From assembly GCA_017569285.1 (NCBI GenBank), contig CP069419.1, positions 2,542,001-2,606,000 on the forward strand: 64,000 nucleotides of DNA. Reading direction: 5' to 3'. The notes beneath the pieces are model-generated. The model was not told the origin of the DNA, ran no database searches, and saw nothing but the letters and a program-made list of their open reading frames with translations. This DNA comes from Clostridiales bacterium. Lineage in GTDB: Bacteria > Bacillota > Clostridia > Christensenellales > Aristaeellaceae. This document shows positions 1-64,000 of the stretch, piece by piece. The position numbers were made by a program, and so were the translations under genes. How positions within the stretch are numbered: the first letter of the stretch is position 1; every line of letters starts with the position of its first letter.

Positions 1-1335
1 GAAAGCCTGGAAGACCTGCGGGACATCCGGATCCGGACGCTGCGCGGACGCCCCGCCAACTGCATGCTGTGCGCCATGCGGGATGACGGCGAAGGCCGCA
101 GCGTGCTGATTGTCCGCGGACAGCCGGCGAAGCACGGCACGCCGGACAAGATGGAAACCTACTTTATTTCCCTGACCGGCCGGTGGAAAGTGGAGGTGTG
201 GGATACCCTGACCGGGGAAATCCGCCCGCTGGAAACGACCTGCGGGGAGAACACCACCGACTTTACCTGGAACTGCTTCACCCAGGACAGCCTGCTGCTG
301 CGGCTGGAACCGGCGGGAACGCGGACCGGGACGGCATCCGGGACGCAGGAAGCCGCGCTGTACGGCAGCTACGGCATCAGCATGGCGGAGGAACTGGCCA
401 AAGACAGCGGAGACCGCGCCGAACGCCTGCTGCCGCCGCCGGAGGAAATCATCCCTGGCGAGGACAACGTGCTGCTGCTGGATACCGCTGAATGGCGGAC
501 GGACGACGGTCCCTGGGAGCCGCGGGAGGAGATGCTCCGCATTGGCCTGCAGGCCAAGCGGAAGAACGGGATCTCCGTCGCCGCCGCATCCGGCGCGCAG
601 CCGTGGATCCTGCAGCAGGAGAAGGCGGAGCATACCCTGTCCCTGCGGATTACGTTCCGCACGGAGATTCCCCTGCCTTCCGCGCGCCTGGCGCTGGAGG
701 ACGCCGATGAATGCCGCGTGCTGTTCAACGGCGCGCCGCTGGAAAGCAAACCGGACGGATACTTTACGGATGAAGCCATCCGGTGCTTCCCGACAGGACC
801 GGTTCCGGAAGGTGTGAACACCATTGAGGTTACCCGGCCGCTGGCTGCCGCCACCAGTGTGGAAAACATGTTCCTGCTGGGTGACTTCGGCGTGCGTGTG
901 ACTGGCACGGAGACCGTGGTGATTCCCGCGCCGCGGAAGCTGGCGTTCGGCGACTGGACGACGCAGGGACTGCCGTTCTACTCCGGCGCCCTGACGTACC
1001 GCTGGCACCTGGAGGGCGGCGAACACCTGCGGCTGCGGCTGGGGCTGTTCTCTGCACCGTGTGTGACGGCGGAGCTGGACGGGAAACGGGTCGCGAACCT
1101 GTCCCTTTCCCCGTCGGAGGCGGATCTCGGAAAGCTGAGCGAAGGCAGGCACACCCTGGACATCACGGTGTATCCCAGCCGGATCAACTCCTTCGGGACG
1201 TTCCACCTGAACGATTACGCGGTGACCTGGTTCGGCCCGCAGGCATGGCGGAGCACCGGAATGAGCTGGACGTACAATTACCGCCTGGCCGCTTCCGGCC
1301 TGCTGAGCGAACCGCACCTGATTACGGTTGAATAA
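1..1335 (+). CDS. C-terminal part of a large glycoside hydrolase-like protein (5' end outside window)
   Basis: The reading frame is open from the first base, so the true start lies outside the window; 444 residues are seen. No catalytic motif is visible in this part. The last 140 residues (GALTYRWHLEGG, then alternating strands, LDGKRVANLSLSP, ending near FHLNDYAVTWFGPQ) resemble the galactose-binding-like beta-sandwich that closes GH2- and GH106-type enzymes, in which an aromatic-rich jelly roll packs on the catalytic barrel. A glycan-degrading role is inferred from this fold and from the two convergent GH38 genes. The family cannot be fixed without the N-terminal part. Confidence 0.6.
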   Translation, partial: ESLEDLRDIRIRTLRGRPANCMLCAMRDDGEGRSVLIVRGQPAKHGTPDKMETYFISLTGRWKVEVWDTLTGEIRPLETTCGENTTDFTWNCFTQDSLLLRLEPAGTRTGTASGTQEAALYGSYGISMAEELAKDSGDRAERLLPPPEEIIPGEDNVLLLDTAEWRTDDGPWEPREEMLRIGLQAKRKNGISVAAASGAQPWILQQEKAEHTLSLRITFRTEIPLPSARLALEDADECRVLFNGAPLESKPDGYFTDEAIRCFPTGPVPEGVNTIEVTRPLAAATSVENMFLLGDFGVRVTGTETVVIPAPRKLAFGDWTTQGLPFYSGALTYRWHLEGGEHLRLRLGLFSAPCVTAELDGKRVANLSLSPSEADLGKLSEGRHTLDITVYPSRINSFGTFHLNDYAVTWFGPQAWRSTGMSWTYNYRLAASGLLSEPHLITVE

Positions 1336-1339
1336 ACAG

Positions 1340-1371
1340 AAAGACGGATGCCCGGCAGGGCATCCGTCTTT
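1340..1371. terminator. Bidirectional intrinsic terminator
   Basis: A perfect 14-bp stem (AAAGACGGATGCCC) with a GGCA loop sits between two convergent stop codons. It is flanked by A-rich sequence on the left and TTTAT on the right, so it can serve both the upstream plus-strand gene and the minus-strand GH38 gene. Confidence 0.85.
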
Positions 1372-1388
1372 TATGACTGTTTCCCGGC

Positions 1389-3836
1389 TTACAGCTCCAG
1401 CACCGGCAGGCCCGCGGCCAGCGCGGCACTGCGGCGGAGCTGGGTTTCCGGCGGGGCTGGCGGCTCCAGCGTGACGATCCAGCGGAATTCGTGCCAGCCG
1501 CCCAGGTCCGCCGCGAAATTGGTTTCCCAGTAATTGTTCATGACCCGGGAGCGGATCTCCGCCCGGTTCAGTTCAATGCTCTGCCCGTCGCACAGTGTGA
1601 CGGGTCCTTTTTCGTTTTCCCCGAAGGAAACCAGCGGCACATCCGGGCTGGTAACGAGCAGGTCGGAGGTATTCCCCCGGCGGAGGATGCCGTTCTGCAG
1701 GCACCAGAAAGCCTGGCAGGTGCCCGGCAGCTGGTCGATGCCGGGACGGATGACGCAGCCGGTTTTGTCGATCCAGGTTTCATTGCTGCCGGCGGTGCGG
1801 AAGGGGAGCACCAGCTGGATTTCCTCCGCGTCCGGGCAGCTCTTTTTGCGGAGGCGCAGGCGGGCGTCCATCCGCGGGATGGACCGGTAGACCTTCAGGT
1901 CCAGGATGCAGGCGTCCGTTCCCTCCAGGTCGTACTCCACGCGCAGTGTGACGGAGACCGGCCCCTGGGCGGCAACGGAGAAGCGCTTCGGCCGGGCGGT
2001 ATATTCCCGTGTATTTACGGTGACCCGCCGGCGGCCCATCTGCCGCCGGGAAGAGGTGACCGGCCCGTCGGACGGCGTGATGAAATACTGCGGGGTAAAA
2101 GCTCCGAAGAGGCTGGCCGGGTCCAGGAGCTCCTGCCCGGTGCGGCGGTCGGTGATGGAGGCGATGCCCTTCGCCGGGTCGGTGCGGACGGTGAAGCAGT
2201 CGGTTTCGATATATTCCGGAAGGGCGAGGCCGGGGATTCCGGCCTGGTCGGTCATGGCGTCCGCACACATGGACGCGGTATGCGGCGGCATACTTTCATC
2301 CGCCGGGGCGTATTCCAGCTGCAGTTCCCGGCTTTCCCCGGGGGCAAGCGTAAGCACGGTTTCCGTCAGGCGGCCGCGGGGACCGGGCCCGGTCTGGGAG
2401 GGCAGGAGTTCGCCCGAGGCGGTATCCCGCAGCGCCAGCGGGCGGTTTTCCGGCTGGCAGCCGCCGGGATACTCCCAGCCCAGCAGCGGAACGGAAACCG
2501 GCACGGTGACCGGGAAGGGATACGGATTCAGCACCCGCGCGCGGCCGGGACGCTCCGGGTAAATGTCCCGGTTCCCGAGGCCCGCGAGCACACCGTCCAA
2601 CAGCGCGTTCGCCGCGGTATGCGCGTTGGCCGCAAAGGCGGTTTTCTTCATGAGCATGGAATGGACGAGCGGACTGTACGGATCGGACACGGAGGCGGAA
2701 TGGCCCCAGGTGTGCTCGGCGTAGAGCATCATGTTTTCCCCGGCTTCCTGCCGAAGGGCGGGGTCGGTATACTTTCCGTCCGGATCCAGCAGGGCGGCGG
2801 TGTTCCGGCAGCGCTGGGACTCGCGGTACAGTTTGACCGACTGCGGCGTGGAGCCGATGCCGTCCGCCCACCAGTCGGTCCAGTCGCCGGCATATTCCGG
2901 GATCTCCGTGCCGGAGGATTCCAGTTTGCCGAAGAAGGCGTCCAGGGTGGTCATCTCCAGGATGACCCGGCCGCCGAAGCACTCATTGAGCCGGCGGATC
3001 CGCTCCGCCACGCGGGCGTTGGGCGGGGAGTTGTCGGACAGGATGCCGCTGACGAATACGGGCACGAAGTCCAGCGGCCAGCCGGATTCCTCCAGGCCGG
3101 CAAGGTACCGGGTGATACGGGCGACCGCCAGGGACAGTTCCTCCGCGTCCGTGGTTTCCGCGTCGGTGGTGAAGAGCTTTCCGCTTTCGATATCCCGCAG
3201 GAAATCGTCATTGAGCATAAAGGAAGAGGTGCCCCGGGGGCAGAGACCCAGGACGTGGCCCCAGTGGTAGTGCTCCCCGCAGAAGGCGAGCACGCTGTTT
3301 CCCGCCGGTCCGCGCCAGCGGAAGAAGGCGGGATTGTGACGCAGGGGATACATGCCGTGGTGGGTGTGCAGCGCGCTGTAGAAATACCGGACGCCGGCTT
3401 CTGAGAGCTGGTCCGGCAGGGCGGCGGAATAACCGTTGACGTCCGCCGTCATGGCGCTGGAAAGGGTGAGGCCGTTTTCTTCCGCCCAGGCGCAAGCCTT
3501 TTCCAGGTGCTCCCGGAGGACGGAATCGTCGATGAGGTCGGTGAGGTTGAGGTACGACGCGCTGAGGCCGATGCGGCCTTCCCGGGCATAGCGGACCAGG
3601 TCCGCCTTTTCGCTTTCATCCGCGGAAGCCAGGAACTGCTCCACCTGCCAGAAGTTCTCACACTGCCAGCGGAAGCCGGACTGCCCTTCGGCGTCCTCCC
3701 GGCGCAGGATTTCCACTGCGCCGCGCAGGAAACCCGCATGCTGGCGGGCAGCCAGCTCCTGCCGGACCGTATATCCGACATCCGTGTGGGAATGGTGCAG
3801 CACGTCGATATGCCAGACCCGTTTCAGTTCCTTCAC
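1389..3836 (-). CDS. Glycoside hydrolase family 38-like alpha-mannosidase (divergent)
   Basis: An 815-residue protein of the GH38 type, expected to cleave alpha-mannosidic bonds by a zinc-dependent retaining mechanism. The N-terminal HSHTDVGYT holds the zinc-binding HxD (about His17 and Asp19), and TADVNGY near residue 132 supplies the probable Asp nucleophile; long beta domains follow. The canonical LPDVFG motif is altered, so specificity may differ from the neighbour. I chose GTG at 3836 because GGAGGA lies 7 nt upstream; the in-frame ATG at 3851 would place that ribosome binding site inside the gene and has none of its own. It starts 27 nt after the stop of the upstream GH38 gene, so the two are probably co-transcribed. 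There is no signal peptide, so it is probably cytosolic. Confidence 0.82.
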   Translation of the reverse strand: MKELKRVWHIDVLHHSHTDVGYTVRQELAARQHAGFLRGAVEILRREDAEGQSGFRWQCENFWQVEQFLASADESEKADLVRYAREGRIGLSASYLNLTDLIDDSVLREHLEKACAWAEENGLTLSSAMTADVNGYSAALPDQLSEAGVRYFYSALHTHHGMYPLRHNPAFFRWRGPAGNSVLAFCGEHYHWGHVLGLCPRGTSSFMLNDDFLRDIESGKLFTTDAETTDAEELSLAVARITRYLAGLEESGWPLDFVPVFVSGILSDNSPPNARVAERIRRLNECFGGRVILEMTTLDAFFGKLESSGTEIPEYAGDWTDWWADGIGSTPQSVKLYRESQRCRNTAALLDPDGKYTDPALRQEAGENMMLYAEHTWGHSASVSDPYSPLVHSMLMKKTAFAANAHTAANALLDGVLAGLGNRDIYPERPGRARVLNPYPFPVTVPVSVPLLGWEYPGGCQPENRPLALRDTASGELLPSQTGPGPRGRLTETVLTLAPGESRELQLEYAPADESMPPHTASMCADAMTDQAGIPGLALPEYIETDCFTVRTDPAKGIASITDRRTGQELLDPASLFGAFTPQYFITPSDGPVTSSRRQMGRRRVTVNTREYTARPKRFSVAAQGPVSVTLRVEYDLEGTDACILDLKVYRSIPRMDARLRLRKKSCPDAEEIQLVLPFRTAGSNETWIDKTGCVIRPGIDQLPGTCQAFWCLQNGILRRGNTSDLLVTSPDVPLVSFGENEKGPVTLCDGQSIELNRAEIRSRVMNNYWETNFAADLGGWHEFRWIVTLEPPAPPETQLRRSAALAAGLPVLEL

Positions 3837-3863
3837 GGCTGATTCCTCCATATTCGTGTCCGT

Positions 3864-6842
3864 TTACTGTTCCAGCAGGGACGCCGCACGGCGCGGATCC
3901 ACCGCCACCGTCAGCATCTCAAAGGGCTTGTATTCCAGCACGTCCGTTTCGCGTTCCCCGTCCTCGAGCAGGTTTGTGACCGTGACCGGCCAGGGGAAGC
4001 GGAGCGTGCCCCGGGAACCGTCCTGTTCGGTGAAGCGGAGGATCAGCTTCTGCCCGTCCTCCGACTGCTTCATGCCCTGCAGGAAGAGGGTGCCCGTATC
4101 CGGCAGGCGGAAGGCCGGCAGGCCTGCCTGCAGCAGGGGCGTGTTGTATTCCAGCGCCAGGCGGTTGATGCCCGCAGCCTGGGCGCTGCCGGGATGGGGA
4201 ACGATGAGGTATCCGAAATCGTGGGTTCCGCGGTCGGACACCAGGTCCGGCCGGCAGGTAGCCCGGAGCAGGCTGACGGAGATGACATTTTCATGGATGC
4301 CGACGCCGTACTTGCCGTCGTTGATGACCGCGACGCCGCCGCCGGTTTCGCTCAGGTCGGTCCACTTATGCTGGCAGACCTCGAAGCGGGCCTGCTGCCA
4401 GGTGGTGTTGCGGTTGGTCTCCCGGGTGATGAACCCGGCGCCCGTATCGCACTGGGCGTACGGCGCGCGCACCGCGCAGCCGAACTCCGCCCGGGCAAGG
4501 ACGTGGTCCTCGTGCCAGTCGGCATGGTGCTCTGTTTCGACGGCGCAGACGCCCCGGAAGAAGCGCAGGGTCCGGGTGAAGCGGCTCTTTTCCGTAGAGA
4601 GCGCGCAGGTGAACGCCGCGGTTCCGCCGTCCCGGAAGGAAAGCGACACGGCCCGGTCCAGCCGCAACGGCAGCTCGATTTCCGGATATGTGGCGAGGAT
4701 GTCCCACGCGTCGTAATTGCCGGGGACGTCTCTGAACAGGCGCAGCTTGTTGAAAGCGCCCTGGGTGTATTCCCGTCCGGACGCGTCCCGCAGGGAGGAG
4801 ATGCTGCCGTCCGGTTCCACGACCGCGGCGAGCGTATCCGTGATCACGCGCAGTGCGCCGCCGGGCAGCTCTTCTGTCCGGATCCAGGACAGGTCTTCCG
4901 CCGGCGAGGCCTCCCGCACGGGACTGAGCGCCGGCATGGCGCCGCGGACAAACCGGCCCGGGACGCCCAGGCGGGATTCCTTCCCGGCGGGATCCGGCAC
5001 GAAGGCGGGCAGGGAACGGTCAAAGCTCAGGGTATTGTACAGCGCGCCCGGTTCCGGGGCGGCCAGGGATTCACAGGTTTTGCGGATATCGGCATAGTCC
5101 GCCATGGCGTCCTCGAATACCGGGCGGATATGGCTGCCCGGGAGGATATCGTGGAACTGGTTGACGAGGAGCTTTTTCCAGGCTTCCCGCAGGGTTTCCG
5201 CGGGATAGGCGCCGCCCGCGAGCCAGCGCAGGGAGGCGGCCAGTTCCATGTCGCGCAGGAGGATTTCCAGCTGCCGGTTCTGCCGCTTCAGGTCGGACTT
5301 GGTGGTGAAGGTGCCGCGGTGCATTTCCAGGTACAGCTCCCCGTCCCAGACGGCCAGGTCCTTCGTTTCGTTGAGGTTTTCCTCCAGGTACTGCTGGCCG
5401 CCGGTGAGGGTGACCTGCGGCATGGCGGAGACTTTGCCGAGGCGCTCCACGGTGTGGAGCATCTCCTCGGTAACGCCGCTGCCGCCGTCGCCGTAGCCGT
5501 ACATGCACAGCGTGGCCGCGCCGGAGTTCTTATCCTGGTAGGCGTTCCAGTTCTGCATGATCTCCGTAGGCGCGGCGGCGGTGATGAAATGGGTGGGCGG
5601 AACGCAGGCATAGACTTCGCTGCCGTCCAGCCCGCGCCAGATAAAGCTGTTGTGCGGGAAGCGGTTCGTGTCGTTCCAGGTGGACATCTTGTTGGAAACG
5701 TAATACCGGATACCGCTCTTCCGGAGGATCTGCGGCAGGACCGCGCTGGTGCCGAACACATCGGGCAGCCAGCAGTTGCCGCAGGCTTTGCCGAACTTCT
5801 CGCGGAAATACCGCTGGCCGTAGAGGAACTGCCGTGTGAGGCTTTCCGCCGCGGGGATATTGCAGTCCGACTCCACGTACATGCCGCCGGCCGGCTCAAA
5901 CTGCCCGGTGCGCACCTTTTCGGCGACGCGGGCGAACAGGTCCGGATAGTATTTCTCCAGGGACTCAAACAGGAATGCCTGGGTATGGGTGTAGGTGAGG
6001 AAAGGGAAGCGGTCCATGAGCTCCAGCTGGATGAGGCAGGTGCGCGCGTTTTTCTGCACGGCGTGGATGCGCCGCCAGTAATAGGCGATATCCAGGTGGC
6101 TGTGGGCCACCAGCGCCACCGCGCCGCTGCCCCGGTAGAGCGTATTGCCGTAGAGCTCCTTCGCGATGTATTCCCGGGCCTCCCTGATGCCGCCCTCCGG
6201 ATCCCGGTCCACGATGGACAGCGCGTGGTACAGGCGGTCCGACACGAGGGCGGTGTAATCCTCGTCAAACTCGCCGCCGCGGAGGATATCCAGGAACAGG
6301 GAAACATCCCGGTACAGCTCCGCGGCGTCCCCGTCTTCCACGACGAACCAGCCGCCCTGGAAGACCTGGCGGCAGCCCTTGTAGCGCATGGTATCCTCGT
6401 TCCGGTCGTCATCCGGCTTGGAACGGTTGTAGCCCTCGATATCGAAGACGTAGCGGCCGTCCGCGGAGGGCGGGAGCAGCAGCGTTTCCCGGTTCGGGTC
6501 GATGCCGCCCTGCAGGCGGCCGTTGACGCGCACGAGCATCTCGCCCGCGGTGGTGAGCATGAGCCGCAGGTTTTCCGCCCCGCGCAGTTCCGGGGGAACT
6601 TCCGTCTCTGCATGGAGGAAGGCGGTTCCGTCCGGGGTGAAGTATTCATCACCCCGGTTCAGCGGACGGGGCGTATCGTCGTACATTTTATAGGCGTTTT
6701 CGCCGGTCTGGCGCCCTTCCCGGACGGTCCAGCCGGTGATTTCCGATTTCTTCGCGATGAGCCGCTTCTTCAGCCAGCCGATGCGGATCCGCGTCCATTC
6801 ATCGGGCAGGAGGGACCGGCGGATTACCTTGACATGTGCCAT
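3864..6842 (-). CDS. Glycoside hydrolase family 38 alpha-mannosidase
   Basis: A 992-residue canonical GH38 enzyme. An N-terminal beta domain (1-230) is followed by the catalytic barrel: HSHLDIAYYW with the zinc HxD at His249 and Asp251, MYVESDCNIPAAES near 321-334, and LPDVFGTSAVLPQI with the nucleophile at Asp361. C-terminal beta-sandwich domains complete the usual length of about 1000. There is no signal peptide, which suggests it trims imported mannose-containing oligosaccharides in the cytoplasm. GGAGGAGGT precedes the ATG. It lies 4 nt downstream of the NifU-like gene and upstream of a second GH38 enzyme. The adjacent sugar ABC transporter is a likely substrate supplier (inference). Confidence 0.93.
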   Translation of the reverse strand: MAHVKVIRRSLLPDEWTRIRIGWLKKRLIAKKSEITGWTVREGRQTGENAYKMYDDTPRPLNRGDEYFTPDGTAFLHAETEVPPELRGAENLRLMLTTAGEMLVRVNGRLQGGIDPNRETLLLPPSADGRYVFDIEGYNRSKPDDDRNEDTMRYKGCRQVFQGGWFVVEDGDAAELYRDVSLFLDILRGGEFDEDYTALVSDRLYHALSIVDRDPEGGIREAREYIAKELYGNTLYRGSGAVALVAHSHLDIAYYWRRIHAVQKNARTCLIQLELMDRFPFLTYTHTQAFLFESLEKYYPDLFARVAEKVRTGQFEPAGGMYVESDCNIPAAESLTRQFLYGQRYFREKFGKACGNCWLPDVFGTSAVLPQILRKSGIRYYVSNKMSTWNDTNRFPHNSFIWRGLDGSEVYACVPPTHFITAAAPTEIMQNWNAYQDKNSGAATLCMYGYGDGGSGVTEEMLHTVERLGKVSAMPQVTLTGGQQYLEENLNETKDLAVWDGELYLEMHRGTFTTKSDLKRQNRQLEILLRDMELAASLRWLAGGAYPAETLREAWKKLLVNQFHDILPGSHIRPVFEDAMADYADIRKTCESLAAPEPGALYNTLSFDRSLPAFVPDPAGKESRLGVPGRFVRGAMPALSPVREASPAEDLSWIRTEELPGGALRVITDTLAAVVEPDGSISSLRDASGREYTQGAFNKLRLFRDVPGNYDAWDILATYPEIELPLRLDRAVSLSFRDGGTAAFTCALSTEKSRFTRTLRFFRGVCAVETEHHADWHEDHVLARAEFGCAVRAPYAQCDTGAGFITRETNRNTTWQQARFEVCQHKWTDLSETGGGVAVINDGKYGVGIHENVISVSLLRATCRPDLVSDRGTHDFGYLIVPHPGSAQAAGINRLALEYNTPLLQAGLPAFRLPDTGTLFLQGMKQSEDGQKLILRFTEQDGSRGTLRFPWPVTVTNLLEDGERETDVLEYKPFEMLTVAVDPRRAASLLEQ

Positions 6843-6846
6843 CTGC

Positions 6847-7083
6847 TTACCTCCTCCACAGGAACGGATCGGGAACGGCGGTGAAGCGGATTTCCCGCCC
6901 CAGCTCCTGTTTTACGCGGGATTCCGCCCAGCGCAGGCAGCGGTCCAGGGAAATGCACCGCGTGCATTCGCCTTTGGCCTTCAGCACGGCCGTGCCGCCT
7001 TCCTCGCACTCCAGTTCCAGCCACCCTCCGTCCGCCCGGACGCAGGGGGCAATCTCCGAATCAAAAAACGCTTTCAGTTCCAC
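6847..7083 (-). CDS. Small NifU C-terminal-like protein
   Basis: 78 residues. The opening (FFDSEIAPCVRADGGWLELE) resembles the start of NifU C-terminal domains (LRPxLxxDGGDVEL), and GECTRCISLDRC sits where NifU carries its cluster-binding CxxC. An Fe-S carrier or metal-binding role is therefore possible but not proven; there is an additional Cys and the usual second half is short. The start is GTG, with GGGAGGAG 8 nt upstream. It ends 4 nt before a GH38 mannosidase gene, an unexpected partner because GH38 enzymes use zinc and no Fe-S cluster. Confidence 0.55.
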   Translation of the reverse strand: MELKAFFDSEIAPCVRADGGWLELECEEGGTAVLKAKGECTRCISLDRCLRWAESRVKQELGREIRFTAVPDPFLWRR

Positions 7084-7162
7084 GCTGAATTCTCCTCCCG
7101 GGAACGCTTCTCACGCAAAGCAGTTCCCGACGTTCAGGCCGGGACGAACCGGCAGGGGATCT

Positions 7163-7200
7163 GAGAAACAGGGGCTGCCGCGGAAACCCGCGGCAGCCCC
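7163..7200 (-). terminator. Intrinsic terminator or attenuator after the solute-binding protein gene
   Basis: A 13-bp perfect GC-rich stem (GGGGCTGCCGCGG) with a 4-nt loop lies 19 nt past the stop of the solute-binding protein gene. On the minus strand it is followed by TGTTTCT, a weak U-tract. Because no promoter is visible before the NifU/GH38 genes downstream, partial read-through could link the transporter and glycosidase genes. Confidence 0.75.
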
Positions 7201-7218
7201 CTGCATGAACGCAGTCAC

Positions 7219-8850
7219 TTAATTCTGGGACGCGTACCATTCGTTGGCTTCGGTCGTCAGCTGTTCGCCGCCGGCGGCCATCCAGTCGGCTACGAAGTCA
7301 TCCCAGGTGTCCAGGGAACGATCGCCGCGGATGAAGTCGACATACGCTTCATCACGGATGGTGTTCACTTCCGCGAACAGTTCACCGGCGCTCGGGAGCG
7401 TCTCGGTGACGACATCCTGGATGTAGCTGTTGTACTGATCCTTCTTGAACCAGTTGAGGCGGTTCGCAATGGTCTTGTCATTGTAGAAGGCCAGGTTGTA
7501 GGCCAGCTCGGAGAAGGCACGGTCGCTGCCGTACAGGCTGCGGCATCCCCAGACGCCCACGGCGTTCAGGTCTTCATTACCCATGGTGCGGGTGATGGTG
7601 CCGTCTTCATTCTTGGTATAGTGTTCTCCTTCGATACCGGCGAAGGCGAGCATGTACAGTTCATCATCCGTCGCGAAGGCGTTCAGGATTTTGAAGATGA
7701 CTGCCAGCTTCTCGTCGTCCATCTTGGCGTTGTAGACCGCGCTTTCGCTGACGGCCACAGGCGTTCCGACTTCCCAGCCGTAATCGCCGTTGGGGCCTGC
7801 CGGCCACGGGCCGTACACGAAGGTGGAGTCTTCACCGTTGACAGACCAGTATTCGGTCGCGCAGCGTCCGCCCGCATCTTCCGGACCGGCGATGCCCTTG
7901 AGGCGGTAGTGGTCGATGGACGCGTTGGCGCTCACGCCGTACAGGCCGTTGACCATGCCGTGGGAGATGGCCCAGTAGCTGCCTTCCACGGATTCCTTGC
8001 CGGCGACGAATTCCTTGTCGATGAGGCCCTTGGCATACATGTCAGCCAGGATGCCGATGACAGCCTTCGCATCGTCGGTGACGTCGCTGCTGGCAACCTT
8101 GCCGTCCCGCAGGACCCAGTAGGAATTGCTGCCGGAGAAGCCGGTGCCCAGGCCGTAGGAGCCGAACAGCGCTTTCATCGCGGTGATGGAGCAGCCGTAG
8201 GTGTCATCCTGGCCGTTGCCGTCCGGGTCTTCCTTGGCGAAGCGTTCCATGAGGGCTACGAAATCATCGACGGTCTTCGGAAGGGTTTCCTCCGTCACGC
8301 CCAGCTTGTCCAGCCAGTCGCCGCGGTAGATCAGGGTCTTGTAGGGCATGGAGCCGTCGGGCTTGAAGGACGGGAGGACGATCATTTTGCCGTCCCGGAC
8401 AGAGGCCTTCTTCCATGCTTCCACATCACCGGCCAGGTCGCCGTAGGCGGCGCCGTTCATGACGAAGTTGTAAACGTCCGGGGCATTCTCCTTGAAGAAT
8501 TCCTCATCCCAGGACTTGATGACGCCCTGGTCGTAGTATTCATTCAGGGTGGTGGTGCTCTGCGCGAGGAACACGTCGGGAGCGGTGCCGCCGGAAAGCC
8601 GGGTGTTCAGGATTTCGGCGTAGTTGCCCTGCTCAATGTAGACGACTTCGATGTCCACATTGATGCCGTGCTTCTCCTTCAGCATCTTTTCCACTGCCGG
8701 GGTGATCACGTCTTTCTCGTTGTCGATCGGTCCGAACATGTAACCGGCCACAGAGATCTTGATCGGTTCATCCTCGGCCATGGCGGTCGGGACCAGCGCG
8801 AGGACCATTACCAGGGCCAGCGCCAGCGCAAGAATACGGGTTCCTTTCAT
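7219..8850 (-). CDS. Extracellular sugar-binding protein of a CUT1-type ABC transporter
   Basis: 543 residues. It has an N-terminal signal peptide (MKGTRILALALALVMVLALV, cleavage predicted after AMA) and then an LplA/LipO-type solute-binding fold of the large CUT1 class. The DPDGNGQDDTYG segment near residue 200 is the acidic loop typical of this family. It lacks the lipobox cysteine usual for Gram-positive binding proteins, so the anchoring is unclear. AAGGAGG lies 8 nt before the ATG. It is third in the operon permease-permease-binding protein. The substrate is probably an oligosaccharide, judging by neighbouring GH38 mannosidases (inference). The ATPase is not encoded here; CUT1 systems often share MsmX-type ATPases. 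Confidence 0.9.
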   Translation of the reverse strand: MKGTRILALALALVMVLALVPTAMAEDEPIKISVAGYMFGPIDNEKDVITPAVEKMLKEKHGINVDIEVVYIEQGNYAEILNTRLSGGTAPDVFLAQSTTTLNEYYDQGVIKSWDEEFFKENAPDVYNFVMNGAAYGDLAGDVEAWKKASVRDGKMIVLPSFKPDGSMPYKTLIYRGDWLDKLGVTEETLPKTVDDFVALMERFAKEDPDGNGQDDTYGCSITAMKALFGSYGLGTGFSGSNSYWVLRDGKVASSDVTDDAKAVIGILADMYAKGLIDKEFVAGKESVEGSYWAISHGMVNGLYGVSANASIDHYRLKGIAGPEDAGGRCATEYWSVNGEDSTFVYGPWPAGPNGDYGWEVGTPVAVSESAVYNAKMDDEKLAVIFKILNAFATDDELYMLAFAGIEGEHYTKNEDGTITRTMGNEDLNAVGVWGCRSLYGSDRAFSELAYNLAFYNDKTIANRLNWFKKDQYNSYIQDVVTETLPSAGELFAEVNTIRDEAYVDFIRGDRSLDTWDDFVADWMAAGGEQLTTEANEWYASQN

Positions 8851-8884
8851 TTTTGCTACCTCCTTTTTATTTCCGGAAAGGATC

Positions 8885-9766
8885 TCATCCTTTCAGGGAT
8901 CCGATCATGATGCCCTTCACAAAGAACTTCTGCACAAAGGGATAGGCGCAGAGGATGGGAAGGGTGGTGACATAGATGCAGGCGGCCTTGAGGCCCTCGG
9001 AGGAAACGATGGATTCCATCTCCGCCGCGTTGGCCGCGGCGCTGGTATCCAGGATTTCCTTGGAGCCGGTGAGGATAATCCGCCGCAGGACAATCTGCAG
9101 GGTGAACTTGGTGTCGTCCGAAATATAGATGAGGACGTCGAACCAGCTGTTCCAGTGGCCCACGGCCAGCCACAGGGCGACGGTGGCAAGGATGGGCTTG
9201 GACAGGGGGAGAATGAACTGCAGGAAGATGCGGAACCGGCCGGCACCGTCGATGAGGCAGCTTTCCTCAATATCCTCCGGGATTGACTGGAAATAGTTGC
9301 GGATGATGACCATGTTGTAGGCGCTGATGAGCCCCGGCAGGATCATGGACGTGTAGGTATTCAGCAGGCCGAGCTCCTTGACGAGCAGGTAATTGGGAAT
9401 GAGACCGCCGGAGAAGAACATCGTGAAGACGATGAACAGCGTCCAGAAGGTGCGGTGCGGGAAAAACTTCTTGCTCAGCACATAGGCGCCCATGGAGGTG
9501 AAGAACAGCTGCAGCACCGTACCGATGACCGTGCGGATGATGGTGTTCTTATAGCCCAGCCAGATGTACCGATTGCCGATGACCTTGGCGTAGTTATCCA
9601 GGGTCGCGTCCTTCGGGTAGAGGAGCAGGCCGCCTTTGGTGGCGATGTAGCTGGGACTCAGGCTCAGGTTGAGCAGGTGCCAGAAGCAGATGACGATGGA
9701 ACCGCAGAGCAGGACCAGGATCAGGTAAATCAGGGCTTTGCCGACGGTGAATTTATTCTGCATCAT
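8885..9766 (-). CDS. Carbohydrate ABC transporter permease (LplC/YtcP type)
   Basis: A 293-residue inner membrane permease with six predicted helices. The EAA-type cytoplasmic loop is seen as SCLIDGAGRFRIFLQFILPLSKP (about residues 195-217), which docks to the ATPase. The FFSGGLIPNYLLVKELGL segment is characteristic of the LplC family. It starts 14 nt after the other permease's stop, with AAGGGGG as ribosome binding site, and it ends 34 nt before the binding protein gene. Together the three genes form the transport part of an oligosaccharide importer. Confidence 0.93.
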   Translation of the reverse strand: MMQNKFTVGKALIYLILVLLCGSIVICFWHLLNLSLSPSYIATKGGLLLYPKDATLDNYAKVIGNRYIWLGYKNTIIRTVIGTVLQLFFTSMGAYVLSKKFFPHRTFWTLFIVFTMFFSGGLIPNYLLVKELGLLNTYTSMILPGLISAYNMVIIRNYFQSIPEDIEESCLIDGAGRFRIFLQFILPLSKPILATVALWLAVGHWNSWFDVLIYISDDTKFTLQIVLRRIILTGSKEILDTSAAANAAEMESIVSSEGLKAACIYVTTLPILCAYPFVQKFFVKGIMIGSLKG

Positions 9767-9780
9767 ATCCGGCCGCCCCC

Positions 9781-10743
9781 TTACCAGATTCCCTCACCGC
9801 TGATGCGGCGGGCAACCAGGTTGGTGCCCAGCACCAGGACGAAGGCAATCACATTTTTGAAGAGGCCGACCGCGGTGGCGAAGGAGTATTTCATTTCGCC
9901 CAGGCCGTAGCGGTATACATAGGTATCGATGATATCGCCGGTTTTGTATACGGCGCTGTTGTAGAGGTTGAACACCTGGTCGAAGCCCGCGTCCATGATG
10001 GAGCCGACGCTGAGGATCAGCATGATGACGATGGTGCTGACCAGGGAGGGCAGGGTGATGTAGCGGGTACACTGCCACCGGGTGGCGCCGTCGACCGTGG
10101 CGGCTTCATAGAGCGTCGGGTCGATACCGGAAATCGTTGCCAGGTAGAGGATGGAGGACCAGCCGACGTTCTTCCACAGGTCGGTCCCGATCAGCGTTCC
10201 GCGGAAATACGTGTTGCTGCCGAGGAAATAGATGGATTCCTTTACGCCGAAAACATCCCGCAGAACGGCGTTGACAGCGCCGTTATTCGGCGAAAGCAGC
10301 TGCTGGAACATACCGGCCAGGACGACCCAGCTGAGGAAGTGGGGAAGGTATGAGATCGTCTGGACGGTTTTCTTGAAGCGGAGGTGGGTCACCTCGTTCA
10401 TCAGGAGCGCCAGGATGATCGGCGCCGGGAAACAAATGAGGAGCTTCAGCCCGCTGATTGCGAGGGTGTTGGTGACCGAACGGCTGAAGGTGGGCGTGCG
10501 GAACAGCTTCTGGAACTGGTCGAACCCGCACCATTCGCTGCCGAAGATGCCCTGGCTGATTTTGAAGTTTTTGAAAGCGATGACAATCCCGCCCATGGGG
10601 ATATATTTGAAGACGAAGAAATAGAGCACAACGGGAATGAACATCAGGGTGAGGGCCCCGTACTTCCTGTACCCGGCGAATCCGCGAAGCCAGCGGCTGA
10701 ATGCGCTTTCATGCTTCGGAATACGTGTGCCGATAACGGACAA
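9781..10743 (-). CDS. Carbohydrate ABC transporter permease (LplB type)
   Basis: A 320-residue membrane permease and the partner of the LplC-type protein. The N-terminal YGALTLMFIPVVLYFFVFKYIPMGG and the EAA loop AATVDGATRWQCTRYITLPSL are typical of LplB. The start is TTG: GGGGAGGA stands 7 nt upstream, and the only nearby ATG lies inside that site out of frame. It is the first gene of the operon. Its upstream region (10744-10886) contains the 20-nt motif shared with the araC/GRE intergenic region, so control by the adjacent AraC protein is likely. Confidence 0.92.
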   Translation of the reverse strand: MSVIGTRIPKHESAFSRWLRGFAGYRKYGALTLMFIPVVLYFFVFKYIPMGGIVIAFKNFKISQGIFGSEWCGFDQFQKLFRTPTFSRSVTNTLAISGLKLLICFPAPIILALLMNEVTHLRFKKTVQTISYLPHFLSWVVLAGMFQQLLSPNNGAVNAVLRDVFGVKESIYFLGSNTYFRGTLIGTDLWKNVGWSSILYLATISGIDPTLYEAATVDGATRWQCTRYITLPSLVSTIVIMLILSVGSIMDAGFDQVFNLYNSAVYKTGDIIDTYVYRYGLGEMKYSFATAVGLFKNVIAFVLVLGTNLVARRISGEGIW

Positions 10744-10846
10744 GGCTCATTCCTCCCCTGACGGTATTTATTGATTTACGACTGTCGCTGATGCTATAGA
10801 AATTGTATCAATATCAGCTGCCGCCGAAAAGTGCCGCAGGTAAGCT

Positions 10847-10866
10847 AAAATGTGCAAAAGTTAAGA
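10847..10866 (+). promoter_or_regulatory. Putative AraC-family operator, copy 1
   Basis: AAAATGTGCAAAAGTTAAGA lies about 100 nt upstream of the first transporter gene. It matches 17 of 20 positions, without gaps, with a site at 11695-11714 on the opposite strand in the araC/GRE intergenic region. Function is inferred from the shared sequence and position only. Confidence 0.5.
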
Positions 10867-10886
10867 ATCGGAATGAGCCAATCGCT

Positions 10887-11618
10887 TCAGGGCTTGCGGA
10901 AACCCTTGCGGTATTTCTGGGGCGCGACCCCGTAATATTTGCGGAAGGCGCGGGTGAAGGTGGAGGAATCCGTATACCCGCAGGAATAGCAGACCTCCTC
11001 ATTCGGCAGCCCCTGGTTGAGCTGGGTGACCGCGTACTGCATGCGCTGCTGCACAATATACTGGTAGGGTGTGTAGCCGGTCTCCCGCCGGAAGAGGCGG
11101 ATGAAGTAGTTGGGATGGTAATTGAACAGCTCGCTGAGCCGCTCGATGGTCAGGTCTTCGGAAATATGGTGGACGATATGGCGCTGCACACGGGTGAGCA
11201 TCTGGGAATTCCGGATAAAGCCCTCCTGGTTTTTGAGGAAGGAGGAGAAGGCTTCCGCCAGCTGCTCGAGCAGTTCGATCCGTTCCTCCCGGATGGCCGC
11301 GGAAACCGTGACGATGAAATCATCCAGGCAGCTTCCTTTTTCCACGGGCAGCTCGATGAGGCTGCTGACCCGGTATTTGCTGAAATCCACATGCAGGTAG
11401 GTGCAGGCAAAATCCTTCGACTTGTTCCGCCAGACATGGTAGGGTTCCGTGGAGGGAAGGGCATAGAGGTATCCGGGCTTCAGGGTCTGCCGGCCGTCCG
11501 CCGCCTCATAGGTGACATCGCCCTCCAGGACATAATAGATGCGGGAATAACCCGTGGGTGTTTCCTCATTCAGTTCCCATGTATCGCAGACAACCGTGTT
11601 GCCATATTCAATCAGCAT
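10887..11618 (-). CDS. AraC-family transcriptional regulator with sugar-sensing cupin domain
   Basis: 243 residues. The N-terminal cupin-like domain (about 10-110: YVLEGDVTYEAADG, LKPGYLYALP, PYHVW) is the usual ligand sensor. The C-terminal double helix-turn-helix (about 140-243) contains ERLSELFNYHPNYFIRLFRR and the family signature ending YRKGFRKP. ATG at 11618 was chosen because GGAGGA stands 8 nt before it; an earlier in-frame ATG at 11654 falls at the predicted transcription start and lacks such a site. It lies between the ABC operon (same strand) and the divergent glycyl radical enzyme gene and probably regulates both. Confidence 0.92.
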   Translation of the reverse strand: MLIEYGNTVVCDTWELNEETPTGYSRIYYVLEGDVTYEAADGRQTLKPGYLYALPSTEPYHVWRNKSKDFACTYLHVDFSKYRVSSLIELPVEKGSCLDDFIVTVSAAIREERIELLEQLAEAFSSFLKNQEGFIRNSQMLTRVQRHIVHHISEDLTIERLSELFNYHPNYFIRLFRRETGYTPYQYIVQQRMQYAVTQLNQGLPNEEVCYSCGYTDSSTFTRAFRKYYGVAPQKYRKGFRKP

Positions 11619-11645
11619 ATTGATGTTTCCTCCGTTGATATCCTT

Positions 11646-11674
11646 ATTATACAAAGCATGGGATCAAATGTAAA
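11646..11674 (-). promoter_or_regulatory. Sigma-A promoter of the araC-type gene
   Basis: On the minus strand, TTTACA (11674-11669) and TATAAT (11651-11646) are separated by 17 nt. The ATG at 11618 lies about 20 nt downstream of the expected start point, which agrees with the short leader. Confidence 0.85.
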
Positions 11675-11694
11675 CGCACTTCCGGTATCATTCA

Positions 11695-11714
11695 TCTTAC
11701 TTTTTGCATATTTT
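11695..11714 (-). promoter_or_regulatory. Putative AraC-family operator, copy 2
   Basis: AAAATATGCAAAAAGTAAGA on the minus strand is a 17/20 match to copy 1 upstream of the transporter operon. It sits 20 nt upstream of the araC -35 box and about 90 nt before the glycyl radical enzyme start, where it could act on either divergent gene. Confidence 0.5.
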
Positions 11715-11806
11715 CTGCTCATTCATGCACTTCGGTTTTGGATGCCTGTTTTTTACAATATGATTGAACCGAACCATACAACCGAACGATTTTTTGGAGG
11801 TCGGCT

Positions 11807-14077
11807 ATGAGAGGATACCTGGCCTGGGATGACGCGCACCTGGAAGACAGCCTGGACATGGAGTTCAGGTATACGCAGGTGTATCAGGAAAACAGCGGGC
11901 GCGGCCTGGCTGCGCGGGAACTGAAATGCCTGGAGGTTTCCCTGCCCGCGGCCATCGCTCCCGCCCGGGAAGGGGACCTGCTGGCCGGGAGGCGCATGTT
12001 CCGCCCCCTCGGCGTGGCGCCCAGCTACTGGGACGACGATACGGACGGGCTGGACAACGTGTCATACTACGCGGATATCGGCCGGATGGAGCGGGTGATG
12101 AACCGTTCTTCCCAGACGGCGGAAAGCCGCGCGAAGATTGCCGGGCTGATTGATTACTGGAAAAAGGAAAACGTGAACGCGAAGGTCCGCGCGAAGTTTG
12201 ACGACGAGATGAAGCGCGAGATGCCCAGCGACCTGTGGTCGCAGGACTCCGGCGTGATCTTCGGCCTGTACCGGCTGGTGTTTTCCCAGCTGGACTATGA
12301 CAAGCTGGTACAGCTGGGCCTGCCGGGACTGAAGGCGGAGGTTTCCGCCCGGGCAGGGGACGAATCCCTTACCGCGGAGCAGAAGGACTTCCTGCAGGCG
12401 CTGGAGGGACTGACGGACCTGCTGACGGAGATCCTGGGCCTGTATGAAGCACAGTTCCGGCAGCTGGAGGCGGAGGGATGGGATGCCGCCCGGGTGCAGC
12501 CGGTGCTGGACAGCCTGGCACGGCTGAAGACCGGCGCGCCGGCATGTTTCCGCGACGCGCTGCAGCTGGTGTGGATCTATTCCGCGATGACCGGCGGACG
12601 GGACTTCGGCCGGATGGACGTATACCTGGGCGACCTGTACGCGCAGGATATCGACCGCGGTACCATGACGGAGGAGGAAGCGGTTGAACTGCTGCTTTCC
12701 TTCTACCGCCTGATGAAGGAAACGGACAGCCGCGACGGGCGGATCGTGATGGGCGGCCTCGGGCGGCGGAACCCGGAAAACGCGGACCGCGTATCCATGG
12801 CGATCATGAAGGCGGGACTGCGCTTCCGCGAGCTGAAGCCGGAATTCTCCCTGCGGATGTACAAGGGGCTTTCCGAAGAAGTGATCCGCTTTGCCATGAA
12901 GATGCTCGGGGACGGGATGACCTACCCGCTGCTGTTCAACGACGAGGCGTCCGTGCGTGCGGTGGAGAACATGATGCATGTTTCCCCCTGTGAGGCGGAG
13001 CAGTACGGCTTCTTCGGATGCGGGGAATACGTGCTGGGGCACCGGAGCATCGGCACGCCCAACGACATCATCAACCTGGCCAAGGCGCTGGAGGTGACGC
13101 TGCACGAGGGGACCGACCCGATCCGCGGATGCCCCCACGGGCTGAACCTCGGCACCCCGGAAAGCTTTGACACCTTTGAGAAACTGCTGGACGCCTACAA
13201 AAAGCAGGTGGAATACTTTACGGAAATTGCCGCGCGGCACCAGCGCCTGGTATATGACACGGTGCGCGAAAACGGCGCGATGCTGATGATGAGCCTGCTG
13301 ATGGACGACTGCGTGGAGCGGGCGAAGGCACTGACAGACGGCGGCGTGCGGTACCTGGCGGGTACATATGAAACCTACGGCAACACCACGGTTTCCGACA
13401 GCCTGACCGCCATCCGGGAATATGTGTATGAGAAAAAGGAACTGACGCTGCGGGAGCTGGTGGACATCCTGGACGCGGACTTCGCCGGGCATGAGGAGCT
13501 GCGCCTGAAACTGCAGAAGTGCCCGAAGTTCGGCAATGACGACCCGGTGGCGGACGGCATGGCGCGGACCGTGAACACCCACGTGTTTGAGACGACGGCC
13601 GCCCAGGCGAAGGCCCAGGGGCTGAGCTCCTACCTGGTGGTAATGATCAACAACGGCGCGAACGTGGACCTGGGGCGGAACACCCTGGCCACGGCGGACG
13701 GCCGGCACGCGTATACCTACCTTTCCAACGGCAACAACCCGATGGCCGGCATGGACCACAACGGCCTGCCGGCGCTGCTGCGCTCGCTGGCCTCCACCCG
13801 GATGGAACTGACAGCCGGCACGGCGCAGAACCTGAAGCTGAGCGCGGACCTGTTCCGGAAGCATCCGGACGTGGTGCGCGACCTGATCGACACCGCGTTT
13901 GACATGGGAATCCTTTCCCTGAATATCAGCGTGATGGACAAGGGCGAAATGGAGGACGCCATGATCCATCCGGAACTGCACCAGAACCTGTTTGTGCGCG
14001 TGGGCGGATTCAGCGCGCGGTTTGTGAACCTGGACAGCGGCACCCAGGCGGATATGCTTTCCCGTGCCCTGTACTGA
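11807..14077 (+). CDS. Glycyl radical enzyme of the PFL/dehydratase superfamily, unassigned subfamily
   Basis: A 756-residue, cytosolic, oxygen-sensitive radical enzyme. The glycyl radical loop near the C-terminus reads FVRVGGF, with the radical at Gly734 (usual form RVxGY). The catalytic thiyl site is FGCGEY, with Cys405 and the CxE glutamate Glu407 that dehydratase-type members use as a base. The normal dehydratase sequence GCVEP is changed to GCGEY, and PFL's double Cys is absent, so it is neither pyruvate formate-lyase nor an obvious known dehydratase. GGAGG precedes the ATG. The activase follows directly. Linkage to an AraC regulator and an oligosaccharide importer suggests a sugar-derived substrate (inference). 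Confidence 0.88.
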   Translation: MRGYLAWDDAHLEDSLDMEFRYTQVYQENSGRGLAARELKCLEVSLPAAIAPAREGDLLAGRRMFRPLGVAPSYWDDDTDGLDNVSYYADIGRMERVMNRSSQTAESRAKIAGLIDYWKKENVNAKVRAKFDDEMKREMPSDLWSQDSGVIFGLYRLVFSQLDYDKLVQLGLPGLKAEVSARAGDESLTAEQKDFLQALEGLTDLLTEILGLYEAQFRQLEAEGWDAARVQPVLDSLARLKTGAPACFRDALQLVWIYSAMTGGRDFGRMDVYLGDLYAQDIDRGTMTEEEAVELLLSFYRLMKETDSRDGRIVMGGLGRRNPENADRVSMAIMKAGLRFRELKPEFSLRMYKGLSEEVIRFAMKMLGDGMTYPLLFNDEASVRAVENMMHVSPCEAEQYGFFGCGEYVLGHRSIGTPNDIINLAKALEVTLHEGTDPIRGCPHGLNLGTPESFDTFEKLLDAYKKQVEYFTEIAARHQRLVYDTVRENGAMLMMSLLMDDCVERAKALTDGGVRYLAGTYETYGNTTVSDSLTAIREYVYEKKELTLRELVDILDADFAGHEELRLKLQKCPKFGNDDPVADGMARTVNTHVFETTAAQAKAQGLSSYLVVMINNGANVDLGRNTLATADGRHAYTYLSNGNNPMAGMDHNGLPALLRSLASTRMELTAGTAQNLKLSADLFRKHPDVVRDLIDTAFDMGILSLNISVMDKGEMEDAMIHPELHQNLFVRVGGFSARFVNLDSGTQADMLSRALY

Positions 14078-14078
14078 G

Positions 14079-14957
14079 ATGCGCGGAACTGTAACGGACA
14101 TTATCCCGTTTTCCGTCAATGACGGGCCGGGAATCCGCACCAGCGTGTTTCTGAAGGGCTGCCCGCTGCATTGCCGGTGGTGCCATAACCCGGAAGCGCA
14201 GAAGCCCGGACCGCAGGTGATGGTGAATGAATCCCGCTGTGTGCACTGCGGGGCGTGCGCCGTATGCCCGGCCGGGGCGCGCGGGGCGCACGGGGAACTG
14301 GATTCCGCCCGCTGCACCGGGTGCGGGACGTGCGTTTCCGTATGCCCGGCGGAGGCCTGCCGGATCAGCGGAAAGGAAATGACACCGGAAGAGGTGGCGG
14401 AGCGGATCCTGCCGGACCGGCCCTTTTTCCGCAGCCGCGGCGGCGTGACCCTCTCGGGCGGGGAACCGATGGAACAGCCGGCCTTCGCAGCCGCGCTGGC
14501 TATCCTGCTGCACCGGGAGAATATCCATGTGGCGGTGGAAACCTGCGGATATGCGGCCCCGGAGGCCTATGAAGCCATCCTGCCGTATACGGGGCTGTTC
14601 CTGTTTGACTGGAAGATTACAGACCCCGAAGAACACCGGAAATGGACCGGGCAGGACAACCGCCTGATCCGGGAAAACCTGGAGATGCTGTACCGGGAAG
14701 GCGCGGAGATCATCCTCCGCTGTCCCGTAATCCCCGGCGTGAACGATACGCCGGAGCACTTTCGGGGGATTGGAAAGCTGACCGAAGCGTTTCCCCGGAT
14801 CCGGCAGGTGGACCTGCTGCCGTATCACGCGCTGGGCAACAACAAGCGCCGGCAGCTGGGCCTGCCGGAAGACGGGTTCCGGGCGCCGGACGAGGAAACC
14901 GCGGCACGGTGGCAGAAAGAACTGCAGGCGGCCTGCCGGGTACCGGTGTGCCGGTGA
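14079..14957 (+). CDS. Glycyl radical enzyme activating enzyme (radical SAM)
   Basis: 292 residues. It installs the glycyl radical on the upstream enzyme by radical SAM chemistry. Cys28, Cys32 and Cys35 (CPLHCRWC) bind the SAM cluster. A ferredoxin-like insert carries two more 4Fe-4S sets (Cys54/57/60/63 and Cys79/82/85/89), the layout of activases for dehydratase-type enzymes rather than the short PflA. TLSGGEPMEQP is the SAM-binding GGE motif. ATG at 14079 begins one base after the upstream TGA and gives the family's usual N-terminus (MRGTVTDIIPFSVNDGPGIR); a GTG at 14064 would add five residues. Confidence 0.95.
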   Translation: MRGTVTDIIPFSVNDGPGIRTSVFLKGCPLHCRWCHNPEAQKPGPQVMVNESRCVHCGACAVCPAGARGAHGELDSARCTGCGTCVSVCPAEACRISGKEMTPEEVAERILPDRPFFRSRGGVTLSGGEPMEQPAFAAALAILLHRENIHVAVETCGYAAPEAYEAILPYTGLFLFDWKITDPEEHRKWTGQDNRLIRENLEMLYREGAEIILRCPVIPGVNDTPEHFRGIGKLTEAFPRIRQVDLLPYHALGNNKRRQLGLPEDGFRAPDEETAARWQKELQAACRVPVCR

Positions 14958-15023
14958 ACCCGGACGGCAGGGCGATCCGTGTTACCTGCAGAAGGAACCC
15001 GATGAACGAATTAGGCAGTGACA

Positions 15024-15059
15024 GAAAAGTCCCGGAAGCGAAGGCTTCCGGGACTGCTT
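15024..15059. terminator. Bidirectional intrinsic terminator
   Basis: A 12-bp perfect stem (AGTCCCGGAAGC) with loop GAAG lies between the convergent activase and lipoprotein genes. On the minus strand it is followed by TTTTCTGT; on the plus strand only by GCTTT, so it probably serves the minus-strand zinc operon best. Confidence 0.75.
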
Positions 15060-15078
15060 TCCGCCTGCGGGACCGGGA

Positions 15079-15558
15079 TTACTCCCCGGACGGGTCGCAA
15101 ACCAGGTCTGCGTCGACCAGGTGCAGGTATTCCAGGCCGAGTTCCTCATATTTGTCCAGGCGGCCGGTGACCGTGATACCGGTCATTTCCTCCGGATAGT
15201 CATCCGGCCAGGTATGATCGCCTTTCCAGACAAACTCGAGCCCCTGGGCACAGCAGGCGGTCGCGTCCGGGATGACGCAGGCGTGGTATACCTTGTTCAG
15301 CTCTGTATCCTCGTATACGCTGTAGTAACCGGCAATCCGGATGGTTTTTCCCATGTATTCCTCCGGGTTGGAAAGCAGGTTGTAGACCTGGGCGTAGACC
15401 ACGGTTCCGCTCATGCCGGACAGATCCAGGTCCACCGTGACGGGGGCCGCGGCAGGCGCGGTTTCCGCGGGGACAGGCGGGTTTCCGCCGGCCGGCGCGC
15501 ATGATGTGAGCAGCAGAATGACCAGGCCAAGCACCGGGAGCAGAACGGCTTTCTTCAT
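15079..15558 (-). CDS. Small lipoprotein, last gene of the zinc-uptake-like operon
   Basis: 159 residues with a lipoprotein signal (LLLTSC, modified Cys at about residue 20), a Pro/Ala-rich linker and a compact domain. The domain resembles the extracytoplasmic OB-like proteins of clostridial metal-transport loci (VYNLLSNPEEYMGKTIRIAGYY, and later VIPDATACCAQGLEF). No enzyme motif is visible; a membrane-surface accessory role in metal handling is inferred from its place, 50 nt after the zinc-binding protein gene. Two adjacent cysteines in the middle (ACCA) could bind metal. Confidence 0.7.
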   Translation of the reverse strand: MKKAVLLPVLGLVILLLTSCAPAGGNPPVPAETAPAAAPVTVDLDLSGMSGTVVYAQVYNLLSNPEEYMGKTIRIAGYYSVYEDTELNKVYHACVIPDATACCAQGLEFVWKGDHTWPDDYPEEMTGITVTGRLDKYEELGLEYLHLVDADLVCDPSGE

Positions 15559-15609
15559 CTCAGGTTCCTCCTTTTGATCCGGAATTCAGCATGCGGGCAC
15601 AGGAGATGT

Positions 15610-16665
15610 TCAGTTCAGCGCGTCCCGGAGGACCGCCAGGTTGCTTTCCATAATACCGAGGTAGGTTGCGCCCGCGGCGATATCCGCGGCCGTGGTCCCC
15701 TGCATGGAATCCAGGGAAAGAATCTTCTGGTTCTTTGCCTGGGTGCTTTCCACGATGGTCTGCGCAATCCGGGTGCGCGGGTTCTCGATGGTCAGGACGG
15801 TGGGCAGGCCCAGCTCATCCACCTTGCCGGCCAGGAATACGATGGTTGCAAAGCTGGCTTCGCTTTCCGCGGAACAGCCGGAGAAAGCGGCAAAGTAATC
15901 CAGGCCGTAATCATCCGCGAGGTAGCGGAAGGGGAACCGGTCGCCGAACAGGATGGTCCTGAAGGCGGCGGAATTCACGGCTTCGCTGTACTGCGTGTCC
16001 AGCGCGGCCAGCTTTTCGATGTAGGCTGCCGCGTTCGCCCGGAAGGCTTCCGCATCGGCGGGATCCGCTTTGCAGAGGGCGTCCGTGAGGGCGGCCACCA
16101 GCTTCTGCGCATTGCGCAGGCTCAGCCATACGTGTTCATCCGCTTCTTCCTCATGCTCATGCTCATGTTCATGGTCATGGTCATGTTCGTCTTCGTCTTC
16201 GTCGTGATCATGGTCATCCTCATCATGGTCATGATCGTCTTCGTCATGATCATGGTCATCGTGGTCATGGTCGTGCTCATGCTCCATGCCTTCCACGATT
16301 TCTTCCATTTTGATGTCTTCCCCCATGGCTTCCACCAGGTTGACGACCTTCATCTCCGGATTGACGGCTTCCGCCAGGGCGCCTTCCACCCATTCGTCGC
16401 TTTCACCGCCGACAAAGGCAAAGACGTCCGCGGTGGACACCTTCAGGATGTCCTGAACCGTGGGCTGGTAGGAGTGCAGGTCCACACCGCTGTCGAGCAG
16501 GATGGAGACATCCACATGGTCGTTGGCGCCGACGATTTCGCGGACCCAGTCATAGATGGGGAAGATGGTGGTGACGACGCTGATTTTTCCGGCTTCCGCT
16601 GTGGCGGGCGCGAAGCAGGACAGCAGCACAAAAAGGGCTGCAGCAAAAGAAAGCAGTTTTTTCAT
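15610..16665 (-). CDS. znuA: ZnuA-like metal ABC transporter substrate-binding protein with long His/Asp loop
   Basis: A 351-residue cluster A-I binding protein that captures zinc (or manganese) outside the membrane. MKKLLSFAAALFVLLSC is a signal sequence, possibly a lipobox at Cys17. ISVVTTIFPIYDWVREIVG is the family opening; metal-site histidines are in DLHSYQPT and DEHVWLS. About 50 residues in the middle are almost pure His, Asp and Glu, the flexible loop typical of zinc-specific members but unusually long. GGAGGA precedes ATG at 16665; the frame stays open further upstream, but that part is noncoding. No znuC or znuB gene is adjacent, so the rest of the transporter must be elsewhere. Confidence 0.9.
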   Translation of the reverse strand: MKKLLSFAAALFVLLSCFAPATAEAGKISVVTTIFPIYDWVREIVGANDHVDVSILLDSGVDLHSYQPTVQDILKVSTADVFAFVGGESDEWVEGALAEAVNPEMKVVNLVEAMGEDIKMEEIVEGMEHEHDHDHDDHDHDEDDHDHDEDDHDHDEDEDEHDHDHEHEHEHEEEADEHVWLSLRNAQKLVAALTDALCKADPADAEAFRANAAAYIEKLAALDTQYSEAVNSAAFRTILFGDRFPFRYLADDYGLDYFAAFSGCSAESEASFATIVFLAGKVDELGLPTVLTIENPRTRIAQTIVESTQAKNQKILSLDSMQGTTAADIAAGATYLGIMESNLAVLRDALN

Positions 16666-16721
16666 TTTCAGTGATTCCTCCGGTTTTTTCAGTGATAACA
16701 GACAGAAATACCCGGGGGAGA

Positions 16722-17018
16722 TCAATTGTTCATCCGGACTTTTAAAGAGACGGGCGACAGGGAGAACACCGGGCCGGCAGTCCGGACAGACCGGACCGCC
16801 CCGGACAGGAGCAGGACAAAGGAACCTGCAATGGCCATTCCCAGGAGCGTGCCGTGGCTGAGCAGGGCATGCATCCGGGCGACCTGCAGGCAGACCGCGC
16901 AGTCCTTGCCGGCACAGTCGTGGCCGGCTTCCAGCGCGATGAAGGCGGAAGCCATGAGCAGGAACGCGATATAGCCCAGGCAGACCCACAGCGCGGCCTG
17001 CTTCCTGCGCCTGTTCAC
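16722..17018 (-). CDS. Small membrane protein with a HDCxGxDCxxC motif, first gene of the metal operon
   Basis: 98 residues with two predicted transmembrane helices (residues about 10-30 and 55-75). Between them lies HDCAGKDCAVC, a Cys/His/Asp cluster suited to zinc binding on the outer face; small proteins with this motif occur next to zinc-uptake genes in Clostridia. GTG at 17018 is preferred because AAGGGGG lies 9 nt upstream; the earlier GTG at 17027 touches that site. The gene follows a promoter flanked by Fur/Zur-type boxes. It could be a metal chaperone or sensor of the uptake system (inference). Confidence 0.7.
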   Translation of the reverse strand: MNRRRKQAALWVCLGYIAFLLMASAFIALEAGHDCAGKDCAVCLQVARMHALLSHGTLLGMAIAGSFVLLLSGAVRSVRTAGPVFSLSPVSLKVRMNN

Positions 17019-17039
17019 AGCGGACACCCCCTTGCGAAT

Positions 17040-17054
17040 TGAAAACTGCTCTCA
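17040..17054. promoter_or_regulatory. Fur/Zur-type box, downstream copy
   Basis: TGAAAACTGCTCTCA matches 12 of 15 positions of the stronger box at 17090-17104 and lies just downstream of the -10 region of the metal operon promoter, where binding would block transcription. Assignment is by similarity to the upstream box. Confidence 0.5.
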
Positions 17055-17081
17055 TTTTACACCGGAAGAAGGCTGTGTCAA
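17054..17081 (-). promoter_or_regulatory. Promoter of the zinc-uptake-like operon
   Basis: On the minus strand TTGACA (17081-17076) and TAAAAT (17059-17054) are 16 nt apart, followed by a short leader to the GTG start at 17018. Confidence 0.8.
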
Positions 17082-17089
17082 GAAGAAAA

Positions 17090-17104
17090 TGAAAATTATT
17101 CTCA
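17090..17104. promoter_or_regulatory. Fur/Zur-type box, upstream copy
   Basis: Read on the minus strand, TGAGAATAATTTTCA is a 7-1-7 near-palindrome matching 13 of 15 positions of the Fur-family consensus TGATAATnATTATCA. It lies 8 nt upstream of the -35 box. The operon content points to Zur rather than Fur or PerR, which is inference. Confidence 0.7.
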
Positions 17105-17183
17105 AATTCAACATAACCGGCAAAAAAGGCTTTCCGCGGCGGAAAATCCGGCGCCCGGACTGTCCCGGCGCCGGGGACAGTTA

Positions 17184-17212
17184 TTGTCACAGGATGCTTT
17201 CCATGGTATGAT
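17184..17212 (+). promoter_or_regulatory. Promoter of the GH43 gene, extended -10
   Basis: TTGTCA (17184-17189) and TATGAT (17207-17212) are separated by 17 nt, with TGG directly before the -10. It lies about 100 nt ahead of the ATG at 17319. Confidence 0.75.
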
Positions 17213-17318
17213 GGACAGGCAGAAAAAACGAGGGAATAGTGAAAGGGCGCGGGGATTCCCGGAAGGATCCGGGAGAACCGCGCGGATGTATTTCCGGACG
17301 GAAAAGGAGGGGGCCGCG

Positions 17319-18413
17319 ATGTTCCGGTGCGATGATGAACCGGCGGTGGTGAAGGAGTATCCGTACCATATCCGGGACGTGCATATCAGCGATCCGTTTA
17401 TCCTTGCGGACGCGAAAAGCGGGCGGTATTACACCTACGTCCAGTTTGCGGACACCAAACGATTTCCGGAGGTGCCGGCGGGCCCGGGGTATTTTTACGT
17501 GCTGGAAAGCCCGGACCTGATCCACTGGTCCGCCCCGGCGGTATGCTTTGAAAAAGGGGATTTCTGGGCGGACCGGGACTACTGGGCCCCGGAATGCCAT
17601 CTGTGGCGGGGAAAGTATTACCTGATCAGCTCCTTCCGGGCGGAGGGAACCTACCGCCGCTGCCAGTGCCTGGTATCGGAAAGCCCGAAGGGGCCGTTCC
17701 GCCCGGTGCGGCAGGAACCGCTGACGCCGGAGGGCTGGCACTGCCTGGACGGGACGCTGTACGTGGACCGGAAAGGCGCACCGTGGCTGGTGTTCTGCCA
17801 TGAATGGCTGCAGGTGGACGACGGGCAGATCTGCGCGGTGCCGCTGTCCGAAGACCTGGGGGAAGCCATTGGGGAGCCGGTGATCCTCTTCCGGGCTTCC
17901 GACGGCCCGTGGTCGGGACCGGGCGGTGTGACGGACGGACCGTTCCTGCACCGGCTGCCGGGCGGAAAGCTGCTGATGCTCTGGTCCAGCTTTACGCCGA
18001 AAGGCAGCTATGCCATTTCGTACGCGGTGAGCGATAACGGGGAAATCCGGGGACCGTGGAAGCAGCGGAAGGATCCGCTGTATTCCCTGGACGGCGGCCA
18101 CGGGATGCTCTTCCGCGCATTTTCCGGACAGCTTATGATGGCGTGCCACTGCCCGAACGAGCACAGCCGCAAGCGCATCCTGCTGTTTGAGATGGAGGAG
18201 ACGGAGGATGCCCTCCATATTGTGAATGAGGTGACTGGAAACTGGTACCAGGCCATCGGCGGCCGCGCGAAGCGGTATGCCTATGAGGCACCGTGCGCTG
18301 AGGTGCCCTGCTTTGCCCGGGATCCCCGGATGAAAGGAAAAGGAAAAACGGCGGACCTGTCCGCGGATCAAACCGAAAAGGAGCAGGACGGTGCCCGCAG
18401 GGAAACACGCTGA
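17319..18413 (+). CDS. Glycoside hydrolase family 43-like protein
   Basis: 364 residues forming a five-bladed beta-propeller of the GH43/arabinosidase-xylosidase type. The base is probably Asp25 (HISDPFIL). Other landmarks are DYWAPECHLW (89-95), CLDGTLYVD (142-150), FCHEWLQ (160-165) and VTDGPFLHR (204-212). The last stands where many GH43 enzymes have an acid Glu (EGP or EAP), so the proton donor may be Asp206 or Glu162. There is no signal peptide. ATG at 17319 has AAGGAGG 8 nt upstream; earlier in-frame starts overlap the promoter. The Lys/Glu-rich tail after residue 335 looks disordered. It stands alone, ahead of an unrelated mgtC-like gene. Confidence 0.85.
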   Translation: MFRCDDEPAVVKEYPYHIRDVHISDPFILADAKSGRYYTYVQFADTKRFPEVPAGPGYFYVLESPDLIHWSAPAVCFEKGDFWADRDYWAPECHLWRGKYYLISSFRAEGTYRRCQCLVSESPKGPFRPVRQEPLTPEGWHCLDGTLYVDRKGAPWLVFCHEWLQVDDGQICAVPLSEDLGEAIGEPVILFRASDGPWSGPGGVTDGPFLHRLPGGKLLMLWSSFTPKGSYAISYAVSDNGEIRGPWKQRKDPLYSLDGGHGMLFRAFSGQLMMACHCPNEHSRKRILLFEMEETEDALHIVNEVTGNWYQAIGGRAKRYAYEAPCAEVPCFARDPRMKGKGKTADLSADQTEKEQDGARRETR

Positions 18414-18467
18414 GCAACCGGCCGGAAAGCCGGAAACATAAACCTGATTGTTCACAGGAGGTGCGAT

Positions 18468-19178
18468 ATGGTACTTGACTGGGTAAGCTTCGGACAGCCG
18501 CTGACGTTCTGGCAGATGCTGCTGCGGATTGTGGCCGCGGTGGTCTTCGGAACCATCATCGGCGTGGAGCGGGAATCGAAAAACCGGCCGGCCGGCATGC
18601 GGACGCATGTGCTGGTGTGCCTGGGAGCCGCACTGATCGGCCTGGTGGAGCAGCAGACCATCGCCTATGTGGTTTCGCTGGGCGATCCGCACATCAACGT
18701 GAGCGTGGGACGCCTGACCGCACAGATCGTATCCGGCGTCGGTTTCCTGGGAGCCGGGACGATCATCATCGCCGACCGGCGGATTACCGGCCTGACCACC
18801 GCGGCTTCCCTGTGGTGCGCGGCATGCCTCGGCCTGGCTGTGGGCGCCGGGTTTACGACCATGGCGCTGGTGGCCTGCCTGGTGGTGATGGTGGTGCTGA
18901 AGCTGATGCAGCAGATCGTGCACGTGAACACGTACAAGCGGCTGGAGATCCAGTTTGTGCACCGCAATGAGACGCTGGCCTATATCCGGGAGACGTTTGA
19001 GAAGATGGAGGTCAAGATCCTGGACCAGGACTTCCACGCGGAGACCGGGGAGAACGGGAAGAACATGTACACCAACGTGTACACCCTGTCCATGCGCGGG
19101 AAGACCCATTACCAGGACCTGATCACCACGCTTTCCGAGCATCCGAACATCCGGACGGTGCGGACCCGGAACGTGTAA
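18468..19178 (+). CDS. MgtC/SapB family membrane protein
   Basis: 236 residues. The N-terminal half has four to five transmembrane helices with the MgtC signature GTIIGVERESKNRPAGMRTHVLVCLGAAL and later GVGFLGAGTI. The C-terminal part (about 150-236) is a soluble ACT-like domain. Family members influence magnesium homeostasis or acid/Mg stress; the exact activity is not settled. AGGAGG precedes the ATG. It is followed within 25 nt by the cytidylate kinase-like gene, so the two are probably co-transcribed. Confidence 0.93.
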   Translation: MVLDWVSFGQPLTFWQMLLRIVAAVVFGTIIGVERESKNRPAGMRTHVLVCLGAALIGLVEQQTIAYVVSLGDPHINVSVGRLTAQIVSGVGFLGAGTIIIADRRITGLTTAASLWCAACLGLAVGAGFTTMALVACLVVMVVLKLMQQIVHVNTYKRLEIQFVHRNETLAYIRETFEKMEVKILDQDFHAETGENGKNMYTNVYTLSMRGKTHYQDLITTLSEHPNIRTVRTRNV

Positions 19179-19202
19179 GCATCGCGGACAGACGGGAAGG
19201 AG

Positions 19203-19844
19203 ATGACGGCGGCAGTGGCTGCCAGGATTATTACCATCAGCCGGCAGTTCGGCAGCGGGGGACGGGAGCTGGGAAAACGGCTTTCGGACATCCTGGGATG
19301 GGACTACTATGACCGGGAGATCATCCAGATGCTGTCGGAACAGCAGGGGCTGGACCCGGACTATGTGCACCGGGTGCTGAACGGCCACGGATGGCACCAG
19401 TACCAGCTGACTTACCGGAACAGCTTCCGGCAGCCGATGGGAGCGGGCTGGCGGAACACGGAGGTACTGGTGAAGCAGCGGGAGATCATCCGCGAAATCG
19501 CGGAAGAGGGCAATGACTGCGTGATCGTCGGGCGGGACGCGGACGTGATCCTGCACGACGTGAACCCCTTCCGGATCTACGTGTGTGCGGATATCGAAAG
19601 CCGGCTGGCCCGGTGCGTCCGGTATGAGGAGAAAAAGGAACCGGAAGATCGCCTGACGGAGAAGGAAATCCTGCGGAATATCCGGAGGATTGACCGGGAA
19701 CGGCGGCAGATCCGGGAGATCCTGACCGGGAAGAGCGCGACGGACGGAAGCGGATTCGACCTGACGGTGAACGCGTCCGGCTGGGATATCAAGAAGCTGG
19801 CGGAAGCCGTGGCGGAATTCTCCGGGCGGTGGTTTGAAAAATGA
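19203..19844 (+). CDS. Cytidylate kinase-like family protein
   Basis: 213 residues. The P-loop is SRQFGSGGRELGKRL (about 13-27), followed by GWDYYDREII as in the cytidylate kinase-like (Cmk-2) family. An Arg-rich lid (ENEK-type RNIRRIDRERRQIREI) lies near 160-176. It probably phosphorylates a nucleotide, but substrates of this group are not established. AAGGAG abuts the ATG at 19203 with no spacing, so the GTG at 19215 (12 nt from that site) is an equally plausible start. Its TGA overlaps the next gene's ATG by 4 nt. Confidence 0.85.
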   Translation: MTAAVAARIITISRQFGSGGRELGKRLSDILGWDYYDREIIQMLSEQQGLDPDYVHRVLNGHGWHQYQLTYRNSFRQPMGAGWRNTEVLVKQREIIREIAEEGNDCVIVGRDADVILHDVNPFRIYVCADIESRLARCVRYEEKKEPEDRLTEKEILRNIRRIDRERRQIREILTGKSATDGSGFDLTVNASGWDIKKLAEAVAEFSGRWFEK

Positions 19845-21202
19845 AGAGCGCAAGGGAAAAGACCAACCTGACGGAAGGCAGCGTATGGAAAAAGCTGCTG
19901 GTTTTCTTCCTGCCGATCGCCGCGGGGACGATCATCCAGCAACTGTACAACGCGGTGGACGGTCTGATTGTGGGACGGTTTGTGGGCACCAACGCCCTGG
20001 CCTCCGTCGGCGGAAGCTCCGCCCAGATCATCAACGTGCTGGTGGGCTTCTTTGTGGCGATGACCGCCGGCGCTTCCGTCGTGATCGGGCAGATTTACGG
20101 CGCCGGCCGGCGGGAAGACCTGAATAAGGCCATCGGCAACGCGGTGACGGTGATGGGCCTGTTCGGGATTGCCCTGATGGTCCTGGGGTTTGCCGCGTCG
20201 CCGGCACTGCTGCGGCTGCTGAACACGCCGGAGGAGACGCTGGAAGGCGCCGTGTTGTACCTGCGGATTTACTTCCTGGGCGTGCCGTTCCTGATGGTGC
20301 TGAATATGGAATCCAGCATCCTGCGGGCGGTGGGGGATTCCTTCCATCCGTTCCTGTTTATGGTGGCGGGCTGCGTGCTGAACATCGTGATGGACGCGGT
20401 GTTCGTGATCGTGTTCGGATGGGGAATCGCCGGGGTGGCCATCGCCACGGTAGCAGCCCAGGTGGTGAATACCGCCCTGCTGACCCGGCAGCTGAACCGG
20501 AAGGGACAGGAATACCGGCTGACCTTCCGGGAGCTGGGGATCAAGGGCGTTTACCTGGCCAACATGCTGCGGCTGGGGGTCCCGGCGGGGCTGCAGTCCT
20601 CCATGTACAGCGTTTCCAACATGATTATCCAGGTGGGCGTGAACTCCCTGGGGACCGTGGTGGTAGCGTCCTGGGCGATGAGCGGCAAGACCGACGGATT
20701 CTACTGGGCGATCAGCAACGCGATGGGCGCGGCAATCACCAGCTTTATCGCGCAGAACTACGGAGCCGGGCGGACGGACCGGGTGCGGCAGTGCGTGAAG
20801 CAGGGGCTGATTATGCACCTGGTGATCACCGTGGTGGTGAGCGCGGGGCTGATGTTGACCGCGATCCCGGCGCTGCGGCTGCTGACGCCCGATGAGGCGG
20901 TGGTGGAGACCACCTACCTGATCATGGCTTATTTCGTGCCGTTCTACTTTACCTGGGTCCTGGTGGAAGTGCTATCCGCGGTGCTGCGGGGCGCCGGGGA
21001 CGCGGTTAACCCGGTGGTGATCATCGGAATCGGCGTATGCCTGTTCCGGGTAATCTGGATCCTGACGGTGTTCTCATATTTCGGCACACTGCTGTCGCTG
21101 TGCCTTTCCTACACGGTATCGTGGACGATTACGAGCATCGCGCTGGTGATCTATTACCGGAAGGGCGGATGGATGAACCGGCGGCGGATTGTGGACCGCT
21201 GA
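19841..21202 (+). CDS. MATE family efflux transporter
   Basis: 453 residues with twelve predicted helices in two related halves. The opening LTEGSVWKKLLVFFLPIAAGTIIQQLYNAVDGLIVGRFVG is the hallmark of DinF/NorM-type MATE exporters, which expel drugs or metabolites by sodium or proton exchange. The start overlaps the cytidylate kinase-like stop as ATGA, indicating translational coupling. The substrate cannot be deduced. Confidence 0.93.
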   Translation: MKSAREKTNLTEGSVWKKLLVFFLPIAAGTIIQQLYNAVDGLIVGRFVGTNALASVGGSSAQIINVLVGFFVAMTAGASVVIGQIYGAGRREDLNKAIGNAVTVMGLFGIALMVLGFAASPALLRLLNTPEETLEGAVLYLRIYFLGVPFLMVLNMESSILRAVGDSFHPFLFMVAGCVLNIVMDAVFVIVFGWGIAGVAIATVAAQVVNTALLTRQLNRKGQEYRLTFRELGIKGVYLANMLRLGVPAGLQSSMYSVSNMIIQVGVNSLGTVVVASWAMSGKTDGFYWAISNAMGAAITSFIAQNYGAGRTDRVRQCVKQGLIMHLVITVVVSAGLMLTAIPALRLLTPDEAVVETTYLIMAYFVPFYFTWVLVEVLSAVLRGAGDAVNPVVIIGIGVCLFRVIWILTVFSYFGTLLSLCLSYTVSWTITSIALVIYYRKGGWMNRRRIVDR

Positions 21203-21260
21203 GGAAACATAAAAGACGGCGGGCAAGCCGGGCATGATGCCCGGGCAGGGGGAATTTTGA

Positions 21261-22511
21261 ATGAGGCTGAAAGAGAATAAGGTGTATTTCAAAGCCGGGG
21301 TGACCGCCTTCCTGGTGATCGCGGCGGGGATCCTCTGCTGGTTCCTGATCGACCGGATGGATCAGGTGAGCGGTGCGTTCAACAAGGTGATGGCCATCCT
21401 GCGGCCGTTCATCATCGGCGGGGCGCTGGCCTACCTGCTGGCGCCGGCCTGCAACGCGCTGGACCGCGCTTTCCTGGGTTGGACCCGCGGCCGGGCGGAA
21501 AAGCTCTGCAAGGGCCTGTCCATCGCGATTTCCCTGATCCTGACGATCGCGGTGATCACCCTGCTGACGGCGATCCTGGTGCCGCAGGTGATCCGGAGCC
21601 TGGTGAGCGTGGTGAACGCCCTGCCGGGCCAGATCAACAGCGCACGGCAGCAGATTGACCAGTGGCTGGCGAACGAGCCGGACCTCCGGTCCTGGTGGGA
21701 CCGGATCTTCACCCAGGTTTCCGGCGGCATCGCCAGCTGGCAGGAGAACGGCCTGATGCCCGTGGTCGGCACCGTGCTTTCCGGCACGGCCACCTATGTG
21801 ACCGGGTTTGCCGTGGCGGTGAAGGATTCGCTGCTGGGACTGATTGTGACCATCTACCTGCTGGCGGCCCGCAAGCGCTTTGCGGCGCAGAGCCGGCTGA
21901 CGCTGCAGGGGGTCTGCCCGGAACGGTGGCTGCCCAAGGTGGAAGAGGAGGTCCATTTTATCGACCATATCTTCCACGGCTTCCTGCTGGGGAAACTGCT
22001 GGATTCCGCCATCGTCGGCGTGCTCTGCTTCCTGGGGTGCCTGCTGATGGGCTTCTCCTCCCCGGCGCTGATCGGCGTGATTGTCGGCGTGACGAACATC
22101 ATTCCCTTTGTCGGGCCGTTTATCGGGGCAATTCCCTGCGCGCTGATCCTGCTGCTGGAAAACCCGGTGCACTGCCTGATGTTTGTGATTTTCATCCTGG
22201 TGCTGCAGCAGTTTGACGGAAATGTGCTGGGCCCCCGGATTATCGGCAATACGACCGGGATATCCGGATTCTGGATTACGTTTGCCATCCTGTTCTTCGG
22301 CGGCCTGTGGAGCCTGGTGGGCATGCTGGTGGCCGTGCCGCTGTTTGCCGTGATCTATGACATCATCCGGAAGCTTCTCTTCCGCAAGCTGCGGCGGAAA
22401 GGGCAGGAAGGGATGATCGCGGAATATGAGGCGGCCTACCACACGGCGCCGGAGCCGGTGAAAAAGAGCCGCCGGATCCGGAAAAACCGTTCCCCGAAGG
22501 ACGGGGAGTGA
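21261..22511 (+). CDS. AI-2E family (PerM/YtvI-type) membrane transporter
   Basis: 416 residues. It has an N-terminal helix pair, a soluble central section (about 115-200) and a C-terminal membrane block with the family motif HGFLLGKLLDSAIVGVLCFLG and later LGPRIIGNTTGISGFWIT. Such proteins are proposed exporters of small signals or sodium/proton antiporters; function here is unknown. The tail is strongly basic. GGGGG ahead of the ATG serves as ribosome binding site. It lies 59 nt after the MATE gene. Confidence 0.9.
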   Translation: MRLKENKVYFKAGVTAFLVIAAGILCWFLIDRMDQVSGAFNKVMAILRPFIIGGALAYLLAPACNALDRAFLGWTRGRAEKLCKGLSIAISLILTIAVITLLTAILVPQVIRSLVSVVNALPGQINSARQQIDQWLANEPDLRSWWDRIFTQVSGGIASWQENGLMPVVGTVLSGTATYVTGFAVAVKDSLLGLIVTIYLLAARKRFAAQSRLTLQGVCPERWLPKVEEEVHFIDHIFHGFLLGKLLDSAIVGVLCFLGCLLMGFSSPALIGVIVGVTNIIPFVGPFIGAIPCALILLLENPVHCLMFVIFILVLQQFDGNVLGPRIIGNTTGISGFWITFAILFFGGLWSLVGMLVAVPLFAVIYDIIRKLLFRKLRRKGQEGMIAEYEAAYHTAPEPVKKSRRIRKNRSPKDGE

Positions 22512-22550
22512 ACCCGGGCAAAGAACGGAAGGCAGGAGGAAAGAAACCCG

Positions 22551-23474
22551 ATGAACGGATATGTACTGCTGGACGCGGGCGGAACCGAAATCAAAAGCGC
22601 GGCGTTTTCTGGGGACGGAAACCGCCTGGATGAAATCCATTCGGCGCCTTCGCACGCGCGGGAGGACCGGGAAGAGATCCTCGGGAACCTGCTGGACGTG
22701 ATCGGCCGGGAAAAGAAAATCCTGGAGGCCGGCGGGTACCGCCTGGGGACCGTCGGGATGGCATTCCCCGGACCGTTTGACTACCCGAACGGCATCAGCC
22801 ATATCCGGGGACTGGACAAATATGATGCGATTGACGGCGTTGCACTGGAGGAAGCGCTGAAAGGCATTCCGGGCCAGGACGTGCTGGCGCCGGACGTGCG
22901 GTTTTTCTTCCGGCATGACGTGGATTCCTTCGCGCTGGGAACTGCGGCGCGGGAGCCTGCCTGCGCAGGCGGGCGGACGATCTGCCTGGCCATCGGGACG
23001 GGCACGGGATCTGCGTTCCTGGAAGAAGGCCGGCTGGTGAAGAAGGGGAAAGGGGCCCCGGACGACGGCTGGATCTATCCGTTTCCCTTCCGCGGGGGAA
23101 TCATCGACGACTGGGTTTCCGTGCGCGGCCTGGCAAAGCTGACCGCGGAGGCGGGCTTCCCGGCCGGGACTTCCGGAAAGGACCTTTCCGGACTGGCCGC
23201 GCAGGAGAACCGGCAGGCGGCCGCGGTATGGGAGGCATTCGGCCGCCTCATTGCGGAGGCGCTGGAGCCGTTTATCGCTTCCTTCCGGCCGGACCGGCTG
23301 GTGCTGGGCGGACAGATTTCCAAGGCGGAGAAGTATTTCGGCGGTGAGATCCGGAGGCGGTATCCGGAAATGGAAATCCTGGTGATCAGCGATACGACGG
23401 AATATATCCTGGAGGGGCTGCTGGCATCCGGACGGGAGAATCCGGAAACGCGGGGCGGCGGTGGCAAAGCATGA
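22551..23474 (+). CDS. Divergent ROK family sugar kinase
   Basis: 307 residues. The phosphate-binding opening YVLLDAGGTEIKSAAF, the central FPGPFDYPNG, and CLAIGTGTGSAFLEEGRL are ROK landmarks, so an ATP-dependent hexose kinase is expected. The zinc motif CxCGxxGC found in most ROK enzymes is missing (the region reads GWIYPFPFRGG). GGAGGA lies 10 nt before the ATG. The stop overlaps the start of the mannose-6-phosphate isomerase gene by 4 nt, so a mannose, or another hexose feeding that isomerase, is a likely substrate. Confidence 0.85.
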   Translation: MNGYVLLDAGGTEIKSAAFSGDGNRLDEIHSAPSHAREDREEILGNLLDVIGREKKILEAGGYRLGTVGMAFPGPFDYPNGISHIRGLDKYDAIDGVALEEALKGIPGQDVLAPDVRFFFRHDVDSFALGTAAREPACAGGRTICLAIGTGTGSAFLEEGRLVKKGKGAPDDGWIYPFPFRGGIIDDWVSVRGLAKLTAEAGFPAGTSGKDLSGLAAQENRQAAAVWEAFGRLIAEALEPFIASFRPDRLVLGGQISKAEKYFGGEIRRRYPEMEILVISDTTEYILEGLLASGRENPETRGGGGKA

Positions 23475-25216
23475 AATACAGCAGTTTTCACAACTACGAT
23501 CCATATCCATCCATCCGGGTGGCGGGGGACGCCTGCGCCGCGGAAGGCTGGGAAGCCGTGCGGGCAGAGATCCGGAAGCAGATGACCGGGGACCGGTGTG
23601 TGGCGGTATGCGAACTGTACCCGGGCGTGGATCCGGACGGCGTGATCCGGGAGCTGGAAAAGCTTTCGCCCGCCACGGTGATCGACACCCGGGAGCTCCT
23701 GCTGCCGAGAGAAAAACTGTTTGAACGGGTATACGGCGACCAGGGGGATGACCGGGTTTTCGGCCTGATGACCCACCGGACGCTGGACGCCTGCTTCGAT
23801 CAGGAGAAGCTCGCCGCAGCCCGGGAACGGATCGCGGGAATCCGGGACGGCCTGGCGCTGGTGTGCGGCACCGGGGCTTCGCTGGCGGCGGAAGGGGACG
23901 TCCTGCTGTACTTCAACATCACGCGGTGGGAAATCCAGCTGCGGTACCGGAAGGGCCAGGGCAACTGGGGCCTGGACAACGGGGACGCGCCGCTGCTGAC
24001 CAAATACAAATACGGCTACTTTGTGCTGTGGCGGATGGCTGACCGGCTGAAGACGAAGCTGCTGCCCAAAGTGGACCTGATGATCGACGCGAATGACCCG
24101 GAAAAGCCGAAAGCGGTAACCGGGGCCGCCTACCTGGACGCGCTGGACCAGGCGGCCGTGCAGCCATTCCGCGTCCGCCCCTACTTCGATCCCGGGGTAT
24201 GGGGCGGCCAGTGGATCCGGAAACAGCTGGAGATCCCGACGGACGCGGCCAACCTGGCCTGGGGCTTTGACGGTGTGCCGGAAGAGAACGGGCTGGGGCT
24301 GACTTTCGGGGATATCACGCTGGAGTTCCCCGCCATCGACCTGGTGCTGACCCATCCGCACGAGCTGCTGGGGGAACGGGTGCACGGGCGGTTCGGCGCG
24401 GAATTCCCGATCCGCTTTGACCTGCTGGACACGATGGAGGGCGGAAACCTCTCCCTGCAGGTGCACCCGCTGACGGAATACATCCAGGAGCAGTTCGGCA
24501 TGCACTATACGCAGGACGAAAGCTACTACATCCTGGAGGCGGATGAGGAAAAGGATCCGGCAGTGTACCTGGGCGTGAAAACTGGGATATGCCCGGAGGA
24601 AATGACGGAAGACCTGGAGACCGCGCAGAAGGGCGGCCCCGCGTTTGACGCCGGGAAATACGTGAACCGCATTCCGGTGAAAAAGCACGACCACCTGCTG
24701 ATTCCGGCCGGAACAGTCCACTGCTCCGGGGCGGACACGGTGGTGCTGGAGATCAGCGCGACGCCGTATATCTTTACTTTCAAGCTGTGGGACTGGGGAC
24801 GGGTCGGCCTGGACGGGCTGCCGCGCCCGATTCACATCCACCATGGGAAAAACAATATCCAGTGGGATCGGAACACGGAATGGGTGAAGCGGGAGCTGGT
24901 AAACCGGACTGAGACGATCCGGCAGGAAGACGGCATCCTGGCGGAACGCACGGGCCTTCATCCCCGGGAATTCCTGGAAACCATCCGGTATACGCTGAGC
25001 CGGCCGGTTACCTGTGCGTGCAATGACAGCGTGCACGTCCTGAACCTGGTGGAAGGGAAGGAAATGACCATCGAAAGCCCGGACGGAGCCTTCCGGCCGT
25101 TTGCCGTCCACTACGCGGAGACAGTGATCCTGCCCGCAGCAGCTGGGGAATACCGCCTCTGCCCGACGGAAGGCAGCCCGGAAATCCGGGTGATTGACGC
25201 CAGCGTAAGACCATAA
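23471..25216 (+). CDS. manA: Class I mannose-6-phosphate isomerase with extra N-terminal domain
   Basis: 581 residues, well above the usual 300-390. Residues about 1-225 form a separate domain with a kinase-like look (ALVCGTGASLAAEGDVLLYFN) but without an intact P-loop. From about 235 (FRVRPYFDPGVWGGQWI) the class I isomerase begins. Zinc ligands are expected in LSLQVHPLTEY (Gln and His), DESYYIL (Glu) and IPAGTVHCSG (His). It interconverts mannose- and fructose-6-phosphate. It overlaps the ROK gene, giving a phosphorylation-isomerisation pair that would feed mannose released by GH38 enzymes into glycolysis (inference). Confidence 0.88.
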   Translation: MKYSSFHNYDPYPSIRVAGDACAAEGWEAVRAEIRKQMTGDRCVAVCELYPGVDPDGVIRELEKLSPATVIDTRELLLPREKLFERVYGDQGDDRVFGLMTHRTLDACFDQEKLAAARERIAGIRDGLALVCGTGASLAAEGDVLLYFNITRWEIQLRYRKGQGNWGLDNGDAPLLTKYKYGYFVLWRMADRLKTKLLPKVDLMIDANDPEKPKAVTGAAYLDALDQAAVQPFRVRPYFDPGVWGGQWIRKQLEIPTDAANLAWGFDGVPEENGLGLTFGDITLEFPAIDLVLTHPHELLGERVHGRFGAEFPIRFDLLDTMEGGNLSLQVHPLTEYIQEQFGMHYTQDESYYILEADEEKDPAVYLGVKTGICPEEMTEDLETAQKGGPAFDAGKYVNRIPVKKHDHLLIPAGTVHCSGADTVVLEISATPYIFTFKLWDWGRVGLDGLPRPIHIHHGKNNIQWDRNTEWVKRELVNRTETIRQEDGILAERTGLHPREFLETIRYTLSRPVTCACNDSVHVLNLVEGKEMTIESPDGAFRPFAVHYAETVILPAAAGEYRLCPTEGSPEIRVIDASVRP

Positions 25217-25234
25217 AAAACGAAGAAAAATGAT

Positions 25235-25272
25235 ACCGCAGAGCCAAAAACACCGGCCCTGCGGTTTTTTTC
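25235..25272 (+). terminator. Intrinsic terminator after manA
   Basis: A stem ACCGCAG/CTGCGGT with an extra inner GCC/GGC pairing is followed by seven T residues, 18 nt after the isomerase stop. Confidence 0.85.
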
Positions 25273-25441
25273 GGCAGAAAAAACTGCAAAAAACGAAAGA
25301 ATTGCGAAAAATGCCCTGTGGATGACGGACATCTGATGGACATCATATGTTAGGCTTGTTACCGGAACAGGGCGGAACACCCCGCAGATGCGCACGGCGC
25401 GGACGGGCCGCCCCAAGTAATTTTCTGGGGAGACAGACAAG

Positions 25442-26353
25442 ATGGAATGGGAAGTCGGACAGATTGAATGGATCCAGAAAGCCCTGGGAAGCCTGAACAA
25501 CACGGTCGGGGCGGCCCTGAGCTTTATCGGCGGAGAGCTCGGCCTGCTGCTGGTGCTGCTGATTGTTCTTTTCTGCTGGAAAAAGGAAAGCGGAAAACGC
25601 CTGGCGCTGATCATCACGGCGGTGAATACCTGGCTGCCGATGATCAAGGCGGCGGTGATGCGGCCCCGGCCCTATATGGAATACCCGGATCGGGTGCAGG
25701 GTGTGGCGGACGTCGGGAACAGCGCTTCCATGGATGATATTGCCGCCCAGGGATATTCCTTCCCCAGCACCCACAGCGCGTCGACCATGGCGCTGTTTAT
25801 CCCCCTGGCAGCTGAAGTGAAGAAAAAGTGGATGTGGATTATTGCCGTTCTCATCACTCTGCTGGTGGGCGTGAGCCGGGCCATCACCGGAATGCACTAT
25901 CCGACGGACATCCTGGCCGGGTGGGCGCTGGGACTGGCCGGAGCCGGAATCGTCCTGCTGCTGGAAAAGAAAGTGAAGAATGAATGGATCCGGCACCTGA
26001 TCCTGCTGGCTTCGGTGCTGCCCGGGATTTTCTTCGTCCGGACGGAGGACTATTACACCTCCCTGGGCCTGATGATCGGCCTGATCGCCGCGATCCACTT
26101 TGAAGCGAAGTACGTGAATTTTATGGATACCCGCAACATATGGGCCATGATCCTGCGGGTGGCCGGCGCGTTCGTGATCTACTTTGTGCTGAATACGGTG
26201 CTGAAGCTGCCTTTCAGCAAGGAATTCCTTGCCGGCGGAACCATGGGCGCTTTCCTGGTCCGCGCGGCACGCTACGCCGTGATCATCTTTGTGATCATCG
26301 GAATCTACCCGAAAGCATTCCCGCTGTTTGAAAAGATCGGGAAAAAGAAATAA
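25442..26353 (+). CDS. PAP2 superfamily membrane phosphatase
   Basis: 303 residues, multi-pass. All three PAP2 motifs are present: KAAVMRPRP (KxxxxxxRP), SFPSTHSAST (PSGH-type) and SRAITGMHYPTD (SRxxxxxHxxxD), within residues about 65-155. Members dephosphorylate lipid phosphates such as undecaprenyl pyrophosphate or phosphatidic acid at the outer membrane face. The C-terminal third adds four further helices. GGGGAG lies upstream of the ATG. A CCCCA/TGGGG hairpin overlaps this site, so translation may be tuned. It is followed by DUF819 and VanX-like genes. Confidence 0.92.
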   Translation: MEWEVGQIEWIQKALGSLNNTVGAALSFIGGELGLLLVLLIVLFCWKKESGKRLALIITAVNTWLPMIKAAVMRPRPYMEYPDRVQGVADVGNSASMDDIAAQGYSFPSTHSASTMALFIPLAAEVKKKWMWIIAVLITLLVGVSRAITGMHYPTDILAGWALGLAGAGIVLLLEKKVKNEWIRHLILLASVLPGIFFVRTEDYYTSLGLMIGLIAAIHFEAKYVNFMDTRNIWAMILRVAGAFVIYFVLNTVLKLPFSKEFLAGGTMGAFLVRAARYAVIIFVIIGIYPKAFPLFEKIGKKK

Positions 26354-26392
26354 CCGCCGTAATCCGGCGGCTGAAAACACGGAGGGAACTCC

Positions 26393-27616
26393 ATGACAGA
26401 AACCGTCCAATCCCTGATTGCACCGGACAACCACTGGGCATTGCTGGCGATCCTGTTTGCATCCACCTTCCTGGCCATCTGGCTGGAACAGAAGTACCGG
26501 TGGGCATCCAAAATGTCCGGTGCGATTATCACGCTGGTAATCGCGATCGCCCTGGTGAACCTGCATGTGATTCCGGCCGAGGCGGCCGTATTTGACGATA
26601 TCGTATGGGGCTATGCGGTGCCGCTGGCCATTCCGCTGCTGCTGATCCGGACGAACCTGCGGAAGATGCACCGGGAAGCCGGACGCTTCCTGGCCATCTT
26701 CCTGATCGGCGCTGCCGGAACGGTGGCCGGCGCGGTCCTGGCTACCCTGCTGCTGGGAGGCACGCTGGAAGGACTCCCCGGCGTCGGCGCGATGATGACC
26801 GGTTCCTACATCGGCGGCGGTGTGAACTTTACCGCACTGTCCGACGCATTCCACGTGGAGCCGACCCTGAAGGCATCGGCCACGGTGGCGGACAACCTGA
26901 ACATGGCCATCTATTTTCTGGTGCTGATGGGCATCGCAGGCAGCCTGTGGTTCCGGAAACGGTACAGCCATCCGCACATTGACGACGTGCAGGAGAACGG
27001 GAAGAGCGGCGAGGGGGAAACCCTGGCGGCGCAGTACTGGACCCGGAAGGAAATCTCCCTGAAGGATATCGCTGTGGATATGGCCTTCGCGGTGATTGTC
27101 GTGTTCCTTTCCAAACTTGTCGGCGGTTTCTTTGCCAGCCTGATCCCGACGGACAACTGGTTCCTGAAGATGCTGAACACCTTCTTCGGCAGCCAGTACG
27201 TATGGATTACCAACTTCTCGCTGATCTGGTCCACCTGCTTTGAAAAGCAGGCGGCCGATATGCGCGGGGCGCAGGAAATCGGCACATGGCTGATCTACCT
27301 GTTCTTCTTCGCTATCGGCGTGCCGGCATCCATCGGGATCCTGATCCGGAGCGCCCCGATCCTGCTGCTGTTCTGCATGATCATCGTGCTGGTGAACATG
27401 CTGTTCTGCTTCCTGGGCGGGAAACTGCTCCGGTTTGACCTGGAAGAAATCATCCTGGCTTCCAACGCCAATATCGGCGGACCGACCACGGCCGCGGGCA
27501 TGGCGATATCCCAGGGATGGGTGAAGCTGATCGGACCCTGTATGCTGGTCGGTACCTTCGGGTATGTGATCGGCACCTGGCTGGGTATCCTGGTCGGATC
27601 CATACTCGGCGCCTGA
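26393..27616 (+). CDS. DUF819 family membrane protein
   Basis: 407 residues with about ten predicted helices. The opening (HWALLAILFASTFLAIWLEQKYRWASKMSGAI) and GVGAMMTGSYIGGGVNFTAL match the YjcL-type DUF819 family, distant relatives of secondary carriers. Function is unknown. The gene lies 21 nt before a VanX-type D,D-dipeptidase gene and 39 nt after a PAP2 gene, so uptake or export of a cell-wall peptide is a reasonable guess and no more. Confidence 0.9.
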   Translation: MTETVQSLIAPDNHWALLAILFASTFLAIWLEQKYRWASKMSGAIITLVIAIALVNLHVIPAEAAVFDDIVWGYAVPLAIPLLLIRTNLRKMHREAGRFLAIFLIGAAGTVAGAVLATLLLGGTLEGLPGVGAMMTGSYIGGGVNFTALSDAFHVEPTLKASATVADNLNMAIYFLVLMGIAGSLWFRKRYSHPHIDDVQENGKSGEGETLAAQYWTRKEISLKDIAVDMAFAVIVVFLSKLVGGFFASLIPTDNWFLKMLNTFFGSQYVWITNFSLIWSTCFEKQAADMRGAQEIGTWLIYLFFFAIGVPASIGILIRSAPILLLFCMIIVLVNMLFCFLGGKLLRFDLEEIILASNANIGGPTTAAGMAISQGWVKLIGPCMLVGTFGYVIGTWLGILVGSILGA

Positions 27617-27637
27617 CGGCAGAAAGGAAACTGAGCA

Positions 27638-28261
27638 ATGATTTCGAACAACGTATGGGGATTTGTCTCCGTGAGTGATATGATTCCGGACGTGATCCTG
27701 GAGATCCGCTACTATTCCATCTTCAATTTTGTCGGCGAGCGCATCGACGGGTATGAGCAGCCGGCCGCGCTGCTGACCGCGGAAGCGGCCTCCGCCCTGA
27801 AGCGGGCCAGCGATGACGCGCGCGCCCGGGGATACCGGCTGAAGATCTTTGATGCGTACCGCCCGCAGAAAGCGGTGGACCATTTCATGCGCTGGGCCGG
27901 GGACTCCTCCGACGTCCGCATGAAACGCTACTTCTACCCGGGAATCGACAAGGATACCCTGATTCCCGGCGGGTATATCGCGGAACGCTCCGGCCACAGC
28001 CGGGGCAGCACCGTGGACCTGACGCTGTACGATATGCGGATGCAGAAAGAACTGGACATGGGCAGCCCCTTCGACTTTTTCGGGGAGGTGAGCCATCCGG
28101 ATTACCGGGGAATCACGGAACAGCAGTATGCCAACCGGATGCTTCTCCGCGATATCATGGTTTCCAACGGCTTCCTTCCCCTGGACGAGGAATGGTGGCA
28201 CTTTACCCTGGCCGGCGAACCCTGGCCGGACACCTACTTCACCTTCCCGGTCCGCTGCTGA
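27638..28261 (+). CDS. D-alanyl-D-alanine dipeptidase (VanX/DdpX-type, M15D)
   Basis: 207 residues, full length for the family. Zinc ligands are His120 and Asp127 in SGHSRGSTVD and His188 in DEEWWHF, with Glu185 as catalytic base and Arg75 (DAYR) as the transition-state stabiliser. It cleaves D-Ala-D-Ala. No vanH or vanA partner is present, so recycling or use of peptidoglycan-derived dipeptides is more likely than vancomycin resistance. It is the last gene of the PAP2-DUF819 run and is followed by a terminator. Confidence 0.93.
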   Translation: MISNNVWGFVSVSDMIPDVILEIRYYSIFNFVGERIDGYEQPAALLTAEAASALKRASDDARARGYRLKIFDAYRPQKAVDHFMRWAGDSSDVRMKRYFYPGIDKDTLIPGGYIAERSGHSRGSTVDLTLYDMRMQKELDMGSPFDFFGEVSHPDYRGITEQQYANRMLLRDIMVSNGFLPLDEEWWHFTLAGEPWPDTYFTFPVRC

Positions 28262-28294
28262 AACCGGGAAACGGGCACGCACTGAATTCAAAAA

Positions 28295-28321
28295 CCGGCT
28301 GTGAAAACAGCCGGCTTTTTT
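28295..28321 (+). terminator. Intrinsic terminator after the VanX-like gene
   Basis: CCGGCTGT-GAAA-ACAGCCGG hairpin followed by CTTTTTTT, 34 nt past the stop codon. Confidence 0.9.
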
Positions 28322-28341
28322 GTGCAAATGGTTGGCGGGGT

Positions 28342-30126
28342 TTAAAGTGCAGGCGCCTCTTCCGGGTCATCGCCCTTCAGGATTTCATCCAGTTTTGCGG
28401 CGATTTCCGGTTCCAGGCATACGGCGGCCGCAACCGGGGAGAACCGGCTTCCGTCCCCCGCACTGATTTCCCGCAGGATCTCCGCCATCGGGGCTTCGGG
28501 GGTTTCCAGCAGGCGCGCGGCCAGGGCGGCCGCGTCCGTCATCTGCCGGTATGGCGAACGGTTCCGCTCATAGAAGGCCGGATAGCCGCCGGCACCGTTA
28601 TACCAGGCATGGTGTCCCAGCGCCACGTCCGCGTACCGGCGCGTGGACGGCCGGCTTTTCAGGTCTTCCCAGCCGGAAACGCAGTGCAGCTGGTAAATCT
28701 CCAGCTCCTCATCAAAGAGGTTCCGCGTCTGCTCCGTCCGGGTTATATTGATCTTCAGCAGCCCGTAGTCATAATACAGGCCGCAGCCTTCAGCGTATTC
28801 CAGGAGCACTTTCCGCTTTTCCTCCGGGGTTTCCAGGTTCCGCAGGAAGGGAAGCTCATCAAAGCAGTCCGGGAACCGCTCCAGCATGGCTCCGCAGAGC
28901 ACCTGCAGGATCCGGCCGGCCTTCCGGCCGCGCCGGTAAAGCGCACCCGCGAACCGCTGAAGCAGATGGCGGCTCAGGTCCAGGTAGGTGACACAGCCCG
29001 GGAACTCATGGTATTCCGCCACCGTGTCCCGGACCAGGTAGAAGAAGTGGGTGTCCTGGTTCTCCAGCGGACAGGTGAGTATCGTCTCCAGCATCCTTTC
29101 CGAGGCATACGCCATAAAGCGGAGGCGGATCGGATCGTCCGCCAGGCGGGGATTGTCGCGCAGCATATGGCTGTAATAAAGGGGAAGGCGGATGCCGGCA
29201 TAGAGCCCGGACATATCATACGTCCCGGCCGGCGTCTGGGTGATCAGCTTTTCCATCCGGTCCAGCGTCGTTTCGGCATCGGCATATCCGCAGCTGTATT
29301 CCATCTCATACAGCGGCCAGAGCCACCGGACGCTGGGACGTTCCTGCCCCTGCTGGGCCTTGAACACTTCATAGCAGGAATCCAGGACCGCGGCCAGTTT
29401 CTCCCGGTCCAGGTTTCCCGTGGAAAGCTCCACCCGGCAGGAACTCATCTGCTGGTGCGTCCGGCTGAGGAACACATCCCACGGAAGACCGGGGGCCAGG
29501 GCGCGGTAATACGGATCGCGGACGATATCCAGGATCCGGCGGCCGATGGCAATCTTCCTTTTCCGGTCCTTGGTGCACAGGGCGATATTGGCCATGGAAC
29601 GGATGATGTAGCCGCGGCTTTCCTCATCTTCGATTTCCTCAAAGAAGCGAAGATAGGATGCCGCTTCCGTAAACAGCATTTCATTGCGGAAATTCATTGT
29701 CCGGACTTCATCGATATCCATGCCCGAGACATACATATGCAGATAATAATATCCCATGCCCAGCTGATAGAGCTCCCGCAGGAGTCCCGCCCGGTCCTGG
29801 CGGACCCGCTGCAGGCTCAGCAGGGCTTTGTGGATGACCACATACAGGCCGCAGTCCAGGTTGGTTTTCCAGTCCATGAGCCTGCCGGCAAATTCCTGCA
29901 GCCCATCCGTGACCTCCCGGGACGCGCCGAAAAGCGAATCCAGCGCCGGGAAAAGATATTCATTCAGCAGCCGGATATTATCCTGCCGCAGCTCCGCAAT
30001 CCGGGCTTCCGCCTCCCGGTATTCCGGGACCGTATCCGCGGAGCCAGGAGCGCTGACCCGATACAGATCGGAAAGCTCCGCGATTTCCCGCGTATTGGCA
30101 ATATACTGCTCCTGGTATGCTTCCAC
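28342..30126 (-). CDS. Large cytosolic protein ending in a degenerate HD-GYP-like segment
   Basis: 594 residues, mostly helical, without membrane segments. Near residues 505-516, HHAWYNGAGGYP resembles the HHExxDGxGYP signature of HD-GYP cyclic-di-GMP phosphodiesterases, and the following RSPYRQMTDAAALAARL parallels the next helix. The catalytic HD pair is not apparent and Asp of DG is Asn, so phosphodiesterase activity is doubtful. The N-terminal 450 residues are not recognised. The start is GTG, with GGAGG 7 nt upstream. It follows a hybrid histidine kinase by 30 nt and is probably its output or partner. Confidence 0.65.
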   Translation of the reverse strand: MEAYQEQYIANTREIAELSDLYRVSAPGSADTVPEYREAEARIAELRQDNIRLLNEYLFPALDSLFGASREVTDGLQEFAGRLMDWKTNLDCGLYVVIHKALLSLQRVRQDRAGLLRELYQLGMGYYYLHMYVSGMDIDEVRTMNFRNEMLFTEAASYLRFFEEIEDEESRGYIIRSMANIALCTKDRKRKIAIGRRILDIVRDPYYRALAPGLPWDVFLSRTHQQMSSCRVELSTGNLDREKLAAVLDSCYEVFKAQQGQERPSVRWLWPLYEMEYSCGYADAETTLDRMEKLITQTPAGTYDMSGLYAGIRLPLYYSHMLRDNPRLADDPIRLRFMAYASERMLETILTCPLENQDTHFFYLVRDTVAEYHEFPGCVTYLDLSRHLLQRFAGALYRRGRKAGRILQVLCGAMLERFPDCFDELPFLRNLETPEEKRKVLLEYAEGCGLYYDYGLLKINITRTEQTRNLFDEELEIYQLHCVSGWEDLKSRPSTRRYADVALGHHAWYNGAGGYPAFYERNRSPYRQMTDAAALAARLLETPEAPMAEILREISAGDGSRFSPVAAAVCLEPEIAAKLDEILKGDDPEEAPAL

Positions 30127-30156
30127 CGGATCGCCTCCTTTCTCCCGGATGATGCG

Positions 30157-31776
30157 TCAGTTCAGCTCTTTCCGCAGGACGTGCATCAGGGTTCCGATAT
30201 CCAGCGGCTTTGCGATATGCCCGTTCATTCCCGCTTCCCGGGCTTTGGCCACATCCTCCGCGAAGGTATTGGCCGTCATGGCATAAATCGGGATCCCGGC
30301 CGCGTCCGCCCGGGCGGAGGAGCGGATCATCCGGACGGCGCCGTAGCCGTCCAGCACCGGCATCTGGATATCCATCAGGATGAGATCGTAGGTTCCTTCC
30401 GGGGAAGACAGGAACTTCTCCGCGCCCTCCCGGCCGTTTTCCGCCGTATCCACGGCGGCATTTGTCATTTTCAGCACTTCCACGGCGATTTCCCGGTTGA
30501 TGGCATTGTCCTCCACCAGGAGGATCCGCTTTCCTTCCAGGTTCGGGCTGCCGGCGGACGAGCTTTCATCCGCTTCGCCCTCCAGCGCGGCGTTCAGGCC
30601 GTTCACCAGCGTTTTGCGGAAAACCGGAACCGGGATAAAATGCCGGACGCCGGCCCGGTTGGCCCGGTATTCAATCCGCGGCCAGTCATCCTCGCTGATC
30701 AGCACCAGGGTAACGCCGGGCCAGGATTCATGCAGGTAGGCGGCCAGGTCCAGCATGCGGGCGCTGCCTTCCTTCATTCCGCCGATCAGCACCAGGTGAT
30801 AGGGCTGCTGGCGGAAATCCGCCTCCGTCAGCGCGGAAAGCGCCTCCGGCATCTCTGCAACCACGGTATGTTCCAGGTTGAATTCCCCGAGGTATTTGGC
30901 GTAGATTTCCCGCCGCTTTTCATCCTGCTCCACCACCAGGAGCCGTTTCCCGCGCAGCGCGCCGGTTTCGGCCTGGATTTTCTCCACCTTCAGCGGAAGG
31001 CGGATCCGCACCTCAGTGCCTTCCCCGGGGGTGCTGTCAATCCGGATTTCGCCTTCCATCGCATCCACCAGCCGACGGACAATGCTCATTCCCAGGCCGG
31101 TGCCTTCAATCCGGGAAATGGTGGAGCTGTTGACCCGCTCAAAGGGCTCAAAAATCCGTTCCAGGAACTCTTTGCTCATACCGATGCCGTTGTCCCGGCA
31201 GGTAAAATCCAGCAGGTACCGTTCCGGTCCCGCTTCCTCTGAGACGGTAAATTCAACACGGCCGCCGTCCTCGGTATACTTTGCGGCGTTGGAAAGGATG
31301 TTGACCAGGATCTGGCGGATCCGCAGGGGGTCGCCCAGGAAGCTTTCCGCCTCGATATGGCCCAGGTGCAGGCGGAAATCATGCTTCCGGCTTTCCATCT
31401 GCGGCCGGATAATGATCAGGATATCATGAATCAGGTCGCTGAGGGAAAAGGGTTCGCTGGTCAGCTTAAGCCGGCCGGAATTGATCCTGGACATGTCCAG
31501 CATATCGTTGATCAGGTTTAGCAGATGCCCGCTGGCCGTTTCGATTTTGTCCAGCGCGTCCATCACGCGGCTCTTCTCATCGATATAGCGCTTGGCCAGC
31601 GCGGTCATGCCGACGATCGCGTTCATGGGCGTGCGGATATCGTGGGACATATTGCCCAGGAAGGTTTCCTTCGCGGCGCTGGCCTCCAGGGCTTGCTGCA
31701 GCTGAAGGCGAAGCTCCCGGTTTTCCGCGAGCAGTTCCTCATAACCCCGGCTGTTTTCGGCTTTATCGTTTTCCAT
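30157..31776 (-). CDS. Cytosolic hybrid histidine kinase with one pseudo-receiver and one receiver
   Basis: 539 residues. A short coiled coil (1-35) replaces any sensor or membrane domain. HisKA contains MSHDIRTPMNAIVG with phosphoacceptor His45, followed by the ATPase domain (NILSNAAKY, DNGIGM, GTGLGMSIV). The first receiver-like domain has lost its Asp (LVLIGGMKEG where LxxMDxxMP is expected). The second is intact (ILLVEDN, LILMDIQMPVLDG, IAKPLD). Input must come from a partner, possibly the co-transcribed HD-GYP-like protein. A promoter lies directly upstream and AGAGGTG precedes the ATG. Confidence 0.93.
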   Translation of the reverse strand: MENDKAENSRGYEELLAENRELRLQLQQALEASAAKETFLGNMSHDIRTPMNAIVGMTALAKRYIDEKSRVMDALDKIETASGHLLNLINDMLDMSRINSGRLKLTSEPFSLSDLIHDILIIIRPQMESRKHDFRLHLGHIEAESFLGDPLRIRQILVNILSNAAKYTEDGGRVEFTVSEEAGPERYLLDFTCRDNGIGMSKEFLERIFEPFERVNSSTISRIEGTGLGMSIVRRLVDAMEGEIRIDSTPGEGTEVRIRLPLKVEKIQAETGALRGKRLLVVEQDEKRREIYAKYLGEFNLEHTVVAEMPEALSALTEADFRQQPYHLVLIGGMKEGSARMLDLAAYLHESWPGVTLVLISEDDWPRIEYRANRAGVRHFIPVPVFRKTLVNGLNAALEGEADESSSAGSPNLEGKRILLVEDNAINREIAVEVLKMTNAAVDTAENGREGAEKFLSSPEGTYDLILMDIQMPVLDGYGAVRMIRSSARADAAGIPIYAMTANTFAEDVAKAREAGMNGHIAKPLDIGTLMHVLRKELN

Positions 31777-31808
31777 CGGATCACCTCTGTCCGGTGCTTA
31801 TTTATATT

Positions 31809-31837
31809 ATTATGTCACAGATGGAGCCGGGATTCAA
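31809..31837 (-). promoter_or_regulatory. Promoter of the histidine kinase operon
   Basis: Minus-strand TTGAAT (31837-31832) and CATAAT (31814-31809) with a 17-nt spacer, about 35 nt upstream of the kinase start. Confidence 0.65.
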
Positions 31838-31966
31838 CAGGCAGGAAGCCAAAGGCTCCAAAAACGGACCGGCAGGACCCGGCTGTTTTATCCTTTTGTT
31901 TACTTGCCCGCACGATGCCGGATATGGTATCCTTTGCCTATCAGGCGGGAGAAGGGAAGAATCACC

Positions 31967-32491
31967 ATGCGCGAACTGTGTGAGATCATTAAGGAGACCG
32001 TGAAACCGAATTTCCTGAACATCCGGACTTCGATCCGGACTTATGACCGGGATGCGGTCCTGTACGGGGCGCCTTGCTGGAAATGGGTGTACCATGCGCT
32101 CCATTCCGCGGACAAATGGTTTATCAACCCCTTCGACTACGCGGAGCCGGACTTCCACACGGAAGGCCTGGACGATCCGGAGAAGCCCTGCGGCCGGGTG
32201 CTGTCCGACCGGGAACTGCTGGACTACCTGGACCGGATTGAGCAGAAGACCTATGACTACCTGGACTCGCTGACGGATGAGGACCTGAAGGAAAAGCCGG
32301 AAGGATGCCGGTATACGCGGATGGAGCTGATTCTCCGGCAGTTCCGGCATATCTCCTTCCATACCGGGATGCTGAACGCGCAGACCATCCTGGAGAAAGG
32401 CGAGTTTCCCATGTGGGTTTCCGAGACGGCCAAATATGTCGATGACGGCATCTTTTTCGGGCGGTACCGCAAGGGGAAGGTGCAGCTGTAA
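31967..32491 (+). CDS. DinB-like four-helix metalloenzyme family protein
   Basis: 174 residues. Histidines in VYHALHSADKWF (early) and FRHISFHTGML (late) sit where DinB/YfiT proteins hold their metal-binding triad in a four-helix bundle. The family includes thiol transferases and uncharacterised stress proteins; the reaction here is unknown. ATG at 31967 with AAGGGAAGA upstream was chosen; the frame is open further, but a TGG-TATCCT extended -10 (near 31926) lies there. Monocistronic. Confidence 0.75.
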   Translation: MRELCEIIKETVKPNFLNIRTSIRTYDRDAVLYGAPCWKWVYHALHSADKWFINPFDYAEPDFHTEGLDDPEKPCGRVLSDRELLDYLDRIEQKTYDYLDSLTDEDLKEKPEGCRYTRMELILRQFRHISFHTGMLNAQTILEKGEFPMWVSETAKYVDDGIFFGRYRKGKVQL

Positions 32492-32519
32492 CCGTCGGGC
32501 CGGGACAGGAAACGGGCTA

Positions 32520-32548
32520 TTGCCTTCTCCGGGTGCCCTTGGTATACT
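32520..32548 (+). promoter_or_regulatory. Promoter of the secreted protein gene, extended -10
   Basis: TTGCCT (32520-32525), 17-nt spacer, TATACT (32543-32548) preceded by TTGG. The GTG start lies about 60 nt downstream. Confidence 0.75.
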
Positions 32549-32608
32549 ATTTCCAGACAAAACGCAGACAATTAAACCGTATCCGGAACCGGAAAGAGAG
32601 GGATCCAT

Positions 32609-33361
32609 GTGAAAAAACAGATCTTTGCCTTTGTACTGTTCCTTGTCCTCCTCCTGGCTGCCTTTCCCGTATCCGCTGACGGCGTCAGCATCACGGCGAT
32701 TGAGCCCAGGAGCAACGGAAACGTGCTGGTCCGCTGGGAGGATCCCTCCGGCAATGGTCCTTACATTGTTGCGTATCAGCATATGGTGGGCGACCGGTTA
32801 TTCTCCATCCAGCTGGTGGAGCGGGAAGTCCGACGAACGGAAATCGAGATTGTTGACCTGATCCCGGGAGAGAAGTACTCCATCATTGTTCTGGATAAGA
32901 GTTACAATATGGCCCGGAAGGAAACCAGCAGCGAAACCCGGCTGTTCGGCGGAGAAAACAGCTCCGCCCGGCTGACCGTGACCCTTCGGCAGAAAAAAGG
33001 CGGCTCCGCTTCCACGGTGAACCAGTTGTCCGTAGCGGAAATCGAAAAGACCCTGTCCGGCAGCAGCGACTTCTTCGGTGCGACGATCAAAGCGACGCTG
33101 CCGCGCCTGTCGAAGTCCTACACCGGCACCGCCCGAGCGGCGATCCAGCAGCCGGACGGCGACATGTTTACCTTTATGGTGCAGGAGGAGAAGATGCTGC
33201 CCTCCTACGAGTACATCTATTACGACAACATGCCCCTGACCCAGGTATGGCGCTATATCAAACAGCAGAACAACGACACGATTCCCACCGGCACCTATAC
33301 CATTTCGTTCTATCTTGACCAGGAATACTTTGGCTACCAGGATTTCTCCATGGTTCCATAA
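32609..33361 (+). CDS. Secreted protein with a fibronectin type III-like domain
   Basis: 250 residues. A clear signal peptide (KKQIFAFVLFLVLLLAAFPVSA, cleavage after VSA) is followed by a beta-rich domain with the FN3-like frame SITAIEPRSNGNVLVRWEDP and IEIVDLIPGEKYSIIVLD. The second half is unassigned. There is no catalytic motif; it may be a binding or adhesive surface protein. The start must be GTG, because the overlapping ATG runs straight into TGA. Transcribed alone, between a promoter and a terminator. Confidence 0.75.
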   Translation: MKKQIFAFVLFLVLLLAAFPVSADGVSITAIEPRSNGNVLVRWEDPSGNGPYIVAYQHMVGDRLFSIQLVEREVRRTEIEIVDLIPGEKYSIIVLDKSYNMARKETSSETRLFGGENSSARLTVTLRQKKGGSASTVNQLSVAEIEKTLSGSSDFFGATIKATLPRLSKSYTGTARAAIQQPDGDMFTFMVQEEKMLPSYEYIYYDNMPLTQVWRYIKQQNNDTIPTGTYTISFYLDQEYFGYQDFSMVP

Positions 33362-33390
33362 ACAGAAGCCGAAGGGCAAAATGAAGCAGC

Positions 33391-33421
33391 GCCGGCGGCC
33401 ATACCCGCCGGCATTCTTTCT
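33391..33421 (+). terminator. Intrinsic terminator
   Basis: GCCGGCGG/CCGCCGGC stem with a 6-nt loop, followed by ATTCTTTCT, 30 nt past the secreted protein stop. Confidence 0.7.
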
Positions 33422-33476
33422 GTCGGTCCGGCCCGCTGCAGAATCCCGGGAGTACAGGAAATAGGAGCAATGAAAA

Positions 33477-34166
33477 ATGGAACTGAAACGACTGAATGAA
33501 CATATATGGTTTATGCCATATGAGGAGGGACGGGACCGCCCGAACCTCTGCTATGTGAAAGGCGGCCGCATGAGCCTGGCGGTGGACGCCGGCCACTCGG
33601 CCGCGCATGTACGCGAGTTTTACGCGCTGCTGGAAAAAGAGAACCTGCCGCTTCCGGACCTGACAGTCCTGACCCACTGGCACTGGGACCATACCTTCGG
33701 GATGCACGCTGTACATGGTTTGACCCTCGCGAACGAGCGGACCAACCGGTACCTGGCGGAGTGGAAGGAAAAAATCGAAAAGAATGGACCCGGGGAATTC
33801 CTGGCCATCCACGAAAGCATCCGGAGGGAATATCCCGCAGGGACCGAAGTGACCGTAAGAACGGCGGATATTGTTTTCGATGGGGAGCTTACACTGGATC
33901 TGGGCGGCTGCACGGTGAAGGTGGTCCAGGCCGAGGCGCCCCACACGGACGATTCCACGCTGGTCTATGTGGAGAACGACAGGGTGCTGTTCGTCGGCGA
34001 TTCCACCTGCCATGATTTCTTCACCGGGATCAAACGGGCGGACCTGTGCGCAAAAATGGCGGATACCATCCGGAAAATCAATCCCGCCGTCATCATGGAA
34101 GGGCACTGGATCCCGGTGCCCATGGAAGACACGCTGGAGGACCTGATGACCAATCTGTCCGAATGA
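33477..34166 (+). CDS. MBL-fold metallo-hydrolase
   Basis: 229 residues with the metallo-beta-lactamase fold. The zinc site HWHWDH (about residues 67-72) is preceded by LTVLT. The later metal ligands are His in EAPHTDDST (about 147), Asp in VGDSTCHD and His in MEGHW. It hydrolyses a phospho- or thio-ester or lactam-type bond; the substrate cannot be given. Transcribed alone, convergent with the methyltransferase gene. Confidence 0.88.
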   Translation: MELKRLNEHIWFMPYEEGRDRPNLCYVKGGRMSLAVDAGHSAAHVREFYALLEKENLPLPDLTVLTHWHWDHTFGMHAVHGLTLANERTNRYLAEWKEKIEKNGPGEFLAIHESIRREYPAGTEVTVRTADIVFDGELTLDLGGCTVKVVQAEAPHTDDSTLVYVENDRVLFVGDSTCHDFFTGIKRADLCAKMADTIRKINPAVIMEGHWIPVPMEDTLEDLMTNLSE

Positions 34167-34205
34167 CTCCGGACACGCGGCGCTCCTTTTTCCCGGGAGT
34201 GGTGT

Positions 34206-34925
34206 TCAGCTTTTCTTTCGGACATAGATGAGGGGGAAGTTCAGGAACCGGTCCAGGCCCCGGGACAGGAATTCCCGGTCCCGGATGCCGTATGGATGGC
34301 CGGTATTGAACCAGTACTCCCAGGCCGCGTCACCGCATTCCGCCTCCAGGACCGCAATGTCGCACCGGTCTCCGCATTCCTTTTCCAGCAGCGCTTTCCA
34401 CCAGGCGGCGGTTCTGAAACACAGGGAATCATCGCCTTCCGCCCAGGTTTCAAAGAGCGTACGCATTTCTCCCTGCGGCTCCTCCCGGAGACCGGGGACC
34501 GCGATCATGACCGTACCATCCTGCCGGACAAACGGCAGGATTTTTTCTGCGAATATGCCCTCCCGGCAGCCAAAGTAGTGATAGGAATCCACGCTGACGA
34601 TTGCGTCAAACCAGTCCTGCGCAAAGGGCATATCCATCGCGTCGCCGTGGATCGGGACAATCCGGTCCTCCAGGGAAAGGGACCGGATCCGCTTCAGGTT
34701 ATCCGTTGCGTTGACCCAGAGGTCAAAGGCATAGACGGATTTCGCGGGGGTTTCATTCGCCAGGAAAACGGAGGTCAGGGCCATGCCGCAGCCCAGGTCG
34801 AGCGTCCGGTCAAAGCGGGTCTCAAAAGGGTTCCGGCGAAGCAGTTCCTCCAGCAGGCGGAACGAATTGGGTCCCATCAGGTATTCTTTGGTGAAGTACT
34901 GGCGGTAGTGATCCAGTTTATTCAT
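34206..34925 (-). CDS. SAM-dependent methyltransferase (class I)
   Basis: 239 residues. Rossmann motif I is LDLGCGMAL, then AFDLWVNA (motif II), HGDAMDMPF, and DAIVSVDSYHYFG (motif IV). ATG at 34925 with AAGGA about 9 nt upstream was chosen; it overlaps the last 8 nt of the MutS2-like gene, so the two are translationally coupled. The closest general class is the YafE/UbiE-like small-molecule methyltransferases; substrate unknown. Confidence 0.85.
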   Translation of the reverse strand: MNKLDHYRQYFTKEYLMGPNSFRLLEELLRRNPFETRFDRTLDLGCGMALTSVFLANETPAKSVYAFDLWVNATDNLKRIRSLSLEDRIVPIHGDAMDMPFAQDWFDAIVSVDSYHYFGCREGIFAEKILPFVRQDGTVMIAVPGLREEPQGEMRTLFETWAEGDDSLCFRTAAWWKALLEKECGDRCDIAVLEAECGDAAWEYWFNTGHPYGIRDREFLSRGLDRFLNFPLIYVRKKS

Positions 34926-36849
34926 GGGAAATATCCTTCCTTTCTGATTCATGGGCGCCCTCCTTCAGGACGATGACCGCGTCCGGATCGAACTTGCGGT
35001 CCATGGTATGGGCGGCCTTCCGATTCGCAACGGTATCAAAGACGATGGAGAAATCATAATCCGGGGGATACAGCTCGGAAGCCGGGACAAGGAGCTTCAG
35101 GCGGTTGTGGCGGACCGAAAGCTTCCGCCCCTGCAGCTGGATGATGACATTGCCTTCATCATCCGCCGGCCGGTAAACGATAGCGTTCTTTTTATCCGGC
35201 AGGAGCAGGACACTGTCTCCCATGGAGAAGCGCTCGAAGGTTCCTTCGTTCCGGATGATCCGGCGCTGCAGGCGGGTCGGGGGAACCGGCATCGGGCGGC
35301 GGTGCCCTTCCGGCGTTGCCTCCGGCCCGTGATCGGTGACCTGGCGCGCCCGGGCCAGGAGCCCTTCGTCCATCCCCAGCCGCCGGGCAATTTCGATGGC
35401 ACAGCTTTTGCCGCTTTTGCCGAGCTCCAGACGGTAAAGGGGTTGCAGGGAGGCCTGGTCAAAGGCCATCCGGGCGGACACGACGTGCTCGGTCTGCTCC
35501 GCCCACTGCTTGATCTGCGGGTCATGCGTGGTGACCATAAAGAAGCAGCGGCGGCGGAGGAGCTCCTCCAGGATGGCTGCGGCCAGGCCGGAACCCTCCG
35601 CGGGGTCCGTGCCGCTGCCAAGCTCATCCAGCAGGACCAGGCTGTCCCGGCTGCATTCCCGGAGGATCCGGATCACATTGGTCATATGGCCGGAGAAGGT
35701 GGAAAGGTTCTGGCTGATGCTCTGGCTGTCGCCGATATCGCAGAGCACCCGGTCCATCATCCCGATGACGGTGCCTTCCCCGCAGGGAATGTGTAGGCCG
35801 CTCTGGGCCATCAGGGTCAGCAGGCCGACGGTTTTGAGGCAGACGGTTTTTCCGCCGGTGTTCGGCCCGGTGACCGCGATACCGGCATCCGGCAGGGACA
35901 GATCCAGGCTGAGCGGCACGCAGGATTCCGGGTTCAGCAGCGGATGGCGGGCTTCTGCCAGGCGGATCCGGCGTTCTGACGTGATTTCCGCCGGACGGGC
36001 GTTCATCTCCAGGCTCAGCTTTGCCCGGGCAAAGATCACATCCAGGTCGGTCATGACGCGGATGGAATCCTCCAGCGGCTGCGCTTCGACAGCGACCCGG
36101 TCGCTGAGTTCCCAGAGGATGCGGCGCTCTTCCGTATCAATATCAATCATCAGCTGCTCCAGCTCCTCCCGCATGGACCGGACCGCGGAAGGCTCCATGA
36201 ACACGGTGGAACCCTTGCCGGAGACTTCCACGACGCGGCCGGGGAACTGGCCCTGGAAGCTTTTCCGGACCGGCAGCACATAGGTTCCGCCCCGCTGGGT
36301 GATATATGTATCCGCCAGCTCCTTTTTGTGGTGAAGGATGAGCTGGTTCAGTTTTTCGCGGATTCCCTGTTCGGTATGCTCCTGCTGGCGGCGCAGGTTC
36401 CGCAGGGCCGGGGAGGCGTCGTCCAGCACGGCATCCTCCCGGACGGAACGGCCGATATCCCCTTCCAGGAGATCCAGTTCCGGCAGTTCCGTATGCCAGG
36501 AGGAGATGGCAGCGCTGAAGGAGGCGGCTCCCTGCAGATAGCGGCGCAGGCGCCGGATGGCCGCGCAGAAGCGCGCGACTGAACAGAGATCCGCCGGTGA
36601 CAGCATGCCGCCCTGCAGCGCCGAAGCCAGGCCGGAACGGGTGGTTTCTGTTTCCGTCAGGGGCGGGGTGCCGGCGTTTTCCATTACGAAGCGGGCCGCG
36701 GTGGTTTCCTCCATCCGGGCGCGGCAAAGGCTCTCGTTCAGGATGGGTCCTGTATCCCCCAGGATCCGGCGGGCGGACTGCGAAACCGCCATTTCCTGCA
36801 GTTGTTGAATGATATGGTCAAAACCGAGTGAAAGCATATCCTGTGTCAT
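34918..36849 (-). CDS. MutS2-like ATPase lacking the Smr nuclease domain
   Basis: 643 residues. The N-terminal lever and clamp helices are followed by the MutS ATPase: Walker A GPNTGGKTV (about 345), Walker B VLLDELGSGTDPAEGS, and the STFSGHM signature. MutS2 proteins of about 780 residues end in a KOW-Smr nuclease; here the sequence stops after a SH3/KOW-like stretch (FSMGDSVLLLP) with no Smr motif. Possible roles are branched-DNA or collided-ribosome handling without cleavage. It lies downstream of the predicted small RNA transcribed on the same strand. Confidence 0.88.
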   Translation of the reverse strand: MTQDMLSLGFDHIIQQLQEMAVSQSARRILGDTGPILNESLCRARMEETTAARFVMENAGTPPLTETETTRSGLASALQGGMLSPADLCSVARFCAAIRRLRRYLQGAASFSAAISSWHTELPELDLLEGDIGRSVREDAVLDDASPALRNLRRQQEHTEQGIREKLNQLILHHKKELADTYITQRGGTYVLPVRKSFQGQFPGRVVEVSGKGSTVFMEPSAVRSMREELEQLMIDIDTEERRILWELSDRVAVEAQPLEDSIRVMTDLDVIFARAKLSLEMNARPAEITSERRIRLAEARHPLLNPESCVPLSLDLSLPDAGIAVTGPNTGGKTVCLKTVGLLTLMAQSGLHIPCGEGTVIGMMDRVLCDIGDSQSISQNLSTFSGHMTNVIRILRECSRDSLVLLDELGSGTDPAEGSGLAAAILEELLRRRCFFMVTTHDPQIKQWAEQTEHVVSARMAFDQASLQPLYRLELGKSGKSCAIEIARRLGMDEGLLARARQVTDHGPEATPEGHRRPMPVPPTRLQRRIIRNEGTFERFSMGDSVLLLPDKKNAIVYRPADDEGNVIIQLQGRKLSVRHNRLKLLVPASELYPPDYDFSIVFDTVANRKAAHTMDRKFDPDAVIVLKEGAHESERKDISHE

Positions 36850-36928
36850 GGTGATCCCTCTTGTTCATTTTGATATGACATGAACAAGAACCGGAGAATG
36901 CGGCCGGGGAGCACCGGAAAAAGGCATA

Positions 36929-37086
36929 CAAAAAAGTGCCCGGACTCTGCCCGTACCGCGCCATGGCATCAGCAAACAAGCGGTCATGCCACCGCTTTCT
37001 TTTGTTCAGCCATGTTCCCCGTTACAGAACAGTCTCCAAACACACCTCGTAGTGCAGGATTGCCTGCTTTCGTCAGGATCTCTGCT
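36929..37086 (-). ncRNA. Predicted structured small RNA (6S-like candidate)
   Basis: A strong consensus promoter (37122-37093, minus) drives this 160-nt region, which ends in six T residues at about 36930 and contains no open frame with a ribosome site. Visible pairings are GCAGG-CAAU-CCUGC, GUUCU/GGAAC, AGCGGU/ACCGCU, and a closing stem between the first nucleotides (GUCAGCA) and UGCUGAU further down. The size, a rod with side hairpins and a dedicated strong promoter suggest 6S RNA, but I cannot confirm the family. A leader or attenuator for the mutS2-like gene is the alternative. Confidence 0.5.
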
Positions 37087-37092
37087 GACAGG

Positions 37093-37122
37093 ATTATAGC
37101 CCGGGAAGCATTCCTTTGTCAA
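37093..37122 (-). promoter_or_regulatory. Near-perfect sigma-A promoter for the small RNA
   Basis: Minus-strand TTGACA (37122-37117) and TATAAT (37098-37093), both perfect consensus, with an 18-nt spacer: one of the strongest promoters in the window. Confidence 0.9.
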
Positions 37123-37129
37123 CGGATTA

Positions 37130-37158
37130 TTGAACGGGGTTTCTATCTATGGTATTCT
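37130..37158 (+). promoter_or_regulatory. Promoter of the second GH43 gene, extended -10
   Basis: TTGAAC (37130-37135), 17-nt spacer, TATTCT (37153-37158) preceded by TGG. Its -35 lies only 7 nt from the divergent small-RNA -35. Confidence 0.7.
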
Positions 37159-37180
37159 ATGGCGAGATGAAAATGACGGG

Positions 37181-38185
37181 ATGACGATGAGAACCATGGA
37201 ACAGGTGAAGGGAATGAATGCTGTGAACTGTTATCTTTTTGTCCATTTCAGGGAAAAAACATCCCCGGAAGGAGAACAGGTTTATTTCGCACTCAGCCGG
37301 GACGGATTCCACTGGGAAGCCCTAAACGGCGGACACCCGATCCTCTGGGCGTACTACGGGGATCACGGCGTGCGGGACATGACCGTGATCCGGAGCCGGG
37401 CGGACGGCCGGTTCCATATTTTCGCGACAGACCTGAGCCTGAGCTACGGGATGCGCGGGAAATACGGGCATTCCTGGCAGAACATCAAGCTCCACGGCAG
37501 CCATGACCTGGCCCACTGGGAATCCGATGACCTGGTGCACTGGTCGGAAGAGGAAATGATTCCCATCGGGGATGAAAAAACCGGCTGCATCTGGGCACCG
37601 GATATCCTGTTTGATCCGGAGCAAGGGGATTACGTGCTGCACTATTCCTGCTGCAGCGCGGAAAACGACTACGGCCCGATGGCCATCTATTACAGCCGGA
37701 CAAAGGATTTCAAAACCTATACAAAGCCGGCCCTGCTTTACCGCAAGGACGGATGCGGATGCATCGATTCCGCCATGTATGAGGAAGGCGGAAAGTACTA
37801 CCTGTTTGTGAAAAGCGAAAAGGATCCGGAACGGGTGATCCTGCTGCAGGGAGAGCATGTGACAGGCCCATGGATACGGATTGAGGCCTTTGACCGGCCG
37901 GAGCATATGGGCGCGGTGCAGGCCGGCAAGTATGAGGCGCCGACCGCGGTGAAGACGGCGGACGGCAGATGGTGCCTGTTCGTGGATTATTACGGCGTGA
38001 AAGGCGCGGGACAGGGCTATGTGCCCTTTGTGGCCTCCAGCCTGGAAAGCGGCGCTTTTGTGCGGAGCGACGCGGCGTTTTCCTTCCCCTACGGATTCAA
38101 GCACGGCACGATCCTGGCGATTACCGAAGAGGAATATGACCGCATGAAGCAGCACGACTGGACGGATGTGCCGGACAACCGATAA
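37181..38185 (+). CDS. Glycoside hydrolase family 43-like protein
   Basis: 334 residues, five-bladed propeller. Landmarks are VRDMTVIRS with the likely base Asp66, CIWAPDILFD, CIDSAMYEEGGKYYLF, and GKYEAPTAVK, whose Glu is the likely general acid. Arabinofuranosidase or xylosidase activity is the family expectation. There is no signal peptide. The start is uncertain: the frame runs back into the promoter, and ATG at 37181, 37187 and 37196 all lack a strong ribosome site; 37181 is the first after the predicted transcription start. An SGNH esterase follows, a common companion for acetylated glycans. Confidence 0.82.
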   Translation: MTMRTMEQVKGMNAVNCYLFVHFREKTSPEGEQVYFALSRDGFHWEALNGGHPILWAYYGDHGVRDMTVIRSRADGRFHIFATDLSLSYGMRGKYGHSWQNIKLHGSHDLAHWESDDLVHWSEEEMIPIGDEKTGCIWAPDILFDPEQGDYVLHYSCCSAENDYGPMAIYYSRTKDFKTYTKPALLYRKDGCGCIDSAMYEEGGKYYLFVKSEKDPERVILLQGEHVTGPWIRIEAFDRPEHMGAVQAGKYEAPTAVKTADGRWCLFVDYYGVKGAGQGYVPFVASSLESGAFVRSDAAFSFPYGFKHGTILAITEEEYDRMKQHDWTDVPDNR

Positions 38186-38259
38186 GAAAGATGCTGCAAA
38201 GCCTGTATGGAAAAACATCTGCTGTACACCAACCCTGAATTTGAAACCAGGAGGAGCCT

Positions 38260-38919
38260 ATGCCGATTCCAGAAAAGCATGAATACCTTTCCGCACTGTG
38301 CGATACCCTGGCCCGCCGCTGGCCGGAAAACCGGACGGTGAACCTGGTGTGCCATGGGCACAGCGTGCCATCCGGATACGCCTGCACGCCGCTGGTGGAT
38401 CCGTTCCACGCTTATCCGCACCTGATGCACCGCACACTGGCCCAGCGCTTTCCCTATGCGGTGATCAATGTGATTGTGACGGCCATCGGGGGAGAAAACT
38501 CCGTGCAGGGAGCTGCACGCTTCCGGGAGGACGTGCTGTGCCATCAGCCGGACCTGGTCACCATTGATTACGGCCTCAATGACCGGGGCGTGAGCCTTGA
38601 ACAGGCGGAAGCTGCCTGGCGGCAGATGATCGAAGACGCGCTGGACCGCAAAATTCCCGTGATCCTCCTGACCCCGAGCTGGGACCAGACGTGGTTTGCG
38701 CAGTCGGAAGAATGGCACGCGCTGGAACAGCACGCGGAACAGATCCGCCGGCTGGCCGGAGAGTATGGGGTGGCCCTGGCGGACAGCTTTGCGGCTTTCG
38801 AACGGGAAGTGAACGAACACGGCGATCTCCTGAACCTCCTGAGCCACTGGAACCATCCGTCCCCCCTCGGGCATGAACTGATTGCCCGGGAACTGACGGC
38901 ATGGTTCCCGGCCAGATAA
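38260..38919 (+). CDS. SGNH/GDSL-type hydrolase
   Basis: 219 residues. The four SGNH blocks are seen: GHSVPSG with nucleophile Ser35, IGGENS (Gly), DYGLND (Asn) and NHPSPLGHEL (His). Such enzymes are esterases, often carbohydrate acetylesterases. AGGAGG precedes the ATG by 6 nt. No signal peptide is present. It follows a GH43 gene by 74 nt on the same strand; deacetylation of imported oligosaccharides is a reasonable role. Confidence 0.88.
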   Translation: MPIPEKHEYLSALCDTLARRWPENRTVNLVCHGHSVPSGYACTPLVDPFHAYPHLMHRTLAQRFPYAVINVIVTAIGGENSVQGAARFREDVLCHQPDLVTIDYGLNDRGVSLEQAEAAWRQMIEDALDRKIPVILLTPSWDQTWFAQSEEWHALEQHAEQIRRLAGEYGVALADSFAAFEREVNEHGDLLNLLSHWNHPSPLGHELIARELTAWFPAR

Positions 38920-38997
38920 CCGGGGAATGACAGGAACAGGCTTATCAGAAGCCGGACGAAAGAGAGAAACTGTTCCATCAAAAGGATGACAGACGCA

Positions 38998-39441
38998 ATG
39001 ATCAGAAAAGCAACGAAAAATGACCTGGCCCGCATCGCGGAGATCCAGGTGTTCAACTATCGGCTGTATTTTTATCCGATTTTCCGGACGGATGAGTATT
39101 TTTTCGGTGAACTGCAGGTTCCTTCCCTGATGCGGGAGTATGAATCCCGGCTGGACAGCCTGTACGTATATGACGACGGGGTGGTCCGGGGCTTTATCAT
39201 GATTGAGGGGACCTATATCGCAAGGCTGTTTGTGGAACCGGTTTTCCAGAATGCGGCCATCGGTTCCGCACTGCTGGAGTACGCGGTGGCGGAGCATCAC
39301 GCGGACCATCTCTGGGTGCTGGAAAAGAATACAAAAGCCATGCGCTTTTATGAAAGGCATGGCTTTGCCGCAACCGGGGAAAGAAAGCCCGAGGAAGGCA
39401 CGGCTGAATACCTGGTTCTTATGAAACGCGGCGGGAGATAA
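38998..39441 (+). CDS. GNAT family N-acetyltransferase
   Basis: 147 residues. MIRKATKNDLARIAEIQV is a typical GNAT opening; the acetyl-CoA-binding strand-loop is near ARLFVEPVFQNAAIGSALLEYA, followed by HLWVLEKNTKAMRFYERHGF. ATG at 38998 is preferred over ATG at 38986, which touches its AAAAGG site. Substrate unknown. Confidence 0.88.
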   Translation: MIRKATKNDLARIAEIQVFNYRLYFYPIFRTDEYFFGELQVPSLMREYESRLDSLYVYDDGVVRGFIMIEGTYIARLFVEPVFQNAAIGSALLEYAVAEHHADHLWVLEKNTKAMRFYERHGFAATGERKPEEGTAEYLVLMKRGGR

Positions 39442-39476
39442 CGCAAAGGGGCGGATGCCCGGACCGCGGCCGGCTG

Positions 39477-39842
39477 TCAGCCTTTCGGCGCTTCCGGGGA
39501 ATCCAGCTTCATCGTCCTGCCCAGCAGTTTGAGGACCAGGGGGTACAGGGTGATGAACCAGAACACATGGATGACGGAGAAGATCAGCTTGCCCCAGTGA
39601 TTTCCCAGCGCAGACGTAAGAATGGGACGCACCTGCCCTTTCAGCAGGACCACAGGCACCAGGCCGATGAGGCACAGGAGCAGGGAAGCCGGACGGGCAT
39701 GAAGATGTTCCGGGCGGGACGGGCGGATGGCAGAACGGACTCCGGCTGCGAAAAGCGGCCTGTTTTTTGTTGCCCGGGGAGCGGGATATATGGTATTCTT
39801 AATTAAATACATTCGAGACAGTGTTGATTCGCGCGGGGGCAT
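39477..39842 (-). CDS. Possible small membrane protein, start uncertain
   Basis: The C-terminal 75 residues contain two hydrophobic helices (SLLLCLIGLVPVVLLKG and LIFSVIHVFWFITLYPLVLKLLG), a believable membrane protein. The N-terminal part is basic and overlaps the promoter of the divergent CotH gene, and no ribosome binding site marks a start. It may be a truncated gene or use a downstream GTG. No family is recognised. Confidence 0.4.
   Translation of the reverse strand: MPPRESTLSRMYLIKNTIYPAPRATKNRPLFAAGVRSAIRPSRPEHLHARPASLLLCLIGLVPVVLLKGQVRPILTSALGNHWGKLIFSVIHVFWFITLYPLVLKLLGRTMKLDSPEAPKG
39770..39799 (+). promoter_or_regulatory. Promoter of the first CotH gene, extended -10
   Basis: TTGCCC (39770-39775), 18-nt spacer, TATTCT (39794-39799) preceded by TGG. 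AGGAGG and the ATG at 39884 follow after an 80-nt leader. Confidence 0.6.
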
Positions 39843-39883
39843 GTGCCCTGCAGTTATATCCGGAAATATAGGAGGATGTTTCC

Positions 39884-41680
39884 ATGATGTACCTGATTCT
39901 GACCGCGGTGTTCCTGACGGTAATCTTCCGGCTGAAGGCAGATGCCGTGAAGCCGGCTGCGAGGGCCGGCATCCTGCTCCTGCTGGTTTTTTGTGCCGCA
40001 GCGGTTCCGGCGGGCGGGCCGGCCCTGGCCGAGCAGGCGGGGCCTGAGGTCCCTGCCCCGGATTTTTCCCGGGTATCCGGGTTCTATGACGATCCCTTTG
40101 AACTGATGATCCTTTCGGAGGAAGGGCTTTCGGTGTATTACACCCGGGACGGGAGTATCCCGGATGAGAAGGATACGCTGTATACCGGGCCGCTGGAAGT
40201 GACCGACCGGTCCCATGAGAAGAACGTCCTGAGCGACCGGACGGACATTATTGCCCCGAACAAATGGGGAGATGCCACGGCCCCCCTGACGAAGGTGGAC
40301 AAGGCCGACGTGATCCGGGCTGTAGCGGTGGACGGGCAGGGCAACCGCAGTGCCGTATCAACCGCGGTTTACTTTATCGGTTACCAGGACAAGGCGGAGT
40401 TCTACCAGAACTACAAGGTGATCTCCCTGGCCGTGGATCCGGGCGACCTGTTTGACCCGGCACGCGGCATCTATGTCCAGGGGAATGCCTTTGACGAGTG
40501 GCTGCACAGCGATGCATTCGACCCGACGCTGGACGAGTGGCTGATTCCCGGGAACTACCTGAACCGGGGACGGGAATGGGAGCGGCAGGCACGGATGCAG
40601 ATCTTCGACGGGGGGACCGAAGTGTTTTCCGGCGAGGTCGGCATCCGCATCCACGGAGGCGCCAGCCGGGACAGTGAGCAGAAGAGCTTCAACATCTACA
40701 CCCGGAAGGAATACGGGACGACGGCCATCGACTATGACCTGTATGACGGGGAAAACACCAGCGAGACGGGGGATGAACCCATTACCAAGTACGACAGCAT
40801 CATCCTCCGGAACTGCGGGAATGACAACAAGTTTTCCAGGATCCGGGACCAACTGATCCAGGGCTTGGTATGGGGCAGGAACTTTATCACCCAGGCGATG
40901 ACGCCCTGCCTGGTGTTCATAGACGGGGAATTCTGGGGGCACTACGAAATCACGGAGAAGCTGACCGATGACTTTATCCATGACCACTTCGGCATCCAGA
41001 AGAAGAACGTGGTCCTGATGAAGAACGATGAGGTCGAGGAAGGCACCGAGGAGGACGGGCAGGAGTTCGCGGCGTTCCGCGACTGGATCCGCGAAACGGA
41101 TTTCTCCGATGAGGAAGCCTACCGGCAGCTGGAGGAGCAGGTGGACCTGGACGGCCTTGCGGAATACCTTGCCGTCGAGTTCTATATCTGCAACTGGGAC
41201 TTCGGCGACAACAACTTTGCCTATTGGCGGGCCCGGGAAACGGATCCGGACAACGACTGGGCGGACGGGAAATGGCGGTTTATCCTCTACGATACCGAAT
41301 ACAGCACCGGGCTTTACGGGACGGTGAAGCCCGATGAAAACGCCATCGAGCGGCTCCGGGAAAAGGGAGGCTCCATCAGCAACCTTTTCTTCGCCGCGAT
41401 GGAGAATCCGGAATTCCGGGAAAAATTCGCGGACACCTATGACGACCTGACCACTTCGGAATTCGCGGACAACCTGGTCCGGGATGCCGTGATGGAGCTG
41501 TACGGCCGGAACGTGGATATCATCCTTGCGACCTATGACCGCTTCTGGCCCACATGGCCGGGCGGACCGAACGGGGCGAACGTCCTGATGTCCCAGGTGC
41601 AGGACATCCTGAATTTCTTCGAAGAGCGGCGGCAGTATTCCGATGAGCATGTGGCGAAGCTGCTGTCCGAGTACCGGTAA
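39884..41680 (+). CDS. CotH kinase family protein with N-terminal chitobiase/hexosaminidase-C-like domain
   Basis: 598 residues. An N-terminal hydrophobic segment is followed by a second one at about 25-45 (membrane anchor or signal). Then comes a small beta domain (VYYTRDGSIPDEKDTLYTGP) as found at the end of chitobiases. The CotH kinase domain spans about 150-560: GIRIHGGASRDSEQKSFNIY, the KKNVVLMKND loop, CNWDFGDNNFAYW and WRFILYDTEYSTGLY. CotH of Bacillus phosphorylates spore coat proteins; anaerobe homologues are often surface or cellulosome-linked. Transcribed alone. The second CotH gene in the window (56165) has a different N-terminus. Confidence 0.88.
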   Translation: MMYLILTAVFLTVIFRLKADAVKPAARAGILLLLVFCAAAVPAGGPALAEQAGPEVPAPDFSRVSGFYDDPFELMILSEEGLSVYYTRDGSIPDEKDTLYTGPLEVTDRSHEKNVLSDRTDIIAPNKWGDATAPLTKVDKADVIRAVAVDGQGNRSAVSTAVYFIGYQDKAEFYQNYKVISLAVDPGDLFDPARGIYVQGNAFDEWLHSDAFDPTLDEWLIPGNYLNRGREWERQARMQIFDGGTEVFSGEVGIRIHGGASRDSEQKSFNIYTRKEYGTTAIDYDLYDGENTSETGDEPITKYDSIILRNCGNDNKFSRIRDQLIQGLVWGRNFITQAMTPCLVFIDGEFWGHYEITEKLTDDFIHDHFGIQKKNVVLMKNDEVEEGTEEDGQEFAAFRDWIRETDFSDEEAYRQLEEQVDLDGLAEYLAVEFYICNWDFGDNNFAYWRARETDPDNDWADGKWRFILYDTEYSTGLYGTVKPDENAIERLREKGGSISNLFFAAMENPEFREKFADTYDDLTTSEFADNLVRDAVMELYGRNVDIILATYDRFWPTWPGGPNGANVLMSQVQDILNFFEERRQYSDEHVAKLLSEYR

Positions 41681-41752
41681 CGGAACGGCCGTTCCATGAA
41701 CGCTGCCGCCGTATTCGGGGAAAAAACTGATTGAAAAAGGATATGTGACCGA

Positions 41753-42526
41753 ATGAAACAATACATTGCAGACGCGTTCACAGATACGGTATTCCATGGA
41801 AACCAGGCTGCGGTATGCATCCTTGATGAATGGCTGCCGGATAAACTGATGATGGATATCGCCGGGGAAAACAACTTATCGGAAACGGCATTTACTGTCA
41901 GAACAGGTGAAGGATACGACCTGAGATGGTTTACTCCGGGCGGTGAGATCGACTTATGCGGACATGCAACACTGGCGACCGCATACGTGCTGTTCAACTA
42001 TTACGAGAATGATGCCGAAAGAATCGTGTTCCACACGCAGAGCGGAGACCTGTTTACCGTAAGGCGCGGGGACAGAATCGAGATGGATTTCCCTGTTTAC
42101 AGCCTGAACGAGGTTCCTGTTACGGATGAGATGGAAGCCGCAATGGGAGCGGCTCCCAAAGAGGCTTACATAGACCGTGACCTGCTTCTTGTTTATGAAG
42201 ATGAAGACATCGTTCGAAAAATGAAACCGGATTTCGACAAGCTGAAACAATTGGATGGGCTGGGTGTCGGTGTTACTGCACCCGGGAAAGACTATGACTG
42301 CGTTTCGCGTTTCTTCGTACCCAAGCTGAATGTCAATGAGGATCCGGTCACGGGTTCTGTGCATTGTATGATCACACCGTACTGGACAAAGCGTCTCGGC
42401 AAAAGCAGCCTCAAAGCGTATCAGGCATCGGAACGCGGGGGCGAGCTGATCTGCGGGCTCAGAGGCGGCAGGGTGATCATTTCCGGGAGAGCTGCAATTT
42501 TCGCTGTCAGTGAACTTATGCTTTGA
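41753..42526 (+). CDS. PhzF family isomerase-like protein
   Basis: 257 residues of the diaminopimelate-epimerase fold. DAFTDTVFHGNQAAVCIL and AGENNLSETAF carry the conserved PhzF opening with Glu46 as the expected catalytic base. RWFTPGGEIDLCGHATLATAYVLF and DPVTGSVHCMITPYW complete the signature. Substrates are mostly unknown outside phenazine pathways. AT content rises from here on compared with the genes to the left. Confidence 0.92.
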   Translation: MKQYIADAFTDTVFHGNQAAVCILDEWLPDKLMMDIAGENNLSETAFTVRTGEGYDLRWFTPGGEIDLCGHATLATAYVLFNYYENDAERIVFHTQSGDLFTVRRGDRIEMDFPVYSLNEVPVTDEMEAAMGAAPKEAYIDRDLLLVYEDEDIVRKMKPDFDKLKQLDGLGVGVTAPGKDYDCVSRFFVPKLNVNEDPVTGSVHCMITPYWTKRLGKSSLKAYQASERGGELICGLRGGRVIISGRAAIFAVSELML

Positions 42527-42716
42527 TACGGACGCAAAAGAAATGGGGAAATATACGAAAAAAACAGTTTATCGAAACAGCTGAAGATCACTTTGAAACA
42601 ATTATGCTTCCAAAGCTGACGGCCATTGGAAAAGATCGATGCGGAGCTGATGAACGTGGTCCTGGTGCAGTGAGAAAGAACAGGCAGGTAAAAAGAACAC
42701 AACCGGAGGGAAATAT

Positions 42717-43337
42717 ATGGGCCTTTCCAAATACCAGGATAAGATTATCCGGATCAGGGACCACTGGGGACATGTCTTCACCGGCTATGCGGACGTTTTT
42801 CCGGCGGAATACGGCATGCATGAATATAACCGGGAAGAGGAAGGCGTCCAGATCGGCGATACGATGATTTTTGAAAGCGATGTCGAAACAGCTGAAGAAC
42901 TTCCCGAACTGGAGGTTATCCGGGCTACGGAGATCTGGCAGCAGGCAGGGGCTTATTACGTCCGCATCCAGGCAATGGCGAAGAAGCACCACATTCCCCT
43001 GCGGGCAGAGTTCGATGCGCATGACGGGCCGGAAACGAAGTACATCGTGATTACAGACAGCGGTTTTCCGATTGCTACGGCACGGATGTATCCGCTGGAC
43101 CGGCGCAGCGTGATGATCGGCCGGGTGGTCGTGCTTCCGGAATACCGCCGCCAGGGGCTCGGATCGATGGTCGTGACGGAGTGCGAATGCTGGGCGGAGG
43201 AACTCGGCTACGCGAAGGCCGTGGTGGAAAGCCGGGACAACAAGGTTGAATTCTACGAGAAGCTCCTGTATAAGGTCACCGGAGAACCGGTGGAAGGGGG
43301 GACCTTTCGCTGCATCCGGATGGAAAAAGACCTTTGA
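42717..43337 (+). CDS. GNAT family N-acetyltransferase with extra N-terminal domain
   Basis: 206 residues. Residues 1-60 form a small beta barrel-like domain (IIRIRDHWGHVFTGYADVFP, IGDTMIFESDV) seen before GNAT domains in clostridial proteins. The GNAT core follows, with acetyl-CoA motif VVVLPEYRRQGLGSMVVTECE and VESRDNKVEFYEKLLYK. GGAGGG precedes the ATG. The 190 nt upstream hold only short open stretches and no gene. The nucleotidyltransferase gene follows. Confidence 0.88.
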   Translation: MGLSKYQDKIIRIRDHWGHVFTGYADVFPAEYGMHEYNREEEGVQIGDTMIFESDVETAEELPELEVIRATEIWQQAGAYYVRIQAMAKKHHIPLRAEFDAHDGPETKYIVITDSGFPIATARMYPLDRRSVMIGRVVVLPEYRRQGLGSMVVTECECWAEELGYAKAVVESRDNKVEFYEKLLYKVTGEPVEGGTFRCIRMEKDL

Positions 43338-43390
43338 CAGGGATAACAGAACGGGAGAAAGATCATTTGGAAAGTCGGGAGCTTGTACAG

Positions 43391-44473
43391 ATGAACGAAC
43401 AGGAGAACCGGAACCGGAAAATCATTGACGCGGTCATCCGGAAGGAACAGGCGGTTTGTCCGGGATCTGTGGCACTGATCGGAATCTACGGATCCTTTCA
43501 GACGGGAGATGTTCATCCGCTGTCAGACCTGGACCTGCTGATCCTGATCAACGATGACCGCGGATGGCAGCTGGGAAAGGCTTTTATCCAGGAAGACCTA
43601 GGCGTGGGGCATGATATCTACTGCACGAGCTGGGAAAGCCTGCGGCAGGACGCCGAATATGAACACCCCCATATCTCCAAGCTGATGGATTCGCAAATCG
43701 TGTACTGCGCGGATGAAAAGTACAGAGAAGAACTGGAAACGCTCCGGGAACAGGTGCGGAGGAAACTGGCGGAACCGTTCGGGGAAGAGGATTACCGGAA
43801 GGCGGAAAAGGAACTGAAAGAGGCGCGGTGCTGTTTCGCGGATGCTATGACCGCAGAAGAGCTGAATGATGTCCGCCGGAGCGTGGGCGGTGCAGTCTAC
43901 TTTGCGGAAAACGCCCTTGCAATGCTGAACAAAACCTATTTCCGCAAAGGCGTCAGCCGGCGTTATGAAGAATTGGACGCCATGGCGAGAAAACCCGATA
44001 ATCTTTGCGGAATGATTGAAAACGTGCTGGCGGCATCAGGCACGAATGACCTGAAGGAACAGCTGACGCAGCTGATGAGGGGACTTGATTCCTGCTTCCG
44101 CCAGGTAAAGCAGCAGCTGCCGCGGGAAAGAAAGCCCGCCGGTGCGGATACGCTGTCCGGAACCTATGAGGAAATGTTCTCCAACTGGCACGGGAAAATG
44201 GTGCAGGCAGCGGAAAAGGGTGACCGGCACCTGGCGTTTATGAGCCTGGAAAGCCTGAATGAGATGCTGAATGATATCAGCAGCGAGGTGGATATCGGGA
44301 CGTACGATGTCCTTTCCGCATATGATCCCGGGGATCTTCGGAAGACAGCGGAAGGGTTTGAAAAAAACCTGAAGGATTATCTGCAGGAATATGACAGAGC
44401 GGGAATAAAGGCAAACTGTTTCCCCGGTATTGATGCCTTTATTGCCTCCTACCTGGAATCACGGGAAACCTGA
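43391..44473 (+). CDS. Nucleotidyltransferase-domain protein
   Basis: 360 residues. The Pol beta-type motif is GIYGSFQTGDVHPLSDLDLLIL (GS...DxD, about residues 30-50), as in antibiotic nucleotidyltransferases and minimal NTases. The long helical remainder (about 100-360) resembles the KNTase C-terminal partner. ATG at 43391 has GGGAG 9 nt upstream; the frame is open back to 43334 but only from a TTG. The nucleotide acceptor is unknown. Confidence 0.8.
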   Translation: MNEQENRNRKIIDAVIRKEQAVCPGSVALIGIYGSFQTGDVHPLSDLDLLILINDDRGWQLGKAFIQEDLGVGHDIYCTSWESLRQDAEYEHPHISKLMDSQIVYCADEKYREELETLREQVRRKLAEPFGEEDYRKAEKELKEARCCFADAMTAEELNDVRRSVGGAVYFAENALAMLNKTYFRKGVSRRYEELDAMARKPDNLCGMIENVLAASGTNDLKEQLTQLMRGLDSCFRQVKQQLPRERKPAGADTLSGTYEEMFSNWHGKMVQAAEKGDRHLAFMSLESLNEMLNDISSEVDIGTYDVLSAYDPGDLRKTAEGFEKNLKDYLQEYDRAGIKANCFPGIDAFIASYLESRET

Positions 44474-44738
44474 TGTACCGGGACCTTTTGAACGTCATCA
44501 CTGAATGAGTATGATTCTCCGGAGAAGCTATCGTAAGCCAAAGGCATACAGAATAATATGAGGTCATACAGATTATGATATGCAGATAATTCAGAGCATT
44601 GATTCTGGAGACAAAAAATCCGCAAATGAAAATCTTTAGAAATACAATGAATTATCCAGAAATTCTCAGGAAAACAGACTAATAGGGACAAAAAGCATAC
44701 AGTCGCCGGATAACGGAGTAAATCGGCCAATCTTAAGT

Positions 44739-44766
44739 TTGACTTTCTTTGATCTTTGAATATAAT
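44739..44766 (+). promoter_or_regulatory. Promoter of the hsp20 gene
   Basis: TTGACT (44739-44744), 16-nt spacer, TATAAT (44761-44766). No CIRCE inverted repeat (HrcA site) is seen. The 260 nt before it (from 44474) are AT-rich and hold no gene. Confidence 0.8.
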
Positions 44767-44772
44767 ATAATC

Positions 44773-44895
44773 AGCGTTCGGAAGAGCGGGGTGGCCGGAG
44801 ACCACAAAGTGCACGACCTGCATAAAGGCCAGATTGCGACCCGGCATGACGGGTGAGAAGCCCGGCGATGAAGGCCATGAATGGAGGTTGTTATT
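44773..44895 (+). promoter_or_regulatory. Structured 5' leader of hsp20, possible RNA thermometer
   Basis: The 120-nt leader contains several short hairpins (GTGG/CCAC, TGCA/TGCA, ACCCG/CGGGT). CGACCT near 44812 can pair with AGGTTG of the ribosome site GGAGGTTG before the hsp20 ATG (six pairs with one G-U). Small heat-shock genes are often under RNA thermometers that mask this site, so heat-released translation is a hypothesis here. Confidence 0.4.
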
Positions 44896-45357
44896 ATGAG
44901 TACTTATCTTCCCAGCGTATTCGGTGAGAACCTGATGGATGTCTTTGATGACTTTGACCGGAACTTCTTCCGTGGATTAACCCGTCCTGAGCATGTTCTT
45001 TACGGCAGAAATGCACAGCACATGATGAAGACGGATGTAAAGGAAACGGATGAAGGATACGAAGTCGATGTGGATCTGCCCGGATTCAAGAAAGAAGAAA
45101 TCAAGCTGAATCTGGAAAATGGTTATCTGACCATTGCGACAGAGAAAGCACTGGAAAAGAAGCAGGAGAACAAGAAAGGTAAAGTCCTGCGCCAGGAGCG
45201 GTACTCCGGTACAATGCAGCGCAGCTTCTATGTCGGTGACAGTGTGACCGAGGAAGACATCAAGGCGAAGTATGAAAACGGTGTGCTGAGTCTGACGATT
45301 CCGAAGAAGGAACAGCAGAAGGTTAGTGAGAAGAAACAGATCCTGATCGAAGGTTAA
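44896..45357 (+). CDS. Small heat shock protein, Hsp20/alpha-crystallin family
   Basis: 153 residues. The alpha-crystallin domain (about 45-140) runs from KTDVKETDEGYEVDVDLPGF through GYLTIATEKA to YENGVLSLTIPKKE, followed by the IxI-like tail KQILIEG. It is an ATP-independent holdase. ATG at 44896 is chosen because GGAGG lies 8 nt upstream; the ATG at 44881 precedes that site. Codon choice is clearly more AT-rich than in genes left of 41.7 kb. FtsH follows after a terminator. Confidence 0.95.
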   Translation: MSTYLPSVFGENLMDVFDDFDRNFFRGLTRPEHVLYGRNAQHMMKTDVKETDEGYEVDVDLPGFKKEEIKLNLENGYLTIATEKALEKKQENKKGKVLRQERYSGTMQRSFYVGDSVTEEDIKAKYENGVLSLTIPKKEQQKVSEKKQILIEG

Positions 45358-45394
45358 CTGACATACCTGAGGATCGGTCCATGTAAACCAAATC

Positions 45395-45450
45395 AGAGGA
45401 CTCCGGCTCAATAGTGAGTCGGAGTCCTCTGCCTTTTCTTCAGTTTTTTT
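45395..45450 (+). terminator. Intrinsic terminator between hsp20 and ftsH
   Basis: An 11-bp stem AGAGGACTCCG/CGGAGTCCTCT with an inner CTCA/TGAG extension, followed by T-rich sequence including a run of seven T. Confidence 0.85.
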
Positions 45451-45523
45451 CCTGTTGTTCTTCCGGTTTTCACTTGCCCTTCATGTTCAGGGTATAAGAT
45501 ACCGTTTAGAAGGAGATGGTCTT

Positions 45524-47356
45524 ATGATCAAGGATTCCGATCAGAACAAAAAGCCGCTCATTTTCTATATGGCTGTTGCAGTCATCGTGATTATGCTGCT
45601 GAATGCGTTCGTTTTTCCGATGCTGTTGCAGCGTCAGGTTCAGGAAGTCGGTTACAGCGATTTTCTGAAAATGGTGGATTCAAAACAGGTATCAGAAGTA
45701 TCCATGGATGAAAACGGAGAGCAATTGATCTTTATTGCCAAAAGCAAAGACGGACAGGATGGCATCTATAAGACAGCGGTTTTCCCGGATAACAGTCTGC
45801 GCCAACGGCTGGAGGATGCCGGTGTTTCCTTTTCCGCACAAATCCCAACTCAGAACAATCCGCTGATCAGTTTTTTGATCAGCTGGGTAATCCCGATCGC
45901 GCTGTTCTGGGCATTGGGACGGATATTATCAAAGCGGATGATGGGCGGGATGAATGCGCTGAGCTTCGGCAAATCCGGTGCGAAGATTGTTGCTTCAGAA
46001 TCAACGGGTGTAACTTTCGAAGATGTAGCCGGTGAGGAAGAAGCCAAGGAAGCACTGAAAGAGATTGTTGATTTTCTGGAACACCCGGGTAAATATGCCT
46101 CCATTGGCGCCAAACTGCCTAAAGGCGCGCTGCTTGTCGGACCTCCCGGAACAGGTAAAACTTTGCTGGCGAAAGCTGTTGCCGGTGAGGCCAAGGTTCC
46201 TTTCTTTTCCATTTCCGGCAGCGAATTTGTAGAGATGTTTGTCGGTATGGGTGCAGCAAAAGTCAGGGACCTGTTCAAACAGGCGAACGAAAAGGCGCCC
46301 TGTATCGTTTTTATTGATGAAATTGATACAATCGGCAAAAAAAGAGATACCGGAGCCGGCATCGGCGGCAATGACGAACGTGAACAGACCCTGAATCAGC
46401 TGCTGACAGAAATGGACGGCTTTGACGGGAAAAAGGGTGTGGTCATTCTGGCAGCAACCAACCGGCCTGAATCTCTGGATCCTGCACTTCTGCGCCCGGG
46501 CCGTTTTGACAGAAGGATTCCGGTTGAACTGCCGGATGTCGGCGGCCGTGAAGCAATTCTGCGTGTGCACAGCAAGGGGATCAGAATGGCCGATAACATT
46601 GACCTGAAAGCCGTCGCCAGGGCAACAAGCGGTGCAAGCGGTGCGGAACTGGCCAATATCATTAATGAGGCAGCTCTGCGCGCAGTACGGCTGGGCCGCG
46701 ATACTGTTACACAGGATGACCTGATGGAAAGTGTGGAAACGGTTATTGCCGGTTATCAGCGTAAAAATGCAGTTATGTCTGAGAGTGAAAAGAAAATAGT
46801 TTCCTATCACGAAATCGGTCACGCACTGGTGGCAGCTCTGCAGACCAATTCGGCACCTGTGACAAAGATCACGATTATCCCCAGGACATCCGGCGCTCTT
46901 GGATATACCATGCAGGTGGATGAAGATGAGCATTATCTGATGTCACGTGAAGAACTGTATAATAAGATTGTTACCCTGACAGGCGGGCAGGCAGCTGAAC
47001 AACTGGTTTTCCACTCCATCACCACGGGCGCGAGCAATGATATTGAAAAGGCAACCCGGCTGGCACGCGGGATGATTACCCGCTATGGCATGGGTGATTT
47101 CGGCATGGTGGCACTGGAAACACTGAACAGTCAGTATCTGGGTCAGGATACCTCCCTGGCATGCAGTCCTGCTTTTGCGGAAAAGATTGATGAACAGGTA
47201 GTCGCATTGGTAGAAGAAGCCCGGAAGAAAGCAGACAGTATTCTGCGGGAACACGAAGATAAACTCCATGAACTGGCAGCATACCTTCTAAACAAAGAAA
47301 CCATTACCGGTGAAGAGTTTATGAGCATCCTAAATGCTGATGATCAAAAATCATAA
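45524..47356 (+). CDS. ftsH: ATP-dependent zinc metalloprotease FtsH
   Basis: 610 residues anchored by two N-terminal helices (about 12-35 and 112-132) around a small external domain. AAA+ module: Walker A GPPGTGKT (206-213), Walker [12 protein letters not shown] region [18 protein letters not shown]. Peptidase: HEIGH zinc site His429/Glu430/His433. It degrades membrane and regulatory proteins. ATG at 45524 with GAAGGAG upstream was chosen. It is somewhat short at the C-terminus. The hsp20-ftsH pair is AT-richer than the flanks and is probably an additional stress-linked copy rather than the housekeeping one (inference). Confidence 0.95.
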
Positions 47357-47703
47357 ACAGATCGACGGAACTGAACGCTATTGATGAAGGGCAGCTGAAA
47401 AGGCTGGCAGAGGTTGAGCAGGCACGGAAAGAGCAGGAAAAGCTGAATCAGAACAGGGATGACGATAAAGCCGGAACCATTGTGGCAATTTAATAAGGAA
47501 ACGATCGGCGCTTCATGCCTCACAGGAGGTGGAAGCACCGGTTTTTCTGTTTTGGGCTGGAACGCTGATTTCTTAGGCGTTAGGGGTTTGTCTCTGTGGA
47601 AAAAACTGCTCGGATATGGTAAAATTCTGGAACGATGGCAGGCAACTGTCATCGTAGAATAGATGGGAAAAGGAATGTGCCATGAAGAAGAGGTGCATGC
47701 GCA
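47357..47703. other. Gene-free stretch with a degraded coding remnant
   Basis: From 47365 to 47491 one frame reads as a charged, helical peptide (LKRLAEVEQARKEQEKLNQN, ending AI before TAA) with no start codon or ribosome site; it looks like the broken C-terminus of a lost gene. The rest shows no coding signal. This supports a rearranged island. Confidence 0.4.
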
Positions 47704-48039
47704 ATGCCTCGCCAGGATGTTTTTGAAATGCCGTTTGAAAAGGTTTATCAGTGCCTTGTCCAGAAGGCTGAACGGAAAGGCCGGACACAGGAAGAAGTGG
47801 ATCAGGTTATCAAATGGCTAACCGGGTATGTCAGCATGGATAATCTGGAGGGCCTGACCTACGGACAGTTTTTATCCCTGGCCCCTATGTGGAATCCGCG
47901 ATCTGAACTGATCACCGGCTCCATCTGCGGGGTTAAGGTTGAGGAAATTGATGATCCTATGGCAAAGAAGATGCGGCAGCTGGATAAACTGATCGATGAA
48001 CTGGCGACAGGAAAACCGATGGAGAAGGTGCTGAGATGA
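47704..48039 (+). CDS. DUF2200 family protein
   Basis: 111 residues. The sequence KVYQCLVQKAERKGRTQEEVDQVIKWLTGY matches the DUF2200 family, small soluble proteins of unknown function. The stop overlaps the next gene's start by 4 nt (ATGA), so the pair is co-translated. Confidence 0.85.
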   Translation: MPRQDVFEMPFEKVYQCLVQKAERKGRTQEEVDQVIKWLTGYVSMDNLEGLTYGQFLSLAPMWNPRSELITGSICGVKVEEIDDPMAKKMRQLDKLIDELATGKPMEKVLR

Positions 48040-48371
48040 CGATTGATGAATATATAGCTGCACAACCGGAAAAGCTCCAGCCACTTCTTATATCAGTACG
48101 GGAAACCATTTGTACTGTACTTCCTGATGCCGAAGAGCGGATCAGCTATAAAATGCCAACGTTCTGGAAGCGGCACAATCTGATCCACTTTGCAGCCATG
48201 AAGAATCACCTGGGGATTTATCCGGGGGATGGCGGCGTGAATGCGTTCAAAGACGAAATTGAGGAACGTGGTCTGAAATATAGCAAAGGAGCAATCCAAT
48301 TTCCGTATGAGAAGGTCGATCTGGAATTGATCGGACGAATTGCCGAGTGGTGCGGGATGAATAATCGATGA
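48036..48371 (+). CDS. DUF1801/YdhG-like small protein (frataxin-like fold)
   Basis: 111 residues. TIDEYIAAQPEKLQPLLISVRETI and AEERISYKMPTFW are typical of the DUF1801 (YdhG/YjbR-related) group, proposed iron chaperones with a frataxin-like fold. The C-terminal KGAIQFPYEKVDLELIGRI agrees. It is coupled to the DUF2200 gene. Function is not shown by the sequence. Confidence 0.85.
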   Translation: MTIDEYIAAQPEKLQPLLISVRETICTVLPDAEERISYKMPTFWKRHNLIHFAAMKNHLGIYPGDGGVNAFKDEIEERGLKYSKGAIQFPYEKVDLELIGRIAEWCGMNNR

Positions 48372-48426
48372 TCGTATGGTAAACTTTCAAAGGCGGTTTT
48401 ACTCCGCCGATGACCGTTGAATCTTG

Positions 48427-48605
48427 CACGGTAGTAGAACCTCTGAATATCTACTACCATTTGACTACCATCCATTGCCGCGATTTGCCGGGTTCGCCCG
48501 GTTTTCCCGCAGGAATGTACGATTTCCCCGGTGCGCAAATCGCGGCAAAACGTCGCCTTAGGAGGCTTTACTGACCAATGACGAAGATCTTATTTATCTG
48601 CCATG
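48427..48605 (+). repeat. Left copy of a long imperfect direct repeat (att-like)
   Basis: Blocks TAGTAGAA, CTACTAC, GATTTGCCG, CCCGCAGGAA, TGCGCAAATCGCGGCA, AGGAGGC and ATCTTATTTATCTGCCATGG occur in the same order as in 51253-51455. The repeat ends inside the coding start of a phosphatase gene fragment. Confidence 0.7.
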
Positions 48606-48619
48606 GCAACAGTGACTAA
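48578..48619 (+). pseudogene. Truncated 5' end of a low-molecular-weight protein phosphatase gene
   Basis: ATG plus 12 codons (MTKILFICHGNSD) then TAA. The ILFICHGN part is the start of the P-loop of LMW phosphatases and equals that of the intact gene at 51429. An AGGAGG site 12 nt upstream matches the same spacing in the intact copy. The reading frame is lost before the catalytic Arg. Confidence 0.75.
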
Positions 48620-48751
48620 GGGGTTGGCAGGACGCCCCTAAAACGCGGCAAAACGCTGCAAAACGCGGCAGGTAAAAAGGAAATTACTACTGTTTTACTA
48701 CTACTGGTGAAATTTTGCCGAAAATATGAAAATCAACGCTATATGAAAAAA

Positions 48752-48776
48752 CGCTGGCCTTTGAAAAACAAGGGTT
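48752..48776 (+). repeat. Short imperfect direct repeat, copy 1
   Basis: CGCTGGCCTTTGAAAAACAA followed by GGGTT; an imperfect match to 48955-48979. Each copy contains a CCTT/AAGG inverted core, as att cores of integrases often do. Confidence 0.5.
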
Positions 48777-48954
48777 CGGCGCTTTTTCAGTAGTAAATCA
48801 TATTATTGATCAAGCGAATATGTTCCGGCTTTATCGGCTTAGCAGATTGATCAGTGCCAGCCGGATAAGGTTTATAGTTGACTTTGTTCGGCAACAGAGT
48901 GATTACTAAAGTTACTATTTCTGTATAAAAACTATTGGGAAGGAAATGAAAAAG

Positions 48955-48979
48955 CGCTGACCTTGAAAACACAAGGATT
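48955..48979 (+). repeat. Short imperfect direct repeat, copy 2
   Basis: CGCTGACCTTGAAAACACAA followed by GGATT, the partner of the copy at 48752. Confidence 0.5.
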
Positions 48980-49220
48980 AAGTTCAAAAAAGCGGCACGT
49001 AGGAAAGATGAAAAATATCTCATTGTATTCTGTGATGTCAGGAGGAAGGACGTGGAAAAGTTTATCCATGCTATCGAGGAGAAGAATCAAGGATTCATGG
49101 CTCACTCCTTATGCCCTTATTATACCACATATCACCCTCTAAATGTTGATTTTATAGGCTTTTCAGCACTTTTATATGACAAAATCCGAGGCTTTTGCCT
49201 CGGACTTTGTCGACAGTCTG

Positions 49221-49256
49221 AAACGGCTTCCGGGGCGGAAGCCGTTTTCTTTGATT
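49221..49256 (+). terminator. Strong intrinsic terminator
   Basis: A perfect 12-bp stem AAACGGCTTCCG/CGGAAGCCGTTT with a GGG loop, followed by TCTTTGATTT. A second hairpin (CCGAGGC/GCCTCGG) lies 25 nt upstream. No intact gene precedes it, which points to a deleted gene. Confidence 0.85.
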
Positions 49257-49282
49257 TATGACGGAAAGTTGCTTTCTGATCC

Positions 49283-49311
49283 TTCTGATTTACGGTGAAT
49301 AATGGTATAAT
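49283..49311 (+). promoter_or_regulatory. Promoter of the YitT-type gene, extended -10
   Basis: TTCTGA (49283-49288), 17-nt spacer, perfect TATAAT (49306-49311) preceded by TGG, which may compensate for the weak -35. Confidence 0.6.
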
Positions 49312-49357
49312 GGTTTATCGTTGGAAACGGTTGTGTTTTGGAGGAAAGAGGAGTCGC

Positions 49358-50218
49358 ATGTCCAAAGAGCAGAAGGTTACCCTGAAGGAATGGCTGTATA
49401 TCACGATCGGTATCCTGATCATGACGGTGGGGATCTATTTCTTTAAATTCCCCAACCATTTTTCCACCGGCGGCGTGACGGGTATCGCCATTGTTCTCGG
49501 CCATTATATTCCGTCCATTACACCCGGCACACTTGTGACGATCATCAATATCGGGCTGCTGATTCTTGGCTTTGCGGTCTTTGGAAGATCCTTCGGGATC
49601 AGGACAGTCTACGCATCCCTGCTGATGTCCGGCACACTGCGGCTGCTTGAGGTTATTTGTCCCATGAGCGGCCCGATGACTTCACAGCCGCTGGTGGAAC
49701 TGTTTTTCGCGGTCGGACTTCCGGCGGTCGGCTCCGCCATCCTGTTTAATCTGGATGCATCCTCCGGCGGAACGGATATCATCGCAATGATCCTGAAAAA
49801 GCATACGGCACTGAACATCGGTGTCGCGCTGCTGTGCAGCGATATCATCATTACGGTATCCGCCTGTTTTGCCTTCGGTATGGAGACGGGCCTTTTCTCC
49901 GTTCTCGGACTGATCATCCAATCGCTGTTCATGGACCAGGTGATGGACAACCTGAAGACCAAGAAGTGTTTCCAGATCATCACCTCCAATCCTGAACCCA
50001 TCGAACAGTTTATTACCGCGGAGCTTCATCGCGGAGCGACCCGGCTGCACGGGGAAGGATCCTATACCCATGAAGGGAAGACTGTGCTGCTGGCAGTGGT
50101 ATCCCGGCATGAAGCGGTGCAGCTGCGGAATTATATCCACAAGCAGGATCCGGCAGCCTTTATGATCATTACCTCCAGTACGGAGATTATCGGAAAAGGA
50201 TTCAGGGGCGTAAATTAA
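49358..50218 (+). CDS. YitT family membrane protein
   Basis: 286 residues. Five to six helices (about 12-185) with GIYFFKFPNHFSTGGVTGIAIVLG and SSGGTDIIAMILKKHTALNIG are diagnostic for YitT/DUF161. The C-terminal 80 residues are the DUF2179 cytosolic domain (RGATRLHGEGSYTHEGKTVL). Function is unknown; a carrier role is suspected for the family. ATG at 49358 with GAGGAG upstream is used. It is intact inside the otherwise decayed island. Confidence 0.92.
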   Translation: MSKEQKVTLKEWLYITIGILIMTVGIYFFKFPNHFSTGGVTGIAIVLGHYIPSITPGTLVTIINIGLLILGFAVFGRSFGIRTVYASLLMSGTLRLLEVICPMSGPMTSQPLVELFFAVGLPAVGSAILFNLDASSGGTDIIAMILKKHTALNIGVALLCSDIIITVSACFAFGMETGLFSVLGLIIQSLFMDQVMDNLKTKKCFQIITSNPEPIEQFITAELHRGATRLHGEGSYTHEGKTVLLAVVSRHEAVQLRNYIHKQDPAAFMIITSSTEIIGKGFRGVN

Positions 50219-50378
50219 TAAAATGGTTTGCATCTGATCTGTGCTGCTCTTGATTATGACCTGAGAAAATCGGAAAACATATGTTGGAAATGCTAGCCAA
50301 GTTCAGGAATGAAGGGATCATAGAATGAATCATTTTATACTATGGGTATAATGACAAACACTTTGAGGTATCTTTCAT

Positions 50379-50582
50379 ATGCTCTGTTATGCTTTTCGAA
50401 TTCTACGACAGAAGAATTATGAGAAGATTGCCACAGAGGATTTCATGCATGTGGAAGATATGCTGGCAGCAATTCTTTCCCGTGGCATTGCCCAGCAGTT
50501 GAAGCAAGGTTTGTATCGGACTTATATTGAGCATAACGAACAGAGCAAAACGCTGCGGGGCAAATTGAATCGCTTGATCTGA
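50379..50582 (+). pseudogene. Fragment of an McrC-type restriction subunit gene
   Basis: About 67 residues (LCYAFRILRQKNYEKIATED, then a segment ending LKQGLYRTYIEHNEQSKTLR and GKL) match the interior of McrC-family proteins, the partner of the McrB GTPase in 5-methylcytosine restriction. There is no normal N-terminus (a TGA lies just upstream), and the frame stops where McrC should continue for some 250 residues. Another frame then reads NRPFVEIADSLDRIVYENFG to a stop at 50664, perhaps the end of a different lost gene. No mcrB is present. It is a relic of a defence system. Confidence 0.7.
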
Positions 50583-50688
50583 ATCGACCTTTTGTTGAGA
50601 TTGCTGACTCTCTGGATCGGATCGTATATGAGAACTTTGGCAATACTTTGAAGAGGATCGCATAGAAGTAAAAAGGCGGTGAAGCTGA

Positions 50689-51255
50689 GTGATACATCTG
50701 GATGCCAACCGTTTGATGGAAAGTCAGTTGGCAAGAAGCATGGGCTTGGACAAATATGCCGATATCATGGAAGCTGCCAGGAAGAACGATGTTTCTTCAG
50801 ATGCCTCATTCCAGCATGCATTCAATGCGTTTTACCGGGTAAGGCGAAACGCTGAATGGAGAAAGTGTTACTACAAGCTTTTTGAACGGGCGAAAAAGGA
50901 GAATTATTCCTTTGCAGATGTGATTGGCTGTCTGTACGTAGAAACGGGGAATATTGAGGCCTCCTTTTCCTCTAAGATGATTGCGACGATCGATCCGAAT
51001 AAACCGATCTGGGATCAGTACGTTTTGCAGAACCTGGGGCTGGAATTGAAGGGCAAGAATCCCCGGGAACGGGTTGAGAATGCCATTCTGATTTATGATC
51101 AGATAGAGATATGGTATAAAGACTATCTGTCCACGGAAGAGGCGCGGAAGAATATCGAGGAATTTGACAGATGGCTGCCATCATACAGTTGGATTCCGGA
51201 AATAAAGAAGATTGATTATCTACTTTGGAGCCGACGGGAAGAAGAATCCGAGTAG
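50689..51255 (+). CDS. Conserved hypothetical protein
   Basis: 188 residues, soluble and helical. The sequence (MGLDKYADIMEAAR, RVRRNAEWRKCYYKLFERAK, IEASFSSKMIATIDPNKP, IWDQYVLQNLGLELKG) looks like a conserved family found in many bacteria, but I cannot attach a function; a helix-hairpin-helix-like DNA-binding fold is conceivable. The start is GTG, with a weak GGCGGTGAAG site. It lies between the mcrC fragment and the right-hand direct repeat, so it may belong to the inserted element. Confidence 0.6.
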   Translation: MIHLDANRLMESQLARSMGLDKYADIMEAARKNDVSSDASFQHAFNAFYRVRRNAEWRKCYYKLFERAKKENYSFADVIGCLYVETGNIEASFSSKMIATIDPNKPIWDQYVLQNLGLELKGKNPRERVENAILIYDQIEIWYKDYLSTEEARKNIEEFDRWLPSYSWIPEIKKIDYLLWSRREEESE

Positions 51256-51455
51256 TAGAAAAATCCCGTTTTACTACTTTTCTACTACTTTTGGCGGCCT
51301 CGATTTGCCGCATTTTGCCGCGTTTTGCCGAGTGATGAATTTCATTTTGGAAAGTGCGGGACAGATTTGACCCGCAGGAAACTGCGCAAAACGCGGCATC
51401 CTGCGGCATAAGGGGGCATCTTGTTCAGGTGATCAGAATCTTATTTATCTGCCAC
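51253..51455 (+). repeat. Right copy of the long imperfect direct repeat (att-like)
   Basis: It carries the same ordered blocks as 48427-48605 (TAGTAGAA, TACTAC, GATTTGCCG, CCCGCAGGAA, TGCGCAAAACGCGGCA, AGGGGGC, ATCTTATTTATCTGCCACGG) and runs into the intact phosphatase gene. Extra GCCGCATTTTGCCGCG units lie within. Confidence 0.7.
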
Positions 51456-51899
51456 GGCAATATCTGCCGGAGCGCCGCCGCGGAGATGGTGCTGCGGCAG
51501 ATGATTGAGGAACGGCACCTTTCCGGGATCGCGGTATCATCCGCCGCGGCAACGCGGGAGGAGATCGGAAACGACGTGTATCCCCCGATGAAGAAGGCGC
51601 TGGCGGCGGCCGGATATGTGTGCCATCCGCACGCGGCGCGGCAGACCACGCGGGACGATTACCGGAAATACGACTACATCATCGGTATGGACGATGAGAA
51701 CATGTGGGATATGAAATACCTGTACGGCGGGGACCCGGACGGAAAGCTGTCCATGCTGCTGGACTGGGCCGGGATGCCGGGAAGGGAGATTGACGACCCG
51801 TGGTATACCCGGGATTTCACCGGGGTGTTGCGGCAGATTGAGGACGGATGCAGGGGGCTGCTGGACCGGATTGCGGAAACGGGGGAAAACAGGAAATGA
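51429..51899 (+). CDS. Low-molecular-weight protein-tyrosine phosphatase
   Basis: 156 residues. The P-loop CHGNICRS carries nucleophile Cys8 and Arg14. The general acid loop is DDPWYT with Asp123. Such enzymes dephosphorylate tyrosine or arginine residues. GTG at 51429 follows AGGGGG by 12 nt, a long spacing identical to that of the truncated copy at 48578; the frame is open upstream but only through repeat sequence. It overlaps the TPR gene by 4 nt and heads a three-gene operon. The 5' end lies inside the direct repeat, so its present upstream region may have been replaced by the insertion. Confidence 0.92.
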   Translation: MIRILFICHGNICRSAAAEMVLRQMIEERHLSGIAVSSAAATREEIGNDVYPPMKKALAAAGYVCHPHAARQTTRDDYRKYDYIIGMDDENMWDMKYLYGGDPDGKLSMLLDWAGMPGREIDDPWYTRDFTGVLRQIEDGCRGLLDRIAETGENRK

Positions 51900-52720
51900 A
51901 GCTGGAACGGGAAGACTACATGGATCCCCAGTGCGTGCTGTGCGGAAAGCCCGGAGAGACCGAACCGGTGCAGCCTGTGCCGATCGGCCGGATTATGGAC
52001 CGGCTGCGGGAATATGAGGACCGGAGCGACTGGCCTGCGGCGGAACGCCACCTGAAATACTGGCTGGCGGAGGCGGAAGCCGCCAACGACGGGCGGGGAC
52101 AGCTGACACTGAATAACGAGCTGATGGGCTTCTACCGGAAACAGGGGAAGAAGGAAGAAGCCGTCCGGCACGCGGAAAAGGCCTGTGAACTGGTGGAAGC
52201 CCTGGACATGGCGGATACCACGGTGGCCGGGACCACCTGGGTGAACAGCGGCACCGTGATGGAAGCCTTCCGCGATCCGGTGGGCGGGCTGGTGTACTTT
52301 GAGAAAGCCCGGGAGAATTATGAAAAGAACCTTCCGGCAAACGATGCGCGGCTGGGCGGCCTGTACAACAACATGGCGCTGGCGCTGACCTCCTGCGGGC
52401 GATATAAGGAATGCCGGGAGATGTTCCGCAAGGCGCTGGACGTGATGGAAAAGCAACCGGGCGGGGAACTGGAGCAGGCGATTACCTGGCTGAACATGGC
52501 AGACGCGCTGGAAGCGGAGCTGGGGCCGGAAGGCGCGGCGGAATATACCGACGGATACCTGGACCGGGCAGCGGAACTGCTGGACACGGAAAACGTGCCG
52601 CGGGATGGGTATTACGCGTTTGTATGCGAGAAATGCGCGCCGGTATTCGGCCACTACGGATACTTCGCCCTGGAGGCGGAGCTGAACAGGAGGGCGGCGG
52701 AAATCCATGAAAGGACTTGA
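51896..52720 (+). CDS. Tetratricopeptide-repeat protein
   Basis: 274 residues. A small Cys pair at the start (CVLCGKPGE) may bind zinc. Several TPR helical pairs follow: LTLNNELMGFYRKQGKKEEAVRHAEKACEL, YFEKARENYEKN, LYNNMALALTSCGRYKECREMFRKAL. It is a scaffold for protein contacts. It is translationally coupled to the phosphatase (ATGA) and overlaps the DUF4037 gene by 14 nt, so the three products probably act together. Confidence 0.85.
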   Translation: MKLEREDYMDPQCVLCGKPGETEPVQPVPIGRIMDRLREYEDRSDWPAAERHLKYWLAEAEAANDGRGQLTLNNELMGFYRKQGKKEEAVRHAEKACELVEALDMADTTVAGTTWVNSGTVMEAFRDPVGGLVYFEKARENYEKNLPANDARLGGLYNNMALALTSCGRYKECREMFRKALDVMEKQPGGELEQAITWLNMADALEAELGPEGAAEYTDGYLDRAAELLDTENVPRDGYYAFVCEKCAPVFGHYGYFALEAELNRRAAEIHERT

Positions 52721-53645
52721 ACTGGCCCGGAAATACTATGAAGCATACGGCGCCCCGATGATCCGGGAGGAGTTTCCGGAATATGAGGAAATGATCGCCG
52801 TGGGGCTGACCGGCAGCGGATCCGAATGCTACGGGTACGACGACGATATCTCCGGGGACCACGATTTTGAACCGGGATTCTGCATTTTTATTCCCGGGGA
52901 GGAAATCGTGGACCGGCGGACCGCCTTCCTGCTGGAGCGGGCGTACGCGAAGCTGCCGGCGGAGTTTGAGGGATACAAACGGCAGAAAATGGGCCCGGCG
53001 GGCGGGCAGCGGCACGGCGTTTTCCGGATTGATGAGTTCTTCGAACGGCGGATCGGCTGCCTGCCGGAGGATATGACGACGGAAAAATGGCTGAGCGTGC
53101 CGGAGTATGCCCTGGCCGAGGCGGTGAACGGGGAGATATTCCGCGACGACCTGGGACTGGTCGAGGACCAGCGAGCCATCCTGGGGAACATGCCGGAGGA
53201 CGTGCGCAAAAAAAGACTGGCCGGGCATCTGCTGATGATGGCGCAGAGCGGCCAGTACAACTATACCCGGTGCCTGAAGCACGGGGAACCCGGCGCCGCC
53301 ATTCTGGCGGCCGGTGAGTTTGTGAAGCACGCGATGGCGGCGGTATTCCTGCTGAACCGCCGGTATATGCCGTATTACAAGTGGAGCTTCCGGGCGCTGC
53401 GGGAGCTGCCGGACGGCGACGTATTCGCGGACACGCTGGAGTGGATCCTGTGCGCCGGCGGACCGGAAACGGCGGAGGAAAAGTATTACCGCATCGAGGA
53501 TATCGCCGCACGGGTGATCGACATGCTGCAGGGGCAGGACCTGACCCGGGCGGTATGCGGGGACCTGGAAAAGCACGCGTATTCCGTGAACGACGGAATT
53601 ACGGACGGGGATATCCGGAATATGAATATCCTGGCCTGCGTTTAA
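52707..53645 (+). CDS. DUF4037 nucleotidyltransferase-like protein
   Basis: 312 residues. The early VGLTGSGSECYGYDDDISGDHDFEPGF resembles the GS...D.D nucleotidyltransferase motif with the DUF4037 variation (SGDHDF). The C-terminal half is helical. A transferase acting on a nucleotide or protein is expected, but the target is unknown. It is the last gene of the phosphatase-TPR operon. Its stop overlaps that of the convergent HAD gene by 4 nt. Confidence 0.85.
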   Translation: MKGLELARKYYEAYGAPMIREEFPEYEEMIAVGLTGSGSECYGYDDDISGDHDFEPGFCIFIPGEEIVDRRTAFLLERAYAKLPAEFEGYKRQKMGPAGGQRHGVFRIDEFFERRIGCLPEDMTTEKWLSVPEYALAEAVNGEIFRDDLGLVEDQRAILGNMPEDVRKKRLAGHLLMMAQSGQYNYTRCLKHGEPGAAILAAGEFVKHAMAAVFLLNRRYMPYYKWSFRALRELPDGDVFADTLEWILCAGGPETAEEKYYRIEDIAARVIDMLQGQDLTRAVCGDLEKHAYSVNDGITDGDIRNMNILACV

Positions 53646-54292
53646 AGGGAAGCGGCCATTGCGTCGATGACGTCCGGCAGTTCCGCGAGGGACCGGATGA
53701 CGGCATCGGGCGCCTGGACCTTGCCGAAACCGTAGGCAGCGTGGATGAACGGGATGCCGGCCAGACGGGCGGCATCCTGGTCTTTTTGGGTGTCGCCGAC
53801 GTAGACGGCCTTCGATTCGTGGTTCCGCTCCATGACCAGGCGGATGTTCTCGCCCTTGACCAGGCCGGTACGCTCCCATTCCTCGTAATCAACGAAAAGG
53901 TCCGCGACCCCGATGGAAGACAGGAAGGCATCAATGTAGCCGCACTGGCAGTTGCTGACGATGGCGAGCTTATAGCCGCGGGAGATGAGCTCCTCCATGG
54001 TTTCGCGCAGCTGCGGATAGGGATCGCCGCCGTGCTCGCGGAGGTATTCCACCTCATACCGGCAGCATTCGTCAAAAAGCCTGCTGCGGCATTCCTCCGG
54101 CATGGAGGGATGGAGCTTTCCTTCGATTTCCTTCATGGTCAGGCCCATGACGGAATGGATATCTTCCTTTGTCAGATCCGGCAGGGAGGGATACTCCCGG
54201 CGGAAGACGATATTCCACGATACCGCCACATTGGCGGCGGAATCCCAAAGGGTACCGTCCAGGTCAAAAATCAGCATCGGTTTTCCACTCAT
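53642..54292 (-). CDS. HAD-superfamily phosphatase (phosphoglycolate phosphatase-like)
   Basis: 216 residues. The four HAD motifs are LIFDLDGTLWDS (nucleophile and acid Asp), VSNC, a Lys in GLVKGENI, and YVGDTQKDQDAA. The cap of about 60 residues is of the C1 type, as in Gph/PgmB. The substrate is a small phosphate ester. ATG at 54292 has GAGGAG 8 nt upstream; a GTG at 54301 is less well placed. Confidence 0.9.
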   Translation of the reverse strand: MSGKPMLIFDLDGTLWDSAANVAVSWNIVFRREYPSLPDLTKEDIHSVMGLTMKEIEGKLHPSMPEECRSRLFDECCRYEVEYLREHGGDPYPQLRETMEELISRGYKLAIVSNCQCGYIDAFLSSIGVADLFVDYEEWERTGLVKGENIRLVMERNHESKAVYVGDTQKDQDAARLAGIPFIHAAYGFGKVQAPDAVIRSLAELPDVIDAMAASL

Positions 54293-54408
54293 GTTGCACA
54301 CTCCTCATTCCGGAACAACCGGATGGGGGTATTATACATGGCCCGGGCAGGAATCACAAGTACGGAATAAAAAGTACAAATTGTCAATATCAGGCGATCA
54401 AAAAACTA

Positions 54409-54456
54409 TTGACAAAACAATATTATTTGATAAAATATTATCGAAAGCCGAGATAA
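54409..54456 (+). promoter_or_regulatory. Promoter with palindromic operator of the thioredoxin operon
   Basis: TTGACA (54409-54414), 16-nt spacer, TAAAAT (54431-54436). An AT-rich near-palindrome (AATATTATTTGATAAAATATT) covers the -10, and ATTATC-N9-GATAAT follows at about 54436-54456. These are plausible sites for the OhrR/MarR-type protein encoded third in the operon. Confidence 0.7.
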
Positions 54457-54469
54457 TGGAGGTGACGGA

Positions 54470-55327
54470 ATGGAACGGGCAGACATCGCGATTATCGGAA
54501 CGGGGCCGGCGGGAATCTCCGCGGCGATTACAGCCACGATCCGGAACAAGAAGGTACTGCTGCTGGGCAGCCGGGACCTGAGCGAGAAGATGGCCAAGGC
54601 GCACGAGATCCGGAACTATCCCGGGTTTCCGGCGGTGAGCGGCGCGGAGCTCGTATCCGCATTCCGCCGCCACCTGGACGAGATGGGAATCGAGATCACG
54701 GAGAAGCGCGTGGCAGCCGTGTACGCGATGGGCGGTTATTTCGCCCTGCAGGCCGGGGAGGACATGATCGAGGCAAAGACCGTGATCCTGGCCGGTGGCG
54801 TGGTAGCTGGCAAGCCGCTTCCCGGCGAAGAGGAAATGCTCGGACGGGGCGTGAGCTACTGCGCGACATGCGACGCGCCGCTGTACCGGGGCAAAACGGT
54901 GGCCGTGGTCGGCTACAGCCCGCGGGAGGAAGCGGAAGCCGCGTTCCTCAGCGAGGTGTGCGCGAAGGTTTACTACTTCCCGGTATACAATGGAGAGACG
55001 GACCTGCCGGAAAGCGTGGAAGTGATCCGGGAAAAGGTGGCCGTCCTGACCCAGGAAGACGGGAAGCGCGTGGTGAACACGGAGCAGGGCAAGTATCCCG
55101 TGGACGGGATCTTCGTGCTGCGGGAAGCGGTGGCGCCGGGACAGCTGGTGCCCGGGCTGCAGACCGAGGGAGCCCATGTGGTGGTGAACCGGAAGATGGA
55201 AGCAAGTATCCACGGGGTGTTCGCCTGCGGCGACATCACCGGAACGCCGTATCAGTATGTGAAGGCGGCGGGAGAGGGGAATGTGGCGGCGCTGAGCGCG
55301 GTCGCATTCCTGGACAAAAACAAATAA
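54470..55327 (+). CDS. Thioredoxin reductase-like flavoprotein without a clear NADPH motif
   Basis: 285 residues. FAD domain: IAIIGTGPAGISAAI (6-20) and the C-terminal GVFACGDITG. Redox pair: Cys131-Ala-Thr-Cys134 (SYCATCDAP) as in TrxB. In the NADPH domain, where TrxB has GGGDSAxEEA, this protein reads VVGYSPREEAEAAFL (147-161), and the HRR-type phosphate motif is absent. This fits the ferredoxin-linked, pyridine-nucleotide-independent reductases described in clostridia, or an enzyme with another donor. GGAGGTG precedes the ATG. Its own thioredoxin follows by 16 nt. Confidence 0.88.
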   Translation: MERADIAIIGTGPAGISAAITATIRNKKVLLLGSRDLSEKMAKAHEIRNYPGFPAVSGAELVSAFRRHLDEMGIEITEKRVAAVYAMGGYFALQAGEDMIEAKTVILAGGVVAGKPLPGEEEMLGRGVSYCATCDAPLYRGKTVAVVGYSPREEAEAAFLSEVCAKVYYFPVYNGETDLPESVEVIREKVAVLTQEDGKRVVNTEQGKYPVDGIFVLREAVAPGQLVPGLQTEGAHVVVNRKMEASIHGVFACGDITGTPYQYVKAAGEGNVAALSAVAFLDKNK

Positions 55328-55343
55328 GAAAGGGGACAAAGAA

Positions 55344-55658
55344 ATGGTTAAGAAGGTTAACGGAGCAGAGTTTGAAAGTGAAGTACGGAAGAGCGCGGCC
55401 GCGCTGGTGGATTTTTCCGCGGTGTGGTGCGGCCCCTGCCGGATGATGGCGCCGGTGCTGGAAGGCATTTCGGATGAGATGGCCGGAAAGCTGGATTTCT
55501 ACAATGTGGACGTGGATGAGGTGCCGGAACTGGCGCAGGAATTCCGTATCAGCTCGATTCCCTGCCTGGTGCTGCTGAAGGACGGCACTGCGGTGGACCA
55601 GCTGGTCGGCTTCCGTCCGGGAGACCAGATCAAGGCGTGGATTGAAGAAAACCTGTAA
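55344..55658 (+). CDS. trxA: Thioredoxin
   Basis: 104 residues, standard length. The active site is VWCGPC (Cys30-type pair) in FSAVWCGPCRMMAPVLEG; cis-proline lies in SSIPCLVLLKDG, with an additional Cys directly after the Pro that could be regulatory. It is the redox partner of the upstream reductase (16-nt gap) and reduces protein disulfides in the cytoplasm. Confidence 0.95.
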   Translation: MVKKVNGAEFESEVRKSAAALVDFSAVWCGPCRMMAPVLEGISDEMAGKLDFYNVDVDEVPELAQEFRISSIPCLVLLKDGTAVDQLVGFRPGDQIKAWIEENL

Positions 55659-55683
55659 TATCCGATGATAAGGGGGAAAAACC

Positions 55684-56142
55684 ATGAGTGCACGGGCAGA
55701 AAAGGGACGCGCAGATGACTATCCGCAGCTGAAACTGGAAGGGCAGCTTTGCTTTCCGCTGTACGCAGCGGCCCGGAAGGTTGTGAATGTGTACAATCCG
55801 CTGCTGAAACCGCTGAAACTGACCTACACGCAGTACATTGTGCTGCTGGCCCTGTGGGAGTATGGAAAGACCACGGTGGGCGAGCTGTGCAGGGCGCTGT
55901 ACCTGGACTGCGGAACGCTGACACCCCTGCTGAAGAAGATGGAAGAATACGGGTGGATTACCCGCACCCGCAGCAAGGGCGACGAGCGCGTAGTGAACGT
56001 GACCGTGACCGATGATGGCTGGAAACTGCGGGAGAAGGTGAAGGAACTCCCGGAACAGGTGGGCAGCTGCATCGCCATGCCGCGGGAAGACCTGTACACC
56101 CTGTATACTCTGCTGCGCCAGATGCTGGAAACCATGGAATGA
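55684..56142 (+). CDS. OhrR-type MarR family regulator (peroxide/thiol sensor)
   Basis: 152 residues. LEGQLCFPLYAAARKVVNVY places Cys23 exactly where OhrR has its peroxide-sensing cysteine, followed by LKLTYTQYIVLLALWE and the winged helix (GELCRALYLDCGTLTPLLKKME). Oxidation of this Cys should release DNA. Being third in the reductase-thioredoxin operon, it probably represses the operon itself through the AT-rich palindrome at the promoter. No ohr peroxidase gene is near. Confidence 0.9.
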   Translation: MSARAEKGRADDYPQLKLEGQLCFPLYAAARKVVNVYNPLLKPLKLTYTQYIVLLALWEYGKTTVGELCRALYLDCGTLTPLLKKMEEYGWITRTRSKGDERVVNVTVTDDGWKLREKVKELPEQVGSCIAMPREDLYTLYTLLRQMLETME

Positions 56143-56164
56143 CCCCGGCGGAGGAAAAAAACGT

Positions 56165-57856
56165 ATGAACAGGATCCTCAGGACGGTGATTGGAATCTCC
56201 GTACTGGGGATTCTGTCTGCTTTTTGGGCGGTGCCGGCCCGGGCAGAGAATACGGAAGTGTTCCGGGCCGGGTGCCCGTCCGTTTATTCGGGTACCGTGG
56301 AAACGCGGAAGGGACGCCTGGGGTATATCCTGAGCCTGCCCGGATGCTGGGATCCGGAGAAGATTACGCTGGAGCTGGACGGCGCGGAATGCCTGTACCT
56401 GGGCGCGGAGAAAACGGAAATCCGGCCGGGACAGGAAATCGACGTGCGGGAGTTCCTGGGCGCGAAGACGCCGGTGTACAACGCGAACGGGCGGCAGCTG
56501 GGCAGCCTGGCGATTTACCGGGGGTCCGCGGTTCCGGCGCTTTTTCTGGAGGTGGACAAGCTTCATCTCGGAAAGGCCAACGGGAACAAGGACTATGAGA
56601 TTCCGGAAGGGCATGCGGTGTACTTCGAGGCAGACGGAACCGTATCCTATGACGGGAATATCACCCAGATGAAGGGACGCGGGAACAACACCTTCCGGTA
56701 TGCCAAGAAGCCGTACCAGATCAAGCTTTCGGAAAAGGCATCCCTTTCCGGGATGAACAAGGCGAAGACCTGGGTGCTGCTGGCCAACTGGAGCGACGCC
56801 AGCCTGCTGCGCAACCAGATCGCGCTGGACATGAGCCGGGCGGCGGGACTGCGGAACGCAGTTTCCTGCGTGCCGGCGGACGTGTGGATCAACGGGCAGT
56901 ACAACGGCCTGTACCTGATGACGGAAAAGATCCAGATCAAAAAGGGACGGCTGGAACTGCGGGACCTGGAGGAAGAGACGGAGAAGGTGAACAGCCAGCC
57001 GGTTTCCTCATTCTCCATGTATAAGGATAGCAGCCGGATGGTGCCGCTGTCCCGGGGATACCGGATTCCGGAAAACCCGGAGGATATCACCGGGGGATAC
57101 ATCCTGACGATTGAGAAATTTGCGCGGCTGCGGGACTATAAGGTGGCAGGCTTCCGCACACGGAAGGACCTTTCTTTCCAGATCAAGGAGCCAACCTATC
57201 CCTCCCGGGAACAGGTGGAATACCTGGCCGGCCGGATGAACGAAATGCACGACGCGGTGATCGCCGCGGACGGCGTGAATCCCGCGACCGGAAGGCATTA
57301 TACGGACTATATTGATGCGGATTCCTTCGCGGTGAAGTTCCTGATTGAGGACTGGACCAAAGACTATGATTTTATCGGCGGGAGCCAGTTCCTGTACAAG
57401 GATTCGGACACGCGGGATCCCCTGATCTACGCCGGACCGGCCTGGGACTATGACCTGGCCTTCGGCGACATGGCGGACCGGGGAACGGGACCGCGCGGGA
57501 ATTACATCACTGCGATCAGCCATAAGACCGGGAACATCTGGTGGCTGCTGTCCCTGCATGAAGACTTCATGAACCGGGTACGGGAAACCTGGGCGGAGGC
57601 ATTCCGGCCGGCCGCGGCCGTCCTGCTCGGGGAAACGGAAGCCGGGGAAGGATGCCCGGTGAAGCCGCTGGAATCATATGTGGAAGCGATCCGGGATTCC
57701 GCACAGATGAATTTCGCCCGGTGGAGCGTGCCGAAGGAAATCCACAGGGATTCGGCACTGAGCTTTGAGAACGCGGTATCCTACCTGGAGAAATGGATCC
57801 GGGAGCGGACCGCGTATATGGACGGGGTATACGGAATAACAGAAAAACATGAATAG
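56165..57856 (+). CDS. CotH kinase family protein, secreted
   Basis: 563 residues. Signal peptide MNRILRTVIGISVLGILSAF (cleavage near ARA), a 100-residue beta domain, then CotH (about 135-540). Landmarks are QMKGRGNNTFRYAKKPYQIKLS, KTWVLLANWSDASLLRNQIALDMSR, DVWINGQYNGLYLMTEKIQI and AWDYDLAFGD, where the acidic residues bind metal and ATP in CotH. It differs in its N-terminus from the CotH protein at 39884. It follows the MarR gene by 22 nt, but its regulation with that operon is uncertain. Confidence 0.88.
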   Translation: MNRILRTVIGISVLGILSAFWAVPARAENTEVFRAGCPSVYSGTVETRKGRLGYILSLPGCWDPEKITLELDGAECLYLGAEKTEIRPGQEIDVREFLGAKTPVYNANGRQLGSLAIYRGSAVPALFLEVDKLHLGKANGNKDYEIPEGHAVYFEADGTVSYDGNITQMKGRGNNTFRYAKKPYQIKLSEKASLSGMNKAKTWVLLANWSDASLLRNQIALDMSRAAGLRNAVSCVPADVWINGQYNGLYLMTEKIQIKKGRLELRDLEEETEKVNSQPVSSFSMYKDSSRMVPLSRGYRIPENPEDITGGYILTIEKFARLRDYKVAGFRTRKDLSFQIKEPTYPSREQVEYLAGRMNEMHDAVIAADGVNPATGRHYTDYIDADSFAVKFLIEDWTKDYDFIGGSQFLYKDSDTRDPLIYAGPAWDYDLAFGDMADRGTGPRGNYITAISHKTGNIWWLLSLHEDFMNRVRETWAEAFRPAAAVLLGETEAGEGCPVKPLESYVEAIRDSAQMNFARWSVPKEIHRDSALSFENAVSYLEKWIRERTAYMDGVYGITEKHE

Positions 57857-57869
57857 TGCAGTGAACGCA

Positions 57870-57899
57870 TTGACAATGAAGGGATTGCGGCGGTAGAAT
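57870..57899 (+). promoter_or_regulatory. Promoter of gdhA
   Basis: TTGACA (57870-57875), 18-nt spacer, TAGAAT (57894-57899), about 95 nt before the gdhA start. Confidence 0.8.
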
Positions 57900-57919
57900 A
57901 CCGCGCGTAAAGGCAAGGG

Positions 57920-57960
57920 CGTCTTTAACAAACTTTGGTGTGTTAAAGGCGTTTTGTTCT
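57920..57960 (+). terminator. Intrinsic terminator within the gdhA leader (attenuator candidate)
   Basis: An 11-bp stem CGTCTTTAACA/TGTTAAAGGCG (one G-U) with a 10-nt loop, followed by TTTTGTTCT. It lies between the gdhA promoter and the gdhA ribosome site, and no other promoter is seen after it, so gdhA expression should require read-through. It may also end the CotH transcript. Confidence 0.7.
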
Positions 57961-57974
57961 ATCAAGGAGAATAA

Positions 57975-59330
<1,356 letters not shown>

Positions 59331-59350
59331 TCATCCCACCGGATATCACG

Positions 59351-59381
59351 GCGGCGCGGCTGGAAAGCCGTGCCGCTTTTC
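59351..59381 (+). terminator. Intrinsic terminator of gdhA
   Basis: An 11-bp GC-rich stem (GCGGCGCGGCT/AGCCGTGCCGC, one G-U) with loop GGAA, followed by TTTTC, 20 nt past the stop. Confidence 0.85.
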
Positions 59382-59394
59382 TGCGTTTTGGGCA

Positions 59395-59421
59395 CAAAAA
59401 AAGCCCGCTCAGCTGAGCGGG
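59395..59421 (-). terminator. Intrinsic terminator of the small minus-strand gene
   Basis: The perfect 18-nt palindrome CCCGCTCAGCTGAGCGGG, followed on the minus strand by CTTTTTTTG. Confidence 0.85.
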
Positions 59422-59439
59422 AAAGGAACGGGGCTGGGA

Positions 59440-59667
59440 TTACGCGTTCTGCCAGGCCTTGACCTTGTCAGCAGCCAGACGCTTGATGGTTTCCACCGTG
59501 TAGGGGGATTCGGGACCGCCGAAGCCATACAGGAAGAACTTTCCATCCGGAGTCTTGAACAGGCACTCTTCGTAGCCCTTGGGATCGCCGAATACGCCAA
59601 AGACCTTCTTCTGGATCAGTTCGGAAGCTTCGGTATCGTACTCGATCTTGCAGATAACCTTCTTCAT
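59440..59667 (-). CDS. Small conserved-looking protein of unknown function
   Basis: 75 residues, soluble. KKVICKIEYDTEASELIQKK, EECLFKTPDGKFFLYGFGGPES and ETIKRLAADKVKAW show a beta-beta-beta-helix pattern. No family is recognised by eye. ATG at 59667 has GGGAGA 7 nt upstream; the earlier ATG at 59688 overlaps that region. It is transcribed alone and has its own terminator. Confidence 0.7.
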   Translation of the reverse strand: MKKVICKIEYDTEASELIQKKVFGVFGDPKGYEECLFKTPDGKFFLYGFGGPESPYTVETIKRLAADKVKAWQNA

Positions 59668-59688
59668 ACTCTTCTCCCTTTCGCGCAT

Positions 59689-60095
59689 TGGTGCGCCCGG
59701 TAATTGTTCCGTGTGTTTCCCACACAGTTATATTTTATCATAAATATGCATAGACATCAATGTACAACTATGGTGCAAAACTTACCATTCCAGGCATGTT
59801 TTCGCCGGCAGACCGCAAAAACGGCAAACAACGCGCTTAAACCGGTACTTTACAAAAGCGGAAACAATGGAAAAAGACCACGATGCAGGCATCCGCGGTA
59901 TTGATCACCTGCTGCCGGAGGACCGGAAGGGAACCGTCCCGCTTTTGCTGTCTGTCCAGCCGGAGCTCAGCATTACAAAAAGAAACGCAGGAAGCCCGAC
60001 TGGCTTCCTGCATGGAATGACCATCTGTATTCTGCCTGATATCCTGCCAGACCTGACTGCCCGGCGGGTGAAGGAGTTCGTGTAATCCGGACGGA
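59689..60095. other. Intergenic stretch, no gene seen
   Basis: It contains the upstream region of the small minus-strand gene and, at its right end, the terminator of the ACT gene. A 72-residue open frame at 59867-60085 (plus) is crossed by that terminator hairpin and has no ribosome site; I do not accept it as a gene. Confidence 0.6.
59974..60011 (-). terminator. Intrinsic terminator of the paaK-ACT operon
   Basis: A 10-bp stem GCAGGAAGCC/GGCTTCCTGC with a 5-nt loop. On the minus strand it is followed by GTTTCTTTTTGT. Confidence 0.85.
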
Positions 60096-60521
60096 TCAGA
60101 GCTTCAGGTTCTCATCCGACAGGGTGGGGATACCGGACGCGTTGAGCACTGCCTCGGCGGTCTGCACATCGTTGACGCGCAGGACCACATAGGCCTCATC
60201 CACGCCGGTGCCCGTAAAGGCATACATGTATTCAATGTTGATGTTGGCCTCGTTCAGCACCTTCAGGATCGGATACAGGGAGCCGGACTTGTCGCCCATA
60301 CGGGCGGCGATGACCTCGGTTTTGGAAATCAGGTATTTTTCCTTCAGCAGGCTGACGGCAAGGTCGGTATCGGAAACGATGGCGCGGAGGATGCCGAAAT
60401 CATTGGATTCGGCAATGCTCATGGCGCGGATATTGGCACCGCCTTCGGAGAGGATGCCCACGGCATCCACCAACTGGCCGGGCTGGTTCATCAGGAACAG
60501 GGAGAGCTGAGTAATTGCCAT
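60096..60521 (-). CDS. Tandem ACT-domain protein
   Basis: 141 residues containing two ACT repeats: LSLFLMNQPGQLVDAVGILSEGGANI (1-26 onward) and LYPILKVLNEANINIEYMY (about 81-99). ACT domains bind amino acids and act as sensors. This type is found next to phenylacetate-CoA ligase genes in anaerobes and probably tunes aromatic amino acid breakdown. GGAGG lies 9 nt before the ATG; the gene follows paaK by 40 nt. Confidence 0.92.
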   Translation of the reverse strand: MAITQLSLFLMNQPGQLVDAVGILSEGGANIRAMSIAESNDFGILRAIVSDTDLAVSLLKEKYLISKTEVIAARMGDKSGSLYPILKVLNEANINIEYMYAFTGTGVDEAYVVLRVNDVQTAEAVLNASGIPTLSDENLKL

Positions 60522-60561
60522 ACTGTATCGCCTCCTATTAAGTTCTTTCTATATGTGTATT

Positions 60562-61869
60562 TTAATCGTGGAGCTTCCGCTTGTCAATGACGCGGACCGC
60601 CTTGCCCTCACTGCGCGTGATGGTCTTGGGCGCCACCAGGTGAACCTTGGGTCCGATACCGAGCATGGTGCGCAGGGCGGACTCGAGGTTCTTTTCCATG
60701 CGCTGGATCTGGCTCATCAGGTCGGAGAACTGGTCGGAGCTGACCTCGACATATACGTCGAAGGTATCGTTGTTCCGTTCGCGGTCGAGCACGATCTGGT
60801 AGTTCGGGGTATAACCCTCATTGAGCAGCACGGTTTCGATCTGGCTCGGGAAGACGTTGACGCCGCGGATGATCAGCATGTCATCGCTGCGGCCCATGGG
60901 CTTGCTCATGCGCACATGGGTGCGGCCGCAGGAGCAGGGACGGCGGGACAGGACGCAGATATCCCGGGTGCGGTAGCGCAGGAGCGGGAAGGCTTCCTTA
61001 TCCAGGGAAGTGAAGACCAGCTCGCCCTTGGAGCCTTCCGGAAGGACTTCGCCCGTATCCGGATCGATGATCTCAGCGTAGAAATGGTCCTCGTTGATGT
61101 GCATGCCCGCCTGCTCTTCGCATTCGAAAGCCACCCCGGGACCGCTGGTTTCCGTGAGGCCGTAGATATCATAGGCCTTGATGCCCAGACTCGCTTCGAT
61201 CTGGCGGCGCATTTCCTCCGTCCAGGGCTCGGCGCCGAAGATGCCGGCTTTGAGCTTGTTGTCTTCCGGCTTGTAGCCCTGCTCGGCGAGGGTTTCACCG
61301 ATATAAGCGGCATAGGAAGGCGTGCAGCACAGGATGGTGGAACCCAGGTCCATCATGAACTGGATCTGCCGGTCCGTATTGCCGGAGGACATCGGCAGGG
61401 TGAGGCAGCCCACCTTGTGGGAACCGCCGTGGAGGCCGCTGCCGCCGGTGAACAGGCCGTAACCGTAGCAGACCTGCACCACGTCATCCTCGGTGCCGCC
61501 GGCTGCCACGATGGCGCGGGCGGTGCAGTCCTCCCACAGGTCCACGTCGTGCTGCGTGTAGAACGCGACGACACGCTTGCCGGTGGTGCCGGAGGTGGAA
61601 TGGATGCGGACGCAGTTCTTCAGGTCTGTGCCGAGCAGACCGTAGGGATAGGCGTCCCGCAGGTCGGCCTTGCTGAGGAAGGGCAGCTTTTTGATGTCAT
61701 CAATGGTTTTGATGTCATCCGGTGTGACGCCCTTTTCCTCCATCAGGTGGCGGTAGTAGGGGACATTGTCCCATACGTGGCGGACCTGCCTGACGATCTT
61801 CTCGTTCTGGATTTCAATGATTTTCTCACGGGGTGCGGTTTCGATTTCCGGCTGGTAATACCGTTTCAT
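60562..61869 (-). CDS. paaK: Phenylacetate-CoA ligase
   Basis: A 435-residue, full-length adenylate-forming enzyme: phenylacetate (or indole-/hydroxyphenylacetate) + ATP + CoA gives the acyl-CoA. ATP motif STSGTTGKRVV (about 92-102), AEPWTEEMR, YGLTETSGPGVAFEC and CSCGRTHVRMSKPMGRSDDMLIIRGVNVFPSQIE are typical of PaaK, with the Cys cluster binding zinc. In anaerobes it is usually linked to 2-oxoacid:ferredoxin oxidoreductase products of aromatic amino acids. GGAGGG precedes the ATG. An upstream leader peptide and terminator suggest attenuation. Confidence 0.95.
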   Translation of the reverse strand: MKRYYQPEIETAPREKIIEIQNEKIVRQVRHVWDNVPYYRHLMEEKGVTPDDIKTIDDIKKLPFLSKADLRDAYPYGLLGTDLKNCVRIHSTSGTTGKRVVAFYTQHDVDLWEDCTARAIVAAGGTEDDVVQVCYGYGLFTGGSGLHGGSHKVGCLTLPMSSGNTDRQIQFMMDLGSTILCCTPSYAAYIGETLAEQGYKPEDNKLKAGIFGAEPWTEEMRRQIEASLGIKAYDIYGLTETSGPGVAFECEEQAGMHINEDHFYAEIIDPDTGEVLPEGSKGELVFTSLDKEAFPLLRYRTRDICVLSRRPCSCGRTHVRMSKPMGRSDDMLIIRGVNVFPSQIETVLLNEGYTPNYQIVLDRERNNDTFDVYVEVSSDQFSDLMSQIQRMEKNLESALRTMLGIGPKVHLVAPKTITRSEGKAVRVIDKRKLHD

Positions 61870-61910
61870 CGTATCCCTCCTTCTTTACTGGTCAACGCGG
61901 CATGACGGTG

Positions 61911-61950
61911 AAAAAAAACCACCGCCTTTTTTCATCACAAAAGGCGGTGG
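61911..61950 (-). terminator. Attenuator-type terminator before paaK
   Basis: On the minus strand: CCACCGCCTTTT, an 8-nt loop, AAAAGGCGGTGG (12 perfect pairs), then eight T residues. It lies after the leader peptide and before the paaK ribosome site. CGCCTTT inside the leader peptide's Phe-Ala-Phe codons could pair with AAAGGCG of its distal arm as an antiterminator. Confidence 0.8.
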
Positions 61951-61969
61951 ACTGAACGCTCGGGAGCGC

Positions 61970-62020
61970 TTATTCATCCATCGCTAAGCTTCTAAAGGCG
62001 AAGGCCGCGGTGTACAACAT
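61970..62020 (-). CDS. Leader peptide of the paaK operon (16 residues)
   Basis: A well-formed small gene: GGAGGA, 7-nt spacing, ATG, then MLYTAAFAFRSLAMDE and TAA. It starts some 30 nt after the predicted transcription start and ends 20 nt before the terminator hairpin. Three of the first nine residues are aromatic (Tyr3, Phe7, Phe9). The layout is that of transcription attenuation by ribosome position, sensing Tyr/Phe tRNA charging, which suits an operon for aromatic acid metabolism. The leader's existence is read from sequence; the mechanism is inferred. Confidence 0.65.
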   Translation of the reverse strand: MLYTAAFAFRSLAMDE

Positions 62021-62055
62021 CGAAATTTCCTCCAAAGGTGTTTTGGGTTGCATGC

Positions 62056-62084
62056 ATCATAACGCGAAGACAGGACGGTGTCAA
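62056..62084 (-). promoter_or_regulatory. Promoter of the paaK leader-operon
   Basis: Minus-strand TTGACA (62084-62079) and TATGAT (62061-62056) with an ideal 17-nt spacer. Confidence 0.85.
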
Positions 62085-62155
62085 CCGTTTCGGGAAAAGG
62101 AACCTGTTTTTTTCGTGTTCTGCGGGGACCGCGAAAAAACAGGAGGGAAAAACCA

Positions 62156-62185
62156 TTGGTAAAAAACAGGCAATTCATGTATAAT
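62156..62185 (+). promoter_or_regulatory. Promoter of the aldo/keto reductase gene
   Basis: TTGGTA (62156-62161), 18-nt spacer, TATAAT (62180-62185), 50 nt before the ATG. Confidence 0.75.
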
Positions 62186-62234
62186 CAAAGACAAGGAAGA
62201 ACCGAACAGACAGGCCAGGAAAAGGAGCGTTTTT

Positions 62235-63353
62235 ATGGCGGATGTTTTCAACAACCAGCTGAAGCTGGGATTCGGACTGATGCGCCTTCCGAAGAATCCG
62301 GACGGCAGCATAGATATTCCGCAGGTGTGCGAGATGACGGACCATTTCATCGCTGCCGGCGGCACCTATTTCGATACCGCCTATGTGTACGACAACGGCG
62401 GCAGCGAAGCCGCGTTCAAGGCCGCGGTGGCGGACCGGTATCCCCGGGAAGCGTATACTGTGGCGACCAAGCTGAACGCTTCCATGCAGTGCCATGACGA
62501 GGAAAGCGCGAAGCAGCAGTTCTACACCAGCTTGGAGCGCACCGGCGCCGGGTATTTCGACTATTACCTGCTGCACGCGCTGCAGGTGAACACATACCAG
62601 AAATACGATGAGTACCACATCTGGGACTTTGTAAAGGAACAGAAGGAAAAGGGCCTGATCAAACACTGGGGCTTCTCCTTCCACGCCTATCCCGAGCTGC
62701 TGGACCAGCTGCTGACGGATCATCCGGATGCGGAGTTCGTCCAGCTGCAGATCAACTACGCCGACTGGGAGAACCCGGGCGTGGCCTCCCGGCGGAACTG
62801 GGAAATCTGCCGGAAGCATGGAAAGCCCGTGATCGTAATGGAGCCCGTGAAGGGCGGCATCCTGGCGGATCCGATTCCCGAGGTGCGGAAGATCCTGGAA
62901 GGAATCCATCCGGATGCGTCCTGCGCAAGCTGGGCAATCCGCTTTGTCGCGGAAAAGGAAAACATCGGCGTTGTGCTCAGCGGTATGAGCAGCCTGGCGC
63001 AGATGGATGACAACCTGAGCTTCATGAAGGACTTCAAGCCCCTGGATGAACAGGAAGAGGAAGCCATCCGGAAGGTCCAGGAGGCGCTGAACTCCGACAA
63101 GTCCATTCCGTGCACCGGCTGCCGCTACTGCACGAAGGGCTGCCCGATGAACATCCCGATTCCGGATATCTTCACCGTGGCGAACCGCAAGAAGGGGAGC
63201 CCGCACTTCCGCACCGTGCGCGAATACAACATCGTGACGGTGGGCAAGGGAAGGGCCAGCGAGTGCATCCAGTGCGGCCAGTGCGAAGGCGCCTGCCCGC
63301 AGCGGCTGCCGATCATCTCCCTGCTGCAGGACTGCCTGGATATGGAAACCTGA
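62235..63353 (+). CDS. Aldo/keto reductase with C-terminal ferredoxin-like domain
   Basis: 372 residues. A TIM barrel (1-285) with GFGLMRLP, YFDTAYVYDNGGSE (catalytic Asp and Tyr), ATKLN (Lys) and YYLLHAL (His) is followed by a cysteine-rich tail: CTGCRYCTKGCP and CIQCGQCEGACP, two 4Fe-4S sites. This fused form is common in anaerobes and may exchange electrons with ferredoxin instead of, or besides, NADPH. The substrate carbonyl is unknown. AAGGAG lies upstream. Transcribed alone, divergent from paaK. Confidence 0.93.
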   Translation: MADVFNNQLKLGFGLMRLPKNPDGSIDIPQVCEMTDHFIAAGGTYFDTAYVYDNGGSEAAFKAAVADRYPREAYTVATKLNASMQCHDEESAKQQFYTSLERTGAGYFDYYLLHALQVNTYQKYDEYHIWDFVKEQKEKGLIKHWGFSFHAYPELLDQLLTDHPDAEFVQLQINYADWENPGVASRRNWEICRKHGKPVIVMEPVKGGILADPIPEVRKILEGIHPDASCASWAIRFVAEKENIGVVLSGMSSLAQMDDNLSFMKDFKPLDEQEEEAIRKVQEALNSDKSIPCTGCRYCTKGCPMNIPIPDIFTVANRKKGSPHFRTVREYNIVTVGKGRASECIQCGQCEGACPQRLPIISLLQDCLDMET

Positions 63354-63403
63354 GGCAAAAACCGCGCACGCCAAAAAAATCGCATATATAAGGAAAAATC
63401 GTC

Positions 63404-63432
63404 TTGCACTTTTTTCCGTCCTGTGCTATACT
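63404..63432 (+). promoter_or_regulatory. Promoter of tRNA-Ala
   Basis: TTGCAC (63404-63409), 17-nt spacer, TATACT (63427-63432). The 88-nt leader to the tRNA has hairpins (GCGGC/GCCGC; CCCGG-GCAA-CCGGG). Confidence 0.85.
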
Positions 63433-63520
63433 TTCGCCTGCGGCTGAAAACGCCGCGGCGTCCCAGACCTCCGGACGTTAAAGTCGAGGAAGCTTCCCCG
63501 GGCAACCGGGAAACATACAT

Positions 63521-63593
63521 GGGGCATTAGCACAGTTGGTAGCGCGCGACATTCGCATTGTCGAGGTCAGGGGTTCGACTCCCCTATGCTCCA
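63521..63593 (+). tRNA. tRNA-Ala (anticodon CGC)
   Basis: 73 nt fold as a full cloverleaf: acceptor GGGGCAT/ATGCTCC with discriminator A, D-loop AGTTGGTA, anticodon stem CGACA/TGTCG, loop TTCGCAT with anticodon CGC at 63554-63556, T-stem AGGGG/CCCCT with TTCGACT. CCA is not encoded. The D stem GCAC/GCGC has one A-C mismatch (positions 12-23). It reads GCG codons. Confidence 0.93.
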
Positions 63594-63594
63594 C

Positions 63595-63636
63595 AAAGAA
63601 ATCAGCCACCCATCACGGGTGGCTGATTTCTTTATG
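63595..63636 (+). terminator. Strong intrinsic terminator after tRNA-Ala
   Basis: A 17-bp perfect stem AAAGAAATCAGCCACCC with a 5-nt loop; the 3' arm ends in TTTCTTTAT. Confidence 0.9.
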
Positions 63637-63693
63637 CGGACACGGGGTGTCCGCATCCCTGATTTCGATATTGCACTGAATGCATTGGAGAGG

Positions 63694-63743
63694 GAAAGCC
63701 GCCGACGACCTCCAGTGGAGGGAGTTTCGTCGGCGGCTTTCTC
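63694..63743 (+). terminator. Long hairpin, terminator-like
   Basis: A 15-bp perfect stem GAAAGCCGCCGACGA/TCGTCGGCGGCTTTC enclosing a smaller CTCCA/TGGAG hairpin, followed by TCGCCC. No gene lies just before it. Confidence 0.55.
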
Positions 63744-63960
63744 GCCCGAAACAAGCGATCTCCGCAGTACGGAGTCGCGCCGATTGAGGGCGCGGACCAG
63801 GGGTTCAACTCCCAAAATCGAACGAAAGGAACCGTCCCTGCGTTCGAAGTCAGCGCCGTCCATTAGGGCGGCGCTTTTATCATCAAGCTCTGAGATGATC
63901 ATGTGGTTGCACGTCAAATATGAAACGGACCTGAACGGAAACGGCTGATCCTGAAGATGT
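63744..63960. other. Gene-free tail with tRNA-like remnant
   Basis: GACCAGGGGTTCAACTCCCA near 63796 looks like a T-arm left from a degraded tRNA. Another hairpin (AGCGCCG/CGGCGCT, 63852-63875, followed by TTTTAT) lies here. The open frames crossing this part contain hairpin and tRNA sequence and are not accepted as genes. Confidence 0.45.
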
Positions 63961-63963
63961 TTT

Positions 63964-64000
63964 GAGGCTGTCCCCTGGGGGACAGCCTCTTTTATATTTT
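63964..64000 (+). terminator. Strong intrinsic terminator at the window end
   Basis: GAGGCTGTCCCC/GGGGACAGCCTC pair almost without a loop and are followed by TTTTATATTTT. No gene is recognised upstream; it may end a read-through or small RNA transcript. Confidence 0.8.

Follow-up and report, generated by a model that had tools for sequence, protein, structure and literature searches.

On sequence comparison, the 5′ end of a gene encoding a low-molecular-weight protein tyrosine phosphatase (LMW-PTP) appears to be a site-specific integration hotspot, and the insert at this gene in the window (the whole stretch of 64,000 nucleotides that was analysed) would be a second, CIME-like relic element in an array; we put the probability of this reading at about 0.9. 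On either side of the insertion, which lies in the 5′ coding end of LMW-PTP, stands one copy of a direct repeat composed of gene codons. The insert measures 2,851 bp between the two copies of this repeat, hereafter the cores, and its boundary falls at the core. The features of the locus are collected in Table 1.

The core repeat and the insert

The core, ATCTTATTTATCTGCCAyGGCAA, is a near-perfect direct repeat of 23 bp (22/23 identical between the copies). It covers the first LMW-PTP codons, encoding I-L-F-I-C-H-G-N, which we take to be the start of the catalytic C-x5-R loop (P-loop) of the enzyme. A 17-mer of the core occurs exactly twice in the window, where 0.09 matches are expected by chance even with 3 mismatches allowed, and it is found in two places only of the 3.27-Mb genome with up to 2 mismatches allowed. 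The preliminary description had reported long direct repeats duplicating the phosphatase 5′ end. Both copies were located where it had placed them and the repeat is real, but near-identity is confined to the 23-bp core, the arms upstream being diverged homologues that are about 68–70% alike over two segments of 59 and 73 nt. Each core is preceded on its 5′ side by these co-linear arms, which carry GTAGTA/TACTAC repeats, a ribosome site and a start codon; the window has 18 TACTAC/GTAGTA words, of which 9 cluster within about 440 bp at these repeats (binomial tail of about 1e-15, for regions picked after looking). The equal spacing of ribosome site and start described for the two copies can be read from the sequence: 12 nt separate AGGAGG (48560–48565) from ATG 48578 in the left copy, and AGGGGG (51411–51416) from GTG 51429 in the right copy. 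At 51303–51335 and 51383–51418, TTTGCCGC repeats phased at ∼10 bp face inverted copies before the ribosome site; these repeats and their inverted copies seem to co-vary between element types, and may correspond to accessory-protein sites or to an mRNA hairpin.

ORF and Pfam analyses agree with the contents first listed for the insert (YitT, mcrC debris, a hypothetical gene and no integrase). An integrase remnant just outside the insert is to be added to that list. McrB- and McrC-like genes are present in the integrase-bearing locus of genome G062. The 188-aa ORF had no match in Pfam or PHROGs. The insert has attL and attR on its two sides, and by the same ORF and Pfam analyses recombinase and transfer genes are absent from it. 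As it has two att sites and no integrase, the most fitting reading is that of a stranded CIME-like relic, which would be movable only if a cognate integrase arrives. A search of the window's own genome found no intact cognate integrase, only the fragment at 47393–47493 and distant integrases: the genome has four PF00589 genes, the best with 28% identity to the integrase family found at right ends in relatives (see below).

Table 1. Coordinates of the features at the LMW-PTP locus, in window positions
Feature	Position	Strand	Basis
Integrase C-terminal remnant of putative earlier element (..LKRLAEVEQARKEQEKLNQNRDDDKAGTIVAI, stop)	47393–47493	+	translation; 90–93% DNA identity to relatives
DUF2200 and DUF1801 genes, cargo at putative earlier element's right end	47704–48371	+	Pfam
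Putative earlier element's right end ('b' arm): GTAGTA, CTACTACCATTTGACTACCAT, TTTGCC repeats, RBS, ATG 48578	48427–48586	+	
Decapitated phosphatase leader, 13 codons (MTKILFICHGNSD, stop)	48578–48619	+	sequence reading; relatives have comparable truncated leaders
Left core repeat (attL of insert)	48587–48609	+	sequence comparison
Insert left end ('a' type): CAGTGACTAAGGGG.., GCGGCAAAACGC repeats, TACTAC arms	48610–48908	+	
YitT-family membrane protein, cargo	49361–50218	+	PF02588 and PF10035
McrC fragment, cargo debris	50379–50582	+	PF10117, 63/318 positions
188-aa ORF, cargo abutting right end	50689–51255	+	3′ part and right end recur in G023, G021
Insert right end ('a' arm): GAGTAGTAG, TTTTACTACTTTTCTACTACT, phased repeats, RBS, GTG 51429	51250–51437	+	
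LMW-PTP, target gene	51429–51899	+	PF01451, E 1.9e-29
Right core repeat (attR), within phosphatase gene	51438–51460	+	sequence comparison

A target site that was probably already occupied

The preliminary description had proposed a comparison with genomes lacking the insert, and had held that related genomes with no empty-site version would indicate simple tandem duplication. Two relatives, G013 and G012, are insert-free. In G013, a match to window positions 47395–48609 (93%) passes directly into a match to 51438–51865; the joined stretch comprises the integrase tail, DUF2200, DUF1801, the arm, the core and then the phosphatase, and the two flanks have exactly the 23-bp core in common. The same arrangement is found in G012 from DUF2200 onward, and joining the two flanks of the window in a script reproduces it. 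Since the flanks are joined at one core in both genomes, the 2,851 bp represent a site-specific insertion and not a tandem duplication. G013 and G012 are other species and not sister strains, so that insertion in the window and loss in the relatives are not separable by dating.

That the insert entered at the gene start, as had been suggested, thus stands as regards site-specific insertion, but the site was probably not virgin. The left repeat bears the 'b' arm (CTACTACCATTTGACTACCAT), which stands at the right ends of other elements in relatives, and the left repeat is for this reason read as the right end of an earlier element. The 'b' arm was found in 10/45 genomes of the genus (0 with a reversed-pattern control). 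At the DNA level the integrase remnant is 90–93% identical to the 3′ end of the integrase of G007, G012 and G013, and the DUF2200–DUF1801 pair stands in the same order ahead of the right end in G012, G013 and G024. These comparisons suggest that the locus is a small array made by repeated integration, in which the insert is the second element to land at a site already occupied by a different, earlier one. G012 and G013 have holin and tail genes close to their 'b' integrase, which identifies the elements of these genomes as prophages; in the window, DUF2200, DUF1801 and the 43334 ORF had no PHROGs match, and the phage nature of the earlier element is taken from these two relatives. No left boundary of the earlier element was found within the window.

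Further left, an HSP20-FtsH module (44579–47385) is about 95% identical in G002, G001 and G023. Different integrase remnants or cargo adjoin it in each genome (in the window, the integrase C-terminal remnant), and it may move as a unit within arrays. The region of a 379-aa ORF (43378–44394) matches array segments of G021 and G034 at about 88% identity, and array-borne DNA therefore probably continues left of FtsH.

Element ends and integrases in relatives and phages

The 'a' left end was found behind truncated cores in eleven other genomes of the genus with ≤3 mismatches (pattern in 12/45), and is about 89–98% identical over some 135–360 bp in G002, G005, G008, G009, G023 and G066. The 'a' right arm (GAGTAGTAG..TTTTACTACTTTTCTACTACT) is present in 22/45 genus genomes (control, 0), and in most copies 166 bp separate it from the core. 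Twenty-one right ends, from hosts and phages, aligned in one order: GTAGTA, TACTAC, TACTAC, TTTGCC repeats, GGCA repeats, ribosome site, start and core. In the locus L205 (G023:C1:546000–562000), a displaced 'a'-type element with HSP20-FtsH cargo lies far from the intact phosphatase of G023. This position, near 554 kb, was considered as a secondary integration site and set aside, as the empty-site search gave only occupied junctions; its right flank resembles a decayed phosphatase start.

Integrases of one family precede the right end, in most cases at close range, with both 'a' arms (G032, G062, G061) and 'b' arms (G012, G013, G010, G007, G024). The integrases of the relatives combine a PF02920 arm-binding domain and a PF00589 catalytic domain, i.e., the Tn916/Tn1549-type architecture, and match strongly the solved chains 6emy/6emz ('Int protein', presumably the Tn1549 Int) and 1b69 (Tn916 Int-N). 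Two further integrases, with other arms, occupy the same site in G011 and G021; a candidate relaxase in the G011 element had no Pfam match and was discarded. A same-strand integrase stands 149–352 bp upstream at 17 of the 66 LMW-PTP loci for which sufficient upstream sequence was available.

Seven IMG/VR contigs, drawn from relatives of the right-end integrase, carry a ribosome site, ATG and the phosphatase core 3′ of the integrase (L212, L213, L216, L223, L230, L235 and L236); after the core comes an early stop, and then non-phosphatase DNA. In L234 and in MT836428 (INPHARED), where the core also stands beside the integrase, the core leads into an intact phosphatase. The exact left-junction pattern had no match in IMG/VR. 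Complete INPHARED phages were examined as a source of attP and discarded: the nearest integrase relatives, from Monoglobales and Ruminococcus phages, have no core beside the integrase and probably use other sites. The renewed 5′ end postulated in the preliminary description is borne out by the seven contigs, which bear the same replacement ribosome site, start and first codons. In the window, the insert's right end likewise supplies a replacement start and first codons to LMW-PTP. Renewal is shown for the ribosome site, the start codon and the first codons; a consensus scan of the right end found no sigma-70-like promoter, so that transcription of the restored phosphatase, whose expression we infer, may come from upstream.

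Alternatives, mechanism and known systems

Had the 5′ region of the phosphatase been duplicated in tandem, and had unrelated genes come to stand between the copies afterwards, there would also be two gene starts in the same direction, one of them truncated. This reading was rejected on the insert-free arrangement of G013 and G012, and we find it barely credible: identity ends at the right side of the core, where the left copy enters an element end that is present behind cores in 11 other genomes, the upstream arms of the left and right copies are of different element types, and phage contigs bear the gene start. It is also unlikely that the insert is a functional integrase-less cassette, moved regularly in trans by co-resident prophage integrases, and not a relic. 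Arm sites and core are indeed kept at its two ends, and several species (G002, G019, G018 and G036/G023) likewise have segments without an integrase between cores; against this, truncated integrases adjoin the right ends in G001 and G009, which suggests decay, cargo varies between copies and McrC is broken, and the genome has no intact cognate integrase. We are distinctly doubtful that the insert came by homologous recombination between the arrays of related strains, through their shared ends and not by an integrase at this copy. The HSP20-FtsH module, which recurs in varied contexts between the same kinds of ends, and the shuffled cargo would fit such exchange, but the insert ends precisely at the recombination core, and its two junctions bring together arms of different types, the outcome expected from integration at an occupied site.

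For serial site-specific integration followed by loss of the integrase, we infer the following recombination chemistry and order of events. The attB would lie over the catalytic P-loop codons and be used by elements, prophages among them, that carry tyrosine integrases of the Tn916/Tn1549 type. The N-domain of these enzymes would bind GTAGTA/TACTAC arm sites at the two element ends, and the element core would recombine with the near-identical gene codons. At the left junction a decapitated leader would remain, closed by a stop a few codons on; the left copy was indeed described as ending after 13 codons, and its frame reads as given in Table 1. The right junction would replace the ribosome site, the start and the first codons, by which the phosphatase remains an open gene. 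A phage-type element (right end 48427–48609, its integrase now a remnant) would have come first, and the 'a'-type element would then have entered its core; any mobilisation of the latter today is likewise conjectural.

The integrases resemble those of Tn916/Tn1549 in their PF02920 and PF00589 architecture and strong sequence match, and the GTAGTA-type arm repeats may resemble the Tn916 arm site; the integrases differ in that they occur at a single gene site across many species, with several carriers being prophages. Tyrosine-integrase elements, both genomic islands and prophages, are known in the dusA 5′ end (PMC4482086), and IMEVchUSA3 at dusA provides a promoter and N-terminus to the gene, a mechanism demonstrated experimentally (PMC8409611). 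The present elements share with these the tyrosine integrases, the inclusion of phages, a conserved protein gene as target, entered at its 5′ end, and a right junction that restores the start. However, dusA elements are found in Proteobacteria and those described here at the LMW-PTP P-loop in Clostridia, with a PF02920 and PF00589 integrase family, and here a start is supplied and no promoter was found by consensus scan. SXT, according to the passage of PMC8409611 that cites it, inserts in prfC; it similarly targets a gene 5′ end and brings a new N-terminus, but is large and conjugative, whereas transfer and integrase genes are absent from the present insert. Tandem islands that arise by successive insertion into the same gene, some of them lacking a recombinase, are described at Dehalococcoides ssrA (PMC3146451), as is, in the ICESt1 work as cited there, CIME accretion; the ssrA islands involve serine recombinases and a tmRNA gene, in contrast to the tyrosine integrases and protein gene found here. 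The kind of element is thus already known, from dusA/prfC 5′-end elements and accretion arrays, and no report of LMW-PTP as an integration target was found in the literature searched, which covered few subscription journals.

The catalytic codons of LMW-PTP, a widespread phosphatase, would thus be a hotspot at which both prophages and islands integrate, in one rumen genus at least, its reach across Clostridia being judged by integrase position. In uncultured gut bacteria, the site can guide the search for the ends of prophages and for defence cargo such as McrBC; it also offers a testable target for integrases of a Tn916-type family. Should the replaced 5′ end alter expression, lysogeny would be tied to the host phosphatase level; that lysogeny and serial integration re-set LMW-PTP expression, making the hotspot a mobile-element-controlled phosphatase switch in gut Clostridia, is a speculative and rather improbable extension.

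Two minor observations concern repeated cores elsewhere. The IMG/VR contig L216 has phosphatase cores at 11634 and 19245, about 7.6 kb apart, with a second, different integrase ahead of the second core, and may represent a tandem insertion outside the genus too. In G004, G010 and G007 (L033 reverse complement, 18901 and 19176; L044; L049), several decayed cores stand in series ahead of the phosphatase and look like fossils of older insertions.
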